From Aceticella autotrophica (GTDB taxonomy: Bacteria > Bacillota > Thermoanaerobacteria > Thermoanaerobacterales > Thermoanaerobacteraceae): a DNA stretch of 64,000 nucleotides. The notes beneath the pieces were generated by a model that did no database searches, was not told the DNA's origin, and saw only the letters and a program-made list of their open reading frames with translations. How positions within the stretch are numbered: position 1 is the stretch's first letter; each line of letters opens with the position of its first letter. The stretch spans positions 372,001 to 436,000 of the forward strand of contig NZ_CP060096.1 of assembly GCF_017357865.1 (NCBI RefSeq), given 5' to 3'. Below are positions 1 through 64,000 of this stretch, piece after piece. The translations under genes were made by a program, and so were the position numbers.

Positions 1-485
1 GTAGCACATCCTCCAACCAAAAGAGTCCATCCGTTAGCTTTACCAATTAGTCCGATGTCTTTAATAGTACTTTCTGCACAAGAATTAATGCATCCGCTTA
101 CACCTATTTTCATTTTGCCCGGCATATCCATTCCGTGATAAAGCTTGTCAAGTTCCAAACCTAAACTGACGGAATCCTGTTTGCCTCTTTTACAAAAAGT
201 GGTTCCGGGACAAAACTTAATGCTGCGAACACAAATACCGATAGCATGTCCGGGTTTCATGTCCAATTCTTTCCATATATTATCTAAATCCTTTTCTTGC
301 AAACCTACTAAAGCAATTCTTTCGGCAGAGGTTAATTTAATTGCCTTAGCGCCGTATTTTTCAGCAATATCAGCAACTTTCCTTAGAATTTCAGGTGTTA
401 CTAAACCACCGGGTGTATGTGGCGCAATTGCATAAGTTTCTCCGTCTCTTTGGATAATTGCCCCTTTTTCTAATAGATCCTTCAT
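1..485 (-). CDS. Siroheme/4Fe-4S nitrite-sulfite reductase-like protein (partial)
   Basis: Only the N-terminal 161 codons are present; the gene runs off the left edge. It starts at the ATG at 485 behind a strong GGAGGG site. The translation opens MKDLLEKGAIIQRDGETYAI, and further on has CPGTTFCKRG and then GVSGCINSCAES. These cysteine clusters are typical of the 4Fe-4S/siroheme half of nitrite and sulfite reductases. The family also includes short single-repeat proteins of about 200-230 residues in anaerobes, which the compact spacing here suggests. The electron donor and substrate cannot be told from this fragment. The plus-strand frame across it is a shadow. Confidence 0.8.
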   Translation of the reverse strand, partial: MKDLLEKGAIIQRDGETYAIAPHTPGGLVTPEILRKVADIAEKYGAKAIKLTSAERIALVGLQEKDLDNIWKELDMKPGHAIGICVRSIKFCPGTTFCKRGKQDSVSLGLELDKLYHGMDMPGKMKIGVSGCINSCAESTIKDIGLIGKANGWTLLVGGCA

Positions 486-601
486 ATTTAACCCTCCTGA
501 TAATATTATTTTTATTGTGTCAAGTACTACTGTCTATTATTATTATATTATCAAATTAATTAAGAGTCAATATTCTTTAAAATAAATTTTTTATTAGTAA
601 T

Positions 602-760
602 TTATTTTTGATTTTTTTCAACCCATTTTTTTGCTTCAATTACGGAAGATTCACTGGGAAGCTTTATATTTGCTTCCTTGCTCGTCTTTTTAATATTTTC
701 TAATGAAGTATCATGTTTTTCTTTAGACCCTGTGTTAGATTTTTTACTTTTTCTTATCAT
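602..760 (-). CDS. Small DUF3787-type (spore-associated) protein
   Basis: A 52-residue lysine-rich protein. The start is set at the ATG at 760 because AAAGGAG lies just upstream; an in-frame ATG 54 nt further up lacks a site and adds an unlikely hydrophobic stretch. The pattern is a basic N-terminus, then KHDT, ANIK, P-S-E-S-x-V and a C-terminal AKKWVEKNQK. It matches my recollection of the DUF3787 family of small clostridial proteins, some of which have been reported on spore surfaces. It stands alone between the reductase fragment and the PFL gene. The function is unknown, and the family call rests on pattern only. Confidence 0.6.
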   Translation of the reverse strand: MIRKSKKSNTGSKEKHDTSLENIKKTSKEANIKLPSESSVIEAKKWVEKNQK

Positions 761-815
761 AAAAATCACTCCTTTAAAGGTATTATTATCAATGTGAATA
801 AAAATATGAATCATA

Positions 816-844
816 ATTAAAAAAAAGAGGTTAAAATCCTCTTT
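816..844 (-). terminator. Terminator of the ACT-PFL operon
   Basis: Read on the minus strand, AAAGAGG, a short A/T loop and CCTCTTT are followed at once by a run of T. It lies directly after the stop codon of the PFL gene. Confidence 0.75.
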
Positions 845-845
845 G

Positions 846-2213
846 TTAGTTGTTTAAACTGTGAAGCGGCGCAGGTATTCTGCCTCCTCTTTTTACGAAT
901 ATCTCAGAGGAAAAATTATTTACCTTCATAATCGGTGCATGTCCTAAAAGTCCTCCGAATTCGATATGGTCTCCTACTTTTTTGCCTGGCGCGGGTATTA
1001 CCCTGACGGCTGTTGTTTTTTTATTTATCATGCCTATTGCCATCTCATCGGCAATTATTGCTGATATTGTCTCTTCCGGTGTGTCACCCGGTATTGCAAT
1101 CATATCAAGACCGACTGAGCATACACATGTCATGGCTTCTAACTTTTCCAAGGAAATTGCTCCTGCTTCAACAGCACTTATCATTCCGGAATCTTCGCTT
1201 ACAGGTATAAAGGCTCCGCTTAAACCTCCCACGTATGATGATGCCATGACACCGCCTTTCTTGACGGCATCATTAAGCAATGCAAGCGCTGCTGTTGTAC
1301 CATGTGTTCCGCATTTTGAAAGCCCCATTGCTTCTAATATATTTGCGATACTGTCACCAATTTCTGGGGTTGGTGCCAGTGATAAATCAAGAATACCGAA
1401 AGAGGTATTAAGTCTCTTTGCTGCAAGTCTTCCTATAAGTTCTCCTGCCCGTGTTATCTTAAAAGAAGTTTTTTTGATCGTTTCGGATATCTGACCAAAA
1501 TCAGCCTGATTATCAAGCTTTGATAATGCTGCAAAGACAACCCCCGGTCCGCTTACTCCGACATTTATAACACATTCACCTTCACCGATACCATGAAAAG
1601 CCCCTGCCATAAAAGGATTGTCTTCTGGCGCATTACAGAAAACGACAAGTTTTGCCGCACCTATACCATCATTTTCTTTTGTAAGCATAGCTGTTTTTTT
1701 AACAATTTTCCCCATTATTGCAACAGCATCCATATTTATACCTGCTTTTGTTGTTGCTACATTAACAGATGAACATACGCGTTCGGTTGCTGCTAATGCT
1801 TCGGGAATAGAATCAATAAGATGCAGATCCCCATCAGTAAAGCCTTTATGAACCAAAGCAGAATATCCGCCGATAAAATTGACTCCAACAGCCTTTGCAG
1901 CAGCATCAAGAGTTTTTGCAACATTAACAAATTCTTCTTTGCTTTTAAGTTTATCTGCCACTATAGCTATTGGAGTAACGGAGATTCGCTTATTTACAAT
2001 AGGTATACCAAATTCTGCTTCAAGGTCGTTTGCTACTTTTACAAGGTTTTCCGCTTTTTTTGTTATTTTATCATATATTTTATTTGAAATTTCTTCATAT
2101 GAATTTCCGGTGCAATCCCTTAAACTTATGCCCATGGTTATTGTTCTTATATCAAGCTTTTCCGATTGTACCATTCTTATGGTTTCTTCTATTTCGTTAA
2201 ATGCAAATCCCAT
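846..2213 (-). CDS. PFL family protein (DUF711/UPF0210)
   Basis: 455 residues, the usual length of the PFL (UPF0210/DUF711) family. It begins [20 protein letters not shown] and carries the family's stretches [15 protein letters not shown] and GVSGPGVV, and a C-terminal [13 protein letters not shown]. The fold is related to glycyl-radical-enzyme-like barrels, but no reaction is established for the family and no glycyl-radical loop is visible here. It lies 9 bp downstream of an ACT-domain gene on the same strand, an arrangement conserved across Firmicutes and archaea that suggests joint regulation by a small ligand. Several plus-strand frames inside it are shadows. Confidence 0.93.
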
Positions 2214-2222
2214 TTTTATCCC

Positions 2223-2501
2223 TCACAGTCTGTGCATTGCTCTAAATATATCTTCTTTTTGAATATCGATTTTAAGTCCCATTTGTTCACCAAGCTTATT
2301 AAGATTATGTTTCAAGGTATCAAAATCCACTGTGGAGTTTGATATGTCTACAATCATAATCATGGTAAAGATGTCTTTTAATAATGTCTGACTTATGTCG
2401 AAAATATTTACATTGTTTTCAGCCAATAACTTTGAGACTGAATAAATTATACCGACCCTGTCAATTCCAATGACAGATATAATCGCTTTTTGCACTTCCA
2501 T
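2223..2501 (-). CDS. ACT domain-containing protein (UPF0237)
   Basis: A 92-residue single-domain ACT protein. The start is the ATG at 2501, preceded by AAAGGTGG at good spacing; an in-frame GTG 9 nt upstream lies inside that site. The sequence shows the ACT beta-alpha-beta pattern: AIISVIGIDRVGIIYSVSKLL, then a second helix and IMIVDIS. ACT domains bind amino acids and similar ligands. The position directly before the PFL gene is the usual genomic partnership and suggests that it senses a ligand for that protein. It is the first gene of the two-gene operon. Confidence 0.92.
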   Translation of the reverse strand: MEVQKAIISVIGIDRVGIIYSVSKLLAENNVNIFDISQTLLKDIFTMIMIVDISNSTVDFDTLKHNLNKLGEQMGLKIDIQKEDIFRAMHRL

Positions 2502-2593
2502 GAAAACCACCTTTCGCTATATTTGTACATAGTATACTATACGACGGATATATATGCAATATCAATTTATTATCATCAATTGCATATATATTG

Positions 2594-2630
2594 AAAAAAT
2601 AATAAGGCTTTAAAAATTAAGCCTTATTAT
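2594..2630 (-). terminator. Terminator of the nitronate monooxygenase-like gene
   Basis: On the minus strand AATAAGGCTT and AAGCCTTATT form a perfect 10-bp stem followed by TTTTTT. Confidence 0.8.
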
Positions 2631-2653
2631 AAAGGATATTATTTAATTTCTTC

Positions 2654-3742
2654 TTATTTGTTCAATGCATTATTATATTCTTTTTTAAGTGTTGATATTA
2701 ATTCTTTTACAGTTGTAATCTCTTTTGCTCTGTATGCATTGGAGCCTGCGAAGGCGAAGCCATTTTCAAGGTCCCCTTTTTGAGCATTTATTAGCGCTTG
2801 TGCGATGCAGTAGGGGCTTTTTCTATAATTGCAAGAGATTATGCAGTGGAATAAGCACTTATATGGTTTTTTTTCTCCTTTATTTACATCTTCAAGGAAT
2901 TTATTTACTATTGCTCTGCCCGGCATTCCAACAGGACTTTTGATTATGCCGATATCCTCCTTTTTACAGTTGATATAAGCTTTTTTGAAATTAATTGATG
3001 CATCACATTCCTCTGTTGTTACAAAACGTGTTGCCATCTGGACACCTGAAGCTCCTAACTTAATAAATCTGTATATATCTTCACCTGTATATATGCCACC
3101 TGCAGCAATTACGGGAATAGTCTTTCCGTAACATTCTTCATATGGCTTTATTGCATTTATTACATCTACCAAGATTTTTTCAAGTGCATAATCAGGGTTT
3201 GAAATTTGTTCTACAGAAAATCCAAGATGTCCGCCTGCCTTTGGACCTTCTACAACCACAGCATTCGGAAGATAATCATATTTTTCCAGCCATCTCTTTG
3301 TAATGATATTTGCAGCTCTGCCGGATGAAACAATCGGAACAATCTTAGTGTCTTTTGTTTTATCCAAAAATTTTGGAAGGTTAAGCGGTAGTCCTGCTCC
3401 TGAAAATATGATGTCTATTCCCTCATCAATAGCTGTTTTAACCATATCGGCAAAGTTTGATAACGCAACCATAACATTTACCCCAAGGATACCCCTTGTT
3501 TTTTCCCTTGCTTTTTGTATTTCCTTCTTAAGTGCTCTGATATTAGCTTCTACATAATTTGTTGAAAAATCCTTTTCACACATACCGATTCCTGCTGTTG
3601 AAATAACACCTATTCCACCTTCATTTGCTACAGCTGATGCAAGATTATTTAAAGAAATTCCTATTCCCATGCCGCCTTGAATAATCGGTAGTTTTGCGGT
3701 CAAATTTCCTATTTTTAAGCTTTTAATATTAAAATTAAGCAT
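2654..3742 (-). CDS. Nitronate monooxygenase / FabK-like NAD(P)H-dependent flavin oxidoreductase
   Basis: 362 residues with an FMN-dependent TIM-barrel pattern: PIIQGGMGIGISLNNLASAV at the N-terminus, SGAGLPLNLP in the middle, EGPKAGGHLGF and then AAGGIYTGEDIYRFIKLGASGVQMATRF, the phosphate-binding loop of FMN. The family includes nitronate monooxygenases (2-nitropropane dioxygenases) and enoyl-ACP reductase II (FabK). GGHLG is shared by both. An extra C-terminal cysteine-containing stretch (CLFHCIISCNYRKSPYC) fits the clostridial NMO-like subgroup. No fatty-acid genes lie alongside, so nitronate detoxification is the more cautious call. Monocistronic, with its own terminator. Confidence 0.85.
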   Translation of the reverse strand: MLNFNIKSLKIGNLTAKLPIIQGGMGIGISLNNLASAVANEGGIGVISTAGIGMCEKDFSTNYVEANIRALKKEIQKAREKTRGILGVNVMVALSNFADMVKTAIDEGIDIIFSGAGLPLNLPKFLDKTKDTKIVPIVSSGRAANIITKRWLEKYDYLPNAVVVEGPKAGGHLGFSVEQISNPDYALEKILVDVINAIKPYEECYGKTIPVIAAGGIYTGEDIYRFIKLGASGVQMATRFVTTEECDASINFKKAYINCKKEDIGIIKSPVGMPGRAIVNKFLEDVNKGEKKPYKCLFHCIISCNYRKSPYCIAQALINAQKGDLENGFAFAGSNAYRAKEITTVKELISTLKKEYNNALNK

Positions 3743-4026
3743 AAAATCCTCCTTATTTCTTCTATCACAATAACTTTATCATTTATTAACAGCTAATGTC
3801 AATATAAAATTCTTATTATATTTATATTATAACATGGCAACATTGGAATGCCTAATTAAATTTCGATTATATTTATAGTATATAAATAAAACTTTATGGC
3901 AAAAATTACAAAGGATTAAAAATAGATAATTTTTGAAGATTAGGCAAGATAAATTGATTTTCAGCAAAAGAAATGCTATGATAATAATTGGTAAGAATAT
4001 CAAATAATAAAAAGGAGATGTTTGAA

Positions 4027-4359
4027 ATGGCGAATTTTCTTGAAAAGTCTATCAACTTTGGATTTGGACTTTATTCATTATCAAAAGAGAAAATAGAGAA
4101 TATGGTAGATGAACTTGTTAAGAAAGGTGAAGTTGCAAGAGAAGATGCACAGGGTGTTGTGAAAGACCTCGTAAAAAAGGGTGAAGAACAAAAAGACGAG
4201 ATTAAGAAGATATTTAAAGATGCCTTAAAGGAAACATTTGATTATATGAATATTGCCAAAAAAGAAGACTTAATAACAAAAGAGGAAATAAGAAAATTGA
4301 TACATGAAGAACTTAAAAATATACTTGATAAAGAAAAATCACAAGGAAGGCAGATGTAA
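4027..4359 (+). CDS. Phasin-like / coiled-coil helical protein
   Basis: 110 residues, started at the ATG at 4027, which has AAAAGGAGATG upstream. An in-frame start 39 nt earlier would include the ribosome site. The protein is highly charged and helical: MANFLEKSINFGFGLYSLSK, then repeated KKGEVAREDAQGVVKDLVKKGEE-type segments. This resembles the small polyhydroxyalkanoate-granule phasin-like regulator family, which is common in clostridia even without PHA synthesis. It stands alone facing the ABC operon. No catalytic residue pattern is visible, and the role is unknown. Confidence 0.7.
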   Translation: MANFLEKSINFGFGLYSLSKEKIENMVDELVKKGEVAREDAQGVVKDLVKKGEEQKDEIKKIFKDALKETFDYMNIAKKEDLITKEEIRKLIHEELKNILDKEKSQGRQM

Positions 4360-4374
4360 ATAATAAAACAAAAC

Positions 4375-4403
4375 AAGGTGGGTATATAACCCATCTTATT
4401 TTT
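4375..4403. terminator. Bidirectional terminator between convergent genes
   Basis: AAGGTGGGT and ACCCATCTT pair around TATA. There is a T-run to the right and an A-rich stretch to the left, so it can serve both the phasin-like gene and the ABC permease gene. Confidence 0.7.
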
Positions 4404-5223
4404 ATGAAACGATATATGGAAATAAAATTCCTGCGATAATTTGCATGAAAATTATTGCACAGATTAGTGTAATCCAGTCAAGTACTGTATTAATGCTATA
4501 TCCGTTTAATAGATAATTTCTAAGTAATTCAACAATATAGCTTAATGGGTTTATTCTTGACAGAACCTGGAGCCATAGAGGCATGATGCTAATTGGATAT
4601 ATGGCGTTGCTGGCAAAGAAAAGAGGCATTGTGATAACCTGACCGAACCCCATAAAACGCTCCTTACTTTTAACAATTGCGGCTAATGACATTGATAGGG
4701 AGGAAAAGAACACGGCACCGCATATTATTGTTAAAATACTTAAAATGATACCTGCAAAACTCCACTGGATTTTTATACCTATTATTAAAGCTAAGAGGAT
4801 AATAATTAACACTTGACTTATTGCCCGTATGCCTGCACTAAACGCTTTCCCTGTAACAAAGGCGAGACGGGGAACAGGGAGTGCTATTAATTTTTGCAAG
4901 ACTCCTTGGTCTTTGTCCCATATGATGTTGATGCCGTAAAAAATGGATACAAACATCATGGATTGCGCTAATATACCGGGGGTCATAAAGGTCTGGTAAT
5001 TTACATTCCCTGTTGGGATAGCTCTTATATGGGAGAGAGCCTGCCCAAAAATCAGAAGCCACAATACGGGTTGAATTGCCCTTGTAAATAGTTCCGTTGG
5101 GTCATGACGGAGTTTTTTTATTTCCATTTCTGTAATTACAATAGATGCATTAATATAATCAATTAAGGTTTTTATGATACTAACTGAAACGCTGGATTCT
5201 CTTTCGCATCTGACGCATTTCAC
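4402..5223 (-). CDS. ABC-2 type transporter permease
   Basis: 273 residues if begun at the GTG at 5223, which has a perfect AGGAGGTGA site. Longer in-frame starts would lie far inside the upstream ATPase gene. After a cytoplasmic N-terminus comes IEMEIKKLRHDPTELFTR-type sequence and six hydrophobic segments with the ABC-2 signature region (FTGKAFSAGIRAISQ, then FFSSLSMSLAAIVKSKE, then PLFFASNAIYPISIMP). It overlaps the ATPase gene by 44 bp, indicating translational coupling. It is the membrane half of a daunorubicin/DrrB-like exporter, probably for a drug or lipid. Confidence 0.9.
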   Translation of the reverse strand: MKCVRCERESSVSVSIIKTLIDYINASIVITEMEIKKLRHDPTELFTRAIQPVLWLLIFGQALSHIRAIPTGNVNYQTFMTPGILAQSMMFVSIFYGINIIWDKDQGVLQKLIALPVPRLAFVTGKAFSAGIRAISQVLIIILLALIIGIKIQWSFAGIILSILTIICGAVFFSSLSMSLAAIVKSKERFMGFGQVITMPLFFASNAIYPISIMPLWLQVLSRINPLSYIVELLRNYLLNGYSINTVLDWITLICAIIFMQIIAGILFPYIVS

Positions 5224-5980
5224 GAAAATCACCTCCTGATTCCGAATTATTTCCTGTAAAGTGAATAAATATATCCTCCAAAGATATATCATTATTTCCT
5301 GCTGCTTTTTTAAGTTCTTCCAAGGTGCCTTGTGCAACAATAAGTCCCATATTCATAATTGCTATTCTTTGGCACAATGCTTCTGCTTCTTCCATGTAAT
5401 GTGTTGTTATTAATATTGATAAGCCGTTATCTTTCTGAAGTGTTTTAAGGGCTTCCCATACATTATGGCGGGCGATGGGGTCAAGTCCAACCGTTGGTTC
5501 GTCTAAGATAAGTATTTTAGGTTTATGAAGGATTGCCTGCCCTACCTCAAGGCGGCGAACCATACCGCCGGAATATTCTTTCACAAGGCGGTTTGCAGCA
5601 TCCTTTAAATTCAGCAAATTTAATACATATTCAATCCTTTTTTCACGTTCATTTTTTGGCAGACGGAGCAATTTTGCGATGTAATATAAATTTTCATATC
5701 CTGTCAAGGTAGAATCAGCTGAAAGTGCCTGTGGAACATATCCTATAAATTTTCTTACAAGGTTGCCATATCGTCTTACATCGAAACCGGATAGTTTTAT
5801 TAATCCCGAGGTAGGGGGCAGAAGGGTTGTCAGCATTCTTATGGTTGTTGTTTTTCCCGCACCGTTTGGTCCTAAAAGCCCGAAGATTTCACCTTCTTTC
5901 ACATTAAAGCTTATGCTTTTAACAACCTCGTGATTTCCAAATCGTTTAACAAGATTAAATGTTTCAATATTCATACACAT
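5180..5980 (-). CDS. ABC transporter ATP-binding protein (DrrA/CcmA type)
   Basis: About 266 residues. The Walker A is GPNGAGKTTTIRML, the signature is EYSGGMVRRLEVGQA, the Walker B is ILILDEPTVGLDP, and the switch histidine is in LITTHYMEEAE. This is the pattern of daunorubicin-resistance-type exporters, paired with the following ABC-2 permease. The ATG at 5980 follows AAGGAG at about 12 nt; an ATG at 6001 that overlaps that site would add seven residues. The start region overlaps the end of marR, so marR, ATPase and permease form one operon. The regulator first in the operon suggests that the pump is induced by its own substrate. Confidence 0.92.
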   Translation of the reverse strand: MCMNIETFNLVKRFGNHEVVKSISFNVKEGEIFGLLGPNGAGKTTTIRMLTTLLPPTSGLIKLSGFDVRRYGNLVRKFIGYVPQALSADSTLTGYENLYYIAKLLRLPKNEREKRIEYVLNLLNLKDAANRLVKEYSGGMVRRLEVGQAILHKPKILILDEPTVGLDPIARHNVWEALKTLQKDNGLSILITTHYMEEAEALCQRIAIMNMGLIVAQGTLEELKKAAGNNDISLEDIFIHFTGNNSESGGDFREMRQMRKRIQRFS

Positions 5981-5987
5981 TATAATA

Positions 5988-6434
5988 TCACTCTCCTTCA
6001 TAATCGTGATGAGCGGCTTTTAAAACAGAAAGTATCTCTTTTAAATTATTGTTTAAGAGTGTAATATCGATATTTTTTTCGGCAGGGATATTTGATAATA
6101 AGGTGGTTCGATAATGAAGGATTTCTTCTAATAAATTATATCCTTTGTCAGTTAACAATAAAAAAACCAATCTGCGGTCATTATCATCTCTCCATCTTTT
6201 AACAAGATTATCCTCCACAAGATTATCTATCAATCCTGTTAAAGTTCCAGGGGACAACAAAAGCTCCTTTTGAAGTTGACTCATAGTTATAGGGTTATCT
6301 AAGGATAATTTATTTAAGACCCAGAATCGTGACATTGTTAAACCTTTTTTATTAAGGTGATTTTTTGTAAATAAATTTATAATGCGGCTTATTTCTCTAA
6401 GATATGTTTCTAAAACTGAAATTTCGTTTTCCAA
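5988..6434 (-). CDS. MarR family transcriptional regulator
   Basis: 148 residues with the MarR winged-helix layout: an N-terminal dimerisation helix, then ITMSQLQKELLLSPGTLTGLIDNLVEDNLVKR (helix-turn-helix) and RRLVFLLLTDKGYNLLEE (wing and following helix). The D-x-R-x3-L-L-T signature of the family is present as DDNDRRLVFLLLT. It is first in an operon with an ABC exporter, so it most likely represses that operon and its own gene until a ligand binds. It is divergent from the alkaline phosphatase gene. Confidence 0.93.
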   Translation of the reverse strand: MENEISVLETYLREISRIINLFTKNHLNKKGLTMSRFWVLNKLSLDNPITMSQLQKELLLSPGTLTGLIDNLVEDNLVKRWRDDNDRRLVFLLLTDKGYNLLEEILHYRTTLLSNIPAEKNIDITLLNNNLKEILSVLKAAHHDYEGE

Positions 6435-6511
6435 TTATATCATCTCCCAAATAATTTGGATTACGAAATAATTATATTTCAAAATAAACCGTATGTCAAG
6501 GCGTAATTTTA

Positions 6512-6565
6512 TTTACATAGATTTAACCTATATTTAATTTGATGTTAACATATTTTAAGTATAAT
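6512..6565 (+). promoter_or_regulatory. Pho-box-like repeats and promoter of the alkaline phosphatase gene
   Basis: Four hexamers lie exactly 11 bp apart: TTTACA (6512), TTAACC (6523), TTAATT (6534) and TTAACA (6545). A TATAAT -10 element lies at 6560. The Bacillus PhoP site is known as tandem TTAACA-like repeats separated by about 5 bp, one helical turn apart, next to the -10. The match and the downstream phosphatase gene make phosphate-starvation control likely. Confidence 0.75.
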
Positions 6566-6599
6566 CTTATTGAATCAAAAATTTTTTAGGAGGTTAAGT

Positions 6600-8171
6600 A
6601 TGAGAACAATTTTTAAAAGGAAATCATTTATACTGTCATTTCTGATAATAATGGTCATGTCATTATTATTAAGCGGATGCGGCAGTCAATCAAAGCAAAC
6701 GGCTTCAAGCAATACAAACAGTTATTCAGGCAAACCGGCTAAATATGTATTTTTGTTTATTGGTGATGGAATGGGTATGCCTCAAGTAAGCTCAGCAGAA
6801 ATTTATAAAGGTTCTATTGCTAAAAGTGATAACCCAAATATAAAGAAACTTGATTTTACTCAATTTCCTGCACAAGGAATGCAGACAACCTATGAAGCAG
6901 ATTCATTTATACCTGATTCGGCTTCTACAGGTACCTCAATAGCAACCGGATTTAAAACAAATGATGGTATTATAGCAATGGATCCATCAAAGAAAATTAA
7001 ATATACGTCTACTGCTGAAAAGGCAAAGGCAAATGGTATGAAAGTAGGTATTGTATCAAGTGTATCTATTGACCATGCTACCCCTGCGGTTTTTTATGCA
7101 CATAATCCATCAAGGAATAATTATTATGATATAGCAATGGAATTAACAAAAAGTAATTTTGATTATTTTGCCGGTGGAGGTTTCCTTCAGCCGAAAGGGA
7201 AAAATGGTGATAAACCTGATGTAATAGAGGAAGCGAAAAAGAATGGTTATAAATATGTAACTACTAAAGAAGATTTTCAAAAGCTTGATTCAAAGTCAGG
7301 AAAGGTGATTGCCGTAAATCCTGTTCTTGATAAGGCTAAGGCATTGCCATACAGCATTAATAACAATCAAAACAGCTTGACATTGGCTGATTTTACTAAA
7401 AAAGGCATTGAATTATTAGACAATCCAAAAGGATTTTTCATGATGGTAGAAGGAGGAAAAATCGACTGGTCAGGGCATGCAAATGACGCCGCAACAAACA
7501 TATATGATACAATGGCATTAGATAATGCTGTTGCTGAGGCAATGAAATTTTACGATAAACATCCTGATGAGACATTAATCGTTGTAACTGCCGATCATGA
7601 AACAGGCGGAATGACGATCGGTTTTGCAGGTACAAAATATGAAACATATTATGATATATTAGCAAATCAAAAAATCTCTTATGATGAATTTGATAAAAAG
7701 GTAGAGGAATACAAAAAAAGTCATACACCTGAAAACGCAAAAATTGAAGATTTGCTGCCATTAATTAAGGAAAATTTTGGTTTGACAGTTTTGACACCTG
7801 ATGAAAAAACTGCCCTTGAAAACAAAGCAAAAAATGGTGATAAAGAAGCTGCCAAACAATTACAGCTTGCTCTTAATGATCAGGATTTAAACAGTTTAAA
7901 GGCTGCCCTTGCCTTAAATATGAAGGATAAGAAAGAGAGAGGTAATGACCAACAAACGTATCTTCTATATGGAGGATATGAGCCCTTATCAGTAACATTA
8001 ACGCATATACTAAATCAGAAAGCCGGTATCGGCTGGACGTCCTATTCTCATACGGGAGTACCTGTACCGGTATATGCTAAAGGTGTAGGGCAAGAGCTTT
8101 TTCAGGGTTATTATGATAATACGGATATAGCAAAAAAATTCTTAGCTGTTATGGGTGTTTCAAAAAGTTAA
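6600..8171 (+). CDS. phoA: Alkaline phosphatase, lipoprotein
   Basis: 523 residues from the ATG at 6600 (TAGGAGGTTAAGT upstream). A lipoprotein signal ends at LLLSGCGS, so the enzyme is tethered outside the membrane. The metal- and substrate-binding motifs of the PhoA family are present in order: IGDGMGMPQ (first Asp ligand), PDSASTGTSIATG (nucleophile Ser), EGGKIDWSGHANDA, TADHETGGM and SHTGVPVPV (zinc His ligands). It releases phosphate from organic phosphoesters during phosphate limitation. It is monocistronic, with Pho-box repeats in front and a strong terminator behind. An insert of about 100 residues precedes the last His motif. Confidence 0.95.
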   Translation: MRTIFKRKSFILSFLIIMVMSLLLSGCGSQSKQTASSNTNSYSGKPAKYVFLFIGDGMGMPQVSSAEIYKGSIAKSDNPNIKKLDFTQFPAQGMQTTYEADSFIPDSASTGTSIATGFKTNDGIIAMDPSKKIKYTSTAEKAKANGMKVGIVSSVSIDHATPAVFYAHNPSRNNYYDIAMELTKSNFDYFAGGGFLQPKGKNGDKPDVIEEAKKNGYKYVTTKEDFQKLDSKSGKVIAVNPVLDKAKALPYSINNNQNSLTLADFTKKGIELLDNPKGFFMMVEGGKIDWSGHANDAATNIYDTMALDNAVAEAMKFYDKHPDETLIVVTADHETGGMTIGFAGTKYETYYDILANQKISYDEFDKKVEEYKKSHTPENAKIEDLLPLIKENFGLTVLTPDEKTALENKAKNGDKEAAKQLQLALNDQDLNSLKAALALNMKDKKERGNDQQTYLLYGGYEPLSVTLTHILNQKAGIGWTSYSHTGVPVPVYAKGVGQELFQGYYDNTDIAKKFLAVMGVSKS

Positions 8172-8193
8172 TCAGTTAAAAATTTTATGATGA

Positions 8194-8224
8194 GAAAGCG
8201 AGGAAGTTTTCCTCGCTTTCTTTA
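8194..8224 (+). terminator. Terminator after the alkaline phosphatase gene
   Basis: GAAAGCGAGGA and TCCTCGCTTTC form a perfect 11-bp stem, followed by a short T-rich stretch. Confidence 0.8.
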
Positions 8225-8247
8225 CAAGATTAAAATGGAGGAAAGAT

Positions 8248-9384
8248 ATGTTGAAGAAATTCAGAAAACCGGAAATCATTTTTACGATTATTGTTTTGAT
8301 TTTCAGTATAATTTTATTTTTAATTCCCACAGGTTTTGAAAAAGAATCTGATGGATATTTAAGAGAAAAAGGTCTTATCATTGCTACAGATAACAGCAAG
8401 ATAGTGCAGAGCGGTATTGTAAAAACAGGTACACAGGGACTTAGGGTGAAAATTCTAACTGGAAAATTTAAGGGTCAGGAATTTGAATCATCGAATCTTC
8501 TTGTTGGAAGACTTGAAATTGATAAGATGTTTGAACCGGGTGATAAAGCACTTATCACCATAAATCATTCCGGAAACAAGATAATTGCTGTAAATGTAAT
8601 TGACCATTATAGAATAAATTATGAGTTAATATTGTTTTCAATTTTTGTCTTGCTGCTTATCTATTTTGGCGGATGGATAGGTGCAAAGGCACTGCTTTCA
8701 TTTGTATTTACTGTACTTATGATGTGGAAGATATTGCTGCCTGCATTTTTAAAAGGTTTTAATCCTGTAATTATTTCCTTTATAGTTGTTGTTGTATTAG
8801 CAGCTGTAACCATCTTTCTTGTGGCAGGGATAAGCAAAAAAGCTGTCACAGCTTTTCTTGGTACAATTTCAGGTGTTATAACAACATTGATTTTTTCATT
8901 GCTGTTTGGCAATTTATTCAAGATTCATGGGGCTGTGGTACCTTTTTCAGAAACCTTGCTTTATTCAGGTTATGCACATTTAAATTTAACTCAAATATTC
9001 TTGTCAAGTATTTTTATAGCATCGGTTGGGGCGCTTATGGATATTGCAATGGATATTTCTGCAGCAATACAAGAGGTTGTAGAAAAAAAGCCTGATATAA
9101 CTTCAAGAGAGGCTATACAATCTGGTTTTAATGTGGGAAGGGTTGTAATCGGTACAATGACAACAACATTATTGTTCGCCTATTCAGGAGGTTATATTGC
9201 TCTTTTAATGGTGTTCATGGCACAGGGGACACCTGTAATTAATATTCTTAATCTCCAATATGTTGCAGCTCAAATATTGCACACATTAGTTGGCAGTTTC
9301 GGCATGATTATCGTAGCACCGTTTACGGCAATATTAGGGGGATTGTTATTTACTTTCAAGACTAAAAGAACGGTTTCTTCATAA
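8248..9384 (+). CDS. YibE/F family membrane protein
   Basis: 378 residues. An N-terminal hydrophobic anchor (IIFTIIVLIFSIILFLIPTGF) is followed by an extracytoplasmic beta-rich domain of about 100 residues and then seven to eight membrane segments. The stretches ASVGALMDIAMDISAAI, and GTMTTTLLFAYSGGYIALLMVF near the C-terminus, are those conserved in the YibE/F-like family. The function is unknown; transport has been suggested for the family. AAATGGAGGAAAG precedes the start. It follows the phosphatase gene but is separated from it by a terminator, so it is probably independent. Confidence 0.9.
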   Translation: MLKKFRKPEIIFTIIVLIFSIILFLIPTGFEKESDGYLREKGLIIATDNSKIVQSGIVKTGTQGLRVKILTGKFKGQEFESSNLLVGRLEIDKMFEPGDKALITINHSGNKIIAVNVIDHYRINYELILFSIFVLLLIYFGGWIGAKALLSFVFTVLMMWKILLPAFLKGFNPVIISFIVVVVLAAVTIFLVAGISKKAVTAFLGTISGVITTLIFSLLFGNLFKIHGAVVPFSETLLYSGYAHLNLTQIFLSSIFIASVGALMDIAMDISAAIQEVVEKKPDITSREAIQSGFNVGRVVIGTMTTTLLFAYSGGYIALLMVFMAQGTPVINILNLQYVAAQILHTLVGSFGMIIVAPFTAILGGLLFTFKTKRTVSS

Positions 9385-9387
9385 AAA

Positions 9388-9414
9388 TATAAAGAGGGGA
9401 AATCCCTCTTTATA
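9388..9414. terminator. Bidirectional terminator between yibE/F-like and hppA
   Basis: AAAGAGGG and CCCTCTTT, extended by TAT/ATA, form an 11-bp stem with A/T-rich flanks on both sides, between convergent genes. Confidence 0.75.
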
Positions 9415-9425
9415 TTCACTCTGTA

Positions 9426-11579
9426 TTATCTAAATAAGGATATAAAAACAAGTGTTATTGTACTTACTAATTTAATTAAAACATGTAACGATGGACCGGC
9501 GGTATCTTTAAAGGGGTCACCTACGGTATCGCCAACAACACCTGCTTTATGAGCATCAGAATTTTTACCGCCAAGATTTCCAAGTTCAATGTATTTTTTA
9601 GCATTGTCCCACGCACCGCCGCTGTTATTTAAAAACAACGCCATTATAACACCGGTTATTGTAGTTACCATTAAAAAGCCGCCTGCCGCTTCTTTTCCAA
9701 GGGAAACGCCGACAAGTATCGGTGCTAAGACAACTATAAGACCGGGGATTATCATTTCTTTTAAAGCGCCTTTTGTTACAATATCGACACAACTTGCATA
9801 ATCCGGTTTTGTTGTACCTTCCATTATTCCTTTGATTTCTTTAAATTGTCTTCTTACTTCTAAAATAATGTATTGTGCGGCTTTTCCTACTGCCCTTATG
9901 GCTGTTGAACTGAATAAAAATACAATCATGGCACCGATAAAAGCTCCGATAAAGACCTCGGGTTTGCCAATATCAACCGAGAACCATGAATCCAAGGGTT
10001 TCCCAAGGATATTTTTAACCTCATCAAGATAAGCGGAAAACAGTAGAAACGTTGCCAATGCTGCTGAACCAACGGCATAACCCTTTGTTAATGCCTTTGT
10101 TGTATTACCGCAGGCATCAAGTCTATCTGTTACTAATCTTATTTCATCTGAAGCCCCTGACATCTCAACAATACCGCCGGCATTATCTGTTATTGGACCA
10201 AAGGTATCCATTGCCAGGATATAAGATGCTGTGGAAAGCATACCCATTGTTGCGATCGCAGTTCCATAGAATCCGGCATTTAATATTCCGGGCAATGCCA
10301 ATTGTCCCAACTTATAAGATATTAATATGGCGGCGGATATAAAAATTATAGGGATTGCGGTTGATTCCAGACCAACGGATATACCCGTTATTATGTTTGT
10401 TGCAGGACCTGTTACGGATGCTTTTGCTATTTCTTGTACAGGTTTTCTTGACATAGATGTATAATAATCTGTTAAAATCACAAAAAGATAGCCGAGGGTT
10501 ATACCGGTTAATGCAGAACCGTATAATAACCAGTAATTTACCGGTATGCCATTTGACAAAGAACTTCCCAGCATTATTTTTATAAAAAACAGCAACAGTA
10601 TCGAATTTAAAATTACGGTAATGAAATAACCATTGCCGAGAGCATTCATGGGGTCATCATTATCATCCTTTACTTTGACTGAGATTATGCCTATTATTGA
10701 TGATATTATTCCTACTGCACAAACTACAAGAGGGAAAAGAATGCCCTTCCAGCCGAAAACCGGATAAAGTGCAGCACCAAGTATCATTGCACCTATGTTT
10801 TCTGCAGCGATGGATTCAAACAAATCAGCACCCCTACCGGCACAATCGCCTACATTATCACCAACAAGGTCAGCGATAACAGCAGGATTTCTTGGGTCAT
10901 CCTCTGGTATTCCGACTTCTACCTTACCGACTAAATCTGCACCGACATCTGCTGCTTTTGTAAAAATGCCGCCTCCGAGTTGTGCAAAAAGTGCGACAAA
11001 GGATGCGCCAAACGCAAATCCAACTATTATGGAAGGGACGAATTTAGTAATATCCGGATTATCGGATATGCCACCATATGCAATAAACAATGTTACAATA
11101 CCAAATAAGGATAAAGCAGTGACGATTAAACCGGTGACAGACCCACCCCTTAAAGCGATTTGCAAAGCCTTATTTAACCCCTTTTTGGCAGCCGAAGCGA
11201 CCCGGATGTTTGTATTTACCGATATATACATGCCAATAAATCCCGCAAAGCCTGAACATAGAGCACCAGCCACAAAAGCTAAGCTTATTCGCCAGGCATA
11301 AGCGACTGCAACATTTCCCCCTTGTGAAAGATGACCGAAATAATTGGCAGATGCGATAATTATAGCTAATACTACTGCTAATAAACCAATTGTTTTGTAC
11401 TGACGGTTGAGGAAAGCCATAGCTCCTTCTTTTATGGCATCGGATATTTCCTGCATTTGTTTATTACCTTTTTCCTGTTTATAGATATAGTTAATCAATG
11501 AAAAGGTAACAATTATTGCAACAGCAATGATAGCATAGATTAAAACAAGATATGTGACCAATTGATACACTCCTTTCAT
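9426..11579 (-). CDS. hppA: Membrane-bound proton-translocating pyrophosphatase
   Basis: 717 residues and about 16 membrane helices, the standard length. The PPi-binding loops are clear: EVGIPEDDPRNPAVIADLVGDNVGDCAGRGADLFES, FGPITDNAGGIVEMSG and KAGVVGDTVGDPFKDTAGPSL. The enzyme couples hydrolysis of PPi to ion pumping across the cytoplasmic membrane. In GNTTKALTKGYAVGSA the residue after NTT is lysine; K+-dependent enzymes have alanine there, so this one should be K+-independent and H+-pumping. It is monocistronic and pairs in metabolism with the PPi-type phosphofructokinase at 26679. Several plus-strand frames inside it are shadows. Confidence 0.96.
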   Translation of the reverse strand: MKGVYQLVTYLVLIYAIIAVAIIVTFSLINYIYKQEKGNKQMQEISDAIKEGAMAFLNRQYKTIGLLAVVLAIIIASANYFGHLSQGGNVAVAYAWRISLAFVAGALCSGFAGFIGMYISVNTNIRVASAAKKGLNKALQIALRGGSVTGLIVTALSLFGIVTLFIAYGGISDNPDITKFVPSIIVGFAFGASFVALFAQLGGGIFTKAADVGADLVGKVEVGIPEDDPRNPAVIADLVGDNVGDCAGRGADLFESIAAENIGAMILGAALYPVFGWKGILFPLVVCAVGIISSIIGIISVKVKDDNDDPMNALGNGYFITVILNSILLLFFIKIMLGSSLSNGIPVNYWLLYGSALTGITLGYLFVILTDYYTSMSRKPVQEIAKASVTGPATNIITGISVGLESTAIPIIFISAAILISYKLGQLALPGILNAGFYGTAIATMGMLSTASYILAMDTFGPITDNAGGIVEMSGASDEIRLVTDRLDACGNTTKALTKGYAVGSAALATFLLFSAYLDEVKNILGKPLDSWFSVDIGKPEVFIGAFIGAMIVFLFSSTAIRAVGKAAQYIILEVRRQFKEIKGIMEGTTKPDYASCVDIVTKGALKEMIIPGLIVVLAPILVGVSLGKEAAGGFLMVTTITGVIMALFLNNSGGAWDNAKKYIELGNLGGKNSDAHKAGVVGDTVGDPFKDTAGPSLHVLIKLVSTITLVFISLFR

Positions 11580-11838
11580 TTTTTCTTTATATTTTAAATA
11601 CGACGTTTGTTGTGAAAATCCTTCAAAAAATAAAAAAATATTTTACGTATTATTATTTTTATTTACAAGTGATTTCTAAAAAAATTTATCGACAAATTTT
11701 AGCAAATTATATTAAAATCCTATAAATTATTAGAATAATTTTTTTGCTGATGCTTAAATGGAATTAATACTAAGGAATGAAATGTTTACAATCAGTTATT
11801 TTTATCATTTTCTGTCGATAAAAAATTTTCCGAAAATA

Positions 11839-11865
11839 GAAGGATTTTTGAAGGACAAATAGAAT
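11839..11865 (+). promoter_or_regulatory. SigH-type promoter
   Basis: GAAGGATTT (11839-11847), 11 bp, then ATAGAAT (11859-11865) fits the Bacillus SigH consensus RNAGGAWWW, 11-12 bp, RNNGAAT, at every defined position. It lies about 75 bp before the DUF6514 gene. The rest of the intergenic stretch 11580-11838 is A/T-rich and I see nothing else in it. Confidence 0.5.
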
Positions 11866-11941
11866 ATAACAATATAATTTACAAATTAATAAACAATCAA
11901 TTAAAAATTGTGTATAAAAATAGAATTAAGGGGGTATTTAA

Positions 11942-12304
11942 ATGCATTACAAAAGAGTAAGTGAATATCAATTGACTGATAGTGTGGAGGGGAAAACGGT
12001 GCTGACGAAGTATTTTTTGGTGAAATCTCAAGTGAAGGTCTTCAACGGCAGTGAAGATATTGAAGTTCCATCATACGGAATCGAAATTTCTGAAGAGATA
12101 TTTCTTAATGAGATGCTCATTAGAAAATTAGTGGATAGGGTAATGCATGTAAGTCCGTATATGGAGAAGGTGGAGGAGCTTTTGAGGTATTTTAAGGATA
12201 TGAGTGTGTCACCGCTTCATTTATGTGATATTATTGACGACAACTATTATAAGTATGTAGATGATTATGATGAATATATAAAAATATGTAAGATAGCGAT
12301 ATGA
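11942..12304 (+). CDS. DUF6514 family protein
   Basis: 120 residues. It starts at an ATG with AAGGGGG upstream. The sequence has YQLTDSVEGKTVLTKYFLVK, then YGIEISEEI, then SPLHLCDIIDDNY, which matches my memory of the small clostridial DUF6514 family (about 100-120 residues). It is soluble and acidic, with no signal peptide and no known reaction. A SigH-like promoter in front suggests expression at the transition to stationary phase or sporulation. It is monocistronic, with a terminator immediately behind. Confidence 0.7.
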   Translation: MHYKRVSEYQLTDSVEGKTVLTKYFLVKSQVKVFNGSEDIEVPSYGIEISEEIFLNEMLIRKLVDRVMHVSPYMEKVEELLRYFKDMSVSPLHLCDIIDDNYYKYVDDYDEYIKICKIAI

Positions 12305-12327
12305 AGGTTAAAAACCTTCTTTTTTTA
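12303..12327 (+). terminator. Terminator after the DUF6514 gene
   Basis: GAAGGTT, AAA, AACCTTC, then eight T; the stem starts inside the stop codon. Confidence 0.85.
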
Positions 12328-12403
12328 TTTTATTTTTCAGTATATAATATATTTAAGATTTATAACACTTAAAATGCATTAAAAAATATGGAGATGATTT
12401 TTT

Positions 12404-13936
12404 ATGGTAATATTATCTGTTAAGGAAATGAAGGATATCGAAAGTACGGCTATTAATTCTTTGGGTATACCTTCAATATGCCTTATGGAAAATGCAGGAA
12501 GAATGGTGGCGGAAAGAGCTAAAGAATATTTAACTCAAAGGTGTATGAAAAATGTCCTGATAATATCAGGTAAGGGTAATAATGGCGGTGACGGATATGT
12601 TGCCGCGAGATATTTGCATAATAATGGATATGATGTTAAAGTCTTTTTGACTTCCAATAGTGCTTTAATAACAGGTGATGCCAAAAAAAATTTAGATATT
12701 ATTATGAATATGGGGATTTTTGTTGCAGAAATAATACAAAAAGAACAATTAAAATTTTTGGAGAAAAACCTTAAAGAATGTGATTTAATAATTGATGCTA
12801 TTTATGGAATTGGTTTAAGAGGAGAAATAAGCGGTAATACAAAGGAAATAATTGAGATGCTTAATCAGTCAAATAAACATATTATATCTGTCGATGTACC
12901 ATCGGGGATAAATGCAGATACAGGTCATATAGAAAGCTGTGGTGTAAAGGCATGTGAAACCGTTACGATGCAGTATATAAAAAAGGGACTTGTGGTTTAT
13001 CCCGGTGTTGAATATTGCGGAGAAATTACCGTTGCAGATATAGGCATACCAAAGGACATAATAGAACAATATAGAAATAAGTACAATGTTATAACGAAAC
13101 AGGATGTCAGGATTAAAGAAAGGGATAAAAACACCCATAAAGGCGATTATGGCAAAGTGCTTATTATAGCCGGTTCAAAGAATATGACAGGGGCTGCATA
13201 TCTTTGTGCTCAGAGTGCAATAAAAACCGGTTGCGGGCTTGTAAGGCTTGCTGTTCCCAAAACTATACAGCATATACTTCAGGGAAGATTAAGCGAAATT
13301 ATAACACATGGCATAAAAGACGAAGATGGTACATTTTTTTCTGAATCAGCGGAGGAGGTTATGGCTTTAGCAAGCGATTGTGATGTAATAGCAATAGGAC
13401 CGGGCATTACAAATAGCGAAAGAATAAGAGCCTTTTTAAAACGCATTATTAATAGCATAAATAAACCTATGGTAATTGACGCTGACGGATTAAACGCATT
13501 ATGTGGCAGTCTTGGTATTATTACAGGGAAAGACTTAATTTTAACGCCGCATTATGGAGAGATGTCAAGGCTTAGTGGTATAAGTATTGATGATATAAAG
13601 AATAATACACTAAAAAGTGTATCGGATTTTGTAGATAGATACATGGTCACACTCGTGCTTAAGGGGTCAAGAACAGTAATAGGAAACAAGGCAAAAGGCA
13701 TATATATTAATAAAACAGGAAATCCGGGAATGGCAACTGCCGGAAGCGGCGATGTTCTTACCGGAATGATTGCTTCATTTATGGCACAGGGCTATGATTG
13801 TGTTGATGCGGCAAAGTATGGAGTTTATTATCACGGCAAAGCGGGGGATATGGCGGAAGAAAAATATGGAGAATTAAGTCTTACGGCTTCAAATATAATT
13901 GAGTTTATTCATGAGGCATTAAAAACAGGAAAATAA
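12404..13936 (+). CDS. nnr: Bifunctional NAD(P)H-hydrate epimerase / ADP-dependent NAD(P)H-hydrate dehydratase
   Basis: 510 residues in two domains. Residues 1 to about 215 form the YjeF_N epimerase, with SGKGNNGGDGYVAARYL and DAIYGIGLRGE. Residues from about 225 on form a ribokinase-fold dehydratase, with HKGDYGKVLIIAGS, VIDADGLNAL, LTPHYGEM and GNPGMATAGSGDVLTGMI. Together they repair hydrated NADH and NADPH, which accumulate with heat; this suits a thermophile. It heads a run of closely spaced genes (lipoprotein 12 bp on, alr, ndoAI, ndoA), a conserved order in Thermoanaerobacterales. Confidence 0.95.
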   Translation: MVILSVKEMKDIESTAINSLGIPSICLMENAGRMVAERAKEYLTQRCMKNVLIISGKGNNGGDGYVAARYLHNNGYDVKVFLTSNSALITGDAKKNLDIIMNMGIFVAEIIQKEQLKFLEKNLKECDLIIDAIYGIGLRGEISGNTKEIIEMLNQSNKHIISVDVPSGINADTGHIESCGVKACETVTMQYIKKGLVVYPGVEYCGEITVADIGIPKDIIEQYRNKYNVITKQDVRIKERDKNTHKGDYGKVLIIAGSKNMTGAAYLCAQSAIKTGCGLVRLAVPKTIQHILQGRLSEIITHGIKDEDGTFFSESAEEVMALASDCDVIAIGPGITNSERIRAFLKRIINSINKPMVIDADGLNALCGSLGIITGKDLILTPHYGEMSRLSGISIDDIKNNTLKSVSDFVDRYMVTLVLKGSRTVIGNKAKGIYINKTGNPGMATAGSGDVLTGMIASFMAQGYDCVDAAKYGVYYHGKAGDMAEEKYGELSLTASNIIEFIHEALKTGK

Positions 13937-13948
13937 GAGGTGGTTTTT

Positions 13949-14929
13949 TTGAAGTTCCGAATCGCCCTTTTGATTTTTCTTATAGCTTTATTTGCCGGTT
14001 GTGGTGAAAAGGCAAAAGAAAATGCATATGAAAGTATTCTTAAATCTCTAAATGGCATGAAAAGTTATACTGCAGATGCCGAGGCAGAGTTGCACAGTAA
14101 TAATAACACAAAAAGGTTCTTCATGAAACAGTTTTACAAAGACGGAAAATATAGAATTGAGATTTTCGATAATGAAGGTAAGGTTGATAAGATAATCATG
14201 TATGATGAGAAACACAGTTATGTGTATTTTTCAAAGATTAATCAGGTATTTATTGAGGAAAATAGCAATGATGTACCTATATATTCGATGGTAACCTCTT
14301 TTAGATATAATCTCAATAAGGCAGGTAATATTGCAAAATCATCTGCTGATATTTTTACAATTGCTACGCCGATTCCCGATGGAAATACCTATTTGTATAA
14401 GGAAGAGATGGAATTTTCAAAAAAAGGATTGAAACCTCAAATCCTTAAAATATATGGAATCAAAGGGGAACTTTATGCAAAAATTACTTATAAGAATTTT
14501 GTATATAATCCAGATATAAAAGACAAGATATTTAATAAGGATTATATTTCTACAATTAGTAAAGATATGAATATAAATCAAAAGGAATCAATTGATTTAA
14601 AGGATGTTTATAAGTATTCCGGTATAAATCCTGTTTTACCTGTGTTCATGCCGGAAGGTTACAGTCTGTCAAATATTAACATAGACAAAACATCGGCAAA
14701 TTCAGTTTATTTAACATATTTAAAAGGGAATGATATAATTAAAATTATCGAAAGCATTGAAGAAAATAACGACAAAAAAGATTGGGCAATGAAACAAGCT
14801 GATGGATTTATTTATTATAAAAAAGGTGAAGCATATGATATGTATAAAAATGGCATTAGTATAAAGATAATATCAAACCAAAATATAAGTGAAAAAGAAG
14901 TATTAAAAATATTCAAGTCTTTTAAATAG
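13949..14929 (+). CDS. Lipoprotein, LolA/RseB-like with DUF4367-type C-terminus
   Basis: 326 residues from the TTG at 13949, preceded by AAGAGGTGG at proper spacing; an in-frame GTG nine bases earlier lies in that site. A lipoprotein signal ends LFAGCGEK. The middle (SYTADAEAELHSNN, KQFYKDGKYRIEI, YDEKHSYVYF) has the beta-strand pattern of outer-membrane lipoprotein-sorting-like domains. The C-terminus, from about residue 230 (VFMPEGYSLSN to SEKEVLKIFKSFK), resembles DUF4367. In Gram-positives such proteins are surface-tethered and often linked to stress sensing. It sits between nnr and alr. Confidence 0.75.
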   Translation: MKFRIALLIFLIALFAGCGEKAKENAYESILKSLNGMKSYTADAEAELHSNNNTKRFFMKQFYKDGKYRIEIFDNEGKVDKIIMYDEKHSYVYFSKINQVFIEENSNDVPIYSMVTSFRYNLNKAGNIAKSSADIFTIATPIPDGNTYLYKEEMEFSKKGLKPQILKIYGIKGELYAKITYKNFVYNPDIKDKIFNKDYISTISKDMNINQKESIDLKDVYKYSGINPVLPVFMPEGYSLSNINIDKTSANSVYLTYLKGNDIIKIIESIEENNDKKDWAMKQADGFIYYKKGEAYDMYKNGISIKIISNQNISEKEVLKIFKSFK

Positions 14930-14979
14930 AAAAGAGAAAAACCTGTCAAACAGACGGTGATGGCAAGGGGGTAATTGGT

Positions 14980-16146
14980 ATATTTGATTTATATAGACCC
15001 GCATGGGCAGAGGTTAATCTTGATAATATTAAACATAACTATAATCAAATAAGAAAAATGACGGACAAAGATGCAGGGATTATGGCTGTTGTAAAAGCAA
15101 ATGCATATGGGCATGGGTCATATGAAGTTTCAAAGGCAGTTATTGAAAATGGTGCGGATTATCTTGCGGTTGCAATTATCGATGAGGCTATCGAACTCAG
15201 GGAATTGGGAATTGATAAACCGATATTAATACTGGGCTATACCCCTATAGAATATGTCAAAGAAATTGTTAAATATGATTTAACACAAACGGTTTTTGAA
15301 CTGAAATATGCTTATGAATTGTCCAGAGAAGCTTATAATCAGGGGAAAAAGGCAAAGATTCATGTTAAAATTGATACGGGAATGGGCAGAATCGGATACC
15401 ATGACCTTGAAAAAGCCGAGGAAGAAATAGTAGAAATGTCTTTATTAGAAGGAATATATATTGAAGGTATTTTCAGCCACTTTTCATCCTCTGATGAAAA
15501 AGATAAGGAATATACCCTGTGGCAGTTTAAGAAATTTAAGGAAATAAATGAAAGGCTTTCAAAACATGGAGTCAAAATACCTGTAAGGCATATTGCTAAT
15601 AGTGCCGCAATTATTGATTTGCCTTTTACACACCTTGAAATGGTGAGACCCGGTATTATATTGTATGGATGCTATCCTTCTGATGAGGTAGAAAAAAAGG
15701 CGGATTTACGCAGCACCATGGCTATAAAGGCACGCATAGTACAGCTTAAAGATGTTTCAGAAAATGAGTTTATAAGTTATAACAGAACATACAAAACAAG
15801 CAAAACAAGCAAAATAGCGACATTGCCTATTGGCTATGCAGATGGTTTAAACAGGTTGTTATCAAATAATCATAATGTTATAATAAAAGGGAAATATGCA
15901 CCGATAGTAGGGAAAATATGTATGGACCAATGTATGATAGATGTAACAAATATAAACGGTGTTGAGGAAGGTGATGTAGCTGTATTAATGGGAGAACAAG
16001 GCGATAAAAGTATAACCCCTGATGATATAGCAAAAAAAATAAAAACTATTTCTTATGAAGTATATTGTGGAATATCCAGAAGGGTACCACGAATATATAT
16101 AAGTAATGGAAAGATATCAAAAGTGCAAAATTATTTACTTCATTGA
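14980..16146 (+). CDS. alr: Alanine racemase, apparently with a non-standard start codon
   Basis: Interconverts L- and D-alanine for peptidoglycan, using PLP. The clear ATG at 15058 would remove a conserved segment: the frame continues upstream as FDLYRPAWAEVNLDNIKHN, and no ATG, GTG or TTG lies in frame before a stop near 14923. The ATA at 14980, 8 nt after AAGGGGG, is the best start. It gives 388 residues and places the PLP lysine of VVKANAYGHG at position 39, the numbering of the Geobacillus enzyme. SYNRTY holds the other catalytic Tyr, and PIGYADGLNR and RVPR follow. Alternatively, a base was lost or gained near the start. Confidence 0.9.
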   Translation: MFDLYRPAWAEVNLDNIKHNYNQIRKMTDKDAGIMAVVKANAYGHGSYEVSKAVIENGADYLAVAIIDEAIELRELGIDKPILILGYTPIEYVKEIVKYDLTQTVFELKYAYELSREAYNQGKKAKIHVKIDTGMGRIGYHDLEKAEEEIVEMSLLEGIYIEGIFSHFSSSDEKDKEYTLWQFKKFKEINERLSKHGVKIPVRHIANSAAIIDLPFTHLEMVRPGIILYGCYPSDEVEKKADLRSTMAIKARIVQLKDVSENEFISYNRTYKTSKTSKIATLPIGYADGLNRLLSNNHNVIIKGKYAPIVGKICMDQCMIDVTNINGVEEGDVAVLMGEQGDKSITPDDIAKKIKTISYEVYCGISRRVPRIYISNGKISKVQNYLLH

Positions 16147-16171
16147 TTATCTTGTATAAAAATAATAAAGA

Positions 16172-16201
16172 TTGACATAAATATATATAACAGTATATAA
16201 T
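16172..16201 (+). promoter_or_regulatory. Promoter of the ndoAI-ndoA operon
   Basis: TTGACA at 16172 and TATAAT at 16196, with an 18-bp spacer, 33 bp before the antitoxin start. Confidence 0.7.
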
Positions 16202-16233
16202 TTATTATATAAGTGTGTTAGGAGGTCATAATA

Positions 16234-16509
16234 GTGGGCGAGACAAAAAGAATACTCGTCAGTTTGCCGGAGAGTTTGCTTGAAGAAGTTGATATTCTTG
16301 CAGCGATGGAAAATAGAAACCGCAGTGAATTCATAAGAGAAGCTATGAGGTTGTACATCAGGGAAAGAAAAAAGATGAAGATACGTGAAAGCATGAAAAA
16401 AGGCTACCTTGAGATGGGTACGATCAATGCTGAACTTGCGGAAATGAGCCTAACCGCCGAAAATGAATGTTTTTTAAGATATGAAAGGAAATTAAAAAAG
16501 TGTGATTAA
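16234..16509 (+). CDS. ndoAI: Antitoxin EndoAI (MazE-type, ribbon-helix-helix)
   Basis: 91 residues. It starts with GTG after a strong TTAGGAGGTC. The N-terminal half is a CopG-type ribbon-helix-helix: [20 protein letters not shown], then [18 protein letters not shown]. The C-terminal tail would bind and block the partner toxin. The toxin gene begins 1 bp after its stop. It is likely to autoregulate from the promoter directly upstream. The pair sits behind alr, as in Bacillus subtilis. Confidence 0.92.
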
Positions 16510-16510
16510 T

Positions 16511-16861
16511 ATGGTTATAAAAAGAGGAGATATTTTATATGCTGATTTAAGCCCTGTAATTGGCTCTGAACAGGGGGGGGTAAGACCTGTACTTGTGATA
16601 CAAAATGATATTGGCAATAAATACAGTCCAACAGTTATAGTTTCGGCTATTACTTCACAGATAAACAAGGCAAAGCTTCCTACACATGTGGAGATAAACG
16701 GGACTGAATTTGGACTAAATAAAGATTCTGTTATTCTTCTTGAACAGATAAGAACAATTGATAAAAAAAGATTGAGGGAAAAGATAGGGCATTTCGATCA
16801 GGAAATGATGGATAAGGTAAATGAAGCACTGCAAATAAGCCTCGGACTCATTGATTTTTAA
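16511..16861 (+). CDS. ndoA: mRNA interferase EndoA (MazF/PemK family)
   Basis: 116 residues from the ATG at 16511, giving [33 protein letters not shown]-type sequence aligned with the Bacillus enzyme; an in-frame GTG at 16502 is less likely. The MazF/PemK fold motifs are present: [20 protein letters not shown] and [12 protein letters not shown]. It is a ribosome-independent endoribonuclease (UACAU-type in Bacillus) held inactive by the antitoxin just upstream. Length and motifs are intact. Confidence 0.94.
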
Positions 16862-16931
16862 GGGCTGAAACGTAGATAAAATACCTCTTTTATTTCATGT
16901 AAAAATAAAAGGTAAAGGAGGAACGTACATA

Positions 16932-17348
16932 GTGAAAAGAATATATATACTTATATTGATTATGGGTTTATTGACTGTATTTACGATAGGATATGCGGAT
17001 TCAAATTCTGATCCCGGAAGCCAACAGGATCCGCTTGCAACAAAGAGCTATGTTGACAGCAAATTAAGTCAGATATCTTCAGGAGCAAATAACTATGAAG
17101 TAGTAGAACTTAAACCTGGAGAAGTTATTACATTGTATCAAGGTTCTGAAGCGATTTTAAGAACAGGAAGTTCTGTAATTGTAACAAAAACGGATGGGGT
17201 TTCAGATTTAACAGGTGGAAAAGATTTAAAAAACAATACAATAGTACCTGCAAATCATCTATTACTGTTTCCGCGATCTGATGGCAGAGGTATAAAGGCA
17301 AGGTCGGATTCAATTATAATAATTATAGGAAAATATACTAAAAATTAA
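16932..17348 (+). CDS. Exported protein of unknown function
   Basis: 138 residues. It starts at a GTG behind AAAGGAGGAACG. The signal peptide is MKRIYILILIMGLLTVFTIG with a cut probably after YAD. The mature part has DPLATKSYVDSKLSQI, then VVELKPGEVITLYQGSEAILRTGS and SIIIIIGKYTKN. The LYQGSEAILRTG segment recurs in clostridial secreted or spore-related proteins. It is beta-rich, with no catalytic motif. It lies between ndoA and the DUF5693 gene and is possibly transcribed separately. Confidence 0.75.
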   Translation: MKRIYILILIMGLLTVFTIGYADSNSDPGSQQDPLATKSYVDSKLSQISSGANNYEVVELKPGEVITLYQGSEAILRTGSSVIVTKTDGVSDLTGGKDLKNNTIVPANHLLLFPRSDGRGIKARSDSIIIIIGKYTKN

Positions 17349-17462
17349 TGGGCTGGCAGGAAGCCTTATTTTTTTAGAGTAGGGTTCAATTTCATAATAT
17401 TGTCTTATATATTATATGAGTGGTATAATAATCGTAGCAAATAGAGAAAAGGAGCGATTAGC

Positions 17463-19493
17463 TTGAAACTTAAAGTAATGCTTGTGGCAGTAATAATATT
17501 GTCTGTAATTGTGTCTATATATGTTGATGTGGCAAGGATTGGCGTAGAAAATAAATATGATACTGTTGAAATTGTCGCAGACCTTTATAATTTTGAAAAT
17601 CTGTCAGCAAACACAGGAAACGATATTTCAAATATCTTAAAAGAAATGAAAGCAAATGGTTTGAAGGGTGTGGCAGTGCCTGAAGTATCATTAAAAAGGC
17701 TTAGAGACACCGGTAAAATTTCCTTAAATACAATGTCAGATGTGCAAAATATATATACTTTGATTGGTAAAACAGATAATGAAGCTGTTACACAATATTT
17801 AAGGAATATTACTGATAGACAGAAGGAAATTCAGTGTAATTTTTTAATTGTGACGACAAGGGACAGGGATACATTTGATTTTTTGAAAAATTCGCTAAGC
17901 AGAAGGGTTCCACAAGACAAATTAACAATACTTGAAAAAAACAAAGACTATGCCTTTATTATAAATGAACCAATGGACACATTTTCTGATCAAGGTTTAG
18001 GTTTTGATGTAAAAGACCTTAATATGGTCAAGGCTCTTGGCTTTGATGTAATACCCCGTGTAGAAAATTTCAATGGGATAAAAGATAGAGATATAGAGAA
18101 TTATATCAAATTGTTAAAAAACTATGATACTAAAACCGTCATCTTTGGTGGCAATGATGTTCTGGGCAATATGGAAAAGATATCCTATGCTGCATCCCAG
18201 TTTAAGAAAAATGGTATAACGGTTGGTATTATTGATACACCAATGGGTAAAAAATTGCAAAGCGGCATTGAGAAATTTACTAAATTTGATGGATATAGGG
18301 GGCTTAAAGTTTACGGTCTTTCTGAAAAGGAAACACAAAAATATGATATAAATGACATAGTTGACAGATGGTACAGGTCTATAATTGAGAGAAATGTCAG
18401 AATAATTTACATGAGGGCAAAGGTGGATGATTTAAAGACACCTGCATATAATATGAAGCAAAACATAACAGCAATGAAACAGTTGAATACCCTCGTTGAC
18501 TATGCAGGATTGAAAACCGGTATAGCAAAACCAATGGGCGTGATTCACCAGTCAAAAATAATAGAAGTTCTTATTGCAGTTGGTGTTGTTGCAGGAGGTA
18601 TACTCCTTTTGCTATCCTTTGGGCTAAAAGAAGTACCTGCACTTATATTGACAATTGCGACAACGGTGTTAACTGCAGCAGTTTTGTTAACGAGATTTAA
18701 TGACTTGGGAATAAAGACTGTTGCTCTTGCAGCATCGATTATATTTCCTTCGCTTGGAATAGTATATTTTGTTAATAGCAGTAATGGATTAATAAACAAC
18801 AAGGAACAGAAGGGTTTTATTTCTGTATCGTTGAAAATATTCATAAAAGCTGTTTTAATTTCCTTTGTTGGAGGACTTATGATTGCTGCAATAATGGCGG
18901 ACAGCAAATACATGCTGAAACTTGATTATTTTCGTGGTGTTAAGCTGTCATTTACCATACCGGTACTAATATTTGCAATATATTACTGTTATAAGGTGTT
19001 TAAAATCGATAATTTTAAAAAATTTATAAATACATCGGTCAAAATTTTAAATATGGATATAAAGATATGGCATATGCTGGCGGCTGCAGCAGCAGCATTG
19101 ATATGTATAATTTATATCTCAAGGACAGGAAACAGTCCTTTAATTAAACCTTCATCAATAGAACTTAAATTCAGGGATTTTTTAGAGCATTATCTTGTTG
19201 CAAGACCGAGAACAAAAGAATTTTTATTCGGATACCCTGCCTTGATATTGGCAGTATATGCAGCAATAAAAAAGTCGAAGGGTTGGAATTTTATATTGGG
19301 TATATTTGCATCTATTGGTATATTATCTGCACCAAATACCATGAGCCATGTTGAAAGTGTATTGACGATGGCAATAGAAAGAACGGTATATGGGTGGATT
19401 TTTGGGGCAATAATTGGAGTAATAGCAGTGGTAATTATAGAAAGACTGGTACGATTTGCAAACAATTTATTAAAAAGAGGAGCATTGTTATGA
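17463..19493 (+). CDS. DUF5693 family membrane protein
   Basis: 676 residues, TTG start after AAAAGGAGCGATTAG. One N-terminal anchor (VMLVAVIILSVIVSIYVDVA) is followed by an extracytoplasmic domain to about residue 365 and then about eight membrane segments. The family is found next to csaB and tagA in Clostridia. It overlaps csaB by 4 bp (ATGA). From this context a role in assembling or exporting the secondary cell-wall polymer is plausible but unproven. Minus-strand frames inside it are shadows. Confidence 0.85.
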   Translation: MKLKVMLVAVIILSVIVSIYVDVARIGVENKYDTVEIVADLYNFENLSANTGNDISNILKEMKANGLKGVAVPEVSLKRLRDTGKISLNTMSDVQNIYTLIGKTDNEAVTQYLRNITDRQKEIQCNFLIVTTRDRDTFDFLKNSLSRRVPQDKLTILEKNKDYAFIINEPMDTFSDQGLGFDVKDLNMVKALGFDVIPRVENFNGIKDRDIENYIKLLKNYDTKTVIFGGNDVLGNMEKISYAASQFKKNGITVGIIDTPMGKKLQSGIEKFTKFDGYRGLKVYGLSEKETQKYDINDIVDRWYRSIIERNVRIIYMRAKVDDLKTPAYNMKQNITAMKQLNTLVDYAGLKTGIAKPMGVIHQSKIIEVLIAVGVVAGGILLLLSFGLKEVPALILTIATTVLTAAVLLTRFNDLGIKTVALAASIIFPSLGIVYFVNSSNGLINNKEQKGFISVSLKIFIKAVLISFVGGLMIAAIMADSKYMLKLDYFRGVKLSFTIPVLIFAIYYCYKVFKIDNFKKFINTSVKILNMDIKIWHMLAAAAAALICIIYISRTGNSPLIKPSSIELKFRDFLEHYLVARPRTKEFLFGYPALILAVYAAIKKSKGWNFILGIFASIGILSAPNTMSHVESVLTMAIERTVYGWIFGAIIGVIAVVIIERLVRFANNLLKRGALL

Positions 19494-20584
19494 AGGTTGT
19501 TGTTTCAGGTTATTATGGTTTTGACAACTGCGGTGATGATGCTGTGCTGGGTTGTTTAATCACAGGTCTTAAAGAGAGGGGTATTAATGATATAACCGTT
19601 TTTTCAAACAATCCTGCTGAAACTGCTAAATCCTATGGAGTAAACGCTGTAAGTAGAAATTCATTTAAAAAGATATTTAGGGTTATTAAAGGCTCGGATG
19701 CGATACTAAGCGGCGGTGGAAGTCTTTTTCAGGACAAGACCAGCAGCAAAAGCCTTTGGTATTATCTTGCCATTGTATTTATTGGGGTTTTATTGGGTAA
19801 AAAGGTGTTTATAGTAGGGCAGGGAATAGGACCTATTGATAAAAAATTTAATAGGTGGCTTACATCAAAAATTTTAAATAAGGTTAATAAGATTACTGTA
19901 AGGGATGAAGCCTCAAAGGAATATTTGAAGGATTTAAATATAAGGAAAGAAATAATAGTAGCGGCAGACCCGGTTATAAATCTTAAACCTGCTGAGGATT
20001 CTCAAGTAAAGGAAATATTGGAAAAAGAGAATATTGATTCAAACGATAAATACATGATAATATGTACGCGCGAGTGGGGTAATTCAGAGTTGTCAAGGGT
20101 AGAGATTGCTAAGACTGCCGATCGCATTGCACAGGATTATGGTTTTAAGGTGGTTTTTCTTCCTTTTTATTATAAGAAGGATGAAGCTGAAAGTGAAAAA
20201 GTTTCCGAATATATGAAGTTGCCTTCTAATATCATTAGAGGTAAATATAAGCCTGAAGAAGTAATGGGAATTATTAAAAACAGCAGTCTTTTAATAGGTG
20301 TCAGGTTTCACTCTTTGGTATTCGCTTTTGCAACATCTACGCCATTTGTAGGTATTTCTTATGACCCCAAGATAGATGGATTTTTAAATTCTATTAATAT
20401 GGAGGGTTTTAAAATAGAAAAATTCACATCTGATGATATAGTTAAATATGTTAATATGATTTTTTGCAAAAAAGAAGATTATATAAATAACATAAGGAAG
20501 TATGCAGATGAGTTGAAACAGCGTTCGGAATATAATTTTGAGATTTTTGATGAATATATAAAGCATGAGGTGCAAAAAAAATGA
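19490..20584 (+). CDS. csaB: Polysaccharide pyruvyl transferase CsaB
   Basis: 364 residues from the ATG at 19490, which overlaps the preceding stop. The pattern is MKVVVSGYYGFDNCGDDAVL, then GGGSLFQD, then GVRFHSLVFAFATSTPFVGISYD, characteristic of CsaB. The enzyme adds ketal pyruvate to the secondary cell-wall polysaccharide, the modification that SLH-domain S-layer proteins bind. It is followed with a 4-bp overlap by the TagA-like glycosyltransferase gene, a standard pairing. The organism therefore likely has an SLH-anchored S-layer. Confidence 0.93.
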   Translation: MKVVVSGYYGFDNCGDDAVLGCLITGLKERGINDITVFSNNPAETAKSYGVNAVSRNSFKKIFRVIKGSDAILSGGGSLFQDKTSSKSLWYYLAIVFIGVLLGKKVFIVGQGIGPIDKKFNRWLTSKILNKVNKITVRDEASKEYLKDLNIRKEIIVAADPVINLKPAEDSQVKEILEKENIDSNDKYMIICTREWGNSELSRVEIAKTADRIAQDYGFKVVFLPFYYKKDEAESEKVSEYMKLPSNIIRGKYKPEEVMGIIKNSSLLIGVRFHSLVFAFATSTPFVGISYDPKIDGFLNSINMEGFKIEKFTSDDIVKYVNMIFCKKEDYINNIRKYADELKQRSEYNFEIFDEYIKHEVQKK

Positions 20585-21306
20585 AGGATAGATTTAATAT
20601 ATTTGGCGTACCTATTGACAAGGTTACAATGAAGGATGCGGTAAAGAGGACTGAAGATTTTTTAAAGGAAGATAGGCTTCATATTGTTGCAACACCAAAC
20701 GCTGAAATTATCATGATGGCACAAAAAGATGAGGAATATAAAGATATATTAAATAAGACGGACCTAAATGTACCAGATGGAAGCGGTGTGGTATTTGCCT
20801 CAAAGGTTTATAAAGAAGAACTTCCTGAGAGGGTTGCCGGCTTTGACCTTATGATGGAGCTTTTAAGAATAGCAGATAAGAAGGAACAAAAAATATATTT
20901 GCTTGGTGCCGCACCGGATGTTATTAAAAAAACATACGAAAATCTTAAAAAGAAATATCCGGGGATAAATATTGTAGGTATCCATGATGGCTATTTTAAA
21001 GACTTTCAAGAGGAAGGGATAATAAAAGAGATTAACAGCAAAAATCCGGATATAATTTTTGTAGCTTTGGGAGCACCAAAACAGGAAAAATGGATATTCA
21101 AAAATAGGAATATATTAAATGCAAGACTTGCTATTGGGGTTGGCGGAAGTTTTGATGTTCTTGCAGGAAAAGTTAAAAGGGCTCCGGAGATTTATCGCAA
21201 ATTGGGAATGGAATGGCTTTACAGACTTAAAAAAGAGCCCTGGAGATATAAGAGGATGATGGTACTGCCCAAATTTGCGGTAAAAGTTTTATTTTCTCGC
21301 AGGTGA
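20581..21306 (+). CDS. WecG/TagA/CpsF family glycosyltransferase
   Basis: 241 residues. Family blocks are visible: HIVATPNAEIIMMAQKDEEY, then NVPDGSGVVFASK, VFLLGAAPDV-like YLLGAAPDVIKKTYENLKKKYP, GAPKQEKWI and GVGGSFDVLAGKVKRAPEI. TagA-type enzymes add N-acetylmannosamine to lipid-linked GlcNAc, an early step of wall teichoic acid or secondary polymer synthesis. Start and stop overlap both neighbours by 4 bp, so it is translated with csaB. Confidence 0.93.
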   Translation: MKDRFNIFGVPIDKVTMKDAVKRTEDFLKEDRLHIVATPNAEIIMMAQKDEEYKDILNKTDLNVPDGSGVVFASKVYKEELPERVAGFDLMMELLRIADKKEQKIYLLGAAPDVIKKTYENLKKKYPGINIVGIHDGYFKDFQEEGIIKEINSKNPDIIFVALGAPKQEKWIFKNRNILNARLAIGVGGSFDVLAGKVKRAPEIYRKLGMEWLYRLKKEPWRYKRMMVLPKFAVKVLFSRR

Positions 21307-22157
21307 AATATATGAATACTAAAGTTAAAAAAATTATTTATGATTTTGTATGGATTACTATTGGAACACTTCTTCTAACACTTTCCTTAGACTTGTTTTT
21401 AGCACCAAACAGGATAGCACCCGGTGGCATAAGCGGACTTGCCATTGTTTTACAGCATTTATTCGGTTGGCCTGTTGGTGCTGTCATACTTTTAATTAAT
21501 ATACCGCTTTTTATAATATCTATTAAAATACTTGGCACAGGATTTGGCGCAAAAACCTTGTATTCTACAATGCTATTGGGCGTTTCAGTTGATGTGTTTT
21601 CATTTTTAAAACCCCTGACACATGACCCTATGCTTGCAGCAGTTTACGGGGGAATAATCATGGGGCTGGGACTTGGGATAGTGTTTAAATATGGAGCAAC
21701 AACCGGTGGTACGGATATGGCTGCCATGACAATACATAAATACGTGCCTTTTTTAAGTGTCGGACGGATACTTCTTATAATAGATTTCATAATTATAGTA
21801 TTAGCAGGTATAGTATTTACTCCTGAATTGGCTTTATATGCGTTGGCTACAGAGTTTCTCGGGATTAAAGTTATTGATATTGTTCAGGAAGGAACGGATT
21901 ATGAGAGAATTGCGATAATAATATCAGACAAGTATGAGGATATTAGCAAATCAATATTGTATGATATGAACCGTGGCGTTACAGAATTAAAGGGTGTTGG
22001 TGCGTATTCCAAAAAGGATAAAAATGTGCTTCTTTGTGTTGTGACAAGAAATGAGGTGACTAATTTAAGGGAACTGGTAAAAAAGGCAGACCCTGCTGCA
22101 TTTGTTATACTTACAACAGCACATGAGGTGATGGGTGAAGGCTTTAGGGATATATAA
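21303..22157 (+). CDS. YitT family membrane protein
   Basis: 284 residues. Five or six membrane segments form the N-terminal two thirds (LFLAPNRIAPGGISGLAIVL is the family hallmark). They are followed by a C-terminal soluble DUF2179 domain (ERIAIIISDKYEDISKSI to TAHEVMGEGFRDI). It begins at a GTG overlapping the tagA-like stop, or at the ATG at 21312. Transport or signalling roles are suspected for the family, none proven. It is last in the envelope operon. Confidence 0.92.
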   Translation: MKYMNTKVKKIIYDFVWITIGTLLLTLSLDLFLAPNRIAPGGISGLAIVLQHLFGWPVGAVILLINIPLFIISIKILGTGFGAKTLYSTMLLGVSVDVFSFLKPLTHDPMLAAVYGGIIMGLGLGIVFKYGATTGGTDMAAMTIHKYVPFLSVGRILLIIDFIIIVLAGIVFTPELALYALATEFLGIKVIDIVQEGTDYERIAIIISDKYEDISKSILYDMNRGVTELKGVGAYSKKDKNVLLCVVTRNEVTNLRELVKKADPAAFVILTTAHEVMGEGFRDI

Positions 22158-22196
22158 CAACGGGACATATTATGATAAGGTATGTCCCGTTGTTAT
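22154..22196. terminator. Bidirectional terminator between yitT and the DUF2148 gene
   Basis: A 16-bp arm, ATAACAACGGGACATA, pairs perfectly with its complement around a 12-nt loop, between convergent genes. Confidence 0.85.
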
Positions 22197-22198
22197 AT

Positions 22199-22714
22199 TT
22201 ATCTGTCAAAATATATGTTTTTACCCGTTGCAGACAACGGAATCCCCACGACTATTTCTCCTTCAATAAGTTTTAAACGCCTTGCGCTTATGCCTATGCG
22301 GTACATGACCCTATTGTCAACATTTAAAATACTGGCGGTTTTTACAGCTGATCCAATAGCTATTCCAAGGTCAATAAGCCTCCAGGCGCATACAGGACCT
22401 GCAAATTCACTGCCTTCTCTGAAATCTCTTAGATTTTCGCATTTATTATAACCGCATGCGCCGCAGTTTAATCCAGACCTCTTAGGGTTATTTAGAGATA
22501 TTAAGAGTACAGCACCGGATTTTTCAACGTTTCTTCCATCCCTATCGAAGTTTTTCTTTTTTGATTCTTCCCCGTATTTACACATATCATTATTTAATTT
22601 TTTCAAATCTTCACCTGTAATTATTTTTGTTTCGATAAAGTCTTGACCAAGAGTTTTAGGAGCTGTCCTGGCGGATAATGCCATAAGTTCGGCTGATAGT
22701 TCAATAACATCCAT
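22199..22714 (-). CDS. DUF2148 (ferredoxin-domain) protein
   Basis: 171 residues. The centre carries NCGACGYNKCENL, a four-cysteine-type cluster motif, and a further Cys in AGPVCAWRLIDLGIAIGSAVK. These features and the length match the DUF2148 family of anaerobes. It begins after AAAGGGGGAAATTG. It probably binds an iron-sulfur cluster, and the electron partner is unknown. It is monocistronic and divergent from the ammonium transporter cluster. Confidence 0.88.
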   Translation of the reverse strand: MDVIELSAELMALSARTAPKTLGQDFIETKIITGEDLKKLNNDMCKYGEESKKKNFDRDGRNVEKSGAVLLISLNNPKRSGLNCGACGYNKCENLRDFREGSEFAGPVCAWRLIDLGIAIGSAVKTASILNVDNRVMYRIGISARRLKLIEGEIVVGIPLSATGKNIYFDR

Positions 22715-22819
22715 TTCAATTTCCCCCTTTTTTTATGTTTATATAATAAATTCTATAAAGTTTTAAAAAATCCTTTAAAATTTTAAAGTAAGTAAAAGAT
22801 TTCATTTGATATTTTCATA

Positions 22820-22848
22820 TTGACAAATTGCAAAATCATATGTATAAT
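22820..22848 (+). promoter_or_regulatory. Consensus promoter of the first ammonium transporter gene
   Basis: TTGACA (22820) and TATAAT (22843) with exactly 17 bp between them match the consensus fully. Such a strong promoter implies that control lies elsewhere, namely at the leader terminator that follows. Confidence 0.85.
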
Positions 22849-22875
22849 GTAAATAAATAAAAATTGAATAAAAAA

Positions 22876-22934
22876 GAGCAAAGGCGCTCTAACATACAGG
22901 TTTGACCTGTATAGTTGGGGTGCCTATTTTTTTT
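22876..22934 (+). promoter_or_regulatory. Leader terminator with overlapping hexaloop hairpin (candidate ANTAR antiterminator)
   Basis: GAGC, hexaloop AAAGGC, GCTC (22876-22889) forms a small hairpin. Its loop and right arm are the left arm of a long terminator stem (22882-22925, tip ATACAGG/CCTGTAT) ending in eight T (22927-22934). The two folds exclude each other. ANTAR-domain antiterminators are known to bind hexaloops with A at position 1 and G at position 4, as here. The known sites use two such hairpins; I see only one. Confidence 0.65.
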
Positions 22935-22951
22935 ACAAGGAGGTAATAAAT

Positions 22952-24277
22952 TTGGAAAAAAGACATCTTATTCCTGCAATTATTCTACTAACGATTTTAA
23001 TTCCAAATGTTGTATATGCTGCAGGAGGCAATATTGATACAGGTGATACAGCATTTATACTTTTTGCATCGGCGTTGGTTATGGTTATGACACCGGGTCT
23101 TGCATTTTTCTATGGAGGGATGGTAAGCCGGAAAAATGTTATAAGCATTATGATGCAAAGCATTATGATAATAGCGATTGTTTCATTACAGTGGGTATTA
23201 TTTGGTTTTTCACTTTCATTTAGTGGAGATATTGGTCATATAATAGGTAATCTAAAATGGATTGGATTAAGCAATATAGGCTCTGGACCTGATGGTGCAT
23301 ATTCATCAACAATACCGCTTATGGCTTTTATGGTATATCAATTAATGTTTGCGATTATTACGCCGGCACTTATTACAGGTGCTTTTGCAGAAAGAATGAA
23401 ATTTGGAGCATTTCTTGTATTTGTTCTTTTATGGACAACATTAGTTTATGACCCGCTTGCACACTGGGTATGGGGCAATGGCGGATGGCTTAAAGAATTA
23501 GGAGCACTTGATTTTGCAGGAGGTACTGTTGTACACATAAGTTCAGGTGTTTCAGGACTTGTTGCGGCAATTATGCTTGGTAAGAGAAAAAATATGAGGA
23601 TGATGCCGCATCATATGCCAATGGTTATACTTGGAACCTCGATTTTGTGGTTTGGCTGGTTTGGTTTTAATGCAGGCAGTGCTTTATCTGCAAGTGGTCT
23701 TGCGGTTAATGCATTTGTAGTTACAAATACTGCTGCAGCAGCTGCTGCGATAGGATGGGTACTTATTGAATGGAAAATAAATGGCAAACCAACATTATTG
23801 GGAGCTGCCAGTGGGGCTGTAGCCGGTCTTGTTGCTATTACTCCGGCATCCGGCTATGTAACAGCAGTATCAGCAATTATGATAGGTTTGTTATCCGGTA
23901 TGATATGCTACTTCTCAGTGAATTATATCAAGCATAAATTTGGATATGATGATTCACTGGATGCTTTTGGTATACATGGTGTTGGTGGAACATGGGGAGC
24001 TTTTGCAACAGGATTATTTGCTTCGAAAGCCGTCAATCCGGCTGGAGCAAATGGATTATTCTATGGAAACTTTAATCAGGTTATAATACAAATAATAAGT
24101 ATAGCAGCCACATATATATTTGCAGGTCTTATGTCATTTATAATTCTTAAATTTATAAGCCTCTTTACAGATTTAAGGGTAAGTGAAGAGGAAGAAGAGG
24201 CTGGTCTTGATATATCGCAGCATGGTGAAGAGGCTTATAAAATAGGGTTTAATATAGTAGATTTTAATCAAATGTAA
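22952..24277 (+). CDS. amt: Ammonium transporter (Amt family)
   Basis: 441 residues, TTG start after ACAAGGAGG. A signal-like N-terminus is followed by 11 membrane segments. Conserved blocks are FFYGGMVSRKNVISIMMQS, QWVLFGFSL, ITPALITGAFAERMKF, HWVWG, GGTVVHISSGVSGL, GTSILWFGWFGFNAGSAL and HGVGGTWGA, including the twin His region of the pore. It imports ammonium under nitrogen limitation. Expression appears gated by the terminator in its leader. It is the first of two Amt paralogues here. Confidence 0.95.
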   Translation: MEKRHLIPAIILLTILIPNVVYAAGGNIDTGDTAFILFASALVMVMTPGLAFFYGGMVSRKNVISIMMQSIMIIAIVSLQWVLFGFSLSFSGDIGHIIGNLKWIGLSNIGSGPDGAYSSTIPLMAFMVYQLMFAIITPALITGAFAERMKFGAFLVFVLLWTTLVYDPLAHWVWGNGGWLKELGALDFAGGTVVHISSGVSGLVAAIMLGKRKNMRMMPHHMPMVILGTSILWFGWFGFNAGSALSASGLAVNAFVVTNTAAAAAAIGWVLIEWKINGKPTLLGAASGAVAGLVAITPASGYVTAVSAIMIGLLSGMICYFSVNYIKHKFGYDDSLDAFGIHGVGGTWGAFATGLFASKAVNPAGANGLFYGNFNQVIIQIISIAATYIFAGLMSFIILKFISLFTDLRVSEEEEEAGLDISQHGEEAYKIGFNIVDFNQM

Positions 24278-24303
24278 AATAATAAAGATTTTTATAAGAT
24301 TTT

Positions 24304-24352
24304 AAAAAGCAAAGGTGCTTTATTCTCCAGAATAAAGCACCTTATTTATTTA
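24304..24352 (+). promoter_or_regulatory. Second leader terminator with the same hexaloop hairpin
   Basis: AAAGC, hexaloop AAAGGT, GCTTT (24306-24321) overlaps the left arm of a perfect 15-bp terminator stem (24312-24326 with 24329-24343) followed by ATTTATTT. The loop has A1 and G4 and differs from the first amt leader only at its last base. The stems differ in sequence, so the shared loop looks like a binding determinant. It would gate entry into the second transporter and PII genes. Confidence 0.65.
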
Positions 24353-24374
24353 ATTGAAAGGGGGTGATGATAAA

Positions 24375-24638
24375 ATGACAAAAATATCCATATACATTTT
24401 ATACACCATAAACACAATTATTATATTTTTAGGTTTCTTCTTTACACTATACAGCATCATAACTCATAATACAATGATAATTATCGGTAGACGATTTCCT
24501 GCTTTTATCATGGGGTTACCGGTAATTTACTTCAGCATTATTTACTTTGTAAAGATAAAAAGATTATCAAAGGAAATAGCTTCAAAACAATTTTCAATTA
24601 GCAATTTTAATATTGGTAAAAGATTAAGAGTAAAATAA
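24375..24638 (+). CDS. Small membrane protein in the ammonium cluster
   Basis: 87 residues from the ATG at 24375 (GAAAGGGGGTGATGAT upstream). There are two hydrophobic segments (IYILYTINTIIIFLGFFFTL and FIMGLPVIYFSIIYFVKI), then a basic tail ending KRLRVK. I do not recognise the family. It lies between the two transporters, 16 bp before the second, behind the gated leader. It may be a small accessory subunit, but nothing in its sequence shows this. Confidence 0.65.
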   Translation: MTKISIYILYTINTIIIFLGFFFTLYSIITHNTMIIIGRRFPAFIMGLPVIYFSIIYFVKIKRLSKEIASKQFSISNFNIGKRLRVK

Positions 24639-24654
24639 TTCGGAGGTGTTTTTT

Positions 24655-26585
<1,931 letters not shown>

Positions 26586-26612
26586 AAAAGGCAAAGCATC
26601 AAAATTAATCTA

Positions 26613-26669
26613 CCATTGTGTTATCTTTTATGATATAATGAATTGTAGTAATATAGATTAACACAATGG
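26613..26669. repeat. 11-bp inverted repeat around the pfk promoter region
   Basis: CCATTGTGTTA at 26613 and its exact complement TAACACAATGG at 26659 flank a TATAAT-like element (26634-26639). The right arm runs into the GGAGG site of the next gene. It could be an operator, or an RNA fold if transcription starts upstream. Confidence 0.5.
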
Positions 26670-26678
26670 AGGTTAATT

Positions 26679-27914
26679 ATGCAAAAAAATGTTGGTAATT
26701 GTCTTGTGGCACAATCAGGGGGACCCACTGCAGTAATTAACTCAAGTTTATATGGTGTATTAGCGGCTGCTATGAAATGTAAAACTATTGATAAAATCTA
26801 TGGTGGATTACACGGAATCGAGGGAATTATTGATGGGAAAATCATTAATATTCTTGATTTCCCATCAAAAATATTAAAACAAATAAAATATAGTCCTGCA
26901 GCAGCATTGGGTTCATGCAGGTATAGACTTAAAGACTTCAATGAAGGTAAAGATGACTACATAAAAATATTTGAAGCCTTTGAAAAATACAATATAAGAT
27001 ATTTTTTCTATATAGGCGGAAATGACTCCATGGATACGGCAGATAAAATTAATAAGTATGCCGATGAAATTGGATATGATATTAAGGTTATTGGTATTCC
27101 AAAGACAATAGATAATGACCTTATGTTCACAGATCATTGTCCGGGATATGGGAGTGCTGCGAAATATATTGCAACAACAACCCTTGAGATAGCACTTGAT
27201 ACAGAAGTATATCCAAAGAACACCATAAATGTATTAGAAGTAATGGGAAGAAATGCAGGTTGGTTAACGGCATCAGCTGCACTAGTAAGGGAAAAAATAC
27301 CATGGCTTAAACATCTTATATATATTCCTGAGATTGTTTTTGATGAAAATAAATTTTTAGAAGATGTTGAAAATGCATATAAAAGAAACGGAAATATATT
27401 CATTGCCGTATCAGAAGGAATTGTTGATAAAAATGGAGAATATGTATCAAAACGCAATAATATGTATACAGAAGATGCTTTTGGACATGCGCATCTTGGA
27501 GGTGTCGGTGACTATATAGAAAAAATCATAAAGGACAACATCTATAAAAGGGTCAAAATGGTCAGACTGGGAACGACACAGAGATGTGCGATGCATTTTG
27601 CGTCAAAGACTGATTTTGAAGAAGCGGAAGTACTTGGTGAAAGGGCAGTTGAATTTGCTATAAGAGGTATAAGCGGAAAAATGGTTTCCATAGTTAGGAA
27701 ATCAAATTATCCATATGTATATGATATAGACATTGTTGATTTAAACAAGGTATGCAATAAAGAAAAGAAAATTCCACTTAGTATGATAAATGAAGAAGGA
27801 AACAATGTAACAAAAGAATTTATAGAATATGCCAGACCACTTATTTATGGTGAAATAGATTTACCCTTTATTGATGGATTGCCACATTATACAAATTTAA
27901 AATACAGTGTTTAA
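26679..27914 (+). CDS. pfp: Pyrophosphate-dependent phosphofructokinase
   Basis: 411 residues. AQSGGPTAVINSSLYGVL is the N-terminal phosphate-binding loop. YIGGNDSMDTADK and GIPKTIDNDL are the specificity signatures: ATP enzymes have GGDGS and PGTIDND, while PPi enzymes have a second acidic residue and the lysine in PKTIDND, as here. It interconverts fructose 6-phosphate and fructose 1,6-bisphosphate with PPi, saving ATP in glycolysis. Acting with the membrane pyrophosphatase in this window, it sets the cell's PPi use. Monocistronic with its own terminator. Confidence 0.92.
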   Translation: MQKNVGNCLVAQSGGPTAVINSSLYGVLAAAMKCKTIDKIYGGLHGIEGIIDGKIINILDFPSKILKQIKYSPAAALGSCRYRLKDFNEGKDDYIKIFEAFEKYNIRYFFYIGGNDSMDTADKINKYADEIGYDIKVIGIPKTIDNDLMFTDHCPGYGSAAKYIATTTLEIALDTEVYPKNTINVLEVMGRNAGWLTASAALVREKIPWLKHLIYIPEIVFDENKFLEDVENAYKRNGNIFIAVSEGIVDKNGEYVSKRNNMYTEDAFGHAHLGGVGDYIEKIIKDNIYKRVKMVRLGTTQRCAMHFASKTDFEEAEVLGERAVEFAIRGISGKMVSIVRKSNYPYVYDIDIVDLNKVCNKEKKIPLSMINEEGNNVTKEFIEYARPLIYGEIDLPFIDGLPHYTNLKYSV

Positions 27915-27915
27915 T

Positions 27916-27942
27916 GCCTCCAAATAAGGAGGTCATTTTTTT
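27916..27942 (+). terminator. Terminator after the phosphofructokinase gene
   Basis: GCCTCC, AAATAA, GGAGGT, then seven T. Confidence 0.75.
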
Positions 27943-28061
27943 ATATAATAAAAAATAAAGGTCATTCATGATTCAAACATGCCAGAACAAACGTTTTATT
28001 TTTATTGATTATGAGATTTTGATATGGTAAAATATAAATAATAGAAGAGGAGGGGAACACA

Positions 28062-28691
28062 TTGGGAAACGAAGAATTCATGGTTCTTGTTTTAAAAAGA
28101 TTTGACAGCATAGATGAAAATCTTGTTAAGATGAATGAAAGATTTAATAATGTAGAGAAAAGGCTTGATGGTTTAGAAGTAAGGTTTGAGAATGTAGAGA
28201 AAAGGCTTGATGGTTTAGAAGTAAGATTTGACAATGTAGAGAAAAGGCTTGATGGTTTAGAAGTAAGGTTTGAGAATGTAGAGAAAAGGCTTGATGGTTT
28301 AGAAGTAAGATTTGACAATGTAGAGAAAAGGCTTGATGGTTTAGAAGTAAGGTTTAATAATGTAGAGAAAAGACTTGATAGTTTAGAAGTAAGGTTTGAG
28401 AATGTAGAGAAAAGACTTGATAGTTTAGAAGTAAGATTTGACAATGTTGAGAAAAGATTTGATGATATGGGAGTAAGATTTGATAATGTTGAGAAAAGAC
28501 TTGATGATATGGAATATATTTTAAAGGCTACATATGATCAAACCCAAAAGAATACAGAACAATTGTCTAAATATGATTTTCATTTCAGGAGAATGGATAA
28601 AAAGCTTGAGTCATTAAATGACCGTTTATTAGAAAGAGACGCAGACGTAAAACTCCTTCTTGAAACGACAGGATTAGATAAGATGCTGTAA
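28062..28691 (+). CDS. Coiled-coil protein with tandem 14-residue repeats
   Basis: 209 residues, TTG start after AGAGGAGGGGAACAC. After an N-terminal segment (EFMVLVLKRFDSIDENLVKM), nine copies of a 14-residue unit of the type RFENVEKRLDGLEV run from about residue 27 to 152. They are followed by a non-repeated helical tail (YILKATYDQTQKNTEQL to TGLDKML). Each unit is two heptads, so it should form a long rod-like coiled coil. There is no signal peptide. Similar repeat proteins are common in Thermoanaerobacterales and their role is unknown. The antisense frame is a low-complexity shadow. Confidence 0.8.
   Translation: MGNEEFMVLVLKRFDSIDENLVKMNERFNNVEKRLDGLEVRFENVEKRLDGLEVRFDNVEKRLDGLEVRFENVEKRLDGLEVRFDNVEKRLDGLEVRFNNVEKRLDSLEVRFENVEKRLDSLEVRFDNVEKRFDDMGVRFDNVEKRLDDMEYILKATYDQTQKNTEQLSKYDFHFRRMDKKLESLNDRLLERDADVKLLLETTGLDKML
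28140..28517 (+). repeat. 42-bp tandem repeat within the coiled-coil gene, nine units
   Basis: Nine head-to-tail 42-bp units. The first seven are nearly identical in DNA and alternate between two or three variants (FEN, FDN, FNN; DGLEV, DSLEV). The last two are more diverged. The near-identity indicates recent expansion, and copy number is likely to vary between strains. Confidence 0.9.
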
Positions 28692-28856
28692 AACCTCCTT
28701 TTTTATGCTTAATAATTTTATTTCCTCAGTGAGGTTGATATACCCTTAGACGGGATTTTCATAAAGGTTACATCAGGAGCACGAAGATTGCCAATTTATT
28801 GGCGATATATTTCACTGTTATATATAATACCAATAATATAAAGGAAGGTAGATATT

Positions 28857-29147
28857 ATGCTTAAATGTGCATGGTGCAAGAAAAAAATTAAAGAAAATGA
28901 ATCTTTATTTGGGTTAAATGTAAAATTTAATGAGGAAATTAATCCAAACAAAGAAGGAGGAAAGATTATTCAGGTTTATATAAAATCAAAAAATATCAGT
29001 GTACCAATGATAGTTGCAGATGCTGATTCTGAAGCAAAAAAGCATGGACAAGATGGTATATTTGCTGTATGCAGTGAAAAATGTGGCAATAAATTGAGAG
29101 AAGCACTTTTAGAAGATATTAGATTTAAATTTAAAAAATTTTATTAG
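28857..29147 (+). CDS. Small zinc-ribbon-like protein
   Basis: 96 residues after AAGGAAGGTAG. CAWCKKKI near the N-terminus and CSEKCGNKL near the C-terminus form a likely four-cysteine metal site, separated by a beta-rich middle with KSKNISVPMIVADADSEAKKHG. I do not recognise a specific family. Its transcription appears to end at the first copy of the cassette-type terminator 1 bp after the stop, so it marks the left border of the array or is the last gene of an older cassette. Confidence 0.65.
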   Translation: MLKCAWCKKKIKENESLFGLNVKFNEEINPNKEGGKIIQVYIKSKNISVPMIVADADSEAKKHGQDGIFAVCSEKCGNKLREALLEDIRFKFKKFY

Positions 29148-29148
29148 T

Positions 29149-29456
29149 AGCCCACCCTTAATGCTGCAAAATAAAAAGGCAAGCAGTATAAAGGGCGGGC
29201 TATTTTTAAAATTAAAAAATACATAAAGATTATTGTAAATAGCAGGAAAATCGAGTAAAATAAAGTAAGAATGAGATAATTCAAAAAAGGTTTAAAATAG
29301 GAAAATATGATAATATTTAAGGCTTGTACAAAAAAATAATAAATGTTACGCTATTTCTGGAAAATCTTTCATTGAACAACATTATAAACATCCGGATGAG
29401 ACACGCTCCGCTTAATATTCAGCAAAATTAAATAATATAAAGGGAGATGTTGGTAA
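29149..29456 (+). repeat. Cassette junction 1 (terminator, promoter-like leader, RBS)
   Basis: Reference copy of the junction. The terminator is at 29149-29207: AGCCC-ACCCTT to AAGGGCGGGCT with a TGCTGC/GCAGTA inner stem and five T. Then come conserved A/T-rich sequence, an A6 tract, and a candidate promoter (CTGGAA then CATTAT, 17 bp apart). The palindrome CATCCGGATG is at 29389, followed by a conserved CACGCTCCGCTTAATATTC block and AAAGGGAGATG before the start codon. Confidence 0.85.
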
Positions 29457-30080
29457 ATGTTTAAAAAAATTATTTCATTTCTTCTGGTTTTGGCACTTCT
29501 TTCAGTTTCAAGTTTGAGTTCTGCTTTTGCTACTGATACAAATGAATTAAGAGATAATTTTATAAAAACAGACCAATCAGCAAAAATGGATGTTACCAAA
29601 TCTACAATTGATATAACTCAATTTAATTCTAATATGGGAAAATTTACAATAAACAAAAAGAAAGTTGAAAATGCATTAAATAGGTTGGTATATAATGGTT
29701 CAATAACTCCAGAATATGCAAAAAAAGTACAAGAAATTGTCAACAAAGCATTAGATAAAACATCTAAAAATTCTAAAGAAAAAGTATCACCTCAATATTA
29801 TAATCCAAACACGGGTGCAGAAATTTTTATTATTACGTTATCCCCTGATAATATTCACGAATTGTGGTTTAATAGGGCGGGTTGGAATATCATAAAAGAA
29901 ATAATTAATCTCGGAGGAGGGTCAACAACTATAGGATTTGGTATAGCAGCTCTTTGTGGTATAGCAGTAAGTGCACCAATAGCTGCAATAATTGGCAGTA
30001 CTGTAGTTTTGGCAAATGCAGCAGTAAATCTTCAATTTGCACTTGGATGCTATTATGCCATATTACCTCTACCATATTAA
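29457..30080 (+). CDS. Secreted hydrophobic C-terminus protein, putative bacteriocin (cassette 1)
   Basis: 207 residues. The signal peptide starts MFKKIISFLLVLALLS and cuts near SAFA. A hydrophilic region to about residue 130 is followed by WFNRAGWNIIKEIINLGGG and a long Gly/Ala/Ile-rich hydrophobic tail (IGFGIAALCGIAVSAPIAAIIG, then LANAAVNLQFALGCYYAILPLPY). A secreted precursor with a terminal membrane-active stretch is typical of pore-forming bacteriocins, but I do not recognise the family. A small membrane protein gene follows 299 bp on, in the immunity position. The leader is shared with cassettes 5, 8 and 11. Confidence 0.65.
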   Translation: MFKKIISFLLVLALLSVSSLSSAFATDTNELRDNFIKTDQSAKMDVTKSTIDITQFNSNMGKFTINKKKVENALNRLVYNGSITPEYAKKVQEIVNKALDKTSKNSKEKVSPQYYNPNTGAEIFIITLSPDNIHELWFNRAGWNIIKEIINLGGGSTTIGFGIAALCGIAVSAPIAAIIGSTVVLANAAVNLQFALGCYYAILPLPY

Positions 30081-30379
30081 AATATATATTTTACAAATAA
30101 AAATATTCACAATTTAAAGATAATAATATTTTAAATTATTTAAATTATTAAGTTTAACTTTGATTCGGCAAATAATTTAAAAATATCTTAATATAACATG
30201 AATTATAGATCAAAATATTAAATTTAATTTTTGTTTGCAAATCGAATAGTTAACCAAGTTTTATATTATTTGTCGAATCTACTAATATAGCAAATAGAAT
30301 AATCCAAACGTTATACATATAATTTATTAAAAGTTTAATTTATGTGAATTATCAATAAAATGGAAGGAAGATGAATTAA
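30081..30379. other. A/T-rich spacer with a block shared with cassette 7
   Basis: No open frame or terminator seen. TAACTTTGATTCGGCA near 30154 occurs again directly after the small membrane gene at 47331, so pieces of non-coding DNA are exchanged between cassettes as well. Confidence 0.5.
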
Positions 30380-30619
30380 ATGAAGAAAAGATTATTGGCA
30401 ATAATATTATATTTAATACCTATACTATTAATAATAATTATCACAAAAAAAATTTCTTATTTTATTTTATCTATAGGAATTATGAACATAGTATTAGGTT
30501 TGTGTATGTATATAATACCAAATCATGTTGGTTATCTAAAGCTAAAAGATAAATATAATAGTCCACTATTTATAATAATATCTGGTTTACTTTTTATTTT
30601 GGTTTATTTAAGTTACTAA
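30380..30619 (+). CDS. Small three-segment membrane protein, candidate immunity protein
   Basis: 79 residues after GGAAGGAAGATG. Three hydrophobic segments: LLAIILYLIPILLIIIIT, ISYFILSIGIMNIVLGLCMY and PLFIIISGLLFILVYL. The final segment resembles that of the 56-residue protein at 47163 (NPFWLILLGLFLFI), which also follows a hydrophobic secreted protein. Size, topology and position are those of bacteriocin self-immunity proteins; this is inference. Confidence 0.6.
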   Translation: MKKRLLAIILYLIPILLIIIITKKISYFILSIGIMNIVLGLCMYIIPNHVGYLKLKDKYNSPLFIIISGLLFILVYLSY

Positions 30620-30645
30620 AAGACAAAGAAATAGACATATACATA

Positions 30646-30906
30646 GGGGTGTAAGTGGTAAAATAGAAAGCCATATCTATTTAACATACAGCATAAAAGG
30701 TGGGTTATTTTAAAAGCAAGAATGAGATAATTCAAAAAAACAGTTTTAAATATGAAAATATGATATTATTTAAGGTTTGCACAAAATAAAAATAAATGTT
30801 ACGCTATTTCTGGAAAATCTTTCATTAAACAACATTATAGACATCCGGATGAGCACGCTCTGCTTTATTTGGCAAAATTAAATAATAAAAAGGGAGATGC
30901 TGGTAA
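30646..30906 (+). repeat. Cassette junction 2 (weakened terminator, leader)
   Basis: The left terminator arm (from 30646) is degenerate while the right arm (CAGCATAAAAGGTGGGTTA) is kept, so termination should be weak. A7 tract. CATCCGGATG is at 30842. The leader runs to AAAGGGAGATGCTGGTAA before the start codon at 30907. Confidence 0.75.
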
Positions 30907-30938
30907 ATGTTTAAAAAATTATTTCATTTCTTCTGGTT

Positions 30939-31553
30939 TTGACATTTCTTTCGATTTCAAATTTGACTTCTGCTTTTGCGGCTTCTAAAGAGAATAACAA
31001 CAATGTAAGCATAAAAGAAATAGAAAAGACGTTAGAAAAAATCGATAATGATCTGTACCAAAAAAATCATGTTAACGTAAAACGTTCCCCGGAAATATTA
31101 AAAGCTATTCAGGAAGGAAAATTAGACCTTAGTAAAGCTCCGGATTCAATAGCGAATATTAATGGCGTTAGAGTCGATTATGAATATAACCCAATTTTGA
31201 TGTATCCGTCTGATCCATACTCTTGGGGACGACATCTGTTAGGAGATAAATACTATGATAATGGTAATTTGTTTTTAGTAACTTATGGGTATGCAACTAC
31301 ATATACTACAGGTGAGGATGTAGCTGTGCCATACTATTGGTCAGATGTACGCTATGGTGATCCAGTGCGTATTAGAAATTTGGAAAATACGGCTTATGTT
31401 GTTGTAGGTTATCGAAGCGATTTTGGTCCTAATCAAAGAGTGTGTGGTGATCATATAGTAGATTTAGGTTATAGCATTAATTCTCGTTTACATGGTAATG
31501 GACATTTATATTGCCGAACATGTTTATGGATTAGGGGAGGAGAACATTATTAA
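30939..31553 (+). CDS. Secreted double-psi-barrel-like protein with frameshifted signal peptide (cassette 2)
   Basis: The ancestral start is the ATG at 30907. There the A-run after MF is six A instead of the seven found in the other copies, so that frame stops after 11 codons. Restoring one A joins MFKKIISFLLVL to the frame given here, which as it stands begins at a TTG with a shortened signal (FLSISNLTSAFAASK). The C-terminal half, DPVRIRNLENTAYVVVGYRSD to GDHIVDLGYSINSRLHGNG, follows the RlpA/expansin-type double-psi barrel pattern (V-x-NL-x-N, VVV, D-GP, IDL-S). It also has three Cys. Possibly a wall-acting protein, silent in its present state. Confidence 0.6.
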   Translation: MTFLSISNLTSAFAASKENNNNVSIKEIEKTLEKIDNDLYQKNHVNVKRSPEILKAIQEGKLDLSKAPDSIANINGVRVDYEYNPILMYPSDPYSWGRHLLGDKYYDNGNLFLVTYGYATTYTTGEDVAVPYYWSDVRYGDPVRIRNLENTAYVVVGYRSDFGPNQRVCGDHIVDLGYSINSRLHGNGHLYCRTCLWIRGGEHY

Positions 31554-31598
31554 AAATATAATAATAAAATTGAAGAACAATTCTGGGAAGGTGTGATA

Positions 31599-32624
31599 TT
31601 GTTGAAAAAATACAGATCCTTGATAATAATTATCTCTTGTTTGATATTAATTATTTTTTGTTCTATTCTTTTTAGATCCACTTTTTTGATTGGACGTCAG
31701 AACAATAACAAGGGGTATATTCTTGCTGTAACTTCGAATGATCCAACAGCGGTTAATCAACAAAGAAAAATTGTAGTTCTCGATATACGTAATAACAAGA
31801 TAATCAAAGAGCTTTATTCATATAATGTAGGACATGATTTAGAAGCTGCAGTATCACCGGATAAAAGCAAACTGGCTATAAATAAATGGGTAGATAATAT
31901 GGACCTCGATCTTTTTATAGTTGATTTAAAAACACAAAAAGAAACTCAAGTTACTGATAAAATCAATGGAGAAATTAGTAGAATTTCATGGATAAATAAT
32001 AATGAAATTTTATATGTTTTTGCACCTCATAATAGTAAAAAGGATGGCTTAGGAATGCGTATTTACGTTTTAAATATTAAGACTGGTGCACATAGGATGA
32101 TAGACAGCTTATGTTTAAAAGATAATAAGCCGATATATTGGTTTAATACAGTTAGATATATACCACAATTGCAAAAAATAGTTATGGTTAGAGGATTGGC
32201 AGATGACTTTTTTAAGCCAATAATCGATGGAACTGTTAAAGCTCCCAAAAACCAGTTATATTTGTGTAATATTGATGGTACAAATGAAAAAATGTTAGCC
32301 GAAATAAAAGACCGTACAATTGGAAGGGTTGTTGCTACTCCTGATGGGAAAAAATTAGTCATAGAAGCGAATTACATTCAAGGAGATGAGGAACCATCTG
32401 ATTTATATATTTATGACCTTGGAATAAATAAATTAGAACTATTATTAAAGAGTGATCAAGGCTACAAGGAGCACTGGAATATTTTTGCACTTGATAACGA
32501 AAACATACTATTTAGATGTAATAATAAGTTGTATAAAATGAATCTCAAAACTAAAGTTATTAACAAAGTAAATATTGCTAACGTTCCATCAGGGACAACT
32601 TTTATTGGCTTTGATTATTTTTAG
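31599..32624 (+). CDS. Membrane-anchored TolB/WD40-like beta-propeller protein
   Basis: About 341 residues. The start is the TTG at 31599, 7 nt after GGGAAGG. One N-terminal anchor (SLIIIISCLILIIFCSILF) is followed by an outside domain of repeated beta blades: ILAVTSNDPTAVNQQRKIVVLDI, AAVSPDKSKLAINKW, RISWINNNEILYVF, GRVVATPDGKKLVIEA. This is like TolB-type propellers. In the cassette it occupies the slot of an immunity gene behind the double-psi-barrel protein. A surface propeller binding and neutralising a secreted wall enzyme would fit, but this is conjecture. Confidence 0.6.
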   Translation: MLKKYRSLIIIISCLILIIFCSILFRSTFLIGRQNNNKGYILAVTSNDPTAVNQQRKIVVLDIRNNKIIKELYSYNVGHDLEAAVSPDKSKLAINKWVDNMDLDLFIVDLKTQKETQVTDKINGEISRISWINNNEILYVFAPHNSKKDGLGMRIYVLNIKTGAHRMIDSLCLKDNKPIYWFNTVRYIPQLQKIVMVRGLADDFFKPIIDGTVKAPKNQLYLCNIDGTNEKMLAEIKDRTIGRVVATPDGKKLVIEANYIQGDEEPSDLYIYDLGINKLELLLKSDQGYKEHWNIFALDNENILFRCNNKLYKMNLKTKVINKVNIANVPSGTTFIGFDYF

Positions 32625-32640
32625 CATAATAAGCTTAAGT

Positions 32641-32849
32641 AGCCTACCCTTAATACTGTAAAACAAAAGGAAAGTAGCATAAAGAGTGGGCTATTTTAAA
32701 TGGAAAATACATAAAAATTATTGTAAATGGCAGGAAAATCAAGTAAAATAAAGGAAGAACGAGATAATTCAAATGGAAAACATTATAAACATCCGGATGA
32801 GCACACTTCGCTTAATATTCAGCAAAATTAAATAATAAAAAGGGATATA
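32641..32849 (+). repeat. Cassette junction 3 (shortened leader)
   Basis: Terminator at 32641-32697 (AGCCTACCCTTAATACTG to GCATAAAGAGTGGGCT, then TTTT). The leader lacks the A-tract and about 60 bp around it, joining ATAATTCAAATGG directly to AAAACATTATAAA. CATCCGGATG is at 32790. A deletion derivative. Confidence 0.75.
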
Positions 32850-32918
32850 TTGGTAAATTATGACCTGACTGACATATTCAATATAAAGCCATTAGAACAA
32901 CTTAATGAAGAAAAATAA
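32850..32918 (+). pseudogene. 22-codon remnant of a lost cassette gene
   Basis: Behind AAAGGGATATA, a TTG opens a frame reading LVNYDLTDIFNIKPLEQLNE and ending 12 bp before the toxin-antitoxin operator. It looks like the fused tail of a deleted gene rather than a working one. Confidence 0.35.
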
Positions 32919-32927
32919 CTTTTATAG

Positions 32928-32982
32928 CTTTATTGATGTTTTAACATAATTATGATAAAATTATGTTAAAACATCAATAAAG
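32928..32982. promoter_or_regulatory. Perfect 24-bp inverted repeat, operator/promoter of the phd-relE pair
   Basis: 32928-32951 and 32959-32982 are exact reverse complements around a 7-bp spacer. TTGATG (32933) and TAAAAT (32956), 17 bp apart, lie within it. Self-repression by the antitoxin-toxin complex at such dyads is the rule for Phd/YefM systems. Confidence 0.7.
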
Positions 32983-32995
32983 GGGTGATAGTTGT

Positions 32996-33283
32996 ATGCC
33001 ACATATTAGACCAGTATCGGATTTGAGAAATAATTTTGCCGATATTTCAAGGATAGTCCATGAAACTGCCGAACCAGTATTCTTGACTAAAAATGGTTAT
33101 GGGGATATGGTTGTAATGAGTATGGAAGCTTATGAACGGAAACTGTTTGAAAGTGAAATTTACTTTAAGCTGAAGGAAGCGGAATTGGAAGCAAAATCAA
33201 CCGATAAACGTTTTTCCCATGAAGAAGTATTTAATGAATTAAGGGCAAGGTTAATGGATAAGGTGGAATCTGATGAAGTATGA
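32996..33283 (+). CDS. Phd/YefM family antitoxin
   Basis: 95 residues after AAAGGGGTGATAG. IRPVSDLRNNFADISRIV is the DNA-binding N-terminus and EPVFLTKNGYGDMVVMSMEAYE is the family core. The acidic C-terminal helix should wrap the toxin. It overlaps the toxin gene by 11 bp. The pair sits between cassette junctions 3 and 4 with no cassette leader of its own, so it is a separate insertion. Confidence 0.92.
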   Translation: MPHIRPVSDLRNNFADISRIVHETAEPVFLTKNGYGDMVVMSMEAYERKLFESEIYFKLKEAELEAKSTDKRFSHEEVFNELRARLMDKVESDEV

Positions 33284-33581
33284 AATTAGATATCTGCCTT
33301 TGGCAAGAAAAGATTTATCTAATATTGTGTCTTATATTGCAGATGAGTTAAAAGCACCAAAGGCAGCAACGGATTTAATTGACGTATTGGATACTTCTAT
33401 ATCAAGACTTGCACAGTTTCCATATTCATGTAGGGTGTATCAACCTGAAAAATCTCTTGAAAATGAATATAGGATATTACCTGTAAAAAATTATTTAGTG
33501 TTCTATGTAGTTAACGAACAGGTTGTTGAGATTCACAGGGTTATATATGCAAAAATGGATTTAACCAAGCTTTTAAAATGA
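33273..33581 (+). CDS. RelE/ParE family toxin
   Basis: 102 residues. MKYEIRYLPLARKDLSNIVSYI, PAAATDLI-like KAPKAATDLIDVLD, FPYSCRVYQPEK, and YRILPVKNYLVFYVVNEQVVEIHRVIYAK fit the ParE/RelE core. The R-x-L-x-V-x-NYLVFY motif and a terminal His-Arg-x-x-Tyr region are present. It is expected to be a ribosome-dependent RNase or gyrase poison, neutralised by the overlapping upstream antitoxin. It may stabilise the array against loss. Confidence 0.9.
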   Translation: MKYEIRYLPLARKDLSNIVSYIADELKAPKAATDLIDVLDTSISRLAQFPYSCRVYQPEKSLENEYRILPVKNYLVFYVVNEQVVEIHRVIYAKMDLTKLLK

Positions 33582-33730
33582 TATAAATGACAGAACGAAA
33601 AATATAAGCAAAGAGTTAAAAGTGTGATACAAAAATGATACGCAAAATTTCTGAAGCCATAATTTTTTAACGAAAATAGAAATAATAATGACGTGAAATG
33701 CAGTAAAATCAAGTATAGGTAGTAATAAAT

Positions 33731-34044
33731 AGCCCACCTTTAATGCTGCAAAATAAAAGGCAAGCAGTATAAAGGGCGGGCTACTTTAAAACTTTAAAAC
33801 TAAAAAATACATAAAAATTTTGAAAATTAAAAAAAAATCGAGTAAAATAAAGTAAGAATGAGATAATTAAAAAAAAAAAAAAACGCCTGAATTTGGATAA
33901 ATATGATAATATTTAAGGTTTGCACAAAATGAAAATAAATGTTACATTATTTTTGGAAGATCTTTCAATGGAAAACATTATAAACATCCGGATGAGGCAC
34001 GCTCCGCTTAATATTAATAAATCATTGAAAAGAGGTGAAGATCT
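33731..34044 (+). repeat. Cassette junction 4 (leader of the lactococcin-972-type gene)
   Basis: Terminator at 33731-33787. A15 tract at about 33869. Candidate promoter ending in CATTATAAA; CATCCGGATG at 33985. The last 30 bp differ from other copies (AAAAGAGGTGAAGATCT as RBS), so the crossover point lies just before the gene. Confidence 0.85.
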
Positions 34045-34410
34045 ATGTTTAAGAAACGGTTTTTGAGTATTTTACTGATAGTTGCGATGCTTACTTTATT
34101 ATCTGGAGCTTCGGCAATGGCTGCAAATATAAAAGCACCAACAAGTGGTTCGGTAACCCTTACTAATTCACAGGTAACTCCATTTTCAGTTGTATCAGCT
34201 GGAGGTGGAACCTGGAATTATGGTACTGAAATTAACTCCGGTATAAAGCATGTATGGTCATATTATATACATCCATCAAAGCGCCATTCTTCAACAGCTA
34301 TAATAGGAAGCAGTCAAGATAAAGAGTATGCAGGAGCAGGAGTATGGTCTTATGCTGATGCTTTTGGCGCTTGGAACCAAACCGGATATGCATATTATCA
34401 TACGTATTAG
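34045..34410 (+). CDS. Lactococcin 972 family bacteriocin (cassette 4)
   Basis: 121 residues with an intact signal peptide (MFKKRFLSILLIVAMLTLLS, cut near AMAA). The mature part carries the lactococcin-972 family pattern: GGTWNYG, then VWSYYIHPSKRHSSTAIIG, then GAGVWSYADAFGAWNQTGYAYYHTY. Unlike most small bacteriocins this class is Sec-exported and acts on lipid II, blocking septum formation. It is followed by its typical DUF1430 membrane protein and ABC ATPase genes. This is the one cassette whose function can be named with confidence, and it anchors the reading of the array. Confidence 0.93.
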   Translation: MFKKRFLSILLIVAMLTLLSGASAMAANIKAPTSGSVTLTNSQVTPFSVVSAGGGTWNYGTEINSGIKHVWSYYIHPSKRHSSTAIIGSSQDKEYAGAGVWSYADAFGAWNQTGYAYYHTY

Positions 34411-34551
34411 TTAATTTGCTTCAAACTCCAATATCATAATTGAAATTGTATTATCCTATGCCACTCTTGGAATAGGTGGCATAGGATATCTTAATATTTG
34501 GGCATAGGAATTTTTCACTTTATTATGACATTGTGAAGGGAGATTGTTGCT

Positions 34552-36771
34552 TTGAAAAAGATTTTAATAATATTTCTCATTTTAGCTTTTATTCCATCCT
34601 TTTTTATAGTTTATAGCCAAACAACTGAAAAAGAATTTGAAAAAATGGAAAAAGCGGGAGAAGATATAGGAAAGCCATTTATAATTCCAAACAATCCTTT
34701 GTTTAGCAACCCGAATGAGATGTATCCAATATTATGTGAGGCAGCCAATGAACACAAGGTCAATATTTTCAGAACGAATATCTGCTATAAAGCAAATAAT
34801 CAGGTAGAAATTCTTAAATATGTTTTACTGACAAGTAACACCCGCTTTTTTGACGCCTTCAGACTGAAAAGCGGCAGATTGTTGACAGCAAAGGATACGC
34901 AGGATAGCAATGCTTTTATATCTACGGTAGATACTGGAGATCACAACCAGATTGGAATTATCAGGGAGTTCGGAAGTAGTAAGCTGATAACGATCAAACC
35001 GCTCAAGACTGCTTATGAATATCTGCCTGTAGATGGCCGATATTTTGTGGAAGCATCTGACAATCAGGTATATGCAGCGTTCATCAAAGATTTTGTAAAT
35101 AAGGTCAATAAGTATTATCAGCAGTCATATTCTGCCAAATATTTTCAAGAAGCGAGTAATTCTGGAGCAGGATTGCAAGTTACCACTTTGATAGATTACT
35201 TAAAATATATCAATTACGCTATTTTCCTCACAACTTTAATCTTATTAATCTACTATATTTTTTATGAGTCCAAGAGGATAGGTATCATGAAGATGCATGG
35301 ACTCTCCAATATCCGCTTATGGTTTATCATATGCGGAAAACTAATTACCATTATTTTTATTCTAACAGCAGCGGTTTCTCTGCTTGTAGCCTTAATAATT
35401 AAAGATACGACATCTCAGTTTGTTGGCAGCGTCATCATTTTCCAGTTTAAAGCCTATCTCATTATGATGGCGATTTCGATTATACCATATATATATATTT
35501 CCAGAATCAAGATTAGTGATGCCATCAAGAACCGTAAAGATACCAATGGTATCTTTACCATAAATATGCTGCTCAAGATGGGCTGTTCTATATTGGCGGT
35601 TATGGTCGGTCTTTCAATTTTTAGCCAGTATGCCGAAATCCGTACCAAGCAGGAAAATCTGAAAAACTGGGAGCAAAGCAAAGATTATGGGATTTTTTAT
35701 CCTGTTAACATCGGTAATGATATAGAAGATGTACAGCAAGGTTCGCGTAAAGAGACCGCAATCGAAGCTGTTGAGCTCTATCCTGTTCTAAATAAAATGG
35801 GGGCAGTATTAATAGATGCACTAAGTTATGAAGAAAGAGCACTACTTATGAACAAGGGCACAGACAATATACGATCAATAAAAGTGAACCCTAACTATTT
35901 GCAACGGTTTCCTGTGTATGATTTACATAATCAGCCTGTGCATATCTCTGAGGATACATGTGATTGGATTTTGCTGGTGCCAGAAAAGTATTACAACAGG
36001 GAAAATGAAATAATGAACTATTTTCATAAAGATAGAATAGATGCCTATGATGCTGAAGAGCATTGTTTTGGGAGATTAGTCCCAGATAGTGTAAAAAATC
36101 AACATATAAAAATTATCTGGCTGACCAATAACCAGAAGATATTCAGTTTCAATCCGAAGGTATTTCCAGCAGAAAACAATATGATTATAGACCCAATCAT
36201 TCAGGTGATAACCGAAAAAAATAGTATCTGTGCAGACAGGGTGAATCTAATAAATGGTCATGGAGGTAGTGACCCGCTAAAGGTGAAGCTAATCAACAGA
36301 GATACGGCACTTACCTTGAGGATGCTTGAGAGCGAACTTAAAAGGCTGAAACTGGATGATAACCTGCAGCAACTGATAACTGTCGACCAGTATGTTTTGC
36401 AGCAAATATATGATCTGCAAAAATGGATGAATCATCTTTTGCTGATAATCATGGGGTTGATAGTGGGATTATTGATACTTATGGTGCAAAATCTGACCAT
36501 ATTTTTCAACAAATATCAACAAAAATTCATAGTACGCAGATTATTTGGAACTGGATTTTTTAGAACATATAAGGAGTACATTTTGTTATTCACACTGACA
36601 TGGATATTTCAGTTATTGATTTGTTTAATTGTTAAGCCAAATGGAGCAGATGATATCAAGTTGCTTGCATTAGCAGCAGGTATAATATTGATTGAGGTTG
36701 CAGCTTCTGTTATTGCACTTTTGGTTATAGAGCAGAAAAACAAGGTAAAGATTTTAAAGGGAGGGATTTGA
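34552..36771 (+). CDS. Bacteriocin-associated integral membrane protein (DUF1430), immunity permease
   Basis: 739 residues, TTG start after GAAGGGAG. One N-terminal membrane segment, an outside domain, a group of about four segments between residues 220 and 365, a second large outside domain, and three segments after residue 625. Length and topology, with LEILKYVLLTS-like and GRYFVEASDN blocks, match the family found behind lactococcin-972 genes. With the ATPase it forms a MacB/FtsX-like transporter thought to give self-protection or export. Long and undamaged. Confidence 0.88.
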   Translation: MKKILIIFLILAFIPSFFIVYSQTTEKEFEKMEKAGEDIGKPFIIPNNPLFSNPNEMYPILCEAANEHKVNIFRTNICYKANNQVEILKYVLLTSNTRFFDAFRLKSGRLLTAKDTQDSNAFISTVDTGDHNQIGIIREFGSSKLITIKPLKTAYEYLPVDGRYFVEASDNQVYAAFIKDFVNKVNKYYQQSYSAKYFQEASNSGAGLQVTTLIDYLKYINYAIFLTTLILLIYYIFYESKRIGIMKMHGLSNIRLWFIICGKLITIIFILTAAVSLLVALIIKDTTSQFVGSVIIFQFKAYLIMMAISIIPYIYISRIKISDAIKNRKDTNGIFTINMLLKMGCSILAVMVGLSIFSQYAEIRTKQENLKNWEQSKDYGIFYPVNIGNDIEDVQQGSRKETAIEAVELYPVLNKMGAVLIDALSYEERALLMNKGTDNIRSIKVNPNYLQRFPVYDLHNQPVHISEDTCDWILLVPEKYYNRENEIMNYFHKDRIDAYDAEEHCFGRLVPDSVKNQHIKIIWLTNNQKIFSFNPKVFPAENNMIIDPIIQVITEKNSICADRVNLINGHGGSDPLKVKLINRDTALTLRMLESELKRLKLDDNLQQLITVDQYVLQQIYDLQKWMNHLLLIIMGLIVGLLILMVQNLTIFFNKYQQKFIVRRLFGTGFFRTYKEYILLFTLTWIFQLLICLIVKPNGADDIKLLALAAGIILIEVAASVIALLVIEQKNKVKILKGGI

Positions 36772-36776
36772 CCGCC

Positions 36777-37418
36777 ATGGAAAAAGTATGTGAGCTTATT
36801 AATATCAGCAAAAGCTATGGAGATCATGTGGTTCTAAATAATATAAGCCTTGCTGTATGTGAGGGAGAAATGGTTGCAATTATGGGAAAAAGCGGTTCGG
36901 GGAAAACGACTATTTTAAACATAATAGGAATGCTTGAAAAGCCGGACAGTGGTGTTGTCAAACTATTTAACGAAAAAAGTCCGCGTATCGGTTCATGTAG
37001 AGCAAATAAGCTTCTCAGAAATAGAATTTCTTACCTATTTCAAAATTGTGCACTTATTGATAATGAAACAGTGGAATATAATCTTGAAATTCCGCTGATA
37101 TATTCAAAAAAACCGAGGAAGGAGAAACAAAAGCTAAAAATAGATGCATTGAAGAAGGTTGGTATGAACATTTCTCTCAAGCATAAAATATATGAGCTCT
37201 CAGGAGGAGAACAACAGAGGGTTGCCATAGCAAGAATACTTTTAAAGCCTTGCGATTTGATACTTGCTGATGAACCCACAGGATCGCTGGATACTGACAA
37301 TAGAAATGAAATAATGAGGATTTTAAGAGAATTTATTAGCACTGGCAAGACCATACTAATTGTCACCCATGATCAATATGTTGCAGGAGTGTGCGATAGA
37401 ACAATAAAATTGGCATAA
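36777..37418 (+). CDS. ABC transporter ATP-binding protein, bacteriocin immunity
   Basis: 213 residues from the ATG at 36777 (a TTG 9 nt earlier also in frame). Walker A GKSGSGKTTILNIIGML, Q-loop YLFQNCALIDNETVEYNLEIPL, signature LSGGEQQRVAIARILL, Walker B LILADEPTGSLD, switch THDQ. It is of the MacB/LolD class that pairs with FtsX-like permeases. It lies 5 bp after the DUF1430 gene and is part of the lactococcin-972 operon. Confidence 0.93.
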   Translation: MEKVCELINISKSYGDHVVLNNISLAVCEGEMVAIMGKSGSGKTTILNIIGMLEKPDSGVVKLFNEKSPRIGSCRANKLLRNRISYLFQNCALIDNETVEYNLEIPLIYSKKPRKEKQKLKIDALKKVGMNISLKHKIYELSGGEQQRVAIARILLKPCDLILADEPTGSLDTDNRNEIMRILREFISTGKTILIVTHDQYVAGVCDRTIKLA

Positions 37419-37466
37419 AAATAAACTGATTTTTCATTATGCAGGATATATATTTACTAAGTATAG

Positions 37467-37789
37467 GTACCTCACTCCTTTATGTTGCAAAATAGAAAGC
37501 ATATCTATTTAACAAGCAGCATAAAGGGTGGGCTATTTTTAAAATTAAAAAATACATAAAGATTATTGTAAATGGCAGGAAAATCGAGTAAAATAAAGGA
37601 AGAATGATATAATTCAAAAAAACGGCTTAAATTGGATAAATATGATAATATTTAAGGTTTACACAAAATGAAAATAAATGTTACTCTGTTTTTGGAAGAT
37701 CTTTCAATGGAAAATATAATAAACATCCGGATGAGACACGCTCCGTTTTATTCAGTAAAATCAAATAATATAAAGGGAGATGTTGGTAA
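37467..37789 (+). repeat. Cassette junction 5
   Basis: Terminator at 37467-37540 with a degenerate left arm (GTACCTCACTCCTTTATG) and intact right arm (GCATAAAGGGTGGGCT, then five T). A7 tract. Candidate promoter TTGGAA, 17 bp, TATAAT; CATCCGGATG at 37724. Confidence 0.85.
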
Positions 37790-38488
37790 ATGTTTAAAAA
37801 AATTATTTCATTTCTTCTAGTTTTGACACTTCTTTCGGTTTCAAGTTTGAGTTCTGTTTTTGCGGCTCATACAAATAAATTAATAGACCCAATGTCTGTT
37901 AAAGGATACAACAATATACTTTATTTTAAACCTTCTGCTAAAGCCATTAACTTTACTCGCAAAATGATTGATAGTGGGTTAATTAAAGAATTTTCTCTAA
38001 ATAAAGATGGCAAGATAACTTTAGATAAATCATATGATAGTCTAAAATCAGAGTATAATTTAGATGAGTCAGATATTAATAACCTAAAAATTGTAGCTGC
38101 AAGTTTAGAAAAAATAAATTATAATGGTAATATAAAAAATATAAATCAAAACAATATAATAAGTTCAAAAAATGTTATATCACCAATGCTGTCAGTTTCA
38201 GGATGGAAAATTTATTTTACTTACAATGATGTTGTCAATTATTTAGGAGCAGCAGCTTCAGCAGGTCCTATTTATATGATTGCAGCATTAGATGCATTAG
38301 GTGTTCTAACTGGTGGAGCAGTAGGTACTGTTATAGATCTTATTCTTGATATTGTTGGTGCAGCATCAATGGCTAATCTTTGCTATCTTGCTATTCAAGC
38401 CATGCACTATCATGAAGGCATTTATATTGGAATTGAATGGAATGGAGTATTTCCTAACTACGTTCAAGGATTTTGGAAAGGTAAATAA
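37790..38488 (+). CDS. Secreted hydrophobic C-terminus protein, putative bacteriocin (cassette 5)
   Basis: 232 residues. The standard signal peptide (MFKKIISFLLVLTLLSVSSL) is followed by a charged region to about residue 135. Then comes a hydrophobic Gly/Ala-rich C-terminus (VVNYLGAAASAGPIYMIAAL, GVLTGGAVGTVIDLILDIVG) ending with an aromatic tail (IEWNGVFPNYVQGFWKGK). The layout is the same as cassettes 1 and 7 but the sequence is not similar. A four-segment membrane protein gene follows in the immunity slot, behind an RNA hairpin. Confidence 0.6.
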   Translation: MFKKIISFLLVLTLLSVSSLSSVFAAHTNKLIDPMSVKGYNNILYFKPSAKAINFTRKMIDSGLIKEFSLNKDGKITLDKSYDSLKSEYNLDESDINNLKIVAASLEKINYNGNIKNINQNNIISSKNVISPMLSVSGWKIYFTYNDVVNYLGAAASAGPIYMIAALDALGVLTGGAVGTVIDLILDIVGAASMANLCYLAIQAMHYHEGIYIGIEWNGVFPNYVQGFWKGK

Positions 38489-38547
38489 TATATTTTCTTA
38501 GATTTTAAATTATATACTATAATACATTATATGTAGATGAAAAAAAA

Positions 38548-38590
38548 TAATATGATCTTCTATGTAGTCTCTACATGGAAGATCATATTA
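38548..38590 (+). promoter_or_regulatory. Hairpin between the cassette 5 toxin and partner genes
   Basis: TAATATGATCTTC and GAAGATCATATTA pair, with an inner TATGTAG/CTACATG stem around TCT. It lies immediately before AAAGGAG and has no T-run, so it more likely affects mRNA stability or partner-gene translation than termination. Confidence 0.5.
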
Positions 38591-38607
38591 AAAGGAGATA
38601 ATAATAT

Positions 38608-38988
38608 ATGTTAAGAGTCAAATATGATCATGATTTAAGAAGGGTAGCATTAATTGCTTATGGTCTTATGTTTGTTAATCCCTGGTCTTTTGTCATACAT
38701 AAGGATTTTATTTGCACAACAACGGAAGGTTTTTGTTTATTTATGTTTTTTTCTTTCCTTGAAGGATATTACTTATTAGTTAAATATAACTCTGTAATAA
38801 ATAAGAAATATAGATTTAAGCTGGGACTTTTTGATATTTTTGTTGTATTGATACTTCCTGTTATTTTTAGCATACCTATTTTAAATATGTTTCTTAAAGA
38901 TATAATTTCGATTATAATTATAGTAATAGATTCCAGCATATTCTTTAGAATATTAAACAAAGAAAAAGAAAATATATTTATACCTTGA
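38608..38988 (+). CDS. Four-segment membrane protein, candidate immunity protein
   Basis: 126 residues after AAAAGGAGATAATAAT. Hydrophobic segments cover VALIAYGLMFVNPWSFVI, GFCLFMFFSFLEGYYLLV, LFDIFVVLILPVIFSIPILN and IISIIIIVIDSSIFF. I do not recognise the family. It is co-transcribed with the cassette 5 secreted protein, so self-immunity is the natural guess. Unusually, no cassette terminator follows; degraded DNA does. Confidence 0.55.
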   Translation: MLRVKYDHDLRRVALIAYGLMFVNPWSFVIHKDFICTTTEGFCLFMFFSFLEGYYLLVKYNSVINKKYRFKLGLFDIFVVLILPVIFSIPILNMFLKDIISIIIIVIDSSIFFRILNKEKENIFIP

Positions 38989-39103
38989 TTCAAAAAGAAT
39001 TTGGGTATGGAATTTTATGTTTTTTAAAAGTAATAAAATGTAAAACGTTAAAAAATAATTGCAAGATTCTAATTGTCATAATTATAATAAAGATTTTAAA
39101 TGA

Positions 39104-39293
39104 AGATATGTCTAAAATTACTGCTGCTGAACGCAGATATTACGATTCCGTTGTTCAAGCAGCGTTAATTAAAAGCGGTGGAAAATCTTTTAATAATAGC
39201 AAAAACATTAAAATTGTAGAAGATTTGTTGGCAGATAAAGACATTCAAAATAGACCGGAAAGAACATTATCTGGTTATGAAAAAGCAAAAAAA
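39104..39293 (+). pseudogene. Fragment of the cassette 6 secreted protein gene
   Basis: The frame MSKITAAERRYYDSVVQAAL to IVEDLLADKDIQNRPERT matches residues about 58-115 of the gene at 44598 (MTAAERKYYDSVVQTALIKS), about 85 percent identical. There is no signal peptide or leader. It is cut at its 3' end by the MITE-like element. It preserves the unshifted reading frame of this family. Confidence 0.8.
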
Positions 39294-39541
39294 GGGGACG
39301 TACCTTATTTGTCAACTTTATCACACTAACAACTAAAGATAGTGTATATATCGTTACAATATAGCCATGCTTAACATTTTGCTATTATTTCTAAGAAAGC
39401 TTCCCACTTTTTTCAATCTCTCAAATTGAAAACCTCTTGCTTTTAATGCTTAATAATTTTATTTCTTTTTGATTTTGTTACTAACTTTATAAAATAAATT
39501 TTCAATTTGCTTGTGAAAAGTGACAATCCGGGTACGTCCCC
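39294..39541. mobile_element. MITE-like element, about 248 bp
   Basis: Ends are imperfect inverted repeats. The left is GGGGACGTACCTTATTTGTC (39294); the right, read in reverse, is GGGGACGTACCCGGATTGTC, with further similarity (ACTTT/ACTTTT). There is no coding capacity inside. It interrupts the cassette gene fragment. Target duplication is not clear because both flanks are A-rich. Confidence 0.55.
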
Positions 39542-39584
39542 AAAATGTCCAAAAAATGTCCAATAGCGTAAGTAAACCACCTAG

Positions 39585-41492
39585 GAGTCCACTCGGAATC
39601 ATCAATCATAAATTAACAAATATGTTATTGAAAGCCATATAATTTACAAAAAAAATACTCCTAAACACACACGAAATAAGCACTTAAGAGGTATTTTTTA
39701 TGGTATAATATAAATAATATAAAAAAATGTGGTGATAAAAATGATAGGAAAAGCAGATAGACAAATGTCATTTTCAGATTATTGGTTACTTGGGAAAATT
39801 TCTGAAGTAAGTTATTATCATAGATTAAGAACATGGGTATTTAATAATCTTAATGAAGAAATGTTTCAGCCACTTTTCTCATACTATGGCAGAGAATCCA
39901 TATCCCCAGTATATACATTTACAGCGATGCTGATACAATTTGAAAAAGGATATTCTGATCGTGAAATGGAAGAAGAATCACGATTCGATGATAGAATTAA
40001 ATATGCATTAACCGCACCACGGGATTTTGATGGAATAGATGCAGTAACATTATGTGATCATAGAAAAAGACTGTTTAACAGTGAAATAGGAAAAGAAATA
40101 TTTATTAAAACAATTAGTCAGGCAAAAGAAGTAGGACTGTTTAATAAAGACAACTTACATATAATAGATTCATTCATGATTTGGGGCTCTTGTGCCAGAC
40201 AAGATACTTACACTATGATATACCAAGGGATAAAGATGGTTCTCCGTTTCATGAAGTTTTACGAAATGGAAGATGCATCAAAAAAAATACTGAAAAGAAC
40301 AGATTATGAAGAAAATATCAAAAAACCCAAAATAGCATGGGAAAATGAAAAAGAAAAAGCAAAATTACTCGAAGAACTTGTTAAAGATGCACTATCACTC
40401 GTAGAAAATATAAAAACAAAAAAAGATATAAAAGATGATTTAAAAAAAGCAATTGAATTATTAGAAAGAATAGCATTACAAGATGTTGAAATAACAAACG
40501 ATGGGCATGTAAAAATGATAAAAGGAACAGCGAAAGACAGAATAATATCAGTAGTAGATGACGAAATGCGCCATGGTAGAAAGACCTCATCGAAATTATC
40601 AGATGGATACAAAGCTGAAATTATAACAGGAGGAGAAAAAGGCTCAGTAGTAGTAGGAATAGAAGTCGATGGAGCAAATATAGCAGATGGTGAACATATG
40701 AGTGATCTTATAGAACAAAGCCGAAGAAACGGCGTTGATATAGATAAACTGTATGGAGATTGTGCATATAGTGACTTTGAAGAAATAGAAAAAAGGAAAG
40801 AAGAAGGAACAGATTTTTGCATTAGAGTACCGGAAGCAACAAATCCAAGTGGAGGATTTTCAAAAGAAGAATTCAAAATTGATTTAGAAAAAGGAACAGT
40901 AGAATGTCCCAACGGACACATAAAACAATTTGATACTGAAAAAACGCAAAAACATGAGCAAGTTACAGTAAAATTTAGAGCAGAAGAATGTAATGATTGT
41001 CCGCTAAAAGACCAATGTACAAAATCAAAAAAAGGGAGAACAATAAATATACATCCATATGAAAAAGAGATACAAGAACAAAGAGAATATCAAAAAACAG
41101 ATGAATTTAAAGAAGACTATGCAAAAAGACCGAATGTAGAAAGAAACATATCAGAACTTACCAGGCATGGCGGACGTAAAGGAAGGTATAGAGGGAAATT
41201 AAAAATAAGATGGCAAATGATAATGGTAGCAATAAACAATAATATCAAAGTAATAATGAAACATATTTCTAAAATTTGTAATAGACAAATTAAGAAGGGA
41301 GAAGTCTGCCCAAAAACGGCTTAAAGAATAGTTAATGAGATTAAAAATAGCAATAACAGATCAATAAAGCAGAACATACATATTAAAATCAATAACAAAG
41401 TCATATATATTTAGTTAAATAGAGATTATTCTGATAATTTTTGTGATGATAAAAATTTTTAACCTGTAGATAAGCTCTTTCCGAGTGGACTC
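39585..41492 (+). mobile_element. IS1182-like insertion sequence, copy 1
   Basis: 1908 bp. Terminal inverted repeat GAGTCCACTCGGAA at 39585, with its complement ending at 41492. CTAG flanks it on both sides (39581-39584 and 41493-41496), the palindromic 4-bp duplication often seen with this family. It is complete and separated from copy 2 only by the shared CTAG. Confidence 0.92.
39741..41324 (+). CDS. IS1182 family transposase
   Basis: 527 residues from the ATG at 39741 (TGTGGTGATAAAA upstream). The N-terminal DUF772 region (SPVYTFTAMLIQFEKGYSDREM and the preceding RLRTWVFNN) is followed by a DDE domain with IDSFMIWGSCARQD, GDCAYSDFEE and NISELTRHGGRKGRYRGKLK. A cysteine cluster (CNDCPLKDQC) lies before the last catalytic Glu region. 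Undamaged and probably active, since a near-identical copy lies next to it. Confidence 0.95.
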   Translation: MIGKADRQMSFSDYWLLGKISEVSYYHRLRTWVFNNLNEEMFQPLFSYYGRESISPVYTFTAMLIQFEKGYSDREMEEESRFDDRIKYALTAPRDFDGIDAVTLCDHRKRLFNSEIGKEIFIKTISQAKEVGLFNKDNLHIIDSFMIWGSCARQDTYTMIYQGIKMVLRFMKFYEMEDASKKILKRTDYEENIKKPKIAWENEKEKAKLLEELVKDALSLVENIKTKKDIKDDLKKAIELLERIALQDVEITNDGHVKMIKGTAKDRIISVVDDEMRHGRKTSSKLSDGYKAEIITGGEKGSVVVGIEVDGANIADGEHMSDLIEQSRRNGVDIDKLYGDCAYSDFEEIEKRKEEGTDFCIRVPEATNPSGGFSKEEFKIDLEKGTVECPNGHIKQFDTEKTQKHEQVTVKFRAEECNDCPLKDQCTKSKKGRTINIHPYEKEIQEQREYQKTDEFKEDYAKRPNVERNISELTRHGGRKGRYRGKLKIRWQMIMVAINNNIKVIMKHISKICNRQIKKGEVCPKTA

Positions 41493-41496
41493 CTAG

Positions 41497-43405
41497 GAGT
41501 CCACTCGGAATCATCAATCATAAATTAACAAATATGTTATTGAAAGCCATATAATTTACAAAAAAAATACTCCTAAACACACACGAAATAAGCACTTAAG
41601 AGGTATTTTTTATGGTATAATATAAACAATATAAAAAAAATGTGGTGATAAAAATGATAGGAAAAGCAGATAGACAAATGTCATTTTCAGATTATTGGTT
41701 ACTTGGGAAAATTTCTGAAGTAAGTTATTATCATAGATTAAGAACATGGGTATTTAATAATCTTAATGAAGAAATGTTTCAGCCACTTTTCTCATACTAT
41801 GGCAGAGAATCCATATCCCCAGTATATACATTTACAGCGATGCTGATACAATTTGAAAAAGGATATTCTGATCGTGAAATGGAAGAAGAATCACGATTCG
41901 ATGATAGAATTAAATATGCATTAACCGCACCACGGGATTTTGATGGAATAGATGCAGTAACATTATGTGATCATAGAAAAAGACTGTTTAACAGTGAAAT
42001 AGGAAAAGAAATATTTATTAAAACAATTAGTCAGGCAAAAGAAGTAGGACTGTTTAATAAAGACAACTTACATATAATAGATTCATTCATGATTTGGGGC
42101 TCTTGTGCCAGACAAGATACTTACACTATGATATACCAAGGGATAAAGATGGTTCTCCGTTTCATGAAGTTTTACGAAATGGAAGATGCATCAAAAAAAA
42201 TACTGAAAAGAACAGATTATGAAGAAAATATCAAAAAACCCAAAATAGCATGGGAAAATGAAAAAGAAAAAGCAAAATTACTCGAAGAACTTGTTAAAGA
42301 TGCACTATCACTCGTAGAAAATATAAAAACAAAAAAAGATATAAAAGATGATTTAAAAAAAGCAATTGAATTATTAGAAAGAGTAGCATTACAAGATGTT
42401 GAAATAACAAACGATGGGCATGTAAAAATGATAGAAGGAACAGCGAAAGACAGAATAATATCAGTAGTAGATGACGAAATGCGCCATGGGAGAAAGACCT
42501 CATCGAAATTATCAGATGGATACAAAGCTGAAATTATAACAGGAGGAGAAAAAGGCTCAGTAGTAGTAGGAATAGAAGTCGATGGAGCAAATATAGCAGA
42601 TGGTGAACATATGAGTGATCTTATAGAACAAAGCCGAAGAAACGGCGTTGATATAGATAAACTGTATGGAGATTGTGCATATAGTGACTTTGAAGAAATA
42701 GAAAAAAGGAAAGAAGAAGGAACAGATTTTTGCATTAGAGTACCGGAAGCAACAAATCCAAGTGGAGGATTTTCAAAAGAAGAATTCAAAATTGATTTAG
42801 AAAAAGGAACAGTAGAATGTCCCAACGGACACATAAAACAATTTGATACTGAAAAAACGCAAAAACATGAGCAAGTTACAGTAAAATTTAGAGCAGAAGA
42901 ATGTAATGATTGTCCGCTAAAAGACCAATGTACAAAATCAAAAAAAGGGAGAACAATAAATATACATCCATATGAAAAAGAGATACAAGAACAAAGAGAA
43001 TATCAAAAAACAGATGAATTTAAAGAAGACTATGCAAAAAGACCGAATGTAGAAAGAAACATATCAGAACTTACCAGGCATGGCGGACGTAAAGGAAGGT
43101 ATAGAGGGAAATTAAAAATAAGATGGCAAATGATAATGGTAGCAATAAACAATAATATCAAAGTAATAATGAAACATATTTCTAAAATTTGTAATAGACA
43201 AATTAAGAAGGGAGAAGTCTGCCCAAAAACGGCTTAAAGAATGGTTAATGAGATTAAAAATAGCAATAACAGATCAATAAAGCAGAACATACATATTAAA
43301 ATCAATAACAAAGTCATATATATTTAGTTAAATAGAGATTATTCTGATAATTTTTGTGATGATAAAAATTTTTAACCTGTAGATAAGCTCTTTCCGAGTG
43401 GACTC
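41497..43405 (+). mobile_element. IS1182-like insertion sequence, copy 2 (tandem)
   Basis: 1909 bp, same orientation, same 14-bp ends, CTAG at 41493-41496 and 43406-43409. It differs from copy 1 by only a handful of bases (for example one extra A before the gene, and single changes near 42380, 42433 and 42489). Insertion of one copy at the CTAG duplicated by the other explains the arrangement. Confidence 0.92.
41654..43237 (+). CDS. IS1182 family transposase (second copy)
   Basis: 527 residues, differing from the first copy at two positions I can see: ERIALQ to ERVALQ and MIKGTAK to MIEGTAK. All catalytic and cysteine motifs are kept. The same start logic applies, with ATG at 41654. The pair forms a composite tandem that could mobilise or amplify neighbouring DNA, although nothing lies between the copies except CTAG. 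Confidence 0.95.
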   Translation: MIGKADRQMSFSDYWLLGKISEVSYYHRLRTWVFNNLNEEMFQPLFSYYGRESISPVYTFTAMLIQFEKGYSDREMEEESRFDDRIKYALTAPRDFDGIDAVTLCDHRKRLFNSEIGKEIFIKTISQAKEVGLFNKDNLHIIDSFMIWGSCARQDTYTMIYQGIKMVLRFMKFYEMEDASKKILKRTDYEENIKKPKIAWENEKEKAKLLEELVKDALSLVENIKTKKDIKDDLKKAIELLERVALQDVEITNDGHVKMIEGTAKDRIISVVDDEMRHGRKTSSKLSDGYKAEIITGGEKGSVVVGIEVDGANIADGEHMSDLIEQSRRNGVDIDKLYGDCAYSDFEEIEKRKEEGTDFCIRVPEATNPSGGFSKEEFKIDLEKGTVECPNGHIKQFDTEKTQKHEQVTVKFRAEECNDCPLKDQCTKSKKGRTINIHPYEKEIQEQREYQKTDEFKEDYAKRPNVERNISELTRHGGRKGRYRGKLKIRWQMIMVAINNNIKVIMKHISKICNRQIKKGEVCPKTA

Positions 43406-43409
43406 CTAG

Positions 43410-43640
43410 GATTTATATCTGTCATTGCATGAAACAACAATGGACAGTTATTTATCAGGCAGTAGGATAACCTCCTATGATAAAGACATATATGACTTTC
43501 AATGGATGGATTATCCTTATATGGGTAAAGGAATCTCTCATGAAGCTATTAGAATTATAAACAATTATGCTTATATTGCTCAAGCACTTGGTGCTGTTAA
43601 AAATTATCATATTTCAATAACAATTCCGGATAGTAAATGA
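43410..43640 (+). pseudogene. 3' remnant of a cassette 8-type secreted protein gene
   Basis: The sequence resumes after the IS as DLYLSLHETTMDSYLSGSRI-like frame and ends YHISITIPDSK. It matches the last 75 or so residues of the gene at 48999 and of the truncated gene at 47513. The 5' part is missing on the other side of the IS pair, so a deletion accompanied or followed insertion. Confidence 0.85.
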
Positions 43641-43673
43641 AATTAAATTTAGCAATTGCGAGGTGAGATAGTC

Positions 43674-44210
43674 ATGTCAAGAAAGAATATTTTTATTATT
43701 TGGGGCAGTGTAGCCGCATTACTTATCATATGTTATTGTGTTTTGATATTTATAATATTACCTCGCGGGTTTATTGAAATGGAAAAAGAAGGCTATGGTC
43801 ATATTAAACTGCCTAATAAATATGAGATAGGGAGAATAAGTGCTACTTATAGAGTTCTTTCACGTAACGAAACGGGTTCAGGCGGTGAGATTATTAAAGA
43901 CTCTAAAACTGGTGAATATATTGACTTTGATATTAATGCAATTGCATGGAACGACAGGTATGTATTTTTTCATATTAACAATAAAGCTGTTTCTCGGGTT
44001 GACAGTAAAGGGCATGATTATGAAGTAATGCCTGGTCCAAAGCGTTTCGGAATACTTGACACAAAAACCGGCGAAGTCAATACTTATCTGACGCTTGAAG
44101 AAGCGCAACAAGCTTTGGTTGAATTAGGTGCGGGAACACTTAAATTGAAAAGTGTTGAGGATTTTTTCCCTGAAACAAGCGGGGAAACACATCCGTTTGA
44201 ACTTAATTAA
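43674..44210 (+). CDS. Membrane-anchored partner protein, paralogue A
   Basis: 178 residues from the ATG at 43674 (GCGAGGTGAGATAGTC). One N-terminal segment (IFIIWGSVAALLIICYCVLIFII) and an outside domain: YGHIKLPNKYEI, KDSKTGEYID, IAWNDRYVFFHINN, then RFGILDTKTGEVNTYLTLEE. The layout resembles DUF3997-type proteins. The C-terminal 60 residues are almost identical to those of the paralogue at 48104 while the middle differs, a mosaic produced by recombination. It follows a remnant of the same secreted family as its paralogue, so it is a probable cognate immunity gene, now orphaned. Confidence 0.6.
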   Translation: MSRKNIFIIWGSVAALLIICYCVLIFIILPRGFIEMEKEGYGHIKLPNKYEIGRISATYRVLSRNETGSGGEIIKDSKTGEYIDFDINAIAWNDRYVFFHINNKAVSRVDSKGHDYEVMPGPKRFGILDTKTGEVNTYLTLEEAQQALVELGAGTLKLKSVEDFFPETSGETHPFELN

Positions 44211-44224
44211 TTTATAGCATAAGT

Positions 44225-44597
44225 AACCCACCCTTAGTGCTGCTAAATAAAAAGCCATGATTTAACAAGCAATAAAGGGTGGGTTACTTTAAAACTTTAA
44301 AACTAAAAAATACATAAAGATGATTGTAAATAGTAGTAAAATCGAGTAAAATAAAGTAAAGATGAGATAATTCAAAAAAAAAAAAAACGCCTGAAATTGG
44401 ACAAATATAATAATATTTAAGGTTTGCACAAAATGAAAATAAATGTTACTTTATTTTTGGAAGATCTTTCATTGGAAAATATTCTATAAAATCATTCGAA
44501 TGAGTAAAATCGAAAAGGAAGGGAGGATGAAATAACTTAAAATTAAAGAACATTTTTTTATCTAATGTTTGAGGAAATAAAGGAAAAGAGGGATTAC
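44225..44597 (+). repeat. Cassette junction 6
   Basis: Terminator at 44225-44290. Its outer pair is AACCC/GGGTT instead of AGCCC/GGGCT, a compensated change. A13 tract. The palindrome at 44493 is CATTCGAATG, again changed symmetrically. The downstream part differs (ACGAAAAGGAAGGGAGG-type block, shared with junction 10). Confidence 0.85.
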
Positions 44598-45330
44598 ATG
44601 AATTTACCTACAAAATTTGTATCATTTACAATGTCTATACTTCTTCTACTTACTCCAGTTACAGTTAACGCTGCATCAGTTCAGGTCTATAAAGGAGCTT
44701 CCACAGTTATTTCAAAAGATTTGACATCAAATAACGAATCACTTCGGAAGAGTATTCTGAACAAGAATTTCGATGTGTCTAAAATGACTGCTGCTGAACG
44801 CAAATATTACGATTCCGTTGTTCAAACAGCGTTAATTAAAAGTGGTGGAAAATCTTTTAATACTACCGAAAACATTAAAATTGTAGAAGATATTGGCAGA
44901 TAAAGACAATCAAAATGAACCGGGAAAACCATTATCTGATTATTTAACTACTTCCGGATATTCCGTGGCTACTTCCAGAAGTTCCATTCACCACATAATA
45001 AGTGTTGGAATGGCAGGTGAAATTTTTAATACTGTAATTACTGTGGCGTTAACGTTTTATGGAGGAGGAAGCGCAGAAGCTTGCATTCGTACGCTAATTG
45101 CAAAATATGGTTATAATGAAGCCAGAAGCATTATTGAACAGCGAGTTGTAAGTAAAATTGTAAATACACTAATTAGGTGGGGAATGAAACCATCTCTCGT
45201 GCGTAGTCTGACTGGGGGGTTAACATGGACTATTCTTCAATCTGTCATAGACCCCGGAGGTGCAATAGCTAAGTACATCGATTCAAGGGATGCCGCACCT
45301 AATAATGGATGGATTGATGTGGCATATTGA
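44598..45330 (+). pseudogene. Secreted protein gene with a 2-bp frameshift (cassette 6)
   Basis: Starts at the ATG at 44598 (AAAGAGGGATTAC). A signal peptide (FVSFTMSILLLLTPVTVNA) is followed by KMTAAERKYYDSVVQTAL. After IVEDI the frame stops at 44903. The fragment at 39104 has two more bases here (GATTTGTTGG versus GATATTGG), and the +2 frame continues from 44893 as ADKDNQNEPGKPLSDYL to NNGWIDVAY (145 codons). The joined protein would be about 245 residues with hydrophobic C-terminal helices (GMAGEIFNTVITVALTFYGG), again like a membrane-active toxin. Now most likely inactive. Confidence 0.75.
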
Positions 45331-45348
45331 TGAAAAGGGTGAAGAGCA

Positions 45349-45753
45349 ATGCTGAATCATAAGATGTTGAAGTATAAGATTTTTCTAACATTGTATACTG
45401 TTTTACTTATAACGCTATTTTTTGCAAGTCTTAAGTATAAAATTCCAAATTATGTTTTGATTGCAGTCATTTGCTCGTCAGTATATGTGGCTATTCATAA
45501 TGAAACAGTGGGCATCAGTGCTTTCAGGGCTTTCCATCTTTTGAGATATAAAATGAATAAGAGGATGTTTAATGTGGTCAAGTTAATCCTTATGTTTAGT
45601 ATCTATTTTTCAGTGTTTAGTCTGAGAGACTATTTGAAAGAAACGAGAATATGCTCATTCCCATACTTACAAATGACGATGTTGATGGTAATGGAGGAAC
45701 TAGTAGCCGATACGGTTTTTGCTTTTTTTGTTAAGTGTGACCCAAAGAATTGA
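45349..45753 (+). CDS. Membrane protein, candidate immunity protein of cassette 6
   Basis: 134 residues. Three or four hydrophobic segments (IFLTLYTVLLITLFFASL, YVLIAVICSSVYVAI, VVKLILMFSIYFSVFSL, MTMLMVMEELVADTVFAFFV). It begins 18 bp after the broken secreted gene, behind AAAAGGGTGAAGAGC. It remains open although its partner is frameshifted, as expected if immunity still has value against producers. No family recognised. Confidence 0.55.
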   Translation: MLNHKMLKYKIFLTLYTVLLITLFFASLKYKIPNYVLIAVICSSVYVAIHNETVGISAFRAFHLLRYKMNKRMFNVVKLILMFSIYFSVFSLRDYLKETRICSFPYLQMTMLMVMEELVADTVFAFFVKCDPKN

Positions 45754-45776
45754 ATATTAGGGTAAATTAATTAAGT

Positions 45777-46155
<379 letters not shown>

Positions 46156-46989
46156 ATGATAAACAAAAGGAAAATACGTATATTTACTACTTTATTAATA
46201 TTCTGCTTGCTTTTTACAAATTTCTCCTTTGTTATAGCCGATAATAAACAAGAATTAACAAAATCACAAAAAGAAATGGTAAATAAACAAATTAATAATG
46301 CAATTGAATTTTATAAAACGATTAAATACTTAGAAAAGTACGTAAAAAGAAATAGTGATGGAACATTTGAAATAAAAGGTAACTCTGAAAATATGAATCC
46401 ACAAATTAAGCCAATATATCTTGAAAGTATTAAAGCTAATATGAAAGAAATTAACAAATTAATTAAACAAGGTATTTTAACAACAGACAATAAATTAAGA
46501 GTTTATGCTAATGATAAATATATTAGAAAAGGTAATATAGAAAGTAAGAAAGATAATTATATTGATTATGATATTTTCTTCAAAAATGTTATTGAAGAAA
46601 ATAATAATTTGAATGAATTAAGCATTAATTTGGGTAAAAAAACTCTAAACATGGGATTTAACAATAATAAAGCATATGCAGATTCTTATTCTCCACCTGT
46701 TGGTTTGTATTATTATTGGTGGGGTTGTGAATTAGCATTAAATGAACATGCAACACAAGTATTAATAAATGGTTTAAATACAGGAGCCGCGGGTGCAGCT
46801 GTTGTAGCGGCATGTGCAGCTGCGGGAATTATTACATCACCAGCGGCAATTCCGGCAGGATTAGTTTCAGCAATTCTTTGGTTCGATAATGCATATATAG
46901 CATTAGTTGATTCGATAGGTGGAAATAAAGGGGTATATTTTGTTTCATATTTATATGTAACATCTCCACTTGTATGGCATAGGGCATAG
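46156..46989 (+). CDS. Secreted hydrophobic C-terminus protein, putative bacteriocin (cassette 7)
   Basis: 277 residues with its own signal peptide (IRIFTTLLIFCLLFTNFSFV, cut near VIA). A Lys/Asn-rich helical region to about residue 170 is followed by LYYYWWGCELALNEHATQVL. Then comes a very Ala/Gly-rich membrane-type stretch (AAGAAVVAACAAAGIITSPA), ending VYFVSYLYVTSPLVWHRA. The layout matches cassettes 1 and 5. Its partner at 47163 is related to the partner of cassette 1. Predicted pore-forming toxin, by architecture only. Confidence 0.6.
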   Translation: MINKRKIRIFTTLLIFCLLFTNFSFVIADNKQELTKSQKEMVNKQINNAIEFYKTIKYLEKYVKRNSDGTFEIKGNSENMNPQIKPIYLESIKANMKEINKLIKQGILTTDNKLRVYANDKYIRKGNIESKKDNYIDYDIFFKNVIEENNNLNELSINLGKKTLNMGFNNNKAYADSYSPPVGLYYYWWGCELALNEHATQVLINGLNTGAAGAAVVAACAAAGIITSPAAIPAGLVSAILWFDNAYIALVDSIGGNKGVYFVSYLYVTSPLVWHRA

Positions 46990-47162
46990 GTAATTAATTA
47001 TATTAAATGCAGTATAAATTAAATAATAATTAAAAATATAGATAAGATTGTGTATAGTAAACATTAGGGGTTATTATATGCAATCTAAACTTTTTATTGT
47101 AAACATTGATAAAAACGAATAAAATTAAAACAGAGATTTTAAATGAAAGGGTGGGTAATTAA

Positions 47163-47333
47163 ATGAAATATTGGTCAATATGGCTTGTAATTATAGCAAG
47201 TTTATTTGATATTATTATAGGAATTCGTATGTTATATCATCCTATACATAATAAAAACAATCCCTTTTGGTTAATTTTATTAGGTCTTTTTCTTTTTATA
47301 ACTGCTGTTATTCGTTTAATCTTAAAATTTTAA
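47163..47333 (+). CDS. Small two-segment membrane protein, candidate immunity protein
   Basis: 56 residues after GAAAGGGTGGGTAATTAA. It begins MKYWSIWLVIIASLFD, has the motif NPFWLILLGLFLFITAVI, and ends RLILKF. Its last segment resembles that of the 79-residue protein at 30380 (NSPLFIIISGLLFILVYL), and the same non-coding block TAACTTTGATTCGGCA follows both regions. Easily missed by size cut-offs. Confidence 0.6.
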   Translation: MKYWSIWLVIIASLFDIIIGIRMLYHPIHNKNNPFWLILLGLFLFITAVIRLILKF

Positions 47334-47512
47334 CTTTGATTCGGCATATAAATTTACAAAGTGACCCAATAGAGTTAGTTAAAGACTAAAAAAATAGTAA
47401 AGTCATATAATATACCAAATAATAAAAATTGCCATATCAAACAAATAGGTTAGCTTTGCTATACCTTAAAAGAGTAGATTAACTGTTAAAGCAATATAGC
47501 TTTTACTTTCCA

Positions 47513-48079
47513 ATATTAAATCCGAATGATTTTATTACTGTAAAAACGAATAAATCTATTAGTGCTCAAACAAATGTTACAACATTATACTACGACAAAT
47601 ATAGTGTAAGGGCTCAGTTATGGGTAGCTTCTCTAATGATTTCACCTATACTGCCGAGAACCGCTTACTTTTTCCAGCATTCTTTAAATGATAACCCATC
47701 CAATGTATATCTCGGTTCGAGCGATTCTATTGTACCGGAAATTAAGGCAACAAATGCTTATAGATCTGCCATTGCATCATTTAAACAATCAGGTAGTAAT
47801 TATCGGTGGAATTATCCTGTAGTATTTACTTCAAGTAATGCAAGTTGGGATTTATATCTATCCTTGCATGGAACAAATATGGATAGTTATTCATCAGGTA
47901 ACAGAATAACATCCTATATTAGAGATAGATATGATTTTCAGTGGATGAAATATCCTTATATGGAGAGAGGAATCTCGCATGAAGTTGTTAGGATTATCAA
48001 CAATTATGCATATATTGCACAATCAATTGGTGCTGTTGTACCATATAAGATTAATATAACAATTCCTGATAACAAATAA
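47513..48079 (+). pseudogene. 5'-truncated copy of the cassette 8 secreted gene
   Basis: From 47513 the DNA is nearly identical to 49302 onward (LNPNDFITVKTNKSISAQTN) and stays in frame to NITIPDNK. The leader, signal peptide and first 100 codons are absent; unrelated sequence lies upstream. An internal ATG at 47636 could start a 147-residue cytosolic product, but no ribosome site precedes it. The second half has diverged from the full copy (RSAIASFKQSGSNYRW against KSVIATFKRSGSSYQR). Confidence 0.75.
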
Positions 48080-48103
48080 ATCAATGAACTAAAATTGTGG
48101 TGA

Positions 48104-48676
48104 TTGAGAGGGGGGATAATCATATCATTATTAAAAAGAGTTTTGATTATTGCGGGTACTATTCTGAGTACTGTGATTGTGTTGTATGTTATAGGTGTTA
48201 TATGTTTTTGTTTACTTTTTAGATTTGTATTAATGCCCGGTTATGAATATCAGGAAAAAGCAGGCTATGGTACTATTAAATTGCCTAATAAATACGGTAT
48301 TTTTAAACTTGATCCAGCTGGAACTTATAGATTTATAGCAAGTGAAGAAACGGGTGGAATTAAAGACTCTAAAACTGGTGAACATATTGATGGTGACATT
48401 GACGCAGTTGCATGGAATGACAGGTATGTGTTTTTCCATATTAGCAGTAAAAAAGTCTGGGAGGTCAATAAAGATGGTATTTCTTATTATAAACCACCTC
48501 CTTTAAAGCGTTTCGGAATACTTGACACAAAAACCGGCGAAGTCAATACTTATCTGACGCTTGAAGAAGCGCAACAAGCTTTGGTTGAATTAGGTGCGGG
48601 AACACTTAAATTGAGAAGTGTTGAGGATTTTTTCCCTGAAACAAGCGGGGAAACACATCCGTTTGAATTTAATTAA
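48104..48676 (+). CDS. Membrane-anchored partner protein, paralogue B
   Basis: Up to 190 residues. A membrane segment (VLIIAGTILSTVIVLYVIGVICFCLLF) is followed by an outside domain with YGTIKLPNKYGIF, KDSKTGEHIDGDI, VAWNDRYVFFHISSKK and the RFGILDTKTGEVNTYLTLEE end shared with the paralogue at 43674. The start is unclear: the position of the paralogue's ATG is ATA here (48122, well spaced behind GAGAGGGGGG), while the TTG at 48104 has a poor site. It follows the truncated secreted gene. Confidence 0.55.
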   Translation: MRGGIIISLLKRVLIIAGTILSTVIVLYVIGVICFCLLFRFVLMPGYEYQEKAGYGTIKLPNKYGIFKLDPAGTYRFIASEETGGIKDSKTGEHIDGDIDAVAWNDRYVFFHISSKKVWEVNKDGISYYKPPPLKRFGILDTKTGEVNTYLTLEEAQQALVELGAGTLKLRSVEDFFPETSGETHPFEFN

Positions 48677-48690
48677 TTTATAACATAGGT

Positions 48691-48998
48691 AGCCCACCCT
48701 TAGTGCTGCAAAATAAAAGGCAAGCAGCATAAAGGGTGGGCTATTTTTAAAATTAAAAAAATACATAAAGATTATTGTAAATGGCAGGAAAATCGAGTAA
48801 AATAAATGAAATTTGAGATAATTCAAAAAAACGGTTTTAAATAGTAAAATATGACGTTATTTAAGGTTTGTACAAAAAAATAATAAATGTTACGCTATTT
48901 CTGGAAAATCTTTCATTGAACAATATTATAAACATCCGGATGAGACACGATCCGTTTTATTCAGTAAAATCAAATAATATAAAGGGAGATGTTGGTAA
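48691..48998 (+). repeat. Cassette junction 8
   Basis: Terminator at 48691-48748 (AGCCCACCCTTAGTGCTGC to GCAGCATAAAGGGTGGGCT, five T). A7 tract; CATCCGGATG at 48933. The leader is nearly identical to junctions 9 and 11. Confidence 0.88.
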
Positions 48999-49862
48999 AT
49001 GTTTAAAAAAATTATTTCATTTCTTCTAGTTTTGGCACTTCTTTCAGTTTCAACTTCTGCTTATGCTTTAAATAATCAAAACTCTGAAAATATAAAAGAT
49101 AATTCTATAGCAATAAAAACGATTGAAACTAATAGTAGTAATGATTACAACAATTTTCTTAAAGATGTTGAAAATTTTAAGCAGTTCAAAAAAAGTCAAA
49201 AGTTAAAACAAGGAACACTGTCAAATGATGATTTTGAATTAAAATGTGCAATTGAATATTATAATCAAAAAGTAAAAAATGGTCAATTGACGGGTCCATT
49301 ATTAAATCCGAATGATTTTATTACTGTAAAAACGAATAAATCTATTAGTGCTCAAACAAATGTTACAACATTATACTACGACAAATATAGTGTAAGGGCT
49401 CAGTTATGGGTAGCTTCTCTAATGATTTCACCTATACTGCCGAGAACCGCTTACTTTTTCCAGCATTCTTTAAATGATAACCCATCTGATGTATATCTCG
49501 GTTCAAGCAATCCTATTGTACCGGAAATTAAGGCAACAAATGCTTATAAATCGGTTATCGCAACATTTAAACGTTCAGGAAGCAGTTATCAAAGGAACCC
49601 TCTTATATTTACTCCGAGCAATGCAAGCTGGGATTTATATTTAGCTTTACATTATACTACAATATACAGCTATTCATCAGGCAAATCGATAACCTCATAT
49701 GTTACAGATACGTATGATTTCCAACCTAAAAATTGGGGTGGATATGGATCCGGAATACCAGATGCCGCGGTAACACTAATCAATAATTATGGTGTATATG
49801 CTCAGTCTGTAGGAGCGGTAGTACCATACTATATTTCTATAACTATACCTGATACTAAGTAG
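48999..49862 (+). CDS. Secreted protein of unknown family, full-length copy (cassette 8)
   Basis: 287 residues with the shared signal peptide (MFKKIISFLLVLALLSVS, cut near AYA). A helical region (NFLKDVENFKQFKKSQKL) is followed by a beta-rich domain: TTLYYDKYSVRAQLWVASLM, SNASWDLYLALHYTT, DTYDFQPKNWGGYGSG, and a final INNYGVYAQSVGAVVPYYIS. Aromatic and Ser/Thr rich, no catalytic motif seen. Two partial copies lie at 43410 and 47513, so this payload has been duplicated at least twice. The partner here (49948) differs from that of the partial copies. Confidence 0.6.
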   Translation: MFKKIISFLLVLALLSVSTSAYALNNQNSENIKDNSIAIKTIETNSSNDYNNFLKDVENFKQFKKSQKLKQGTLSNDDFELKCAIEYYNQKVKNGQLTGPLLNPNDFITVKTNKSISAQTNVTTLYYDKYSVRAQLWVASLMISPILPRTAYFFQHSLNDNPSDVYLGSSNPIVPEIKATNAYKSVIATFKRSGSSYQRNPLIFTPSNASWDLYLALHYTTIYSYSSGKSITSYVTDTYDFQPKNWGGYGSGIPDAAVTLINNYGVYAQSVGAVVPYYISITIPDTK

Positions 49863-49947
49863 TATTATCAAAAAATTTGAGGAATGTAGTGGCTGTTTAG
49901 ATACTTGAACAGCTACTACATTCGCTATGTGATATGAGGTGATAGCA

Positions 49948-50616
49948 ATGAATTTACATACGCAATTGTACTTAGGCGATTTAGGTAAACGCATGATTTA
50001 TACATATGAAATATTTCTAATTAATATAGCTATACTAATGATTGTTTGGCTTGGTTTTTCACTTTATAAATGGAGACAATCTGGAAATAGAAACATCATA
50101 AAATGGTGGGGGATAACAGTAGGTATTCTTTTTACTTTGGGATTGTGCATACTGATATTTGCCGAGATATTTTCTGGACCTCAATATGTTGTTGCATCAA
50201 AAATTGGCATCTATATTCCAAGATCAGTTAATTTACTGGAAAATAACTATACAGGTGGCAGAGATCAAGAGCTATATTATATCGTTATGAAGTTCAATAA
50301 GTCCCAAATGGATGCTTTTATAAAATCTGCTAAGGAGAAAGGATGGAAGTTTGGAGATGTGATACCATACTCATTAGTAAAATCACTGCCACAACCTAAA
50401 TTAATGCTTGGGGGAAAATATCTATTTCCAAAAGTCAAAAAGGACGGATACTATTATTTATATACAAATACAAAGTCAGAAAAAGGTACAAATTCTTCTT
50501 TCATAACTAACCACACAACTAATAAGCTATGCTTTTTAGATATTAAATCAGGAATATTGTACTTTTATTATGATAATTTTGAACTTGTGTCGGACTTGCG
50601 ATTTGAACCTCATTAA
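49948..50616 (+). CDS. Membrane protein with outside domain, partner of cassette 8
   Basis: 222 residues from the ATG at 49948 (TGAGGTGATAGCA). Two membrane segments (IFLINIAILMIVWLGFSLY and WWGITVGILFTLGLCILIFAE) are followed by an outside domain with VASKIGIYIPRSVNLLENNY, YYIVMKFNKSQMDAFIKSAKEKGW and KLCFLDIKSGILYFYYDNF. The final LDIKSG-x-LY motif parallels the LDTKTGEVNTY of the two paralogues at 43674 and 48104, so all three partners may share one fold. Candidate surface immunity protein. Confidence 0.55.
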   Translation: MNLHTQLYLGDLGKRMIYTYEIFLINIAILMIVWLGFSLYKWRQSGNRNIIKWWGITVGILFTLGLCILIFAEIFSGPQYVVASKIGIYIPRSVNLLENNYTGGRDQELYYIVMKFNKSQMDAFIKSAKEKGWKFGDVIPYSLVKSLPQPKLMLGGKYLFPKVKKDGYYYLYTNTKSEKGTNSSFITNHTTNKLCFLDIKSGILYFYYDNFELVSDLRFEPH

Positions 50617-50655
50617 CAAAGTGTGTTTTTTATTCATTCGATAAATAGCAGTAGT

Positions 50656-50962
50656 AGTCCACCCTAAATGTTGCAAAATAAAAGGCAAGCAGCATAAAGG
50701 GCGGGCTATTTTTAAAATTAAAAAATTCATAAAGATTATTGTAAATAGCAGGAAAATCGAGTAAAATAAAGAAAACTTGAGATAATTCAAAAAAACGGTT
50801 TTAAATAGTAAAATATGACGTTATTTAAGGTTTGTACAAAAAAATAATAAATGTTACGCTATTTCTGGAAAATCTTTCATTAAACAACATTATAAATATC
50901 CGGATGAGACACGATCCGTTTTATTCAACAAAATTAAATAATAAAAAGGGAGATGTTGGTAA
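50656..50962 (+). repeat. Cassette junction 9
   Basis: Terminator at 50656-50713 (AGTCCACCCTAAATGTTGC to GCAGCATAAAGGGCGGGCT). A7 tract. The palindrome at 50897 has one change (TATCCGGATG). The leader is otherwise the standard form. Confidence 0.85.
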
Positions 50963-51100
50963 ATGTTTAAAAAAATTACATATGCTCGCGGGAACTTCCA
51001 CTGGGGTTTAGGATATGAAGGTAATTATTGGTCAATACAAGAAGTTTATGAAGATGTTAGGGTTAGTGTAAATTATGATGGAACAGTATACAGGAATTAA
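50963..51100 (+). pseudogene. Internal-deletion minigene of the cassette 11 family
   Basis: 45 codons: MFKKI, the first residues of the shared signal peptide, is joined in frame to TYARGNFHWGLGYEG and ends VSVNYDGTVYRN. The second part matches the last 40 residues of the gene at 53316 (AYARGNFHFGIEYQG). About 200 codons including most of the signal are missing. The leader and start are intact, so it may be transcribed, but the product can hardly be exported. Confidence 0.8.
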
Positions 51101-51103
51101 AGA

Positions 51104-51202
51104 ATGGATATGAATAAAATATTAAAGATTTTACTTATTATTTTTATTATTATGATTGTGATGTTTGCATTTATATTTACTATGAGTTACCTTGTTAGAT
51201 AA
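51104..51202 (+). CDS. 32-residue membrane peptide, paralogue A
   Basis: It starts 3 bp after the minigene. It reads MDMNKILKILLIIFIIMIVM and then a further hydrophobic stretch ending MSYLVR: a single membrane helix with a basic N-terminus. The paralogue at 54057 keeps MDMNKILKILL and the same length, behind the full-length relative of the minigene. Conservation of position and start argues for a real gene. Confidence 0.6.
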   Translation: MDMNKILKILLIIFIIMIVMFAFIFTMSYLVR

Positions 51203-51262
51203 AATGCTGCTATAACATCTTCATAACTTAATAAATTTTAATTAATATTTAAAGTAGTGAGT

Positions 51263-51694
51263 AGCCCACTCTTAATGCTGCAAAATAAAAGGCAAGCAGC
51301 ATAAAGGGCGGGCTATTTTTAAAATTAAAAAATACATAAAGATTATTGTAAAAGGCAGGAAAATCGAGTAAAATAAAGTAAGAATGAGATAATTCAAAAA
51401 AAAAAAAACGGCTAAAAATGGATAAATATGACGTTATTTAAGGTTTGTACAAAATAATAATAAATGTTACTTTATTGTTGAAAGATCTTTCAATGGAAAA
51501 ATATAATAAACATCTGGATGAGTAAAAACGAAAAGGAAGGGAGAGAAAGAAAAATAAGTTACAAAAATAGCTGATTTCATAGAAAATGACGGATTTAGAA
51601 GCTGCTCAAATGCCGAGTTCAGAGTCAAAACATAAAATGACAGAGAATGTATGCTCCGCTTAATGTTTAATAAAATTGAAGGAGATGTTGATAT
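51263..51694 (+). repeat. Cassette junction 10 (longer form)
   Basis: Terminator at 51263-51320. A12 tract. Palindrome CATCTGGATG at 51511. About 110 bp of extra sequence (from 51536) lies between the palindrome and the CTCCGCTTAAT block, its start shared with junction 6 (AAAGGAAGGGAG). Confidence 0.8.
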
Positions 51695-52315
51695 ATGATA
51701 AAATGGTTTCTAACTTTGAAAAAATTTGTATCATTGCTTTTAGTTGTAGTATTTTTTTCAGTTTCAAATTTAAGTCCGGTTTTTGCTGCTGATACAAATA
51801 GTTATAAGTATAATGGTATTACTTACAATAAAAGAGATACTTATAACATATTAGAAGTTAGTAAAAAGGATAAGATAGAAATACAGGAATTTTTAGAAAA
51901 ACAAGAAAAAGTTCCTTTTAAAAACAAATTAGAATTAGGGTATGCAGAAGTAGCAGCTTCACCAGCGGTAGTATCAGTATATTTTATTCCAGGAATAGGA
52001 GAAGTAGCTCTTTTAGTAACAGGAGCAATAGTTGTTGGAGGAGTGACGTATTATGCTGGATCATGGTTATACGATAAAATTATGCCTTATATTATTGGAT
52101 TTAGCATACCAAATAGATTAAAAAAAGATGGTAATACTGTAGATTTAGGTAAATTCAACAAAAAAGTTAAAGGTAAAGAAGCTTATAAAGAAGATGGTGG
52201 ATGGTACATTGAAAAAGATACAGCTGGACATGGGGGAAGTAAGTGGAAATTAAAAGACCGTAAGGGAAATAGAGTTGCTTCTCTTGATGAAAAGGGAAAA
52301 ATTTTAAGGAAATAA
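51695..52315 (+). CDS. Secreted polymorphic-toxin-like protein (cassette 10)
   Basis: 206 residues. Signal peptide LKKFVSLLLVVVFFSVSNL, cut near VFA. A short linker and a hydrophobic Gly/Val segment (SVYFIPGIGEVALLVTGAIVVGG) precede a hydrophilic C-terminal domain of about 70 residues: SIPNRLKKDGNTVDLGKF, then GGWYIEKDTAGHGGSKWKLK and KGNRVASLDEKGKILRK. The H-x-GSKWKL end is like small RNase/nuclease-type tips of RHS and WXG polymorphic toxins as I recall them. The hydrophobic segment could help entry. The next gene encodes a cytosolic protein, as expected of immunity to an intracellular toxin. Confidence 0.65.
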   Translation: MIKWFLTLKKFVSLLLVVVFFSVSNLSPVFAADTNSYKYNGITYNKRDTYNILEVSKKDKIEIQEFLEKQEKVPFKNKLELGYAEVAASPAVVSVYFIPGIGEVALLVTGAIVVGGVTYYAGSWLYDKIMPYIIGFSIPNRLKKDGNTVDLGKFNKKVKGKEAYKEDGGWYIEKDTAGHGGSKWKLKDRKGNRVASLDEKGKILRK

Positions 52316-52327
52316 GGAGGTTTAATA

Positions 52328-53005
52328 TTGAGTATAAATGATATATTTAAAAGTAATATTAATATTGAGAATTTTTTTGAACAATTAGAAAAAATAATTG
52401 ATGAAGATAAATATTATTTAATAGATATATTACCTACAACTGTTTTAGATCCAGATAAATATCAGCAGTTTGAGTTAATATGGGATTATTTGGATGACTA
52501 TAGGAAACGAGATATATTTTTAACTGAAGAAAATAAATTTATTAATATTTTTAAAAAAATGTGGTTATATAATAAAACAAAAGCATATATATATGAATGT
52601 AATCGTGAAGATTTATTTATTAAAATATATAATTCAATAAAAGAGAATGAAAACAAAACAAAATATATAACTGATATAGATGAATTAGAATTATTAATAC
52701 AGTTAGGAACAAGAGAAATAGTAGATAGTATTTTAGTTTTTGAAGATATAGAAATTATTTGTTGGTTAGGAAATGGATTGAATTGTGCTGTATATTTCAA
52801 TAAACAAGAAGTAATAAAATTAATTAAAGAAATGGCTAATGTAGAAGGGCTCTATTTGTATAAAACGGAAGGCGGTGGAGGTTCATCATCAACGAATTCA
52901 ACCAATTCCGGTTTGACGTCATCGAATACTGGAAATGGTGGTGGTGGAAGCAGTTCAACATCGGCAAATACAACCGTTAATATACCTAATTCAAATCTTC
53001 AATAG
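52328..53005 (+). CDS. Cytosolic candidate immunity protein with a foreign low-complexity tail
   Basis: 225 residues, TTG start after AAGGAGGTTTAATA, 12 bp behind the toxin gene. Residues 1 to about 178 are an acidic helical protein (SINDIFKSNINIENFFEQLE to EVIKLIKEMANVEGLYLY) with no signal peptide, suiting an intracellular antidote. From about 179 the sequence changes to Gly/Ser/Thr/Asn repeats (GGGGSSSTNSTNSG and GGGGSSSTSANTT). The DNA there is visibly richer in G and C than the rest. The tail looks acquired by fusion and may be dispensable. Confidence 0.6.
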   Translation: MSINDIFKSNINIENFFEQLEKIIDEDKYYLIDILPTTVLDPDKYQQFELIWDYLDDYRKRDIFLTEENKFINIFKKMWLYNKTKAYIYECNREDLFIKIYNSIKENENKTKYITDIDELELLIQLGTREIVDSILVFEDIEIICWLGNGLNCAVYFNKQEVIKLIKEMANVEGLYLYKTEGGGGSSSTNSTNSGLTSSNTGNGGGGSSSTSANTTVNIPNSNLQ

Positions 53006-53010
53006 TGAGT

Positions 53011-53315
53011 AGCCCACCCTTAGTGCTGCAAAATAAAAGCAAGCAGTATAAAGGGCGGGCTATTTTAAAATTAAAAAATACATAAAGATTATTGTAAATG
53101 CCAGGAAAATCGAGTAAAATAAAGGAAACTTGAGATAATTCAAAAAAACGGTTTTAAATAGTAAAATATGACGTTATTTAAGGTTTGTACAAAAAAATAA
53201 TAAATGTTACGCTATTTCTGGAAAATCTTTCATTGAACAACATTATAAACATCCGGATGAGACACGATCCGTTTTATTCAGTAAAATCAAATAATATAAA
53301 GGGAGATGTTGGTAA
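53011..53315 (+). repeat. Cassette junction 11
   Basis: Terminator at 53011-53066 (AGCCCACCCTTAGTGCTGC to GCAGTATAAAGGGCGGGCT). A7 tract; CATCCGGATG at 53250. Almost identical to junction 8 through the signal-peptide codons. Confidence 0.88.
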
Positions 53316-54053
53316 ATGTTTAAAAAAATTATTTCATTTCTTCTAGTTTTGGCACTTCTTTCAGTTTCAAGTTTGAGTTCTGCTTTTGCGGCTGAATTAA
53401 TAGGCAAACAAGCGATTGTAGATAATTTACCTACTATACTTATGAATAGAAATAACAAATTAGTTGATTATATAAAAAATAATTCGAATAAAAATGTGAT
53501 AAATGCTGTAGATACTTTTATAGAAGCTCATAAAATTGATGTATCTAAATACAAAGTGAAAGATTTTCAAAATAAAGCTTTGGTTAAAAAAGTTAATATA
53601 AATGACAATACCACAATTGAATTTAATTCAGATGGAAGCTTTGTTGTAGATACACTTACTTCAAAACCTATTTTAAATCAAGTTAGCAGTACTTCTTTAA
53701 TGACAACACGGTATAAATGGGCGGCGAACGATAGAATAGGATATAATGCCTGGGGAATGAAACTTTATCGTATCCATGTTGAATCAAACTTTGGGTATGA
53801 TGGGGTTTCAGCATGGTATGCAGGTGGTCTTATGGGTTATTATGAGAGGTATTTTGGCCCTGGTGGTTTTTGGCAGGTTTCTAATTGGGATACAGGTACT
53901 ACTGTTGTAAATGGTGGCGAGTATTGTCGTGCATATGCTCGCGGTAACTTTCATTTTGGTATAGAATATCAAGGCATTGGATGGGTAATACAAGATATTT
54001 ATGAAGATGTGAGAGTTAGTGTAAATTATGATGGAACGGTATACAGGAATTAA
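53316..54053 (+). CDS. Secreted aromatic-rich protein of unknown family (cassette 11)
   Basis: 245 residues with the complete shared signal peptide (MFKKIISFLLVLALLSVSSL, cut near AFAA). A helical pro-region to about residue 115 is followed by a Trp/Tyr/Gly-rich beta domain: YKWAANDRIGYNAWGMKLYR, SAWYAGGLMGYYERYFGPGG, GGEYCRAYARGNFHFGIEYQ, and VSVNYDGTVYRN at the end. It resembles small secreted bacteriocin-like or surface proteins but no family is recognised. It is followed by a 32-residue membrane peptide gene. The minigene at 50963 is its deletion relative. Confidence 0.6.
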   Translation: MFKKIISFLLVLALLSVSSLSSAFAAELIGKQAIVDNLPTILMNRNNKLVDYIKNNSNKNVINAVDTFIEAHKIDVSKYKVKDFQNKALVKKVNINDNTTIEFNSDGSFVVDTLTSKPILNQVSSTSLMTTRYKWAANDRIGYNAWGMKLYRIHVESNFGYDGVSAWYAGGLMGYYERYFGPGGFWQVSNWDTGTTVVNGGEYCRAYARGNFHFGIEYQGIGWVIQDIYEDVRVSVNYDGTVYRN

Positions 54054-54056
54054 AAA

Positions 54057-54155
54057 ATGGATATGAATAAAATATTAAAGATTTTACTTGTTACTATATT
54101 TTCGATTTTTGTAATTTATGTGATAGCTTTAATACTCGCTTATGCAGTTAAATAA
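54057..54155 (+). CDS. 32-residue membrane peptide, paralogue B
   Basis: Begins 3 bp after the secreted gene's stop. MDMNKILKILLVTIFSIFVI is followed by a hydrophobic stretch ending LAYAVK. Same length and N-terminus as the peptide at 51104, diverged in the helix. Possible single-helix immunity peptide for the cassette 11 family. Confidence 0.6.
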   Translation: MDMNKILKILLVTIFSIFVIYVIALILAYAVK

Positions 54156-54224
54156 ATCCGGAATGAAGAACTACTTTCACATCTTTTAAAGTATATTTCT
54201 ATACCTAATATTTTTTAACCTACA

Positions 54225-54252
54225 AAGAGGCTGTTAAAACAGTCTTTTTGTA
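54225..54252 (+). terminator. Non-cassette terminator
   Basis: AAGAGGCTGTT, AA, AACAGTCTTTT forms an 11-bp stem with two G-T pairs and a T-run. It differs from the cassette terminators. Confidence 0.7.
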
Positions 54253-54367
54253 TTTATATTTTATATTAAACAAAATATGATCCTTAAAAAATAAATCTTC
54301 AAGCTATAAGCTTTGCTTTTGTTTATGCCTGGTATAAAGGTGGAATAATAATACTACTATTAGTAGT

Positions 54368-54498
54368 AGTCCACTCTTAATGCTGCAAAATAAAAGGCAA
54401 GCAGTATAAAGGGCGGGCTATTTTTAAAATTAAAAAATACATAAAGATTATTGTAAATGCCAGGAAAATCGAGTAAAATAAAGTAAGAATAAGGTGAA
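54368..54498 (+). repeat. Cassette junction 12 (partial, right border)
   Basis: Terminator at 54368-54425 (AGTCCACTCTTAATGCTGC to GCAGTATAAAGGGCGGGCT). Homology continues through GTAAATGCCAGGAAAATCGAG and stops near 54495. No A-tract, promoter or palindrome follows, so the array ends here. Confidence 0.8.
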
Positions 54499-54618
54499 AT
54501 ATTAGATTATTCTTCACTTGGTTCATGGAGTTGGAACACCAGGAAAATTTTAATAATAAACGTTTTTGATTAAAAATGTTAATACAAGTATAAGGAAATT
54601 ATAGAGGGAGATGAGGTA

Positions 54619-54786
54619 ATGGAAGTGCCATGGTTAATACGAAATTGGTCGCTTATTTTTACAATTCTTTATATGATAATTATATGTGTAATAATTTATT
54701 GCACCATATTATCAATTAAATTTTTATCTCTTGGCATAAAAGCTTTAAATATATATTTAGAAAAAAATAAAAATGAAAAGAAATAG
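54619..54786 (+). CDS. Small membrane protein at the right border
   Basis: 55 residues after AGAGGGAGATGAGGTA. It reads MEVPWLIRNWSLIFTILYMI, then a second hydrophobic part (IICVIIYCTILSIKFLSLGI) and a Lys/Asn-rich tail ending NEKK. Size and form are like the immunity-type genes of the array, but no secreted partner is left upstream. Possibly the surviving half of a deleted cassette. Confidence 0.5.
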   Translation: MEVPWLIRNWSLIFTILYMIIICVIIYCTILSIKFLSLGIKALNIYLEKNKNEKK

Positions 54787-54805
54787 ATGAATTGGTAGAT
54801 TTTTT

Positions 54806-55060
54806 ATGAAAACAAAACCTCTTTTTTTTAAGCTTGACAGTCTTGATGAAGAGATATATAAAAATATTGTGAGGGTAAAGCGAAGTTTTAATCAGTTAAT
54901 GAATGGACTATATAAAATCTACAAAAAAGGGTTTACAAATACAACTGATTTTGCTGATAATACAAAACTCACAAGAGTTGCTTTTTCAGCAGTGATATTT
55001 AAACAAAATTTTAACGAACTTCCCATTTTAAAAGAATATGCTCATAGTCATAATGCATAG
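54806..55060 (+). CDS. Hypothetical helical protein or gene fragment
   Basis: 84 residues, basic and helical (KLDSLDEEIYKNIVRVKRSF, NQLMNGLYKIYKKG, LTRVAFSAVIFKQNF). No signal peptide and only a weak ribosome site. No family recognised. It lies beside degraded sequence, so it may itself be a fragment. Confidence 0.35.
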   Translation: MKTKPLFFKLDSLDEEIYKNIVRVKRSFNQLMNGLYKIYKKGFTNTTDFADNTKLTRVAFSAVIFKQNFNELPILKEYAHSHNA

Positions 55061-55426
55061 TTTATTTGTAAGTTCCCTTCATTTATAGGAAATGCTGTAA
55101 AAAATAAGGATTTATTCTTTATTCCTACTGAAGATGCTACTATCTGGTTGCGTGAAAATTATATAAGGCTGTACTCTGAAAAAAATAGAAACGTTAACGA
55201 CAGATCATATACACTGCGGAGCATGGAGTTATGGGATAGTAAGAAATTTATGCAAACTTGCTAACAAGAGGTGAACCCTGACATATCAAACGCAGCCAGT
55301 ATATATATCATGGAGGTGCCGGGGTAGAAGATTTTTCATCAGAAAGCTTGATTAAAGACTAAAGATGAAAACTCTTAGAAAACCTAAATGAAATATAAAA
55401 GACTTTATAAGGTGGTAAGTGGTAAT
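55061..55426. other. Degraded sequence without an intact gene
   Basis: Short broken frames with coding-like composition but repeated stops (for example a frame reading FIPTEDATIWLRENYIRLYS near 55120). It looks like decayed gene remains at the border of the array. No element ends recognised. Confidence 0.4.
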
Positions 55427-56158
55427 ATGAAAAAAGAAATGTTTGAAGTAGAAAATGAAGTATTAAGTTATGTAGAATCCTTGAAAGGAATCAATGATGA
55501 ACTTTACAGGAAGATTCTCATTGGACCTACTCAAGAAGATAATGTAAAAAAAGCAGTAGAGGTACTTGCTTGGGGAGGGATTGTGATCTTTTATAGCAGT
55601 GCTACCTATGGATTGGCAGCTAACGCCTGGGATAAAGGTGCTATAGATAAGATATATAGAATAAAGAAGAGAGACAAAAACAAGCCACTTTCTATACTAA
55701 CCAATAAAAATAAGTATAAAAATATTACTAATCTGGAAACTGACGAGCAAAAAGTTGTAGAAGCTTTAATAGACAAGTTCTGTCCAGGATATGTGGGTAT
55801 AATATGCAATAAAAAGAAGGATATGATACCTAATTATGTAAATGCGGGCTTTGAGACTATAAACATTGTTTGCATGGATATGGCTTCTGCAATGCTTGCA
55901 GAAAAGGCTGATTTTCCAATAGCTGTGACATCTGCCAATCATTCAGGGGAAACGCCTATTACAAATGCTCTCCAAGCCTTGGAGTGTTTTAAAGAGGAAG
56001 AGCTTATTGATTTGTTTTTGTTAGGACCAAAGAGCCAAATGGGTGTAAATACTACTTTAGTAAAAGTAACAGATATAAAAAATCTTGAAATAATAAGGCC
56101 GGGACCTGTAGCAGGGGAAGAAATTATTCGGGTTGCAAAGAAAGCTTTAACAAGCTGA
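55427..56158 (+). CDS. Sua5/YciO/YrdC-domain protein (L-threonylcarbamoyladenylate synthase-like)
   Basis: 243 residues from the ATG at 55427 (AAGGTGG upstream); an in-frame ATG at 55388 would add 13. The YrdC core is present: VEVLAWGGIVIFYSSATYGL, KIYRIKKRDKNKPLSIL, PGYVGIICNKK and the AVTSANHSGETP signature, then IRPGPVAGEEII. The domain makes threonylcarbamoyl-AMP for tRNA t6A or transfers carbamoyl groups. YSSATYGL departs from the usual YPTDTVYGL at the ligand site, and the N-terminal extension is unusual. It may be a specialised paralogue rather than the housekeeping enzyme. Confidence 0.75.
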   Translation: MKKEMFEVENEVLSYVESLKGINDELYRKILIGPTQEDNVKKAVEVLAWGGIVIFYSSATYGLAANAWDKGAIDKIYRIKKRDKNKPLSILTNKNKYKNITNLETDEQKVVEALIDKFCPGYVGIICNKKKDMIPNYVNAGFETINIVCMDMASAMLAEKADFPIAVTSANHSGETPITNALQALECFKEEELIDLFLLGPKSQMGVNTTLVKVTDIKNLEIIRPGPVAGEEIIRVAKKALTS

Positions 56159-56314
56159 CTTAAATGGATTTTACTAAAGAAGCATTATACTATATTTTAT
56201 ATGTATCTTCCTATACTCGCAGTAATACTTTACAGTTACAAATTGTCGTACATAAAGATAAGTGCAGTTATAGCAATACATGGAATATCTATAAGGCTCT
56301 CTGTCAAAAAGTTG

Positions 56315-56350
56315 GGGTGGGTATTTCTGACTACCTGCCCTTTTAATTTT
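56315..56350 (+). terminator. Terminator behind the YrdC gene
   Basis: GGGTGGGTA and TACCTGCCC pair along all nine positions (two G-T) around an 8-nt loop, then TTTTAATTTT. Confidence 0.75.
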
Positions 56351-56700
56351 ATAAAAAATAAGAGACTTTAAATAATTTTGGATAAAGTATAAAGGTGGAT
56401 AAAAGATATCCACAAATATAGTTTTAACGATTATAGAATATTTTCAAAAATTGGTTAAAATCACTATAGGTGAAGTATGTTCTTTTTTATATAAAAATTG
56501 TATGAATATTTGAATTTATTGGTTTAAACACATTAAAATGAATTAAAAGTTATATCTATTAGAGTTTTTAGGTGTATATTTCTGTAAGTAATTTTAAAAA
56601 TATTGTACAAACCAAAAAGCTCATTTAAAGACGATATAGACATATATATTCATAAATGATAGAATAATATATATGTTAATCAAACAAAGGAGCAGGATTT
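56351..56700. other. Intergenic region upstream of nadA
   Basis: A/T-rich with no credible gene. GTGGATA at 56395 and TATCCAC at 56407 form a 7-bp dyad, and AAAGGAGCAGG before the ATG is the nadA ribosome site. A TAGAATAAT -10-like stretch lies near 56661. I could not identify a clear NiaR operator. Confidence 0.4.
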
Positions 56701-57609
56701 ATGGGAAATAATATTGTAGATAAAATTTATAGTTTGAAACAAATGCGAAATGCAATAATATTGAGCCATTTTTATGAAAGACCGGAAATACAAGATATTG
56801 GGGATTTTGTTGGCGATTCGTTAGAATTATCAAGGAAAGCAGCAAGTACAAATGCTGATGTAATTGTTTTCTGCGGGGTACATTTCATGGCAGAAACTGC
56901 AAGTATCCTTTCTCCTGATAAGAAAGTCCTCTTGCCTAATAAATCTGCCGGCTGTCCAATGGCAGATATGGCAGCTTATGAAGAGGTTAAAAAATTAAAG
57001 GAAAGGTATCCGAATGCAGTTGTTGTAAGTTATATAAATACAACTGCAGATGTAAAAACTATAAGTGATATATGCTGTACATCGGCAAATGCAGTTAAAG
57101 TAATAAATTCAATTCCGTTAAATAAAGAAATCATCTTTGTTCCGGATAAAAATCTTGGAAATTATGTATCAAAAGAAACAGGCAGAAAGCTTATTTTGTG
57201 GCAGGGATACTGCAATACACATGACAGATTGACGGCAGAGGAAGTTTTATTAACAAAGGAAAGATATCCTTATGCAAAGGTTGTTGCACATCCTGAATGC
57301 AGAGAAGAAGTAATACAGCTTGCAGACGGTGTCTTTTCAACATCTGGTATAATTAAATATGTTGGCGAAAGTGAAGCAAAAGAATTCATTATATGTACAG
57401 AGGAAGGTATAATACATCAACTTGAAATAAGATATCCTAATAAGGTATTTATACTGCCTTCAAATAAGCTTATATGTCCTGATATGAAAAAAATAACACT
57501 TGAGGATGTTTTTTATTCCCTTGAAAACTTAAGACCGGAAGTTAAAATATCTGATGAAGTAAGGGAAAAGGCAATCATTCCAATAAAAAGGATGCTTGAT
57601 ATAAAATGA
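56701..57609 (+). CDS. nadA: Quinolinate synthase
   Basis: 302 residues. It condenses iminoaspartate with dihydroxyacetone phosphate to give quinolinate, using an oxygen-sensitive 4Fe-4S cluster. The three ligand cysteines are seen in VIVFCGVHFMAETASIL, VAHPECREEV and LICPDMKKITLEDV. NAVVVSYINTTADVKTISDICCTS and DKNLGNYVSKETG are further family blocks. First of the nadABC operon, overlapping nadB by 4 bp. Confidence 0.96.
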   Translation: MGNNIVDKIYSLKQMRNAIILSHFYERPEIQDIGDFVGDSLELSRKAASTNADVIVFCGVHFMAETASILSPDKKVLLPNKSAGCPMADMAAYEEVKKLKERYPNAVVVSYINTTADVKTISDICCTSANAVKVINSIPLNKEIIFVPDKNLGNYVSKETGRKLILWQGYCNTHDRLTAEEVLLTKERYPYAKVVAHPECREEVIQLADGVFSTSGIIKYVGESEAKEFIICTEEGIIHQLEIRYPNKVFILPSNKLICPDMKKITLEDVFYSLENLRPEVKISDEVREKAIIPIKRMLDIK

Positions 57610-59210
57610 AATATTCAGTTAATTTTAATTCAGAGGAACTTGAGGATAGATATAGTGATTATGTGATAATAGGAAGCGGAATTGCAGGACTTAATGCAGC
57701 ATATCTTGCAAAGGATTTAGGTAAAGTAACCCTCATAACAAAGGGAAAATTGACAGACTCTAATTCAACCCTTGCGCAGGGTGGTATTGCTTGTGTTGTA
57801 TCAACTTTTGACAGCTTTGATTCACATATTAAGGATACGTTGTATGCCGGTGCTGGCTTATGTGATGTTGAAAGTGTAGAAGTGCTTGTAAAAGAGGCAC
57901 CCGAAAATATAAATAGATTGATAGAAATCGGTATCAAATTTGACAGAAAAAATGATGCTTTGGACCTTGCAAGAGAAGGAGTACACTCTTTTAATAGAAT
58001 TCTACATATAGGTGATTATACAGGTAAAGGAGTTATTGAAGGTTTTTTAGATGTAAAAAACGGTATTGATATATGTGAGGATACAATCTTGCTTGATTTG
58101 CTTGTTAAAGATAATACAGTTAAGGGTGTCCTTGTTAAAGACCTAATAAAAAACCAGATTTATATTATATGGGCAAAAATTGTTATACTTGCATCAGGCG
58201 GAGCAGGTAATATATTTCTAAACACAACAAATCCTTCTGTTACAACCGGTGACGGGATAGCTATTGCTGCAAGGCATGGAGCCGTTTTAAAGGATATGGA
58301 ATTTATGCAGTTTCATCCCACGGTGTTATATAGCGAAAATGGAGAAAGATTTTTGATTTCTGAAGCAGTAAGAGGTGAAGGAGGTATTTTAAGAAATTCA
58401 CGTGGTGAAGTCTTTATGCCGAAGTATCACAAACTTGGGGACCTTGCTCCAAGGGATATTGTTACGAGAGCTATTCTAGAAGAAATTGAAAAAAGCGATA
58501 AACCATATGTATACCTTGATGTGACACAAATCGGAGAAAAAGAATTTTCAGAACATTTTCCATCAATATATAAAAAATGCATTGAACTTAGGATAGATAT
58601 ATCAAAGGATTATATACCGGTTTCACCGGCTGCCCATTATTATATGGGTGGAATTATGACAGATATAAATGGGAAAACAAGTATAAATAAATTATATGCC
58701 TGTGGTGAATGTGCCTGTACAGGGGTTCATGGGGCAAACAGGCTTGCAAGCAATTCATTATTGGAAGGGCTTGTTTTTTCAACAAGAGCGGTTAAAGATT
58801 CAAGTAAATATATAAATGAGGATTTTAAAAAAGATGTATTTAAAGAAAATGGGAAAATTGAAAAAGAAATTAATACTGAAGGCATAAAACATGAGTTAAA
58901 GCAAATGATGGAAGAAAATGCAGGTATAATAAGAAGCGAAGAAAGTCTTAAAACTATGCTGCATTGGATAATGCTGCATAAAGATATATTAAATATAAAT
59001 GCAGTAAGCAGAGAAAAGAATGAAATATTATGTCTTTATAGCATAAGCAAATATTTAGTAATGGCAGCTATTTTAAGGAAAGAAAGCCGCGGAAGTCATT
59101 ATAGAATTGATTATCCTGAAAAAAAAGAAGAATACAGAAAACATATTTTAATAAAAGGGGATGAGTTGTATTTTGATAGACAGATTTGTAGCAAAGAGGT
59201 TGATAGATAA
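57606..59210 (+). CDS. nadB: L-aspartate oxidase
   Basis: 534 residues, FAD-dependent. It makes iminoaspartate for NadA; in anaerobes fumarate probably serves as acceptor. The dinucleotide fold is YVIIGSGIAGLNAAYLAKDL. Others are TLAQGGIACV, GGAGNIFLNTTNPSVTTGDG, MQFHPTVLY, PAAHYYMGGI and GECACTGVHGANRLASNSLLEGL. Starts in the nadA stop (ATGA) and overlaps nadC. Confidence 0.96.
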   Translation: MKYSVNFNSEELEDRYSDYVIIGSGIAGLNAAYLAKDLGKVTLITKGKLTDSNSTLAQGGIACVVSTFDSFDSHIKDTLYAGAGLCDVESVEVLVKEAPENINRLIEIGIKFDRKNDALDLAREGVHSFNRILHIGDYTGKGVIEGFLDVKNGIDICEDTILLDLLVKDNTVKGVLVKDLIKNQIYIIWAKIVILASGGAGNIFLNTTNPSVTTGDGIAIAARHGAVLKDMEFMQFHPTVLYSENGERFLISEAVRGEGGILRNSRGEVFMPKYHKLGDLAPRDIVTRAILEEIEKSDKPYVYLDVTQIGEKEFSEHFPSIYKKCIELRIDISKDYIPVSPAAHYYMGGIMTDINGKTSINKLYACGECACTGVHGANRLASNSLLEGLVFSTRAVKDSSKYINEDFKKDVFKENGKIEKEINTEGIKHELKQMMEENAGIIRSEESLKTMLHWIMLHKDILNINAVSREKNEILCLYSISKYLVMAAILRKESRGSHYRIDYPEKKEEYRKHILIKGDELYFDRQICSKEVDR

Positions 59211-60003
59211 TTATCTTGAAGAAGATATCACATGGGGAGATATTACAACAGACCTTCTTATACCAACCGGAACCACTTCGAAAGGATATGTTTATGCTAA
59301 AGAGGGTGGAATTTTAGCAGGTATCGATGTTTTTGACATGGTTTTTAAGAGGATTGATGATGATATAAGTATTGAAAAAAATTATAAAGATGGCGATAGG
59401 ATTAAAAAGGGTGATGTAATTGCTGTAATATGCGGTGATATGAATTCTTTGCTTAAAGCGGAAAGGGTTGCATTAAACCTGTTACAGAGGATGTCGGGAA
59501 TTGCCACATTCACAAAAAGACTTACGGAAAAAATATCAGGGACAAAAGCAAAGATCACTGATACGCGTAAGACAATGCCCGGATTAAGATATTTTGACAA
59601 ATATGCGGTAACAGTTGGCGGAGGGATTAATCATAGGTATAATCTTTCCGATAGTATATTGATTAAGGATAATCATATTAAAGCAGCCGGCGGAATAACT
59701 AATGCACTGAATATTTTAAATAGAAACATATCACATACCATGAAGATAGAAATTGAAGTGGAAACAATTGAACAGCTTAATGAGGTTTTGAAATTCGGTG
59801 TGGATATAATAATGCTGGATAATATGACGATAGATACGATGAGAACAGCGGTTAAAATAATTGATGGCAGAGCGATTGTGGAGGCATCGGGAAATATAAA
59901 TGAGGACAATATTTTAGATGTTGCAAAAACAGGTGTTGATGTCATTTCGATGGGTGCTGTTACACATTCGGTTAAAGCATTGGATATAAGCTTTGACCTT
60001 TAA
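59161..60003 (+). CDS. nadC: Nicotinate-nucleotide pyrophosphorylase (carboxylating)
   Basis: 280 residues. It converts quinolinate and PRPP to nicotinate mononucleotide, CO2 and PPi. Family blocks: LEEDITWGDITTDLL, KAERVALNLLQRMSGIAT, TRKTMPGLRYFDKYAVTVGGGINHRYNLSD, LIKDNHIKAAGG, EVETIEQL and SGNINEDNI. It overlaps nadB by 50 bp if started at the ATG at 59161; the TTG at 59173 is an alternative. Last step of the operon. Confidence 0.95.
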   Translation: MSCILIDRFVAKRLIDNYLEEDITWGDITTDLLIPTGTTSKGYVYAKEGGILAGIDVFDMVFKRIDDDISIEKNYKDGDRIKKGDVIAVICGDMNSLLKAERVALNLLQRMSGIATFTKRLTEKISGTKAKITDTRKTMPGLRYFDKYAVTVGGGINHRYNLSDSILIKDNHIKAAGGITNALNILNRNISHTMKIEIEVETIEQLNEVLKFGVDIIMLDNMTIDTMRTAVKIIDGRAIVEASGNINEDNILDVAKTGVDVISMGAVTHSVKALDISFDL

Positions 60004-60046
60004 TATCATGTTAAAACGATGAAAAAATATTTGGAGGGATAATGTA

Positions 60047-61330
60047 ATGATGTCAAGGTATAAATTTTCAACACTGGCAGTACATGCGGGTTTAAATCCT
60101 GACCCGACAACAGGGGCAGTAGCATTGCCTATTTATCAAACATCTTCGTTTGCATTTAAAAGTACGGAACATGCAGCAAATCTATTCAGTCTTAAAGAAA
60201 CAGGAAATATCTATTCACGAATAATGAATCCAACGAATAATGCCTTTGAAGAAAGGATTGCAGCCTTGGAGGGGGGAATTGGAGCTCTTTCCGTATCCTC
60301 CGGACAAGCTGCCATGACACTTGCTATATTAAATATAACAGGTTGTGGCGATGAAATAGTTTCATCTACAAACCTTTATGGCGGAACATACAATCTTTTT
60401 GCATCAACATTTAAAAGATACGGTATAAAGGTAAATTTTGTAAATCCTGAGAATACGGGAAACTTTAAGGAAAAAATAACAGATAAAACAAAAGCATTAT
60501 ATGTAGAAACGATAGGGAATCCCAAAATAGATGTTGCAGATATAGAAACAATTGCGGCAATTGCTCATGAAGCAGGTATTCCGCTGATTGTAGATAATAC
60601 TTTTGCAACGCCGTATTTAATGAGACCGTTTGAATTTGGAGCAGATATTGTAATACATTCGGCAACTAAATTCATTGGTGGGCATGGTACATCGATAGGT
60701 GGTGTAATTGTTGATTCTGGCAAATTTAAATGGGATAACGGAAAATTCCCTGAATTGACTGAACCTGATGAAAGTTATCATGGGATAAGATATGTAAAAG
60801 ACAAGGGAAACGCTGCTTATATCACAAAGGCAAGGGTACAACTTTTAAGAGACCTTGGTTCATGTATGAGTCCCTTTAACGCTTTTTTATTTGCACAGGG
60901 GCTTGAAACATTACCATTGAGAATGGAAAGGCACAGTCAAAATGCATTAAAGGTTGCAGAATTTTTAAATCAGCATCCATATACAACATGGGTTAATTAT
61001 CCCGGACTTAAAACAAGCAAGTATTACAAGCTTGCTCAGAAGTATCTTCCGAAAGGGCAGGGCGGTATCCTTACTTTTGGAATAAAAGGAGGGTTAAAGG
61101 CAGGGATTAAATTTATAGAAAGCCTAAGGTTATTTACGCATTTAGCGAATATTGGCGATACAAAATCATTGGTCATACATCCTGCAAGTACAACACATCA
61201 GCAGTTAACACCTGAAGAACAAAGGGCATCCGGTGTCAGCGAAGATTTAATAAGGCTTTCAATAGGTATTGAGGATATTGATGACATATTAAATGACCTT
61301 GACGATGCTTTAAAAGCTTCACAAAAATAA
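60047..61330 (+). CDS. metY: O-acetylhomoserine sulfhydrylase (aminocarboxypropyltransferase)
   Basis: 427 residues, PLP enzyme of the Cys/Met metabolism class. Blocks: [78 protein letters not shown] (the Lys that binds PLP), and the long insert [16 protein letters not shown] typical of MetY rather than MetB/MetC. It makes homocysteine from O-acetylhomoserine and sulfide. It follows nadC by 43 bp behind TTGGAGGGATAATG and may be co-transcribed. Confidence 0.93.
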
Positions 61331-61364
61331 ATTTTGAATTAAAATTTGGTAAATATTTTCAGCA

Positions 61365-61400
61365 AATAGGGTAAATAATATTATTTATCCTATTTTTTTT
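61365..61400 (+). terminator. Terminator after metY
   Basis: AATAGGGTAAATAA pairs with TTATTTATCCTATT (one G-T) around TA, followed by eight T. Confidence 0.8.
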
Positions 61401-61465
61401 AAATTGCAGGCAAATGGGGAATAATATTTATACCAAAACAGATATGCAAAGGAGATGTGTTTTTC

Positions 61466-64000
61466 TTGAATTTAACAATGTTTGTACATATATTTACAGG
61501 CTTTTTAATTGCTTTTGCTATTATCTTAATTTTTAATAGATTTATAAAAAAAAGGCAGGAAGATGTTAAAAATTTTAACGATGTTTTACTTAATTCTGAG
61601 GAACTAACCAAACATGCGCAGGATTTAGCCCAAAATCATATGATATTAAAGGATATAAAATTATCATATATGCTAATTCCAAAGATGAAAAAAAACTACA
61701 GCTATATAAAGTCTGTTTATAGAAGTTTAAATATAGGTAATAGAGATACAATTACATTGTCACAGGATGCAGAATGGCTTTTGGATAATTTCTATATAAT
61801 AGAGGAACAGGTAAAAGAAATAAGGAAAAGTTTATCAAAAGGGTATTATTCAGGCTTGCCGGGATTGAAAAACAGTATTTTAAAAGGATATCCACGTATT
61901 TACGGTATTGCTTTGGAACTAATTTCACATACAGACGGTAAAATTGATGAAGATAATATTATTAATTTTATAAGTGCATATCAGTCAAAGGTATTACTGT
62001 CAAGCGGTGAGTTATGGGCATTAAGTCTTATGTTGAGGATAGCCCTGATAGAAAATATTAAATGCAATTGCGAGAAGATATTATCAACACAAAAGCAATG
62101 GAAACTTTCGGATGAAGTGGCTAATATTATCATGTCAAAAAATGATATTGCCTTTAATGAGGTAAGAAAGATAATACATGAAAAAATAAAAGCTGTTAAT
62201 AGAATACCTACATCATTTTTTGAAAGACTTTTGCAGAAAATAAGAAATGAAGGTAAGGAATTTTCAAAATTAGTTCAGTATATTGATAAAATACTTGCAG
62301 AATACAATACAAGTATTACAGAAATAACACAGTTGGATCATAATATACTTGCGGCAAGACAGGTATCCATAGGGAATTCAATAACAAGCTTAAAATATGT
62401 TTCAACACTTGATTGGAGGGAGATTTTTGAAAAATTAAGTGCCGTTGAACAAATATTAAGGCAGGACCCTGATGGAACATATCCTTCCATGGATTTTAAA
62501 TCAAGGGATTATTATAGGCATGAGATAGAGAAAATTGCCAAAAAGTACAAAACAACCGAAACATATGTTGCAAGAAAGGCGATAGAATGTGCCAAAGAAG
62601 TTTTGAATGACAATAACAGTCCAGGTTATATAAACCATGTTGGCTTTTATATAATAGGAAAAGGGAAGGGAATTCTTGAAAATAAGATAGACCATCAAAA
62701 AAATGGGTTTGTTAAGTTATGCAGATATATCAAAAGGAAACCAACCGTATTTTATATCTCAGCGATATTTATTATTACGTTCATTATTGAAGCAGTATTT
62801 CTCCTTTATACAGGGAAATATACCAATAATCCGTGGCTTAAATTGCTGACTTTTCTTTCTGTATTAATTCCTGCCGGTGAAGTATCTGTCCAAGGGTTAA
62901 ACTGGATTTTAGCGCATTTATTTAAGCCTAAAATTATACCAAAGATTGAATTAAAAAATGGGATACCAGAAGAAGCTGCAACAATGGTTGTTATACCAAC
63001 ATTACTTACAGATGTAAAAAAGGTCAAAGAACTCTTAAGTCAACTGGAGGTTTATTATAATGCAAATAAAGAAAAAAATCTTTATTTTGCTTTAGCGGGA
63101 GATTTTAAAGATGCAGATACCGAATCATTAAAAGAAGATGAGGAAATAGCACAAAATGCTATAAATGGAATAAGGGAACTTAATAAACGATATGCAGATG
63201 AAGATAAAGATATTTTCTATTACTTTAATCGTAAGAGACAATATAATAAAATGCAGGGTTGTTATATTGGTTGGGAAAGGAAGAGAGGTGCACTTCTTGA
63301 ATTTAATGAGCTTTTAAATGGTAAAAAGGATACAAGTTATTATATAAGCAGTATAGATATTGATAAAATTCCCCATGTGAAATATGTAATAACACTTGAT
63401 GCTGATACAAATTTGACTATAAATACAGCAAAGAAACTCATAGGGACAATGCTTCATCCACTTAACAAAGCCGTAATCGATAAAGAAAGAAATATTGTTG
63501 TGGAAGGATACGGGCTTTTACAGCCGCGTATCAGTGTAAATATAGAAAGCGTGAATGCCACCCTTTTTTCAAAAATTTTTGCAGGTCAGGGGGGTATAGA
63601 CCTTTATACTACTGCTGTTTCTGATGTATATCAGGACGTATTTGAGGAAGGTATATTTACAGGTAAAGGAATATATGATGTGGAGGTTTTTAGAAACATT
63701 TTAAGGGATGTTATTCCTGAAAATACCGTATTGAGCCATGACCTTCTTGAAGGGGCCTTTGTTAGGGCGGGGCTTGTAACAGACATTGAATTAATAGATG
63801 GATATCCTGCAAGATACAATTCATATATTATGAGGCTGCATAGATGGGTGAGAGGCGATTGGCAGCTTATGCCATGGCTTCTTAATAGAATAAGTAATAG
63901 ACGTGGCGAAAAAATAAAAAATCATTTGACAGCTATATCGAAATGGAAAATAATCGACAATATGAGAAGAAGCCTTGTTTCACCGGCAGTTGTTGTACTG
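61466..64000 (+). CDS. Very large NdvB-like glycosyltransferase / cyclic beta-1,2-glucan synthase (5' part)
   Basis: 845 codons from the TTG at 61466 (AAAGGAGATG upstream), still open at the right edge. One membrane anchor (MFVHIFTGFLIAFAIILIF) is followed by a long helical region (residues about 40-400) and two membrane segments near 430-475. Then comes a GT84-type catalytic region: MVVIPTLLTDVKKVKEL, GCYIGWERKRGALLEFN, ITLDADTNLTI, SHDLLEGAFVRAGLV and YIMRLHRWVRGDWQLMPWL (the Q/R-x-x-RW-type motif). Family members exceed 2500 residues with a GH94 phosphorylase-like end. Short frames on the minus strand are shadows. Confidence 0.88.
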   Translation, partial: MNLTMFVHIFTGFLIAFAIILIFNRFIKKRQEDVKNFNDVLLNSEELTKHAQDLAQNHMILKDIKLSYMLIPKMKKNYSYIKSVYRSLNIGNRDTITLSQDAEWLLDNFYIIEEQVKEIRKSLSKGYYSGLPGLKNSILKGYPRIYGIALELISHTDGKIDEDNIINFISAYQSKVLLSSGELWALSLMLRIALIENIKCNCEKILSTQKQWKLSDEVANIIMSKNDIAFNEVRKIIHEKIKAVNRIPTSFFERLLQKIRNEGKEFSKLVQYIDKILAEYNTSITEITQLDHNILAARQVSIGNSITSLKYVSTLDWREIFEKLSAVEQILRQDPDGTYPSMDFKSRDYYRHEIEKIAKKYKTTETYVARKAIECAKEVLNDNNSPGYINHVGFYIIGKGKGILENKIDHQKNGFVKLCRYIKRKPTVFYISAIFIITFIIEAVFLLYTGKYTNNPWLKLLTFLSVLIPAGEVSVQGLNWILAHLFKPKIIPKIELKNGIPEEAATMVVIPTLLTDVKKVKELLSQLEVYYNANKEKNLYFALAGDFKDADTESLKEDEEIAQNAINGIRELNKRYADEDKDIFYYFNRKRQYNKMQGCYIGWERKRGALLEFNELLNGKKDTSYYISSIDIDKIPHVKYVITLDADTNLTINTAKKLIGTMLHPLNKAVIDKERNIVVEGYGLLQPRISVNIESVNATLFSKIFAGQGGIDLYTTAVSDVYQDVFEEGIFTGKGIYDVEVFRNILRDVIPENTVLSHDLLEGAFVRAGLVTDIELIDGYPARYNSYIMRLHRWVRGDWQLMPWLLNRISNRRGEKIKNHLTAISKWKIIDNMRRSLVSPAVVVL

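Follow-up and report, generated by a model that had tools for sequence, protein, structure and literature searches.

The window, a 64,000-nt stretch of the complete 2.27 Mb genome of Aceticella autotrophica, encodes two ammonium transporters, AmtB1 and AmtB2, whose genes are separated by a small membrane-protein open reading frame (ORF) and followed by a P-II nitrogen regulatory protein gene, presumed to be the final gene of the amtB1-amtB2 operon (Table 1). No Pfam family was found for the 94-aa product of the intervening ORF, and sequence similar to this ORF occurs upstream of amtB2 in Thermoanaerobacterium-like genomes. The sigma-70-type promoter of amtB1 is a perfect match, with the -35 element TTGACA at 22820-22825 and TATAAT at 22843-22848 separated by a 17-nt spacer. 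Transcription would be expected to start near 22855, and about 20 nt of A-rich RNA precede the hairpin of the first leader.

Table 1 Features of the amtB1-amtB2 locus (positions within the window)
Feature	Position	Strand	Basis or remark
Sigma-70-type promoter of amtB1 (TTGACA-N17-TATAAT)	22820..22848	+	Direct reading
Single ANTAR-type hexaloop (antiterminator) AGAGC/AAAGGC/GCTCT, amtB1 leader (leader 1)	22875..22890	+	Sequence, folding, covariation
Intrinsic terminator, amtB1 leader, ~18 bp stem then U-tract	22882..22934	+	Mutually exclusive with hexaloop hairpin
amtB1, ammonium transporter, TTG start	22952..24277	+	PF00909, 3.6e-134
Single ANTAR-type hexaloop AAAGC/AAAGGT/GCTTT between amtB1 and amtB2 (leader 2)	24306..24321	+	
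Intrinsic terminator between amtB1 and amtB2	24312..24351	+	Mutually exclusive with hexaloop hairpin
Small membrane-protein ORF, 94 aa, between both amtB genes	24354..24638	+	
amtB2, ammonium transporter	24655..26226	+	PF00909, 3e-111
P-II nitrogen regulatory protein gene	26244..26585	+	PF00543, 5.1e-28

Two alternative helices in each leader

Both leaders carry a hairpin with a 5-bp stem and a six-base loop, AAAGGC or AAAGGT, and the loop and right arm of this hairpin also open a strong terminator stem. An earlier sequence-only reading of this DNA had described the arrangement, which is confirmed here by sequence and folding, with the coordinates given for the leader elements correct within 1-2 nt. 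The terminator stem of leader 1 runs from A22882/G22883 to C22924/T22925 and is followed by TATTTTTTTT, and that of leader 2 spans 24312-24343 and is followed by ATTTATTT. Because the loop and right arm are common to both helices, the hexaloop hairpin and the terminator cannot coexist. At full length, leader 1 adopts the terminator fold (-32.1 kcal/mol, z -7.4), and its 5' part, taken by itself, forms the hexaloop hairpin (-6.6 kcal/mol, z -3.4); the hairpin is favoured only as long as the 3' terminator arm is absent. Full-length leader 2 reaches -20.8 kcal/mol (z -4.5). When this leader is truncated the hairpin forms, but with A1 and U6 of the loop paired and at a stability no better than that of shuffled sequence (z -0.8). 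In general, A1 could pair with U6 in loops that end in U.

The folding of truncated leader 2, together with the intergenic position of this leader, where a plain terminator would be unsurprising, lends some weight to the view that both structures are ordinary constitutive terminators and that their hexaloops arose by chance where A-rich sequence precedes a GC-rich stem. However, of the 43 structures in the window that resemble terminators, 41 lack an A1/G4 hexaloop with a stem of 4 bp or more that overlaps the 5' arm; the two that have one are those of the leaders, and a chance hexaloop was rejected on this comparison. A search of the window against Rfam returned no family at gathering score, and permissive matches in both leaders were far under the cut-offs.

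Elsewhere in the window, at 29147-54519, a module of ~300-400 bp recurs about ten times, imperfectly copied, each time before a different small secreted-protein gene. The module consists of an inverted repeat (GCCCACCCTTAATGCTGC..GCAGCATAAAGGGCGGGC, ending TATTTTTA), an upstream region and a ribosome-binding site, several copies are associated with the same signal peptide (MFKKIISFLLVLALLSVSSLSSAFA), and the whole resembles an array of cassettes for exported proteins that have a single promoter in common. Two copies of an insertion element adjoin the secreted-protein array at 39105-43237, where a pair of long, nearly identical repeats (39580-40020 and 41492-41933) lies around a transposase-like ORF (41642-43237).

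Conservation and extent of the switch

Homologous leaders carrying the switch were compared in 24 genomes of the order Thermoanaerobacterales, where they are found at glnA, amtB1, the amtB1-amtB2 gap, a third amtB and the large glutamine synthetase. Pairing in the hexaloop stem is 93.5% over 31 distinct sites; at four of its five pairs some sequences differ in both bases, and there are 33 double-change cells versus 12.2 in shuffles, while the closing C:G pair (C9:G16), A1, A2 and G4 are invariant at every site. The A1/G4 rule, noted originally for the two leaders of the window, holds throughout this set. The terminator helix likewise has 92 double-change cells versus 35.8 in shuffles. As both helices covary, two mutually exclusive helices must both be under selection, and the hexaloop pairing is no by-product of the terminator since its left arm sits outside it. 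The preservation of this outside arm through double changes is unexpected for constitutive terminators, as are the tracking of ANTAR genes by the motif and its location before nitrogen genes (described below), and we strongly disfavour that explanation, which we consider very improbable.

In this genome the same switch is present in the glnA-nitR leader (GAC/AAGGGT/GTC ahead of a terminator). A first covariance model, built from 40 homologous leaders of the order, recovered the three known sites of the genome together with weaker matches before nifH and glnN/GSIII, whose scores are marginal (E 0.03-1.6) and whose hexaloops are intact, and a second covariance model gave the same set of sites. 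Further copies of the motif before nitrogen genes, which had been sought as a check on the sequence-only reading, were thus found at glnA, glnN and nifH. Two other model matches in the genome, at 1298499 and 488484, were discarded as lacking an A1/G4 hexaloop. Plain sequence patterns were too unspecific to delimit the regulon, and several AAGGYGCTYTA places were not counted as attenuators. In the nifH leader (2121601-2121696; L121:302-397), a 96-bp stretch holds two complete copies of the hexaloop/terminator switch, arranged head to tail, and the third-amtB leader in relatives (L043, L044) has two full switches in series; these double switches are tandem attenuation and not the P1/P2 arrangement of known ANTAR sites. 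The motif of Thermoanaerobacterium-like genomes also precedes genes for alanine dehydrogenase, an amino-acid-type ABC binding protein and nitrogenase.

Near-identical switches (CCAAAAC/AAAGGC/GTTTTGG) were also observed in genus g7 (family f4) of the same class (L130, L131, L132, L136), preceding a gene of no assigned function and close to an oxaloacetate-decarboxylase-like gene. These genomes encode a single ANTAR gene that does not adjoin glnA. This looks like a separate ANTAR circuit lying outside plain nitrogen assimilation.

The ANTAR regulator and its co-occurrence with the motif

The absence of an ANTAR-domain protein would have refuted the reading of the leaders as ANTAR switches. A profile search (PF03861) identified exactly one in the genome (1.8e-18), a protein with a receiver (REC) and an ANTAR domain whose gene lies next to glnA, beginning 20 nt after it. 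In clostridia, glnA-nitR is a known gene arrangement like that seen here, and the protein is a NitR-like REC-ANTAR regulator of the glnA operon. We found little literature on NitR. Alignment to EutV (6WSH) extends over the full length (2.5e-22) and shows that NitR keeps the EutV hexaloop contacts R142, K143, K149, E160, Y164 and M172, with K147 replaced by R (numbering as in PMC8934654); the ANTAR domain is conserved in nine relatives. In the receiver domain of NitR (L010:9884-10456), the phospho-acceptor Asp and Lys are present and the N-terminal acidic pair reads D-S, and relatives in family f2 have the conserved Lys replaced. Given this D-S pair and the loss of Lys in f2, phosphorylation may not be the signal of NitR, which could instead respond to a protein partner. 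In Thermoanaerobacterium saccharolyticum NTOU1 (L021 5001-5562), the nitR reading frame is interrupted by what appears to be a frameshift at around codon 137 and the glnA hexaloop is intact, suggesting a sequencing error or a recent loss.

The second covariance model was also applied to 299 genomes drawn across the phylum. The motif is present in 46 of these genomes, 45 of which encode an ANTAR protein, compared with 148 of the 299 overall (Fisher 9e-15; 1.7e-12 outside the organism's own class; these p values are indicative, as the genomes were treated as independent though related). The sole motif-positive genome without ANTAR (G129) has only 2 bp beneath the loop. Across the phylum, most matches precede glnA, GSIII, amtB, P-II, glutamate synthase, asparagine synthase, glutamate dehydrogenase and nifH. 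Within the organism's own class, ANTAR is encoded in all genomes but two, the Thermoanaerobacter-like G008 and G010, which are also the only near-complete genomes of its family without a motif match. The closing pair of the glnA leader has been lost in both, via an insertion in G008, where the terminator is intact, and via substitutions in G010, where the terminator has decayed and no ORF corresponding to nitR was found downstream of glnA. Both genomes belong to one genus, and the absence of ANTAR may reflect a single loss event.

This distribution bears on the idea that the switch is real but has another operator, either a different RNA-binding protein or the RNA alone sensing a metabolite or temperature, with ANTAR merely correlated. 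A short hairpin in thermophilic organisms would be compatible with such a sensor. However, the presence of ANTAR is predictive of the motif over many families, and genomes without ANTAR show decayed hairpins. Furthermore, the loop rule and closing pair agree with the EutV structure and with SELEX data, where NasR selected a C:G closing pair together with A1/G4 (PMC7496416). An operator other than ANTAR is therefore highly unlikely.

Single hexaloops and the ANTAR attenuation model

The published ANTAR motif comprises two hairpins, P1 and P2, joined by a linker of 5-12 nt (PMC3369931). In the structural model of this system, an ANTAR dimer loads on P1 first and then passes to P2 to beat the terminator; lone hexaloops were expected only in settings free of a polymerase-imposed time limit, and their frequency was flagged for study (PMC8934654). 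We scanned the 40 nt upstream of P2 for a P1, taken as a C:G-closed hexaloop with G4, and found it at none of 49 sites of the order. Outside the class, the same scan detected P1 in 14 of 41 leaders (0.5 expected by chance), a count from which phylum matches without a 3-bp hexaloop stem (L189, L224, L238, L242, L243) were excluded. Examples of P1 elsewhere include GCAGGC/AACGGG/GCCTGC and CGCAGGC/AATGGC/GTCTGCG, both before glnA. The scan is thus able to see P1, and its result indicates that P1 is missing in the order. The sequence-only reading had noted only one hexaloop, no room for a second in leader 1 and a possible minimal form of the ANTAR site; the ~20 nt of RNA before the leader 1 hairpin, with no P1 upstream, agrees with the first two points, and the minimal form extends across the order.

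The sites could still be classical two-hairpin sites in which a degenerate P1, with a short stem, another loop size or a bulge, was overlooked. Some P1 hairpins outside the class are indeed bulged or have G at position 1 (L177, L187, L173), weak hairpins could hide in the AT-rich upstream sequence, and some Thermoanaerobacter leaders have room for one. We nevertheless regard an overlooked P1 as improbable given the strict scan and the P1 hairpins it detects elsewhere, and a relaxed search for 3-bp A1/G4 hairpins yielded 5/41 versus 5.5 expected, which is chance level. Moreover, where a good promoter was found, usually only about 10-30 nt of RNA precede the hairpin. At glnA, two promoter candidates fit equally well, one immediately before the hairpin and the other ~60 nt upstream, and we therefore do not claim that there is no room for P1 at this gene. 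Many leaders outside the class also have a single hexaloop, several with a -10 box directly before the hairpin, so single hexaloops are not confined to this order. Single and dual leaders did not differ clearly in P2 stability (medians -3.8 and -5.6 kcal/mol, respectively, from small sets), and we therefore do not claim that a stronger P2 compensates for the missing P1.

Based on these results, we propose that both leaders are very probably transcription attenuators under NitR, in which a lone hexaloop suffices without a recruiting P1 hairpin. In the default state, the short hairpin's loop and right arm would pair with downstream sequence to form the intrinsic terminator. Active NitR, presumably under nitrogen limitation judging from its target genes, would grip the single A1/G4, C:G-closed hexaloop through its ANTAR domain as it emerges, and the hairpin held in this way would block the terminator. 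RNA polymerase could then proceed into amtB1 and, beyond the second switch, on to amtB2 and glnB, with one hexaloop doing the whole job. Previous work offers points on both sides. In vitro, EutV binds isolated P1 and isolated P2 with similar affinity (PMC8934654), and NmPAL binds single hairpins (PMC10966536). Speaking against our proposal, a lone P2 is the weaker binder for NasR, at about 12 µM or ~12-fold weaker than P1P2 (PMC7496416), and in E. faecalis P1 deletion or a linker change reduced induction (PMC3369931).

NitR could also bind the hexaloop with the opposite logic, for instance promoting termination, acting chiefly on RNA stability or being titrated by terminated leaders as decoys. 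EutX/Rli55 is a known case of ANTAR sites serving as decoys (cited in PMC8934654), and short terminated leaders would abound under ammonium excess. However, the bound hairpin is a physical competitor of the terminator, so its stabilisation can only lower termination in cis, and we judge opposite logic to be quite improbable compared with antitermination by NitR.

Among known systems, the eut leaders of Enterococcus faecalis controlled by EutV/EutW similarly have an A1/G4 hexaloop with its loop and right arm inside an intrinsic terminator (PMC3369931, PMC8934654) and a REC-ANTAR regulator with the same RNA-contact residues. Unlike those leaders, which have P1 and P2 and serve ethanolamine use, the leaders described here have one hexaloop and serve nitrogen assimilation, the acidic pair of the NitR receiver is incomplete, and no kinase gene was seen beside nitR. 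The nasF leader of Klebsiella oxytoca resembles them in its C:G-closed A1/G4 hexaloop and in antitermination before nitrogen genes, but has two hairpins and a NIT-domain nitrate sensor, NasR, instead of one hairpin and a receiver (PMC7496416). ANTAR regulons predicted in other Firmicutes such as Desulfotomaculum have the same targets (amtB, glnB, glutamine/glutamate synthase and nitrogenase genes) and were found with a two-hairpin model (PMC3369931), whereas the sites here are without the first hairpin. Productive binding of an ANTAR protein to a single short hairpin, one form having a six-base loop, has a parallel in NmPAL, although those hairpins are artificial aptamers and one mined candidate and not attenuators (PMC10966536). 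With respect to the dual-hexaloop definition of 2012, the leaders have A1/G4, the C:G closing pair and the exclusivity of P2 and terminator, and lack the upstream P1; they fit the single-hexaloop redefinition of 2022 (PMC8934654). The leaders are therefore well supported as a single-hexaloop variant of ANTAR attenuation, with binding and regulation predicted. What is new here is the evidence that the attenuators of a whole regulon have one hexaloop each; no description of a single-hexaloop ANTAR regulon was found in the openly readable literature, the supplementary tables of PMC3369931 excepted.

More tentatively, the complete nitrogen regulon, comprising ammonium transport, the two glutamine synthetases and nitrogenase, might run on single-hexaloop attenuators that lack a recruiting hairpin, with a degenerate-receiver NitR sensing nitrogen via a protein partner (e.g. 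the co-encoded glutamine synthetase or P-II) rather than by phosphorylation. If so, the two-step 'recruit then transfer' model of ANTAR antitermination would not be general. A whole order with lone hexaloops directly in its attenuators provides a natural test of the role of P1, and searches based on two hairpins have probably missed much of ANTAR regulation. The compact RNA switch may also be of use for engineering at high temperature, and it would offer a simple explanation of how nitrogen genes, including those for nitrogenase, are controlled in industrially interesting thermophilic anaerobes.

Follow-up and report, generated by a model that had tools for sequence, protein, structure and literature searches.

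Lactococcin 972, which acts on lipid II, is encoded on the Lactococcus plasmid pBL1 by the operon lcn972-orf2-orf3, in which the gene for a PF09683 precursor with a Sec-type signal is followed by two putative ABC transporter genes (PMC4055356). A similar arrangement is found in the pneumococcal scbABC locus (streptococcin B), which consists of a lactococcin-972-like gene and two partner genes, has a locus-linked regulator, and is part of the wider ComE regulon (PMC11796350). The pneumococcal blp region contains co-induced bacteriocin-immunity operons in variable cassettes, with Abi/CAAX proteases among its members (PMC6422914). Homopolymers of variable length at a fixed promoter or leader position are described for H. 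pylori. The sabA gene has a T-tract beside the -35 element whose length tunes the promoter (PMC4081817), and tlpB is reported to carry a leader G-repeat that is targeted by an sRNA (PMC8295292).

We analyzed a stretch of 64,000 nucleotides (the window) from the genome of Aceticella autotrophica, which is assembled in one contig of 2,267,618 bases. The genome paper gives the chromosome of strain 3443-3Ac as CP060096 (PMC10213532). The organism is thermophilic, acetogenic and free-living. The window contains an operon that resembles the one on pBL1. However, it is chromosomal and lies behind a block of DNA common to many cassettes, and the region following the apparent signal is about 94 aa long compared with 66 in the solved lactococcin 972 chain (2lgn). 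Unlike scbABC, it is preceded by the shared block with its A-tract, and in relatives such loci have GAF-LuxR genes beside them. As in the blp region, a CAAX protease is encoded nearby, in this case near a second array of blocks (array 2), but the payload classes are mixed (lactococcin-972, Sec-signal and double-glycine) and the A-tract is an additional element. In comparison with sabA and tlpB, one tract position is reused across a bacteriocin repertoire, the effect of length is putative, and the geometry differs; the organism is also a thermophile and an acetogen, and not a pathogen adapted to a host. While the operon type and the bacteriocin gene are already known, the repeated block with its exclusive, length-variable A-tract is new.

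The lactococcin-972 operon

The features of the operon and its flanks, in window coordinates, are the following.

33730–33783, + strand: terminator-like hairpin that opens the junction block and ends the preceding cassette, a toxin-antitoxin pair (MFE -25.7 kcal/mol; z -5.25 relative to shuffles; a T-rich stretch follows)
33820–33848, + strand: promoter-like pair TTGAAA-N17-TAAAAT (agrees with the consensus at 10 of 12 positions, tied for best in the region)
33869–33883, + strand: A-tract of the lactococcin block, A15, starting 20–21 nt after the -10 hexamer
33884–34044, + strand: leader, with the conserved block part to about 34016 and then the cassette's own ribosome-binding site (from the block alignment)
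34045–34410, + strand: lactococcin-972 family bacteriocin precursor, 121 aa (PF09683 and TIGR01653), with an apparent N-terminal Sec-type signal (MFKKRFLSILLIVAMLTLLSGASAMAA)
34552–36771, + strand: DUF1430 bacteriocin-associated integral membrane protein, 739 aa, putative permease half of a self-protection ABC system (TIGR01654, PF07242)
36768–37418, + strand: lactococcin-972-associated ABC ATPase (TIGR03608), likely start ATG 36777
37464–37538, + strand: terminator hairpin that closes the lactococcin cassette and opens the next block (MFE -28.3 kcal/mol, z -5.41)
37513–37751, + strand: next junction block copy, A7, 84% identical to the lactococcin block, before the secreted protein 37790–38488

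The original prediction held that the 121-residue protein is of the lactococcin-972 type and is followed by the DUF1430 membrane protein and ABC ATPase that accompany this class. Pfam and TIGRFAM searches bear this out, with significant matches to all the families concerned. The precursor scores 63.2 bits against PF09683 (E 3.4e-17; Pfam cut-off 22) and 40.8 bits against TIGR01653 (E 2e-10; cut-off 32.1). Both downstream genes lie on the same strand and also exceed the curated cut-offs. The membrane protein matches TIGR01654, 'bacteriocin-associated integral membrane protein', with 257 bits (E 3e-76; cut-off 189) and PF07242 (DUF1430) with 47 bits (E 3e-12; cut-off 28.2), and the ATPase matches TIGR03608, 'L_ocin_972_ABC', with 293 bits (E 1e-87; cut-off 255). 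We therefore regard 34045–37418 as a confirmed lactococcin-972 operon and an ordinary member of its class. The genome paper has already placed the lactococcin 972 gene in genomic island GI5 (PMC10213532), thus the bacteriocin gene itself is no discovery.

Read from the sequence, the N-terminus of the precursor shows positive charges, a hydrophobic stretch and an AMAA site, and the TIGR01653 alignment begins at residue 3. The best PDB matches are both weak (9hkj, E 0.007; lactococcin 972 chain 2lgn, E 0.017), and a predicted model built from an alignment of two sequences has a pLDDT of 43.

No other PF09683 match occurs in the 2.27-Mb genome. Within the class the gene was found in one of 36 other genomes, and phylum-wide in two genomes besides Aceticella autotrophica (draw of 299 genomes). 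This class relative (G013), a member of the same family, has an identical gene order, with 47% identity for the bacteriocin, 58% for the membrane protein and 73% for the ATPase. By comparison with the G013 homologue, which begins at the corresponding residue, ATG 36777 is a more probable start for the ATPase in the window than TTG 36768. A scan of genome contigs returned homologues from Bifidobacterium only; there the related bacteriocin gene is followed by genes that match in size and order, and the membrane protein has no Pfam match.

The junction block

The claim that the operon sits behind a junction block shared with other payloads also stood: the block starts with the hairpin at 33730–33783 and recurs upstream of other payloads. 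Searching the genome by BLAST with the 302-bp block gave 45 matches, the weaker of which are often short. Approximately 28 full or partial copies could be aligned, mostly in two arrays. Array 1 lies in the window (29.1–54.5 kb, + strand) and array 2 at 1,221–1,254 kb (- strand); further copies, single or partial, are located near 476, 843, 1068, 1075 and 1409 kb.

Two block types, cluster 1 and cluster 2, can be distinguished. The hairpin recurs in the other cluster-1 copies, where it belongs to the preceding cassette; in the two examples tested, at 33730–33783 and 37464–37538, z is about -5. The promoter-like pair, in the form TTG[A/T]AA-N17-TAAANT, occurs in 25 of the 28 copies with a spacer of exactly 17 nt. 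The conserved leader extends for approximately 110 nt, ending near AACATCCGGATGAG, and is followed by the ribosome-binding site and gene particular to each cassette. The lactococcin block mixes both block types, having the TTGAAA of cluster 2 and the hairpin of cluster 1.

The leader has no Rfam match and its RNA no significant structure (z +0.65 against shuffles), which speaks against a structured RNA or known riboswitch at this position. The block could also encode a leader peptide (MKINVTLFLEDLS...), but this reading was dropped since the start codon differs among copies. A promoter downstream of the A-tract (TATGATAAT) was likewise set aside, as by eye a good -35 at a fixed distance is absent.

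We found no match to the block DNA in a plasmid collection, and viral contigs searched with one exact leader pattern gave none either. The block was also not found in 60 sampled relatives of other genera, except for a 35-nt terminator piece in two of the same family, where it adjoins a related cassette. The genomic-island section of the genome paper makes no mention of the repeated block or of A-tracts (PMC10213532).

Payloads behind the blocks

Besides the lactococcin operon, the block precedes some two dozen other, largely weapon-like genes. The payloads in the window include a toxin-antitoxin pair (phd/yefM-parE) as well as a series of Sec-signal proteins, several of which have a small membrane protein encoded next downstream. 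In array 2, the block precedes approximately ten short peptides. Most of these have a leader of the double-glycine type, and most are followed by a small membrane protein. Several show weak Bacteriocin_IIc matches below the Pfam cut-off, and one exceeds the lactococcin G-beta cut-off of NCBIfam. Along with the CAAX protease, a C39 peptidase exporter of full length and truncated exporter copies are encoded near array 2; the genome paper reports C39 peptidases and bacteriocin genes in genomic island GI10 (PMC10213532).

From the lactococcin operon, the original prediction drew an antagonistic theme for the array as a whole. The theme is now stronger than that operon alone would make it, because class II bacteriocins of the double-glycine type in array 2 stand behind the same block. 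The block is an upstream element common to lactococcin-972 and approximately ten double-glycine-type peptide operons. However, the theme does not extend to every copy. The phd/yefM-parE pair is one exception. Others are a pilin-like surface protein of 1421 aa (476 kb), an ABC system (1409 kb) and a relE-like pair, the last of which is preceded by a partial block.

The further suggestion that the other secreted proteins are antagonistic as well fared less evenly. In its favor, a 50%-identical homologue of payload 53316 in a same-family genome (G009) comes immediately after a GAF-LuxR regulator gene, itself split, and in G013 a related GAF-LuxR regulator precedes lactococcin-972. Against it, the Sec-signal payloads of the window match no family, including no toxin family, above curated cut-offs. 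We noticed no local regulator beside the lactococcin operon of the window. A full-length GAF-LuxR gene of this kind is located at 1206.7–1207.4 kb, about 14 kb from array 2, and its product is a candidate regulator of the cassettes.

The A-tract

The block carries an A-tract of 6 to 39 nucleotides. In the 20 blocks measured, the tract always starts 21 nt after the -10-like hexamer of the predicted promoter; in the lactococcin block, the first A of the tract replaces the C that precedes it elsewhere. Exclusivity was assessed by matching whole-genome placement counts against block counts. A search for A13 gave 59 forward and 96 reverse overlapping placements, and the A-runs inside aligned blocks account for exactly these numbers. 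Every run of at least 13 in 2.27 Mb (18 runs) is therefore found at one block position and in one orientation. Elsewhere in the window, A-runs reach at most 8 on either strand.

The 18 runs measure 13, 14, 15, 15, 16, 17, 17, 18, 19, 20, 20, 21, 21, 22, 25, 27, 32 and 39 nt, although exact lengths may be off because the assembly is described as Nanopore polished with Illumina (PMC10213532). Under Markov models trained on the window outside the blocks, approximately 2 to 15 runs of at least 13 are expected genome-wide, so the number of runs alone is unremarkable. The corresponding expectation for runs of at least 20 is 0.0004 to 0.03; nine were observed, all in blocks. The length of the tract changes faster than its flanks between copies within this one genome: two blocks that are 94% identical elsewhere have A7 and A39, and two that are 97% identical elsewhere have A21 and A25. 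Six cluster-1 blocks have A6–A7 only, indicating that the arrangement needs no long tract.

Taking the family assignments together with the block, we consider it probable that this is a functional-looking operon within a block-sharing and mostly antagonistic set of cassettes, with slippage at the A-tract as the most likely means by which each cassette is tuned.

Proposed exchange of cassettes between shared ends

Among the cassettes with an MFKKIISFLL signal, DNA identity is high across the block and signal peptide and then stops sharply. Payload 44565–45753 has copies with 88% DNA identity in two same-family genomes (G005 and G009). These copies share their signal-peptide DNA with other window cassettes (88–94%) and have the same terminator (mostly 85–90% identical), while the promoter/A-tract part has no match at the G005 and G009 cassettes. 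Recombination between shared ends that exchanges cassettes would be the simplest account of these patterns.

The same patterns suit the strongest competing explanation, in which the operon is ordinary, its array expanded through duplication, the block is simply the common upstream stretch at which homologous recombination swaps cassettes, and the A-tract, copied along with the block, is a by-product prone to slippage but inert. Identity between different cassettes that ends near the end of the signal peptide, relatives that share signal peptide and terminator and lack the promoter/A-tract part, and a lactococcin block that combines two block types are all consistent with this explanation. A single ancestral A-tract copied around the genome would also yield the exclusivity. 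However, the promoter pair, the 17-nt spacer and the 21-nt offset of the tract are constant while the flanks differ, and the rest of the genome lacks A-runs of at least 13. On balance we consider an inert tract possible but rather unlikely, and continue with a tract that tunes its cassette.

Proposed mechanism

In the scheme we infer for secretion, target, immunity, transcription from the block promoter and the effect of A-tract length, the precursor would be exported by Sec and matured to a small protein. This protein would block cell-wall synthesis in neighboring cells, acting on lipid II in the manner of lactococcin 972, and the DUF1430 membrane protein and ABC ATPase would protect the producer. 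The two partner proteins could instead export the bacteriocin. TIGR03608 also bears the name 'putative bacteriocin export ABC transporter', and ScbB and ScbC are predicted immunity and transporter proteins whose function is unverified, as is that of the B and C products in any lactococcin-972 locus (PMC11796350). However, the precursor appears from its sequence to have an N-terminal Sec-type signal of its own, which makes an export role improbable, and self-protection is the function we retain for the pair.

The surroundings of the operon suggest another alternative. The window copy of 44565–45753 has a different N-terminus and is split into two ORFs (44565–45330, split relative to intact 235-aa homologues), a further ORF, at about 50962, represents a fused remnant, and two transposase genes lie in tandem at 39729–43237. 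Such broken neighbors would be in keeping with an operon that has fallen silent in an IS-rich island undergoing decay. However, its three genes are open along their full length, their homologues agree with them in size, and its promoter-like pair is intact; we regard decay of this operon as quite improbable. A final alternative, which we regard as very improbable, is that the cassettes are mobile in the manner of integrons or transposons and that a dedicated enzyme recombines them at the block. In its favor, the blocks stand head to tail at the junctions in one orientation per array, the lactococcin 972 gene is placed in GI5 and transposases lie nearby. Against it, the block shows features of a promoter and leader and is on the 5' side of genes, its ends are ragged with partial copies, and no integrase-like ORF was noticed by eye in the window ORF list.

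For the tuned cassette that we favor, the sigma-A-like, promoter-like pair of the block would transcribe each cassette, and the A-tract would then fall in the early transcribed leader. A transcript beginning at the predicted promoter would have the tract in its 5' untranslated region, and the sabA mechanism would then not apply as such. Slippage at the tract would set the output of each cassette separately, and a population would thus hold cells with differing weapon settings. We propose more tentatively, with the chances slightly against it, that one duplicated promoter runs the whole arsenal while the hypermutable A-tract sets each weapon independently, giving a combinatorial, bet-hedged repertoire within a clone.

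The shared block joins two islands, two secretion routes and many payloads without family assignment into one candidate regulon. As a consequence, the secreted proteins that match no family become testable bacteriocin candidates. If the A-tract does tune expression, a free-living thermophile would provide a clear case in which a contingency-type repeat controls interbacterial weapons collectively.

Broken cassettes and transposases in the first array

The payload at 44565-45330 is broken into two ORFs. Its homologues in two relatives are intact 235-aa proteins encoded with the same small partner gene, and their signal peptide differs from that of the payload in the window. At about 50655-51097, a copy of the junction block and five signal-peptide codons are fused in frame to the final ~40 residues of a payload resembling that at 53316. 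This fusion is a remnant left by deletion. The array also includes a tandem pair of almost identical transposase genes (39729-41324 and 41642-43237), and the same transposase adjoins several isolated block copies. Immediately ahead of the array, 28062-28691 encodes a coiled-coil protein built from near-identical 14-residue repeats.

The second array and its surroundings

In the second array, the C39 exporter gene recurs as truncated copies of about its first 75 codons, placed immediately 5' of block copies. They look as if cassettes had inserted into the 5' end of the exporter gene, or had been duplicated together with that end. Close to this array is a RiPP-like set in which a GAF-LuxR regulator has a radical SAM protein and a protein with a PqqD domain as neighbours.

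Features of the second array and its vicinity (local coordinates of extracted loci)
L041 3493-3762, minus strand, truncated C39 exporter copy
L040 8469-8816, minus strand, truncated C39 exporter copy
L073 6507-9444 (genome 1204.5-1207.4 kb), GAF-LuxR, radical SAM and PqqD-domain set

Repeated upstream regions outside the arrays

At L045 5956-10436 (genome 476-480 kb), a divergent block copy with an A-tract of 18 A precedes the gene for a 1421-aa surface protein, which is followed by a sortase-like gene. Judged by eye, the protein is rich in repeats and has a C-terminus of the gel-anchoring type; it is not an obvious bacteriocin.

In G013, a relative of the same family, the region upstream of lactococcin-972, comprising a regulator tail and promoter region, recurs before the next secreted-protein gene.

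Repeated upstream region in G013
L064 5085-5900, first copy
L064 9302-9701, second copy

This repeat parallels the block duplication in A. autotrophica.
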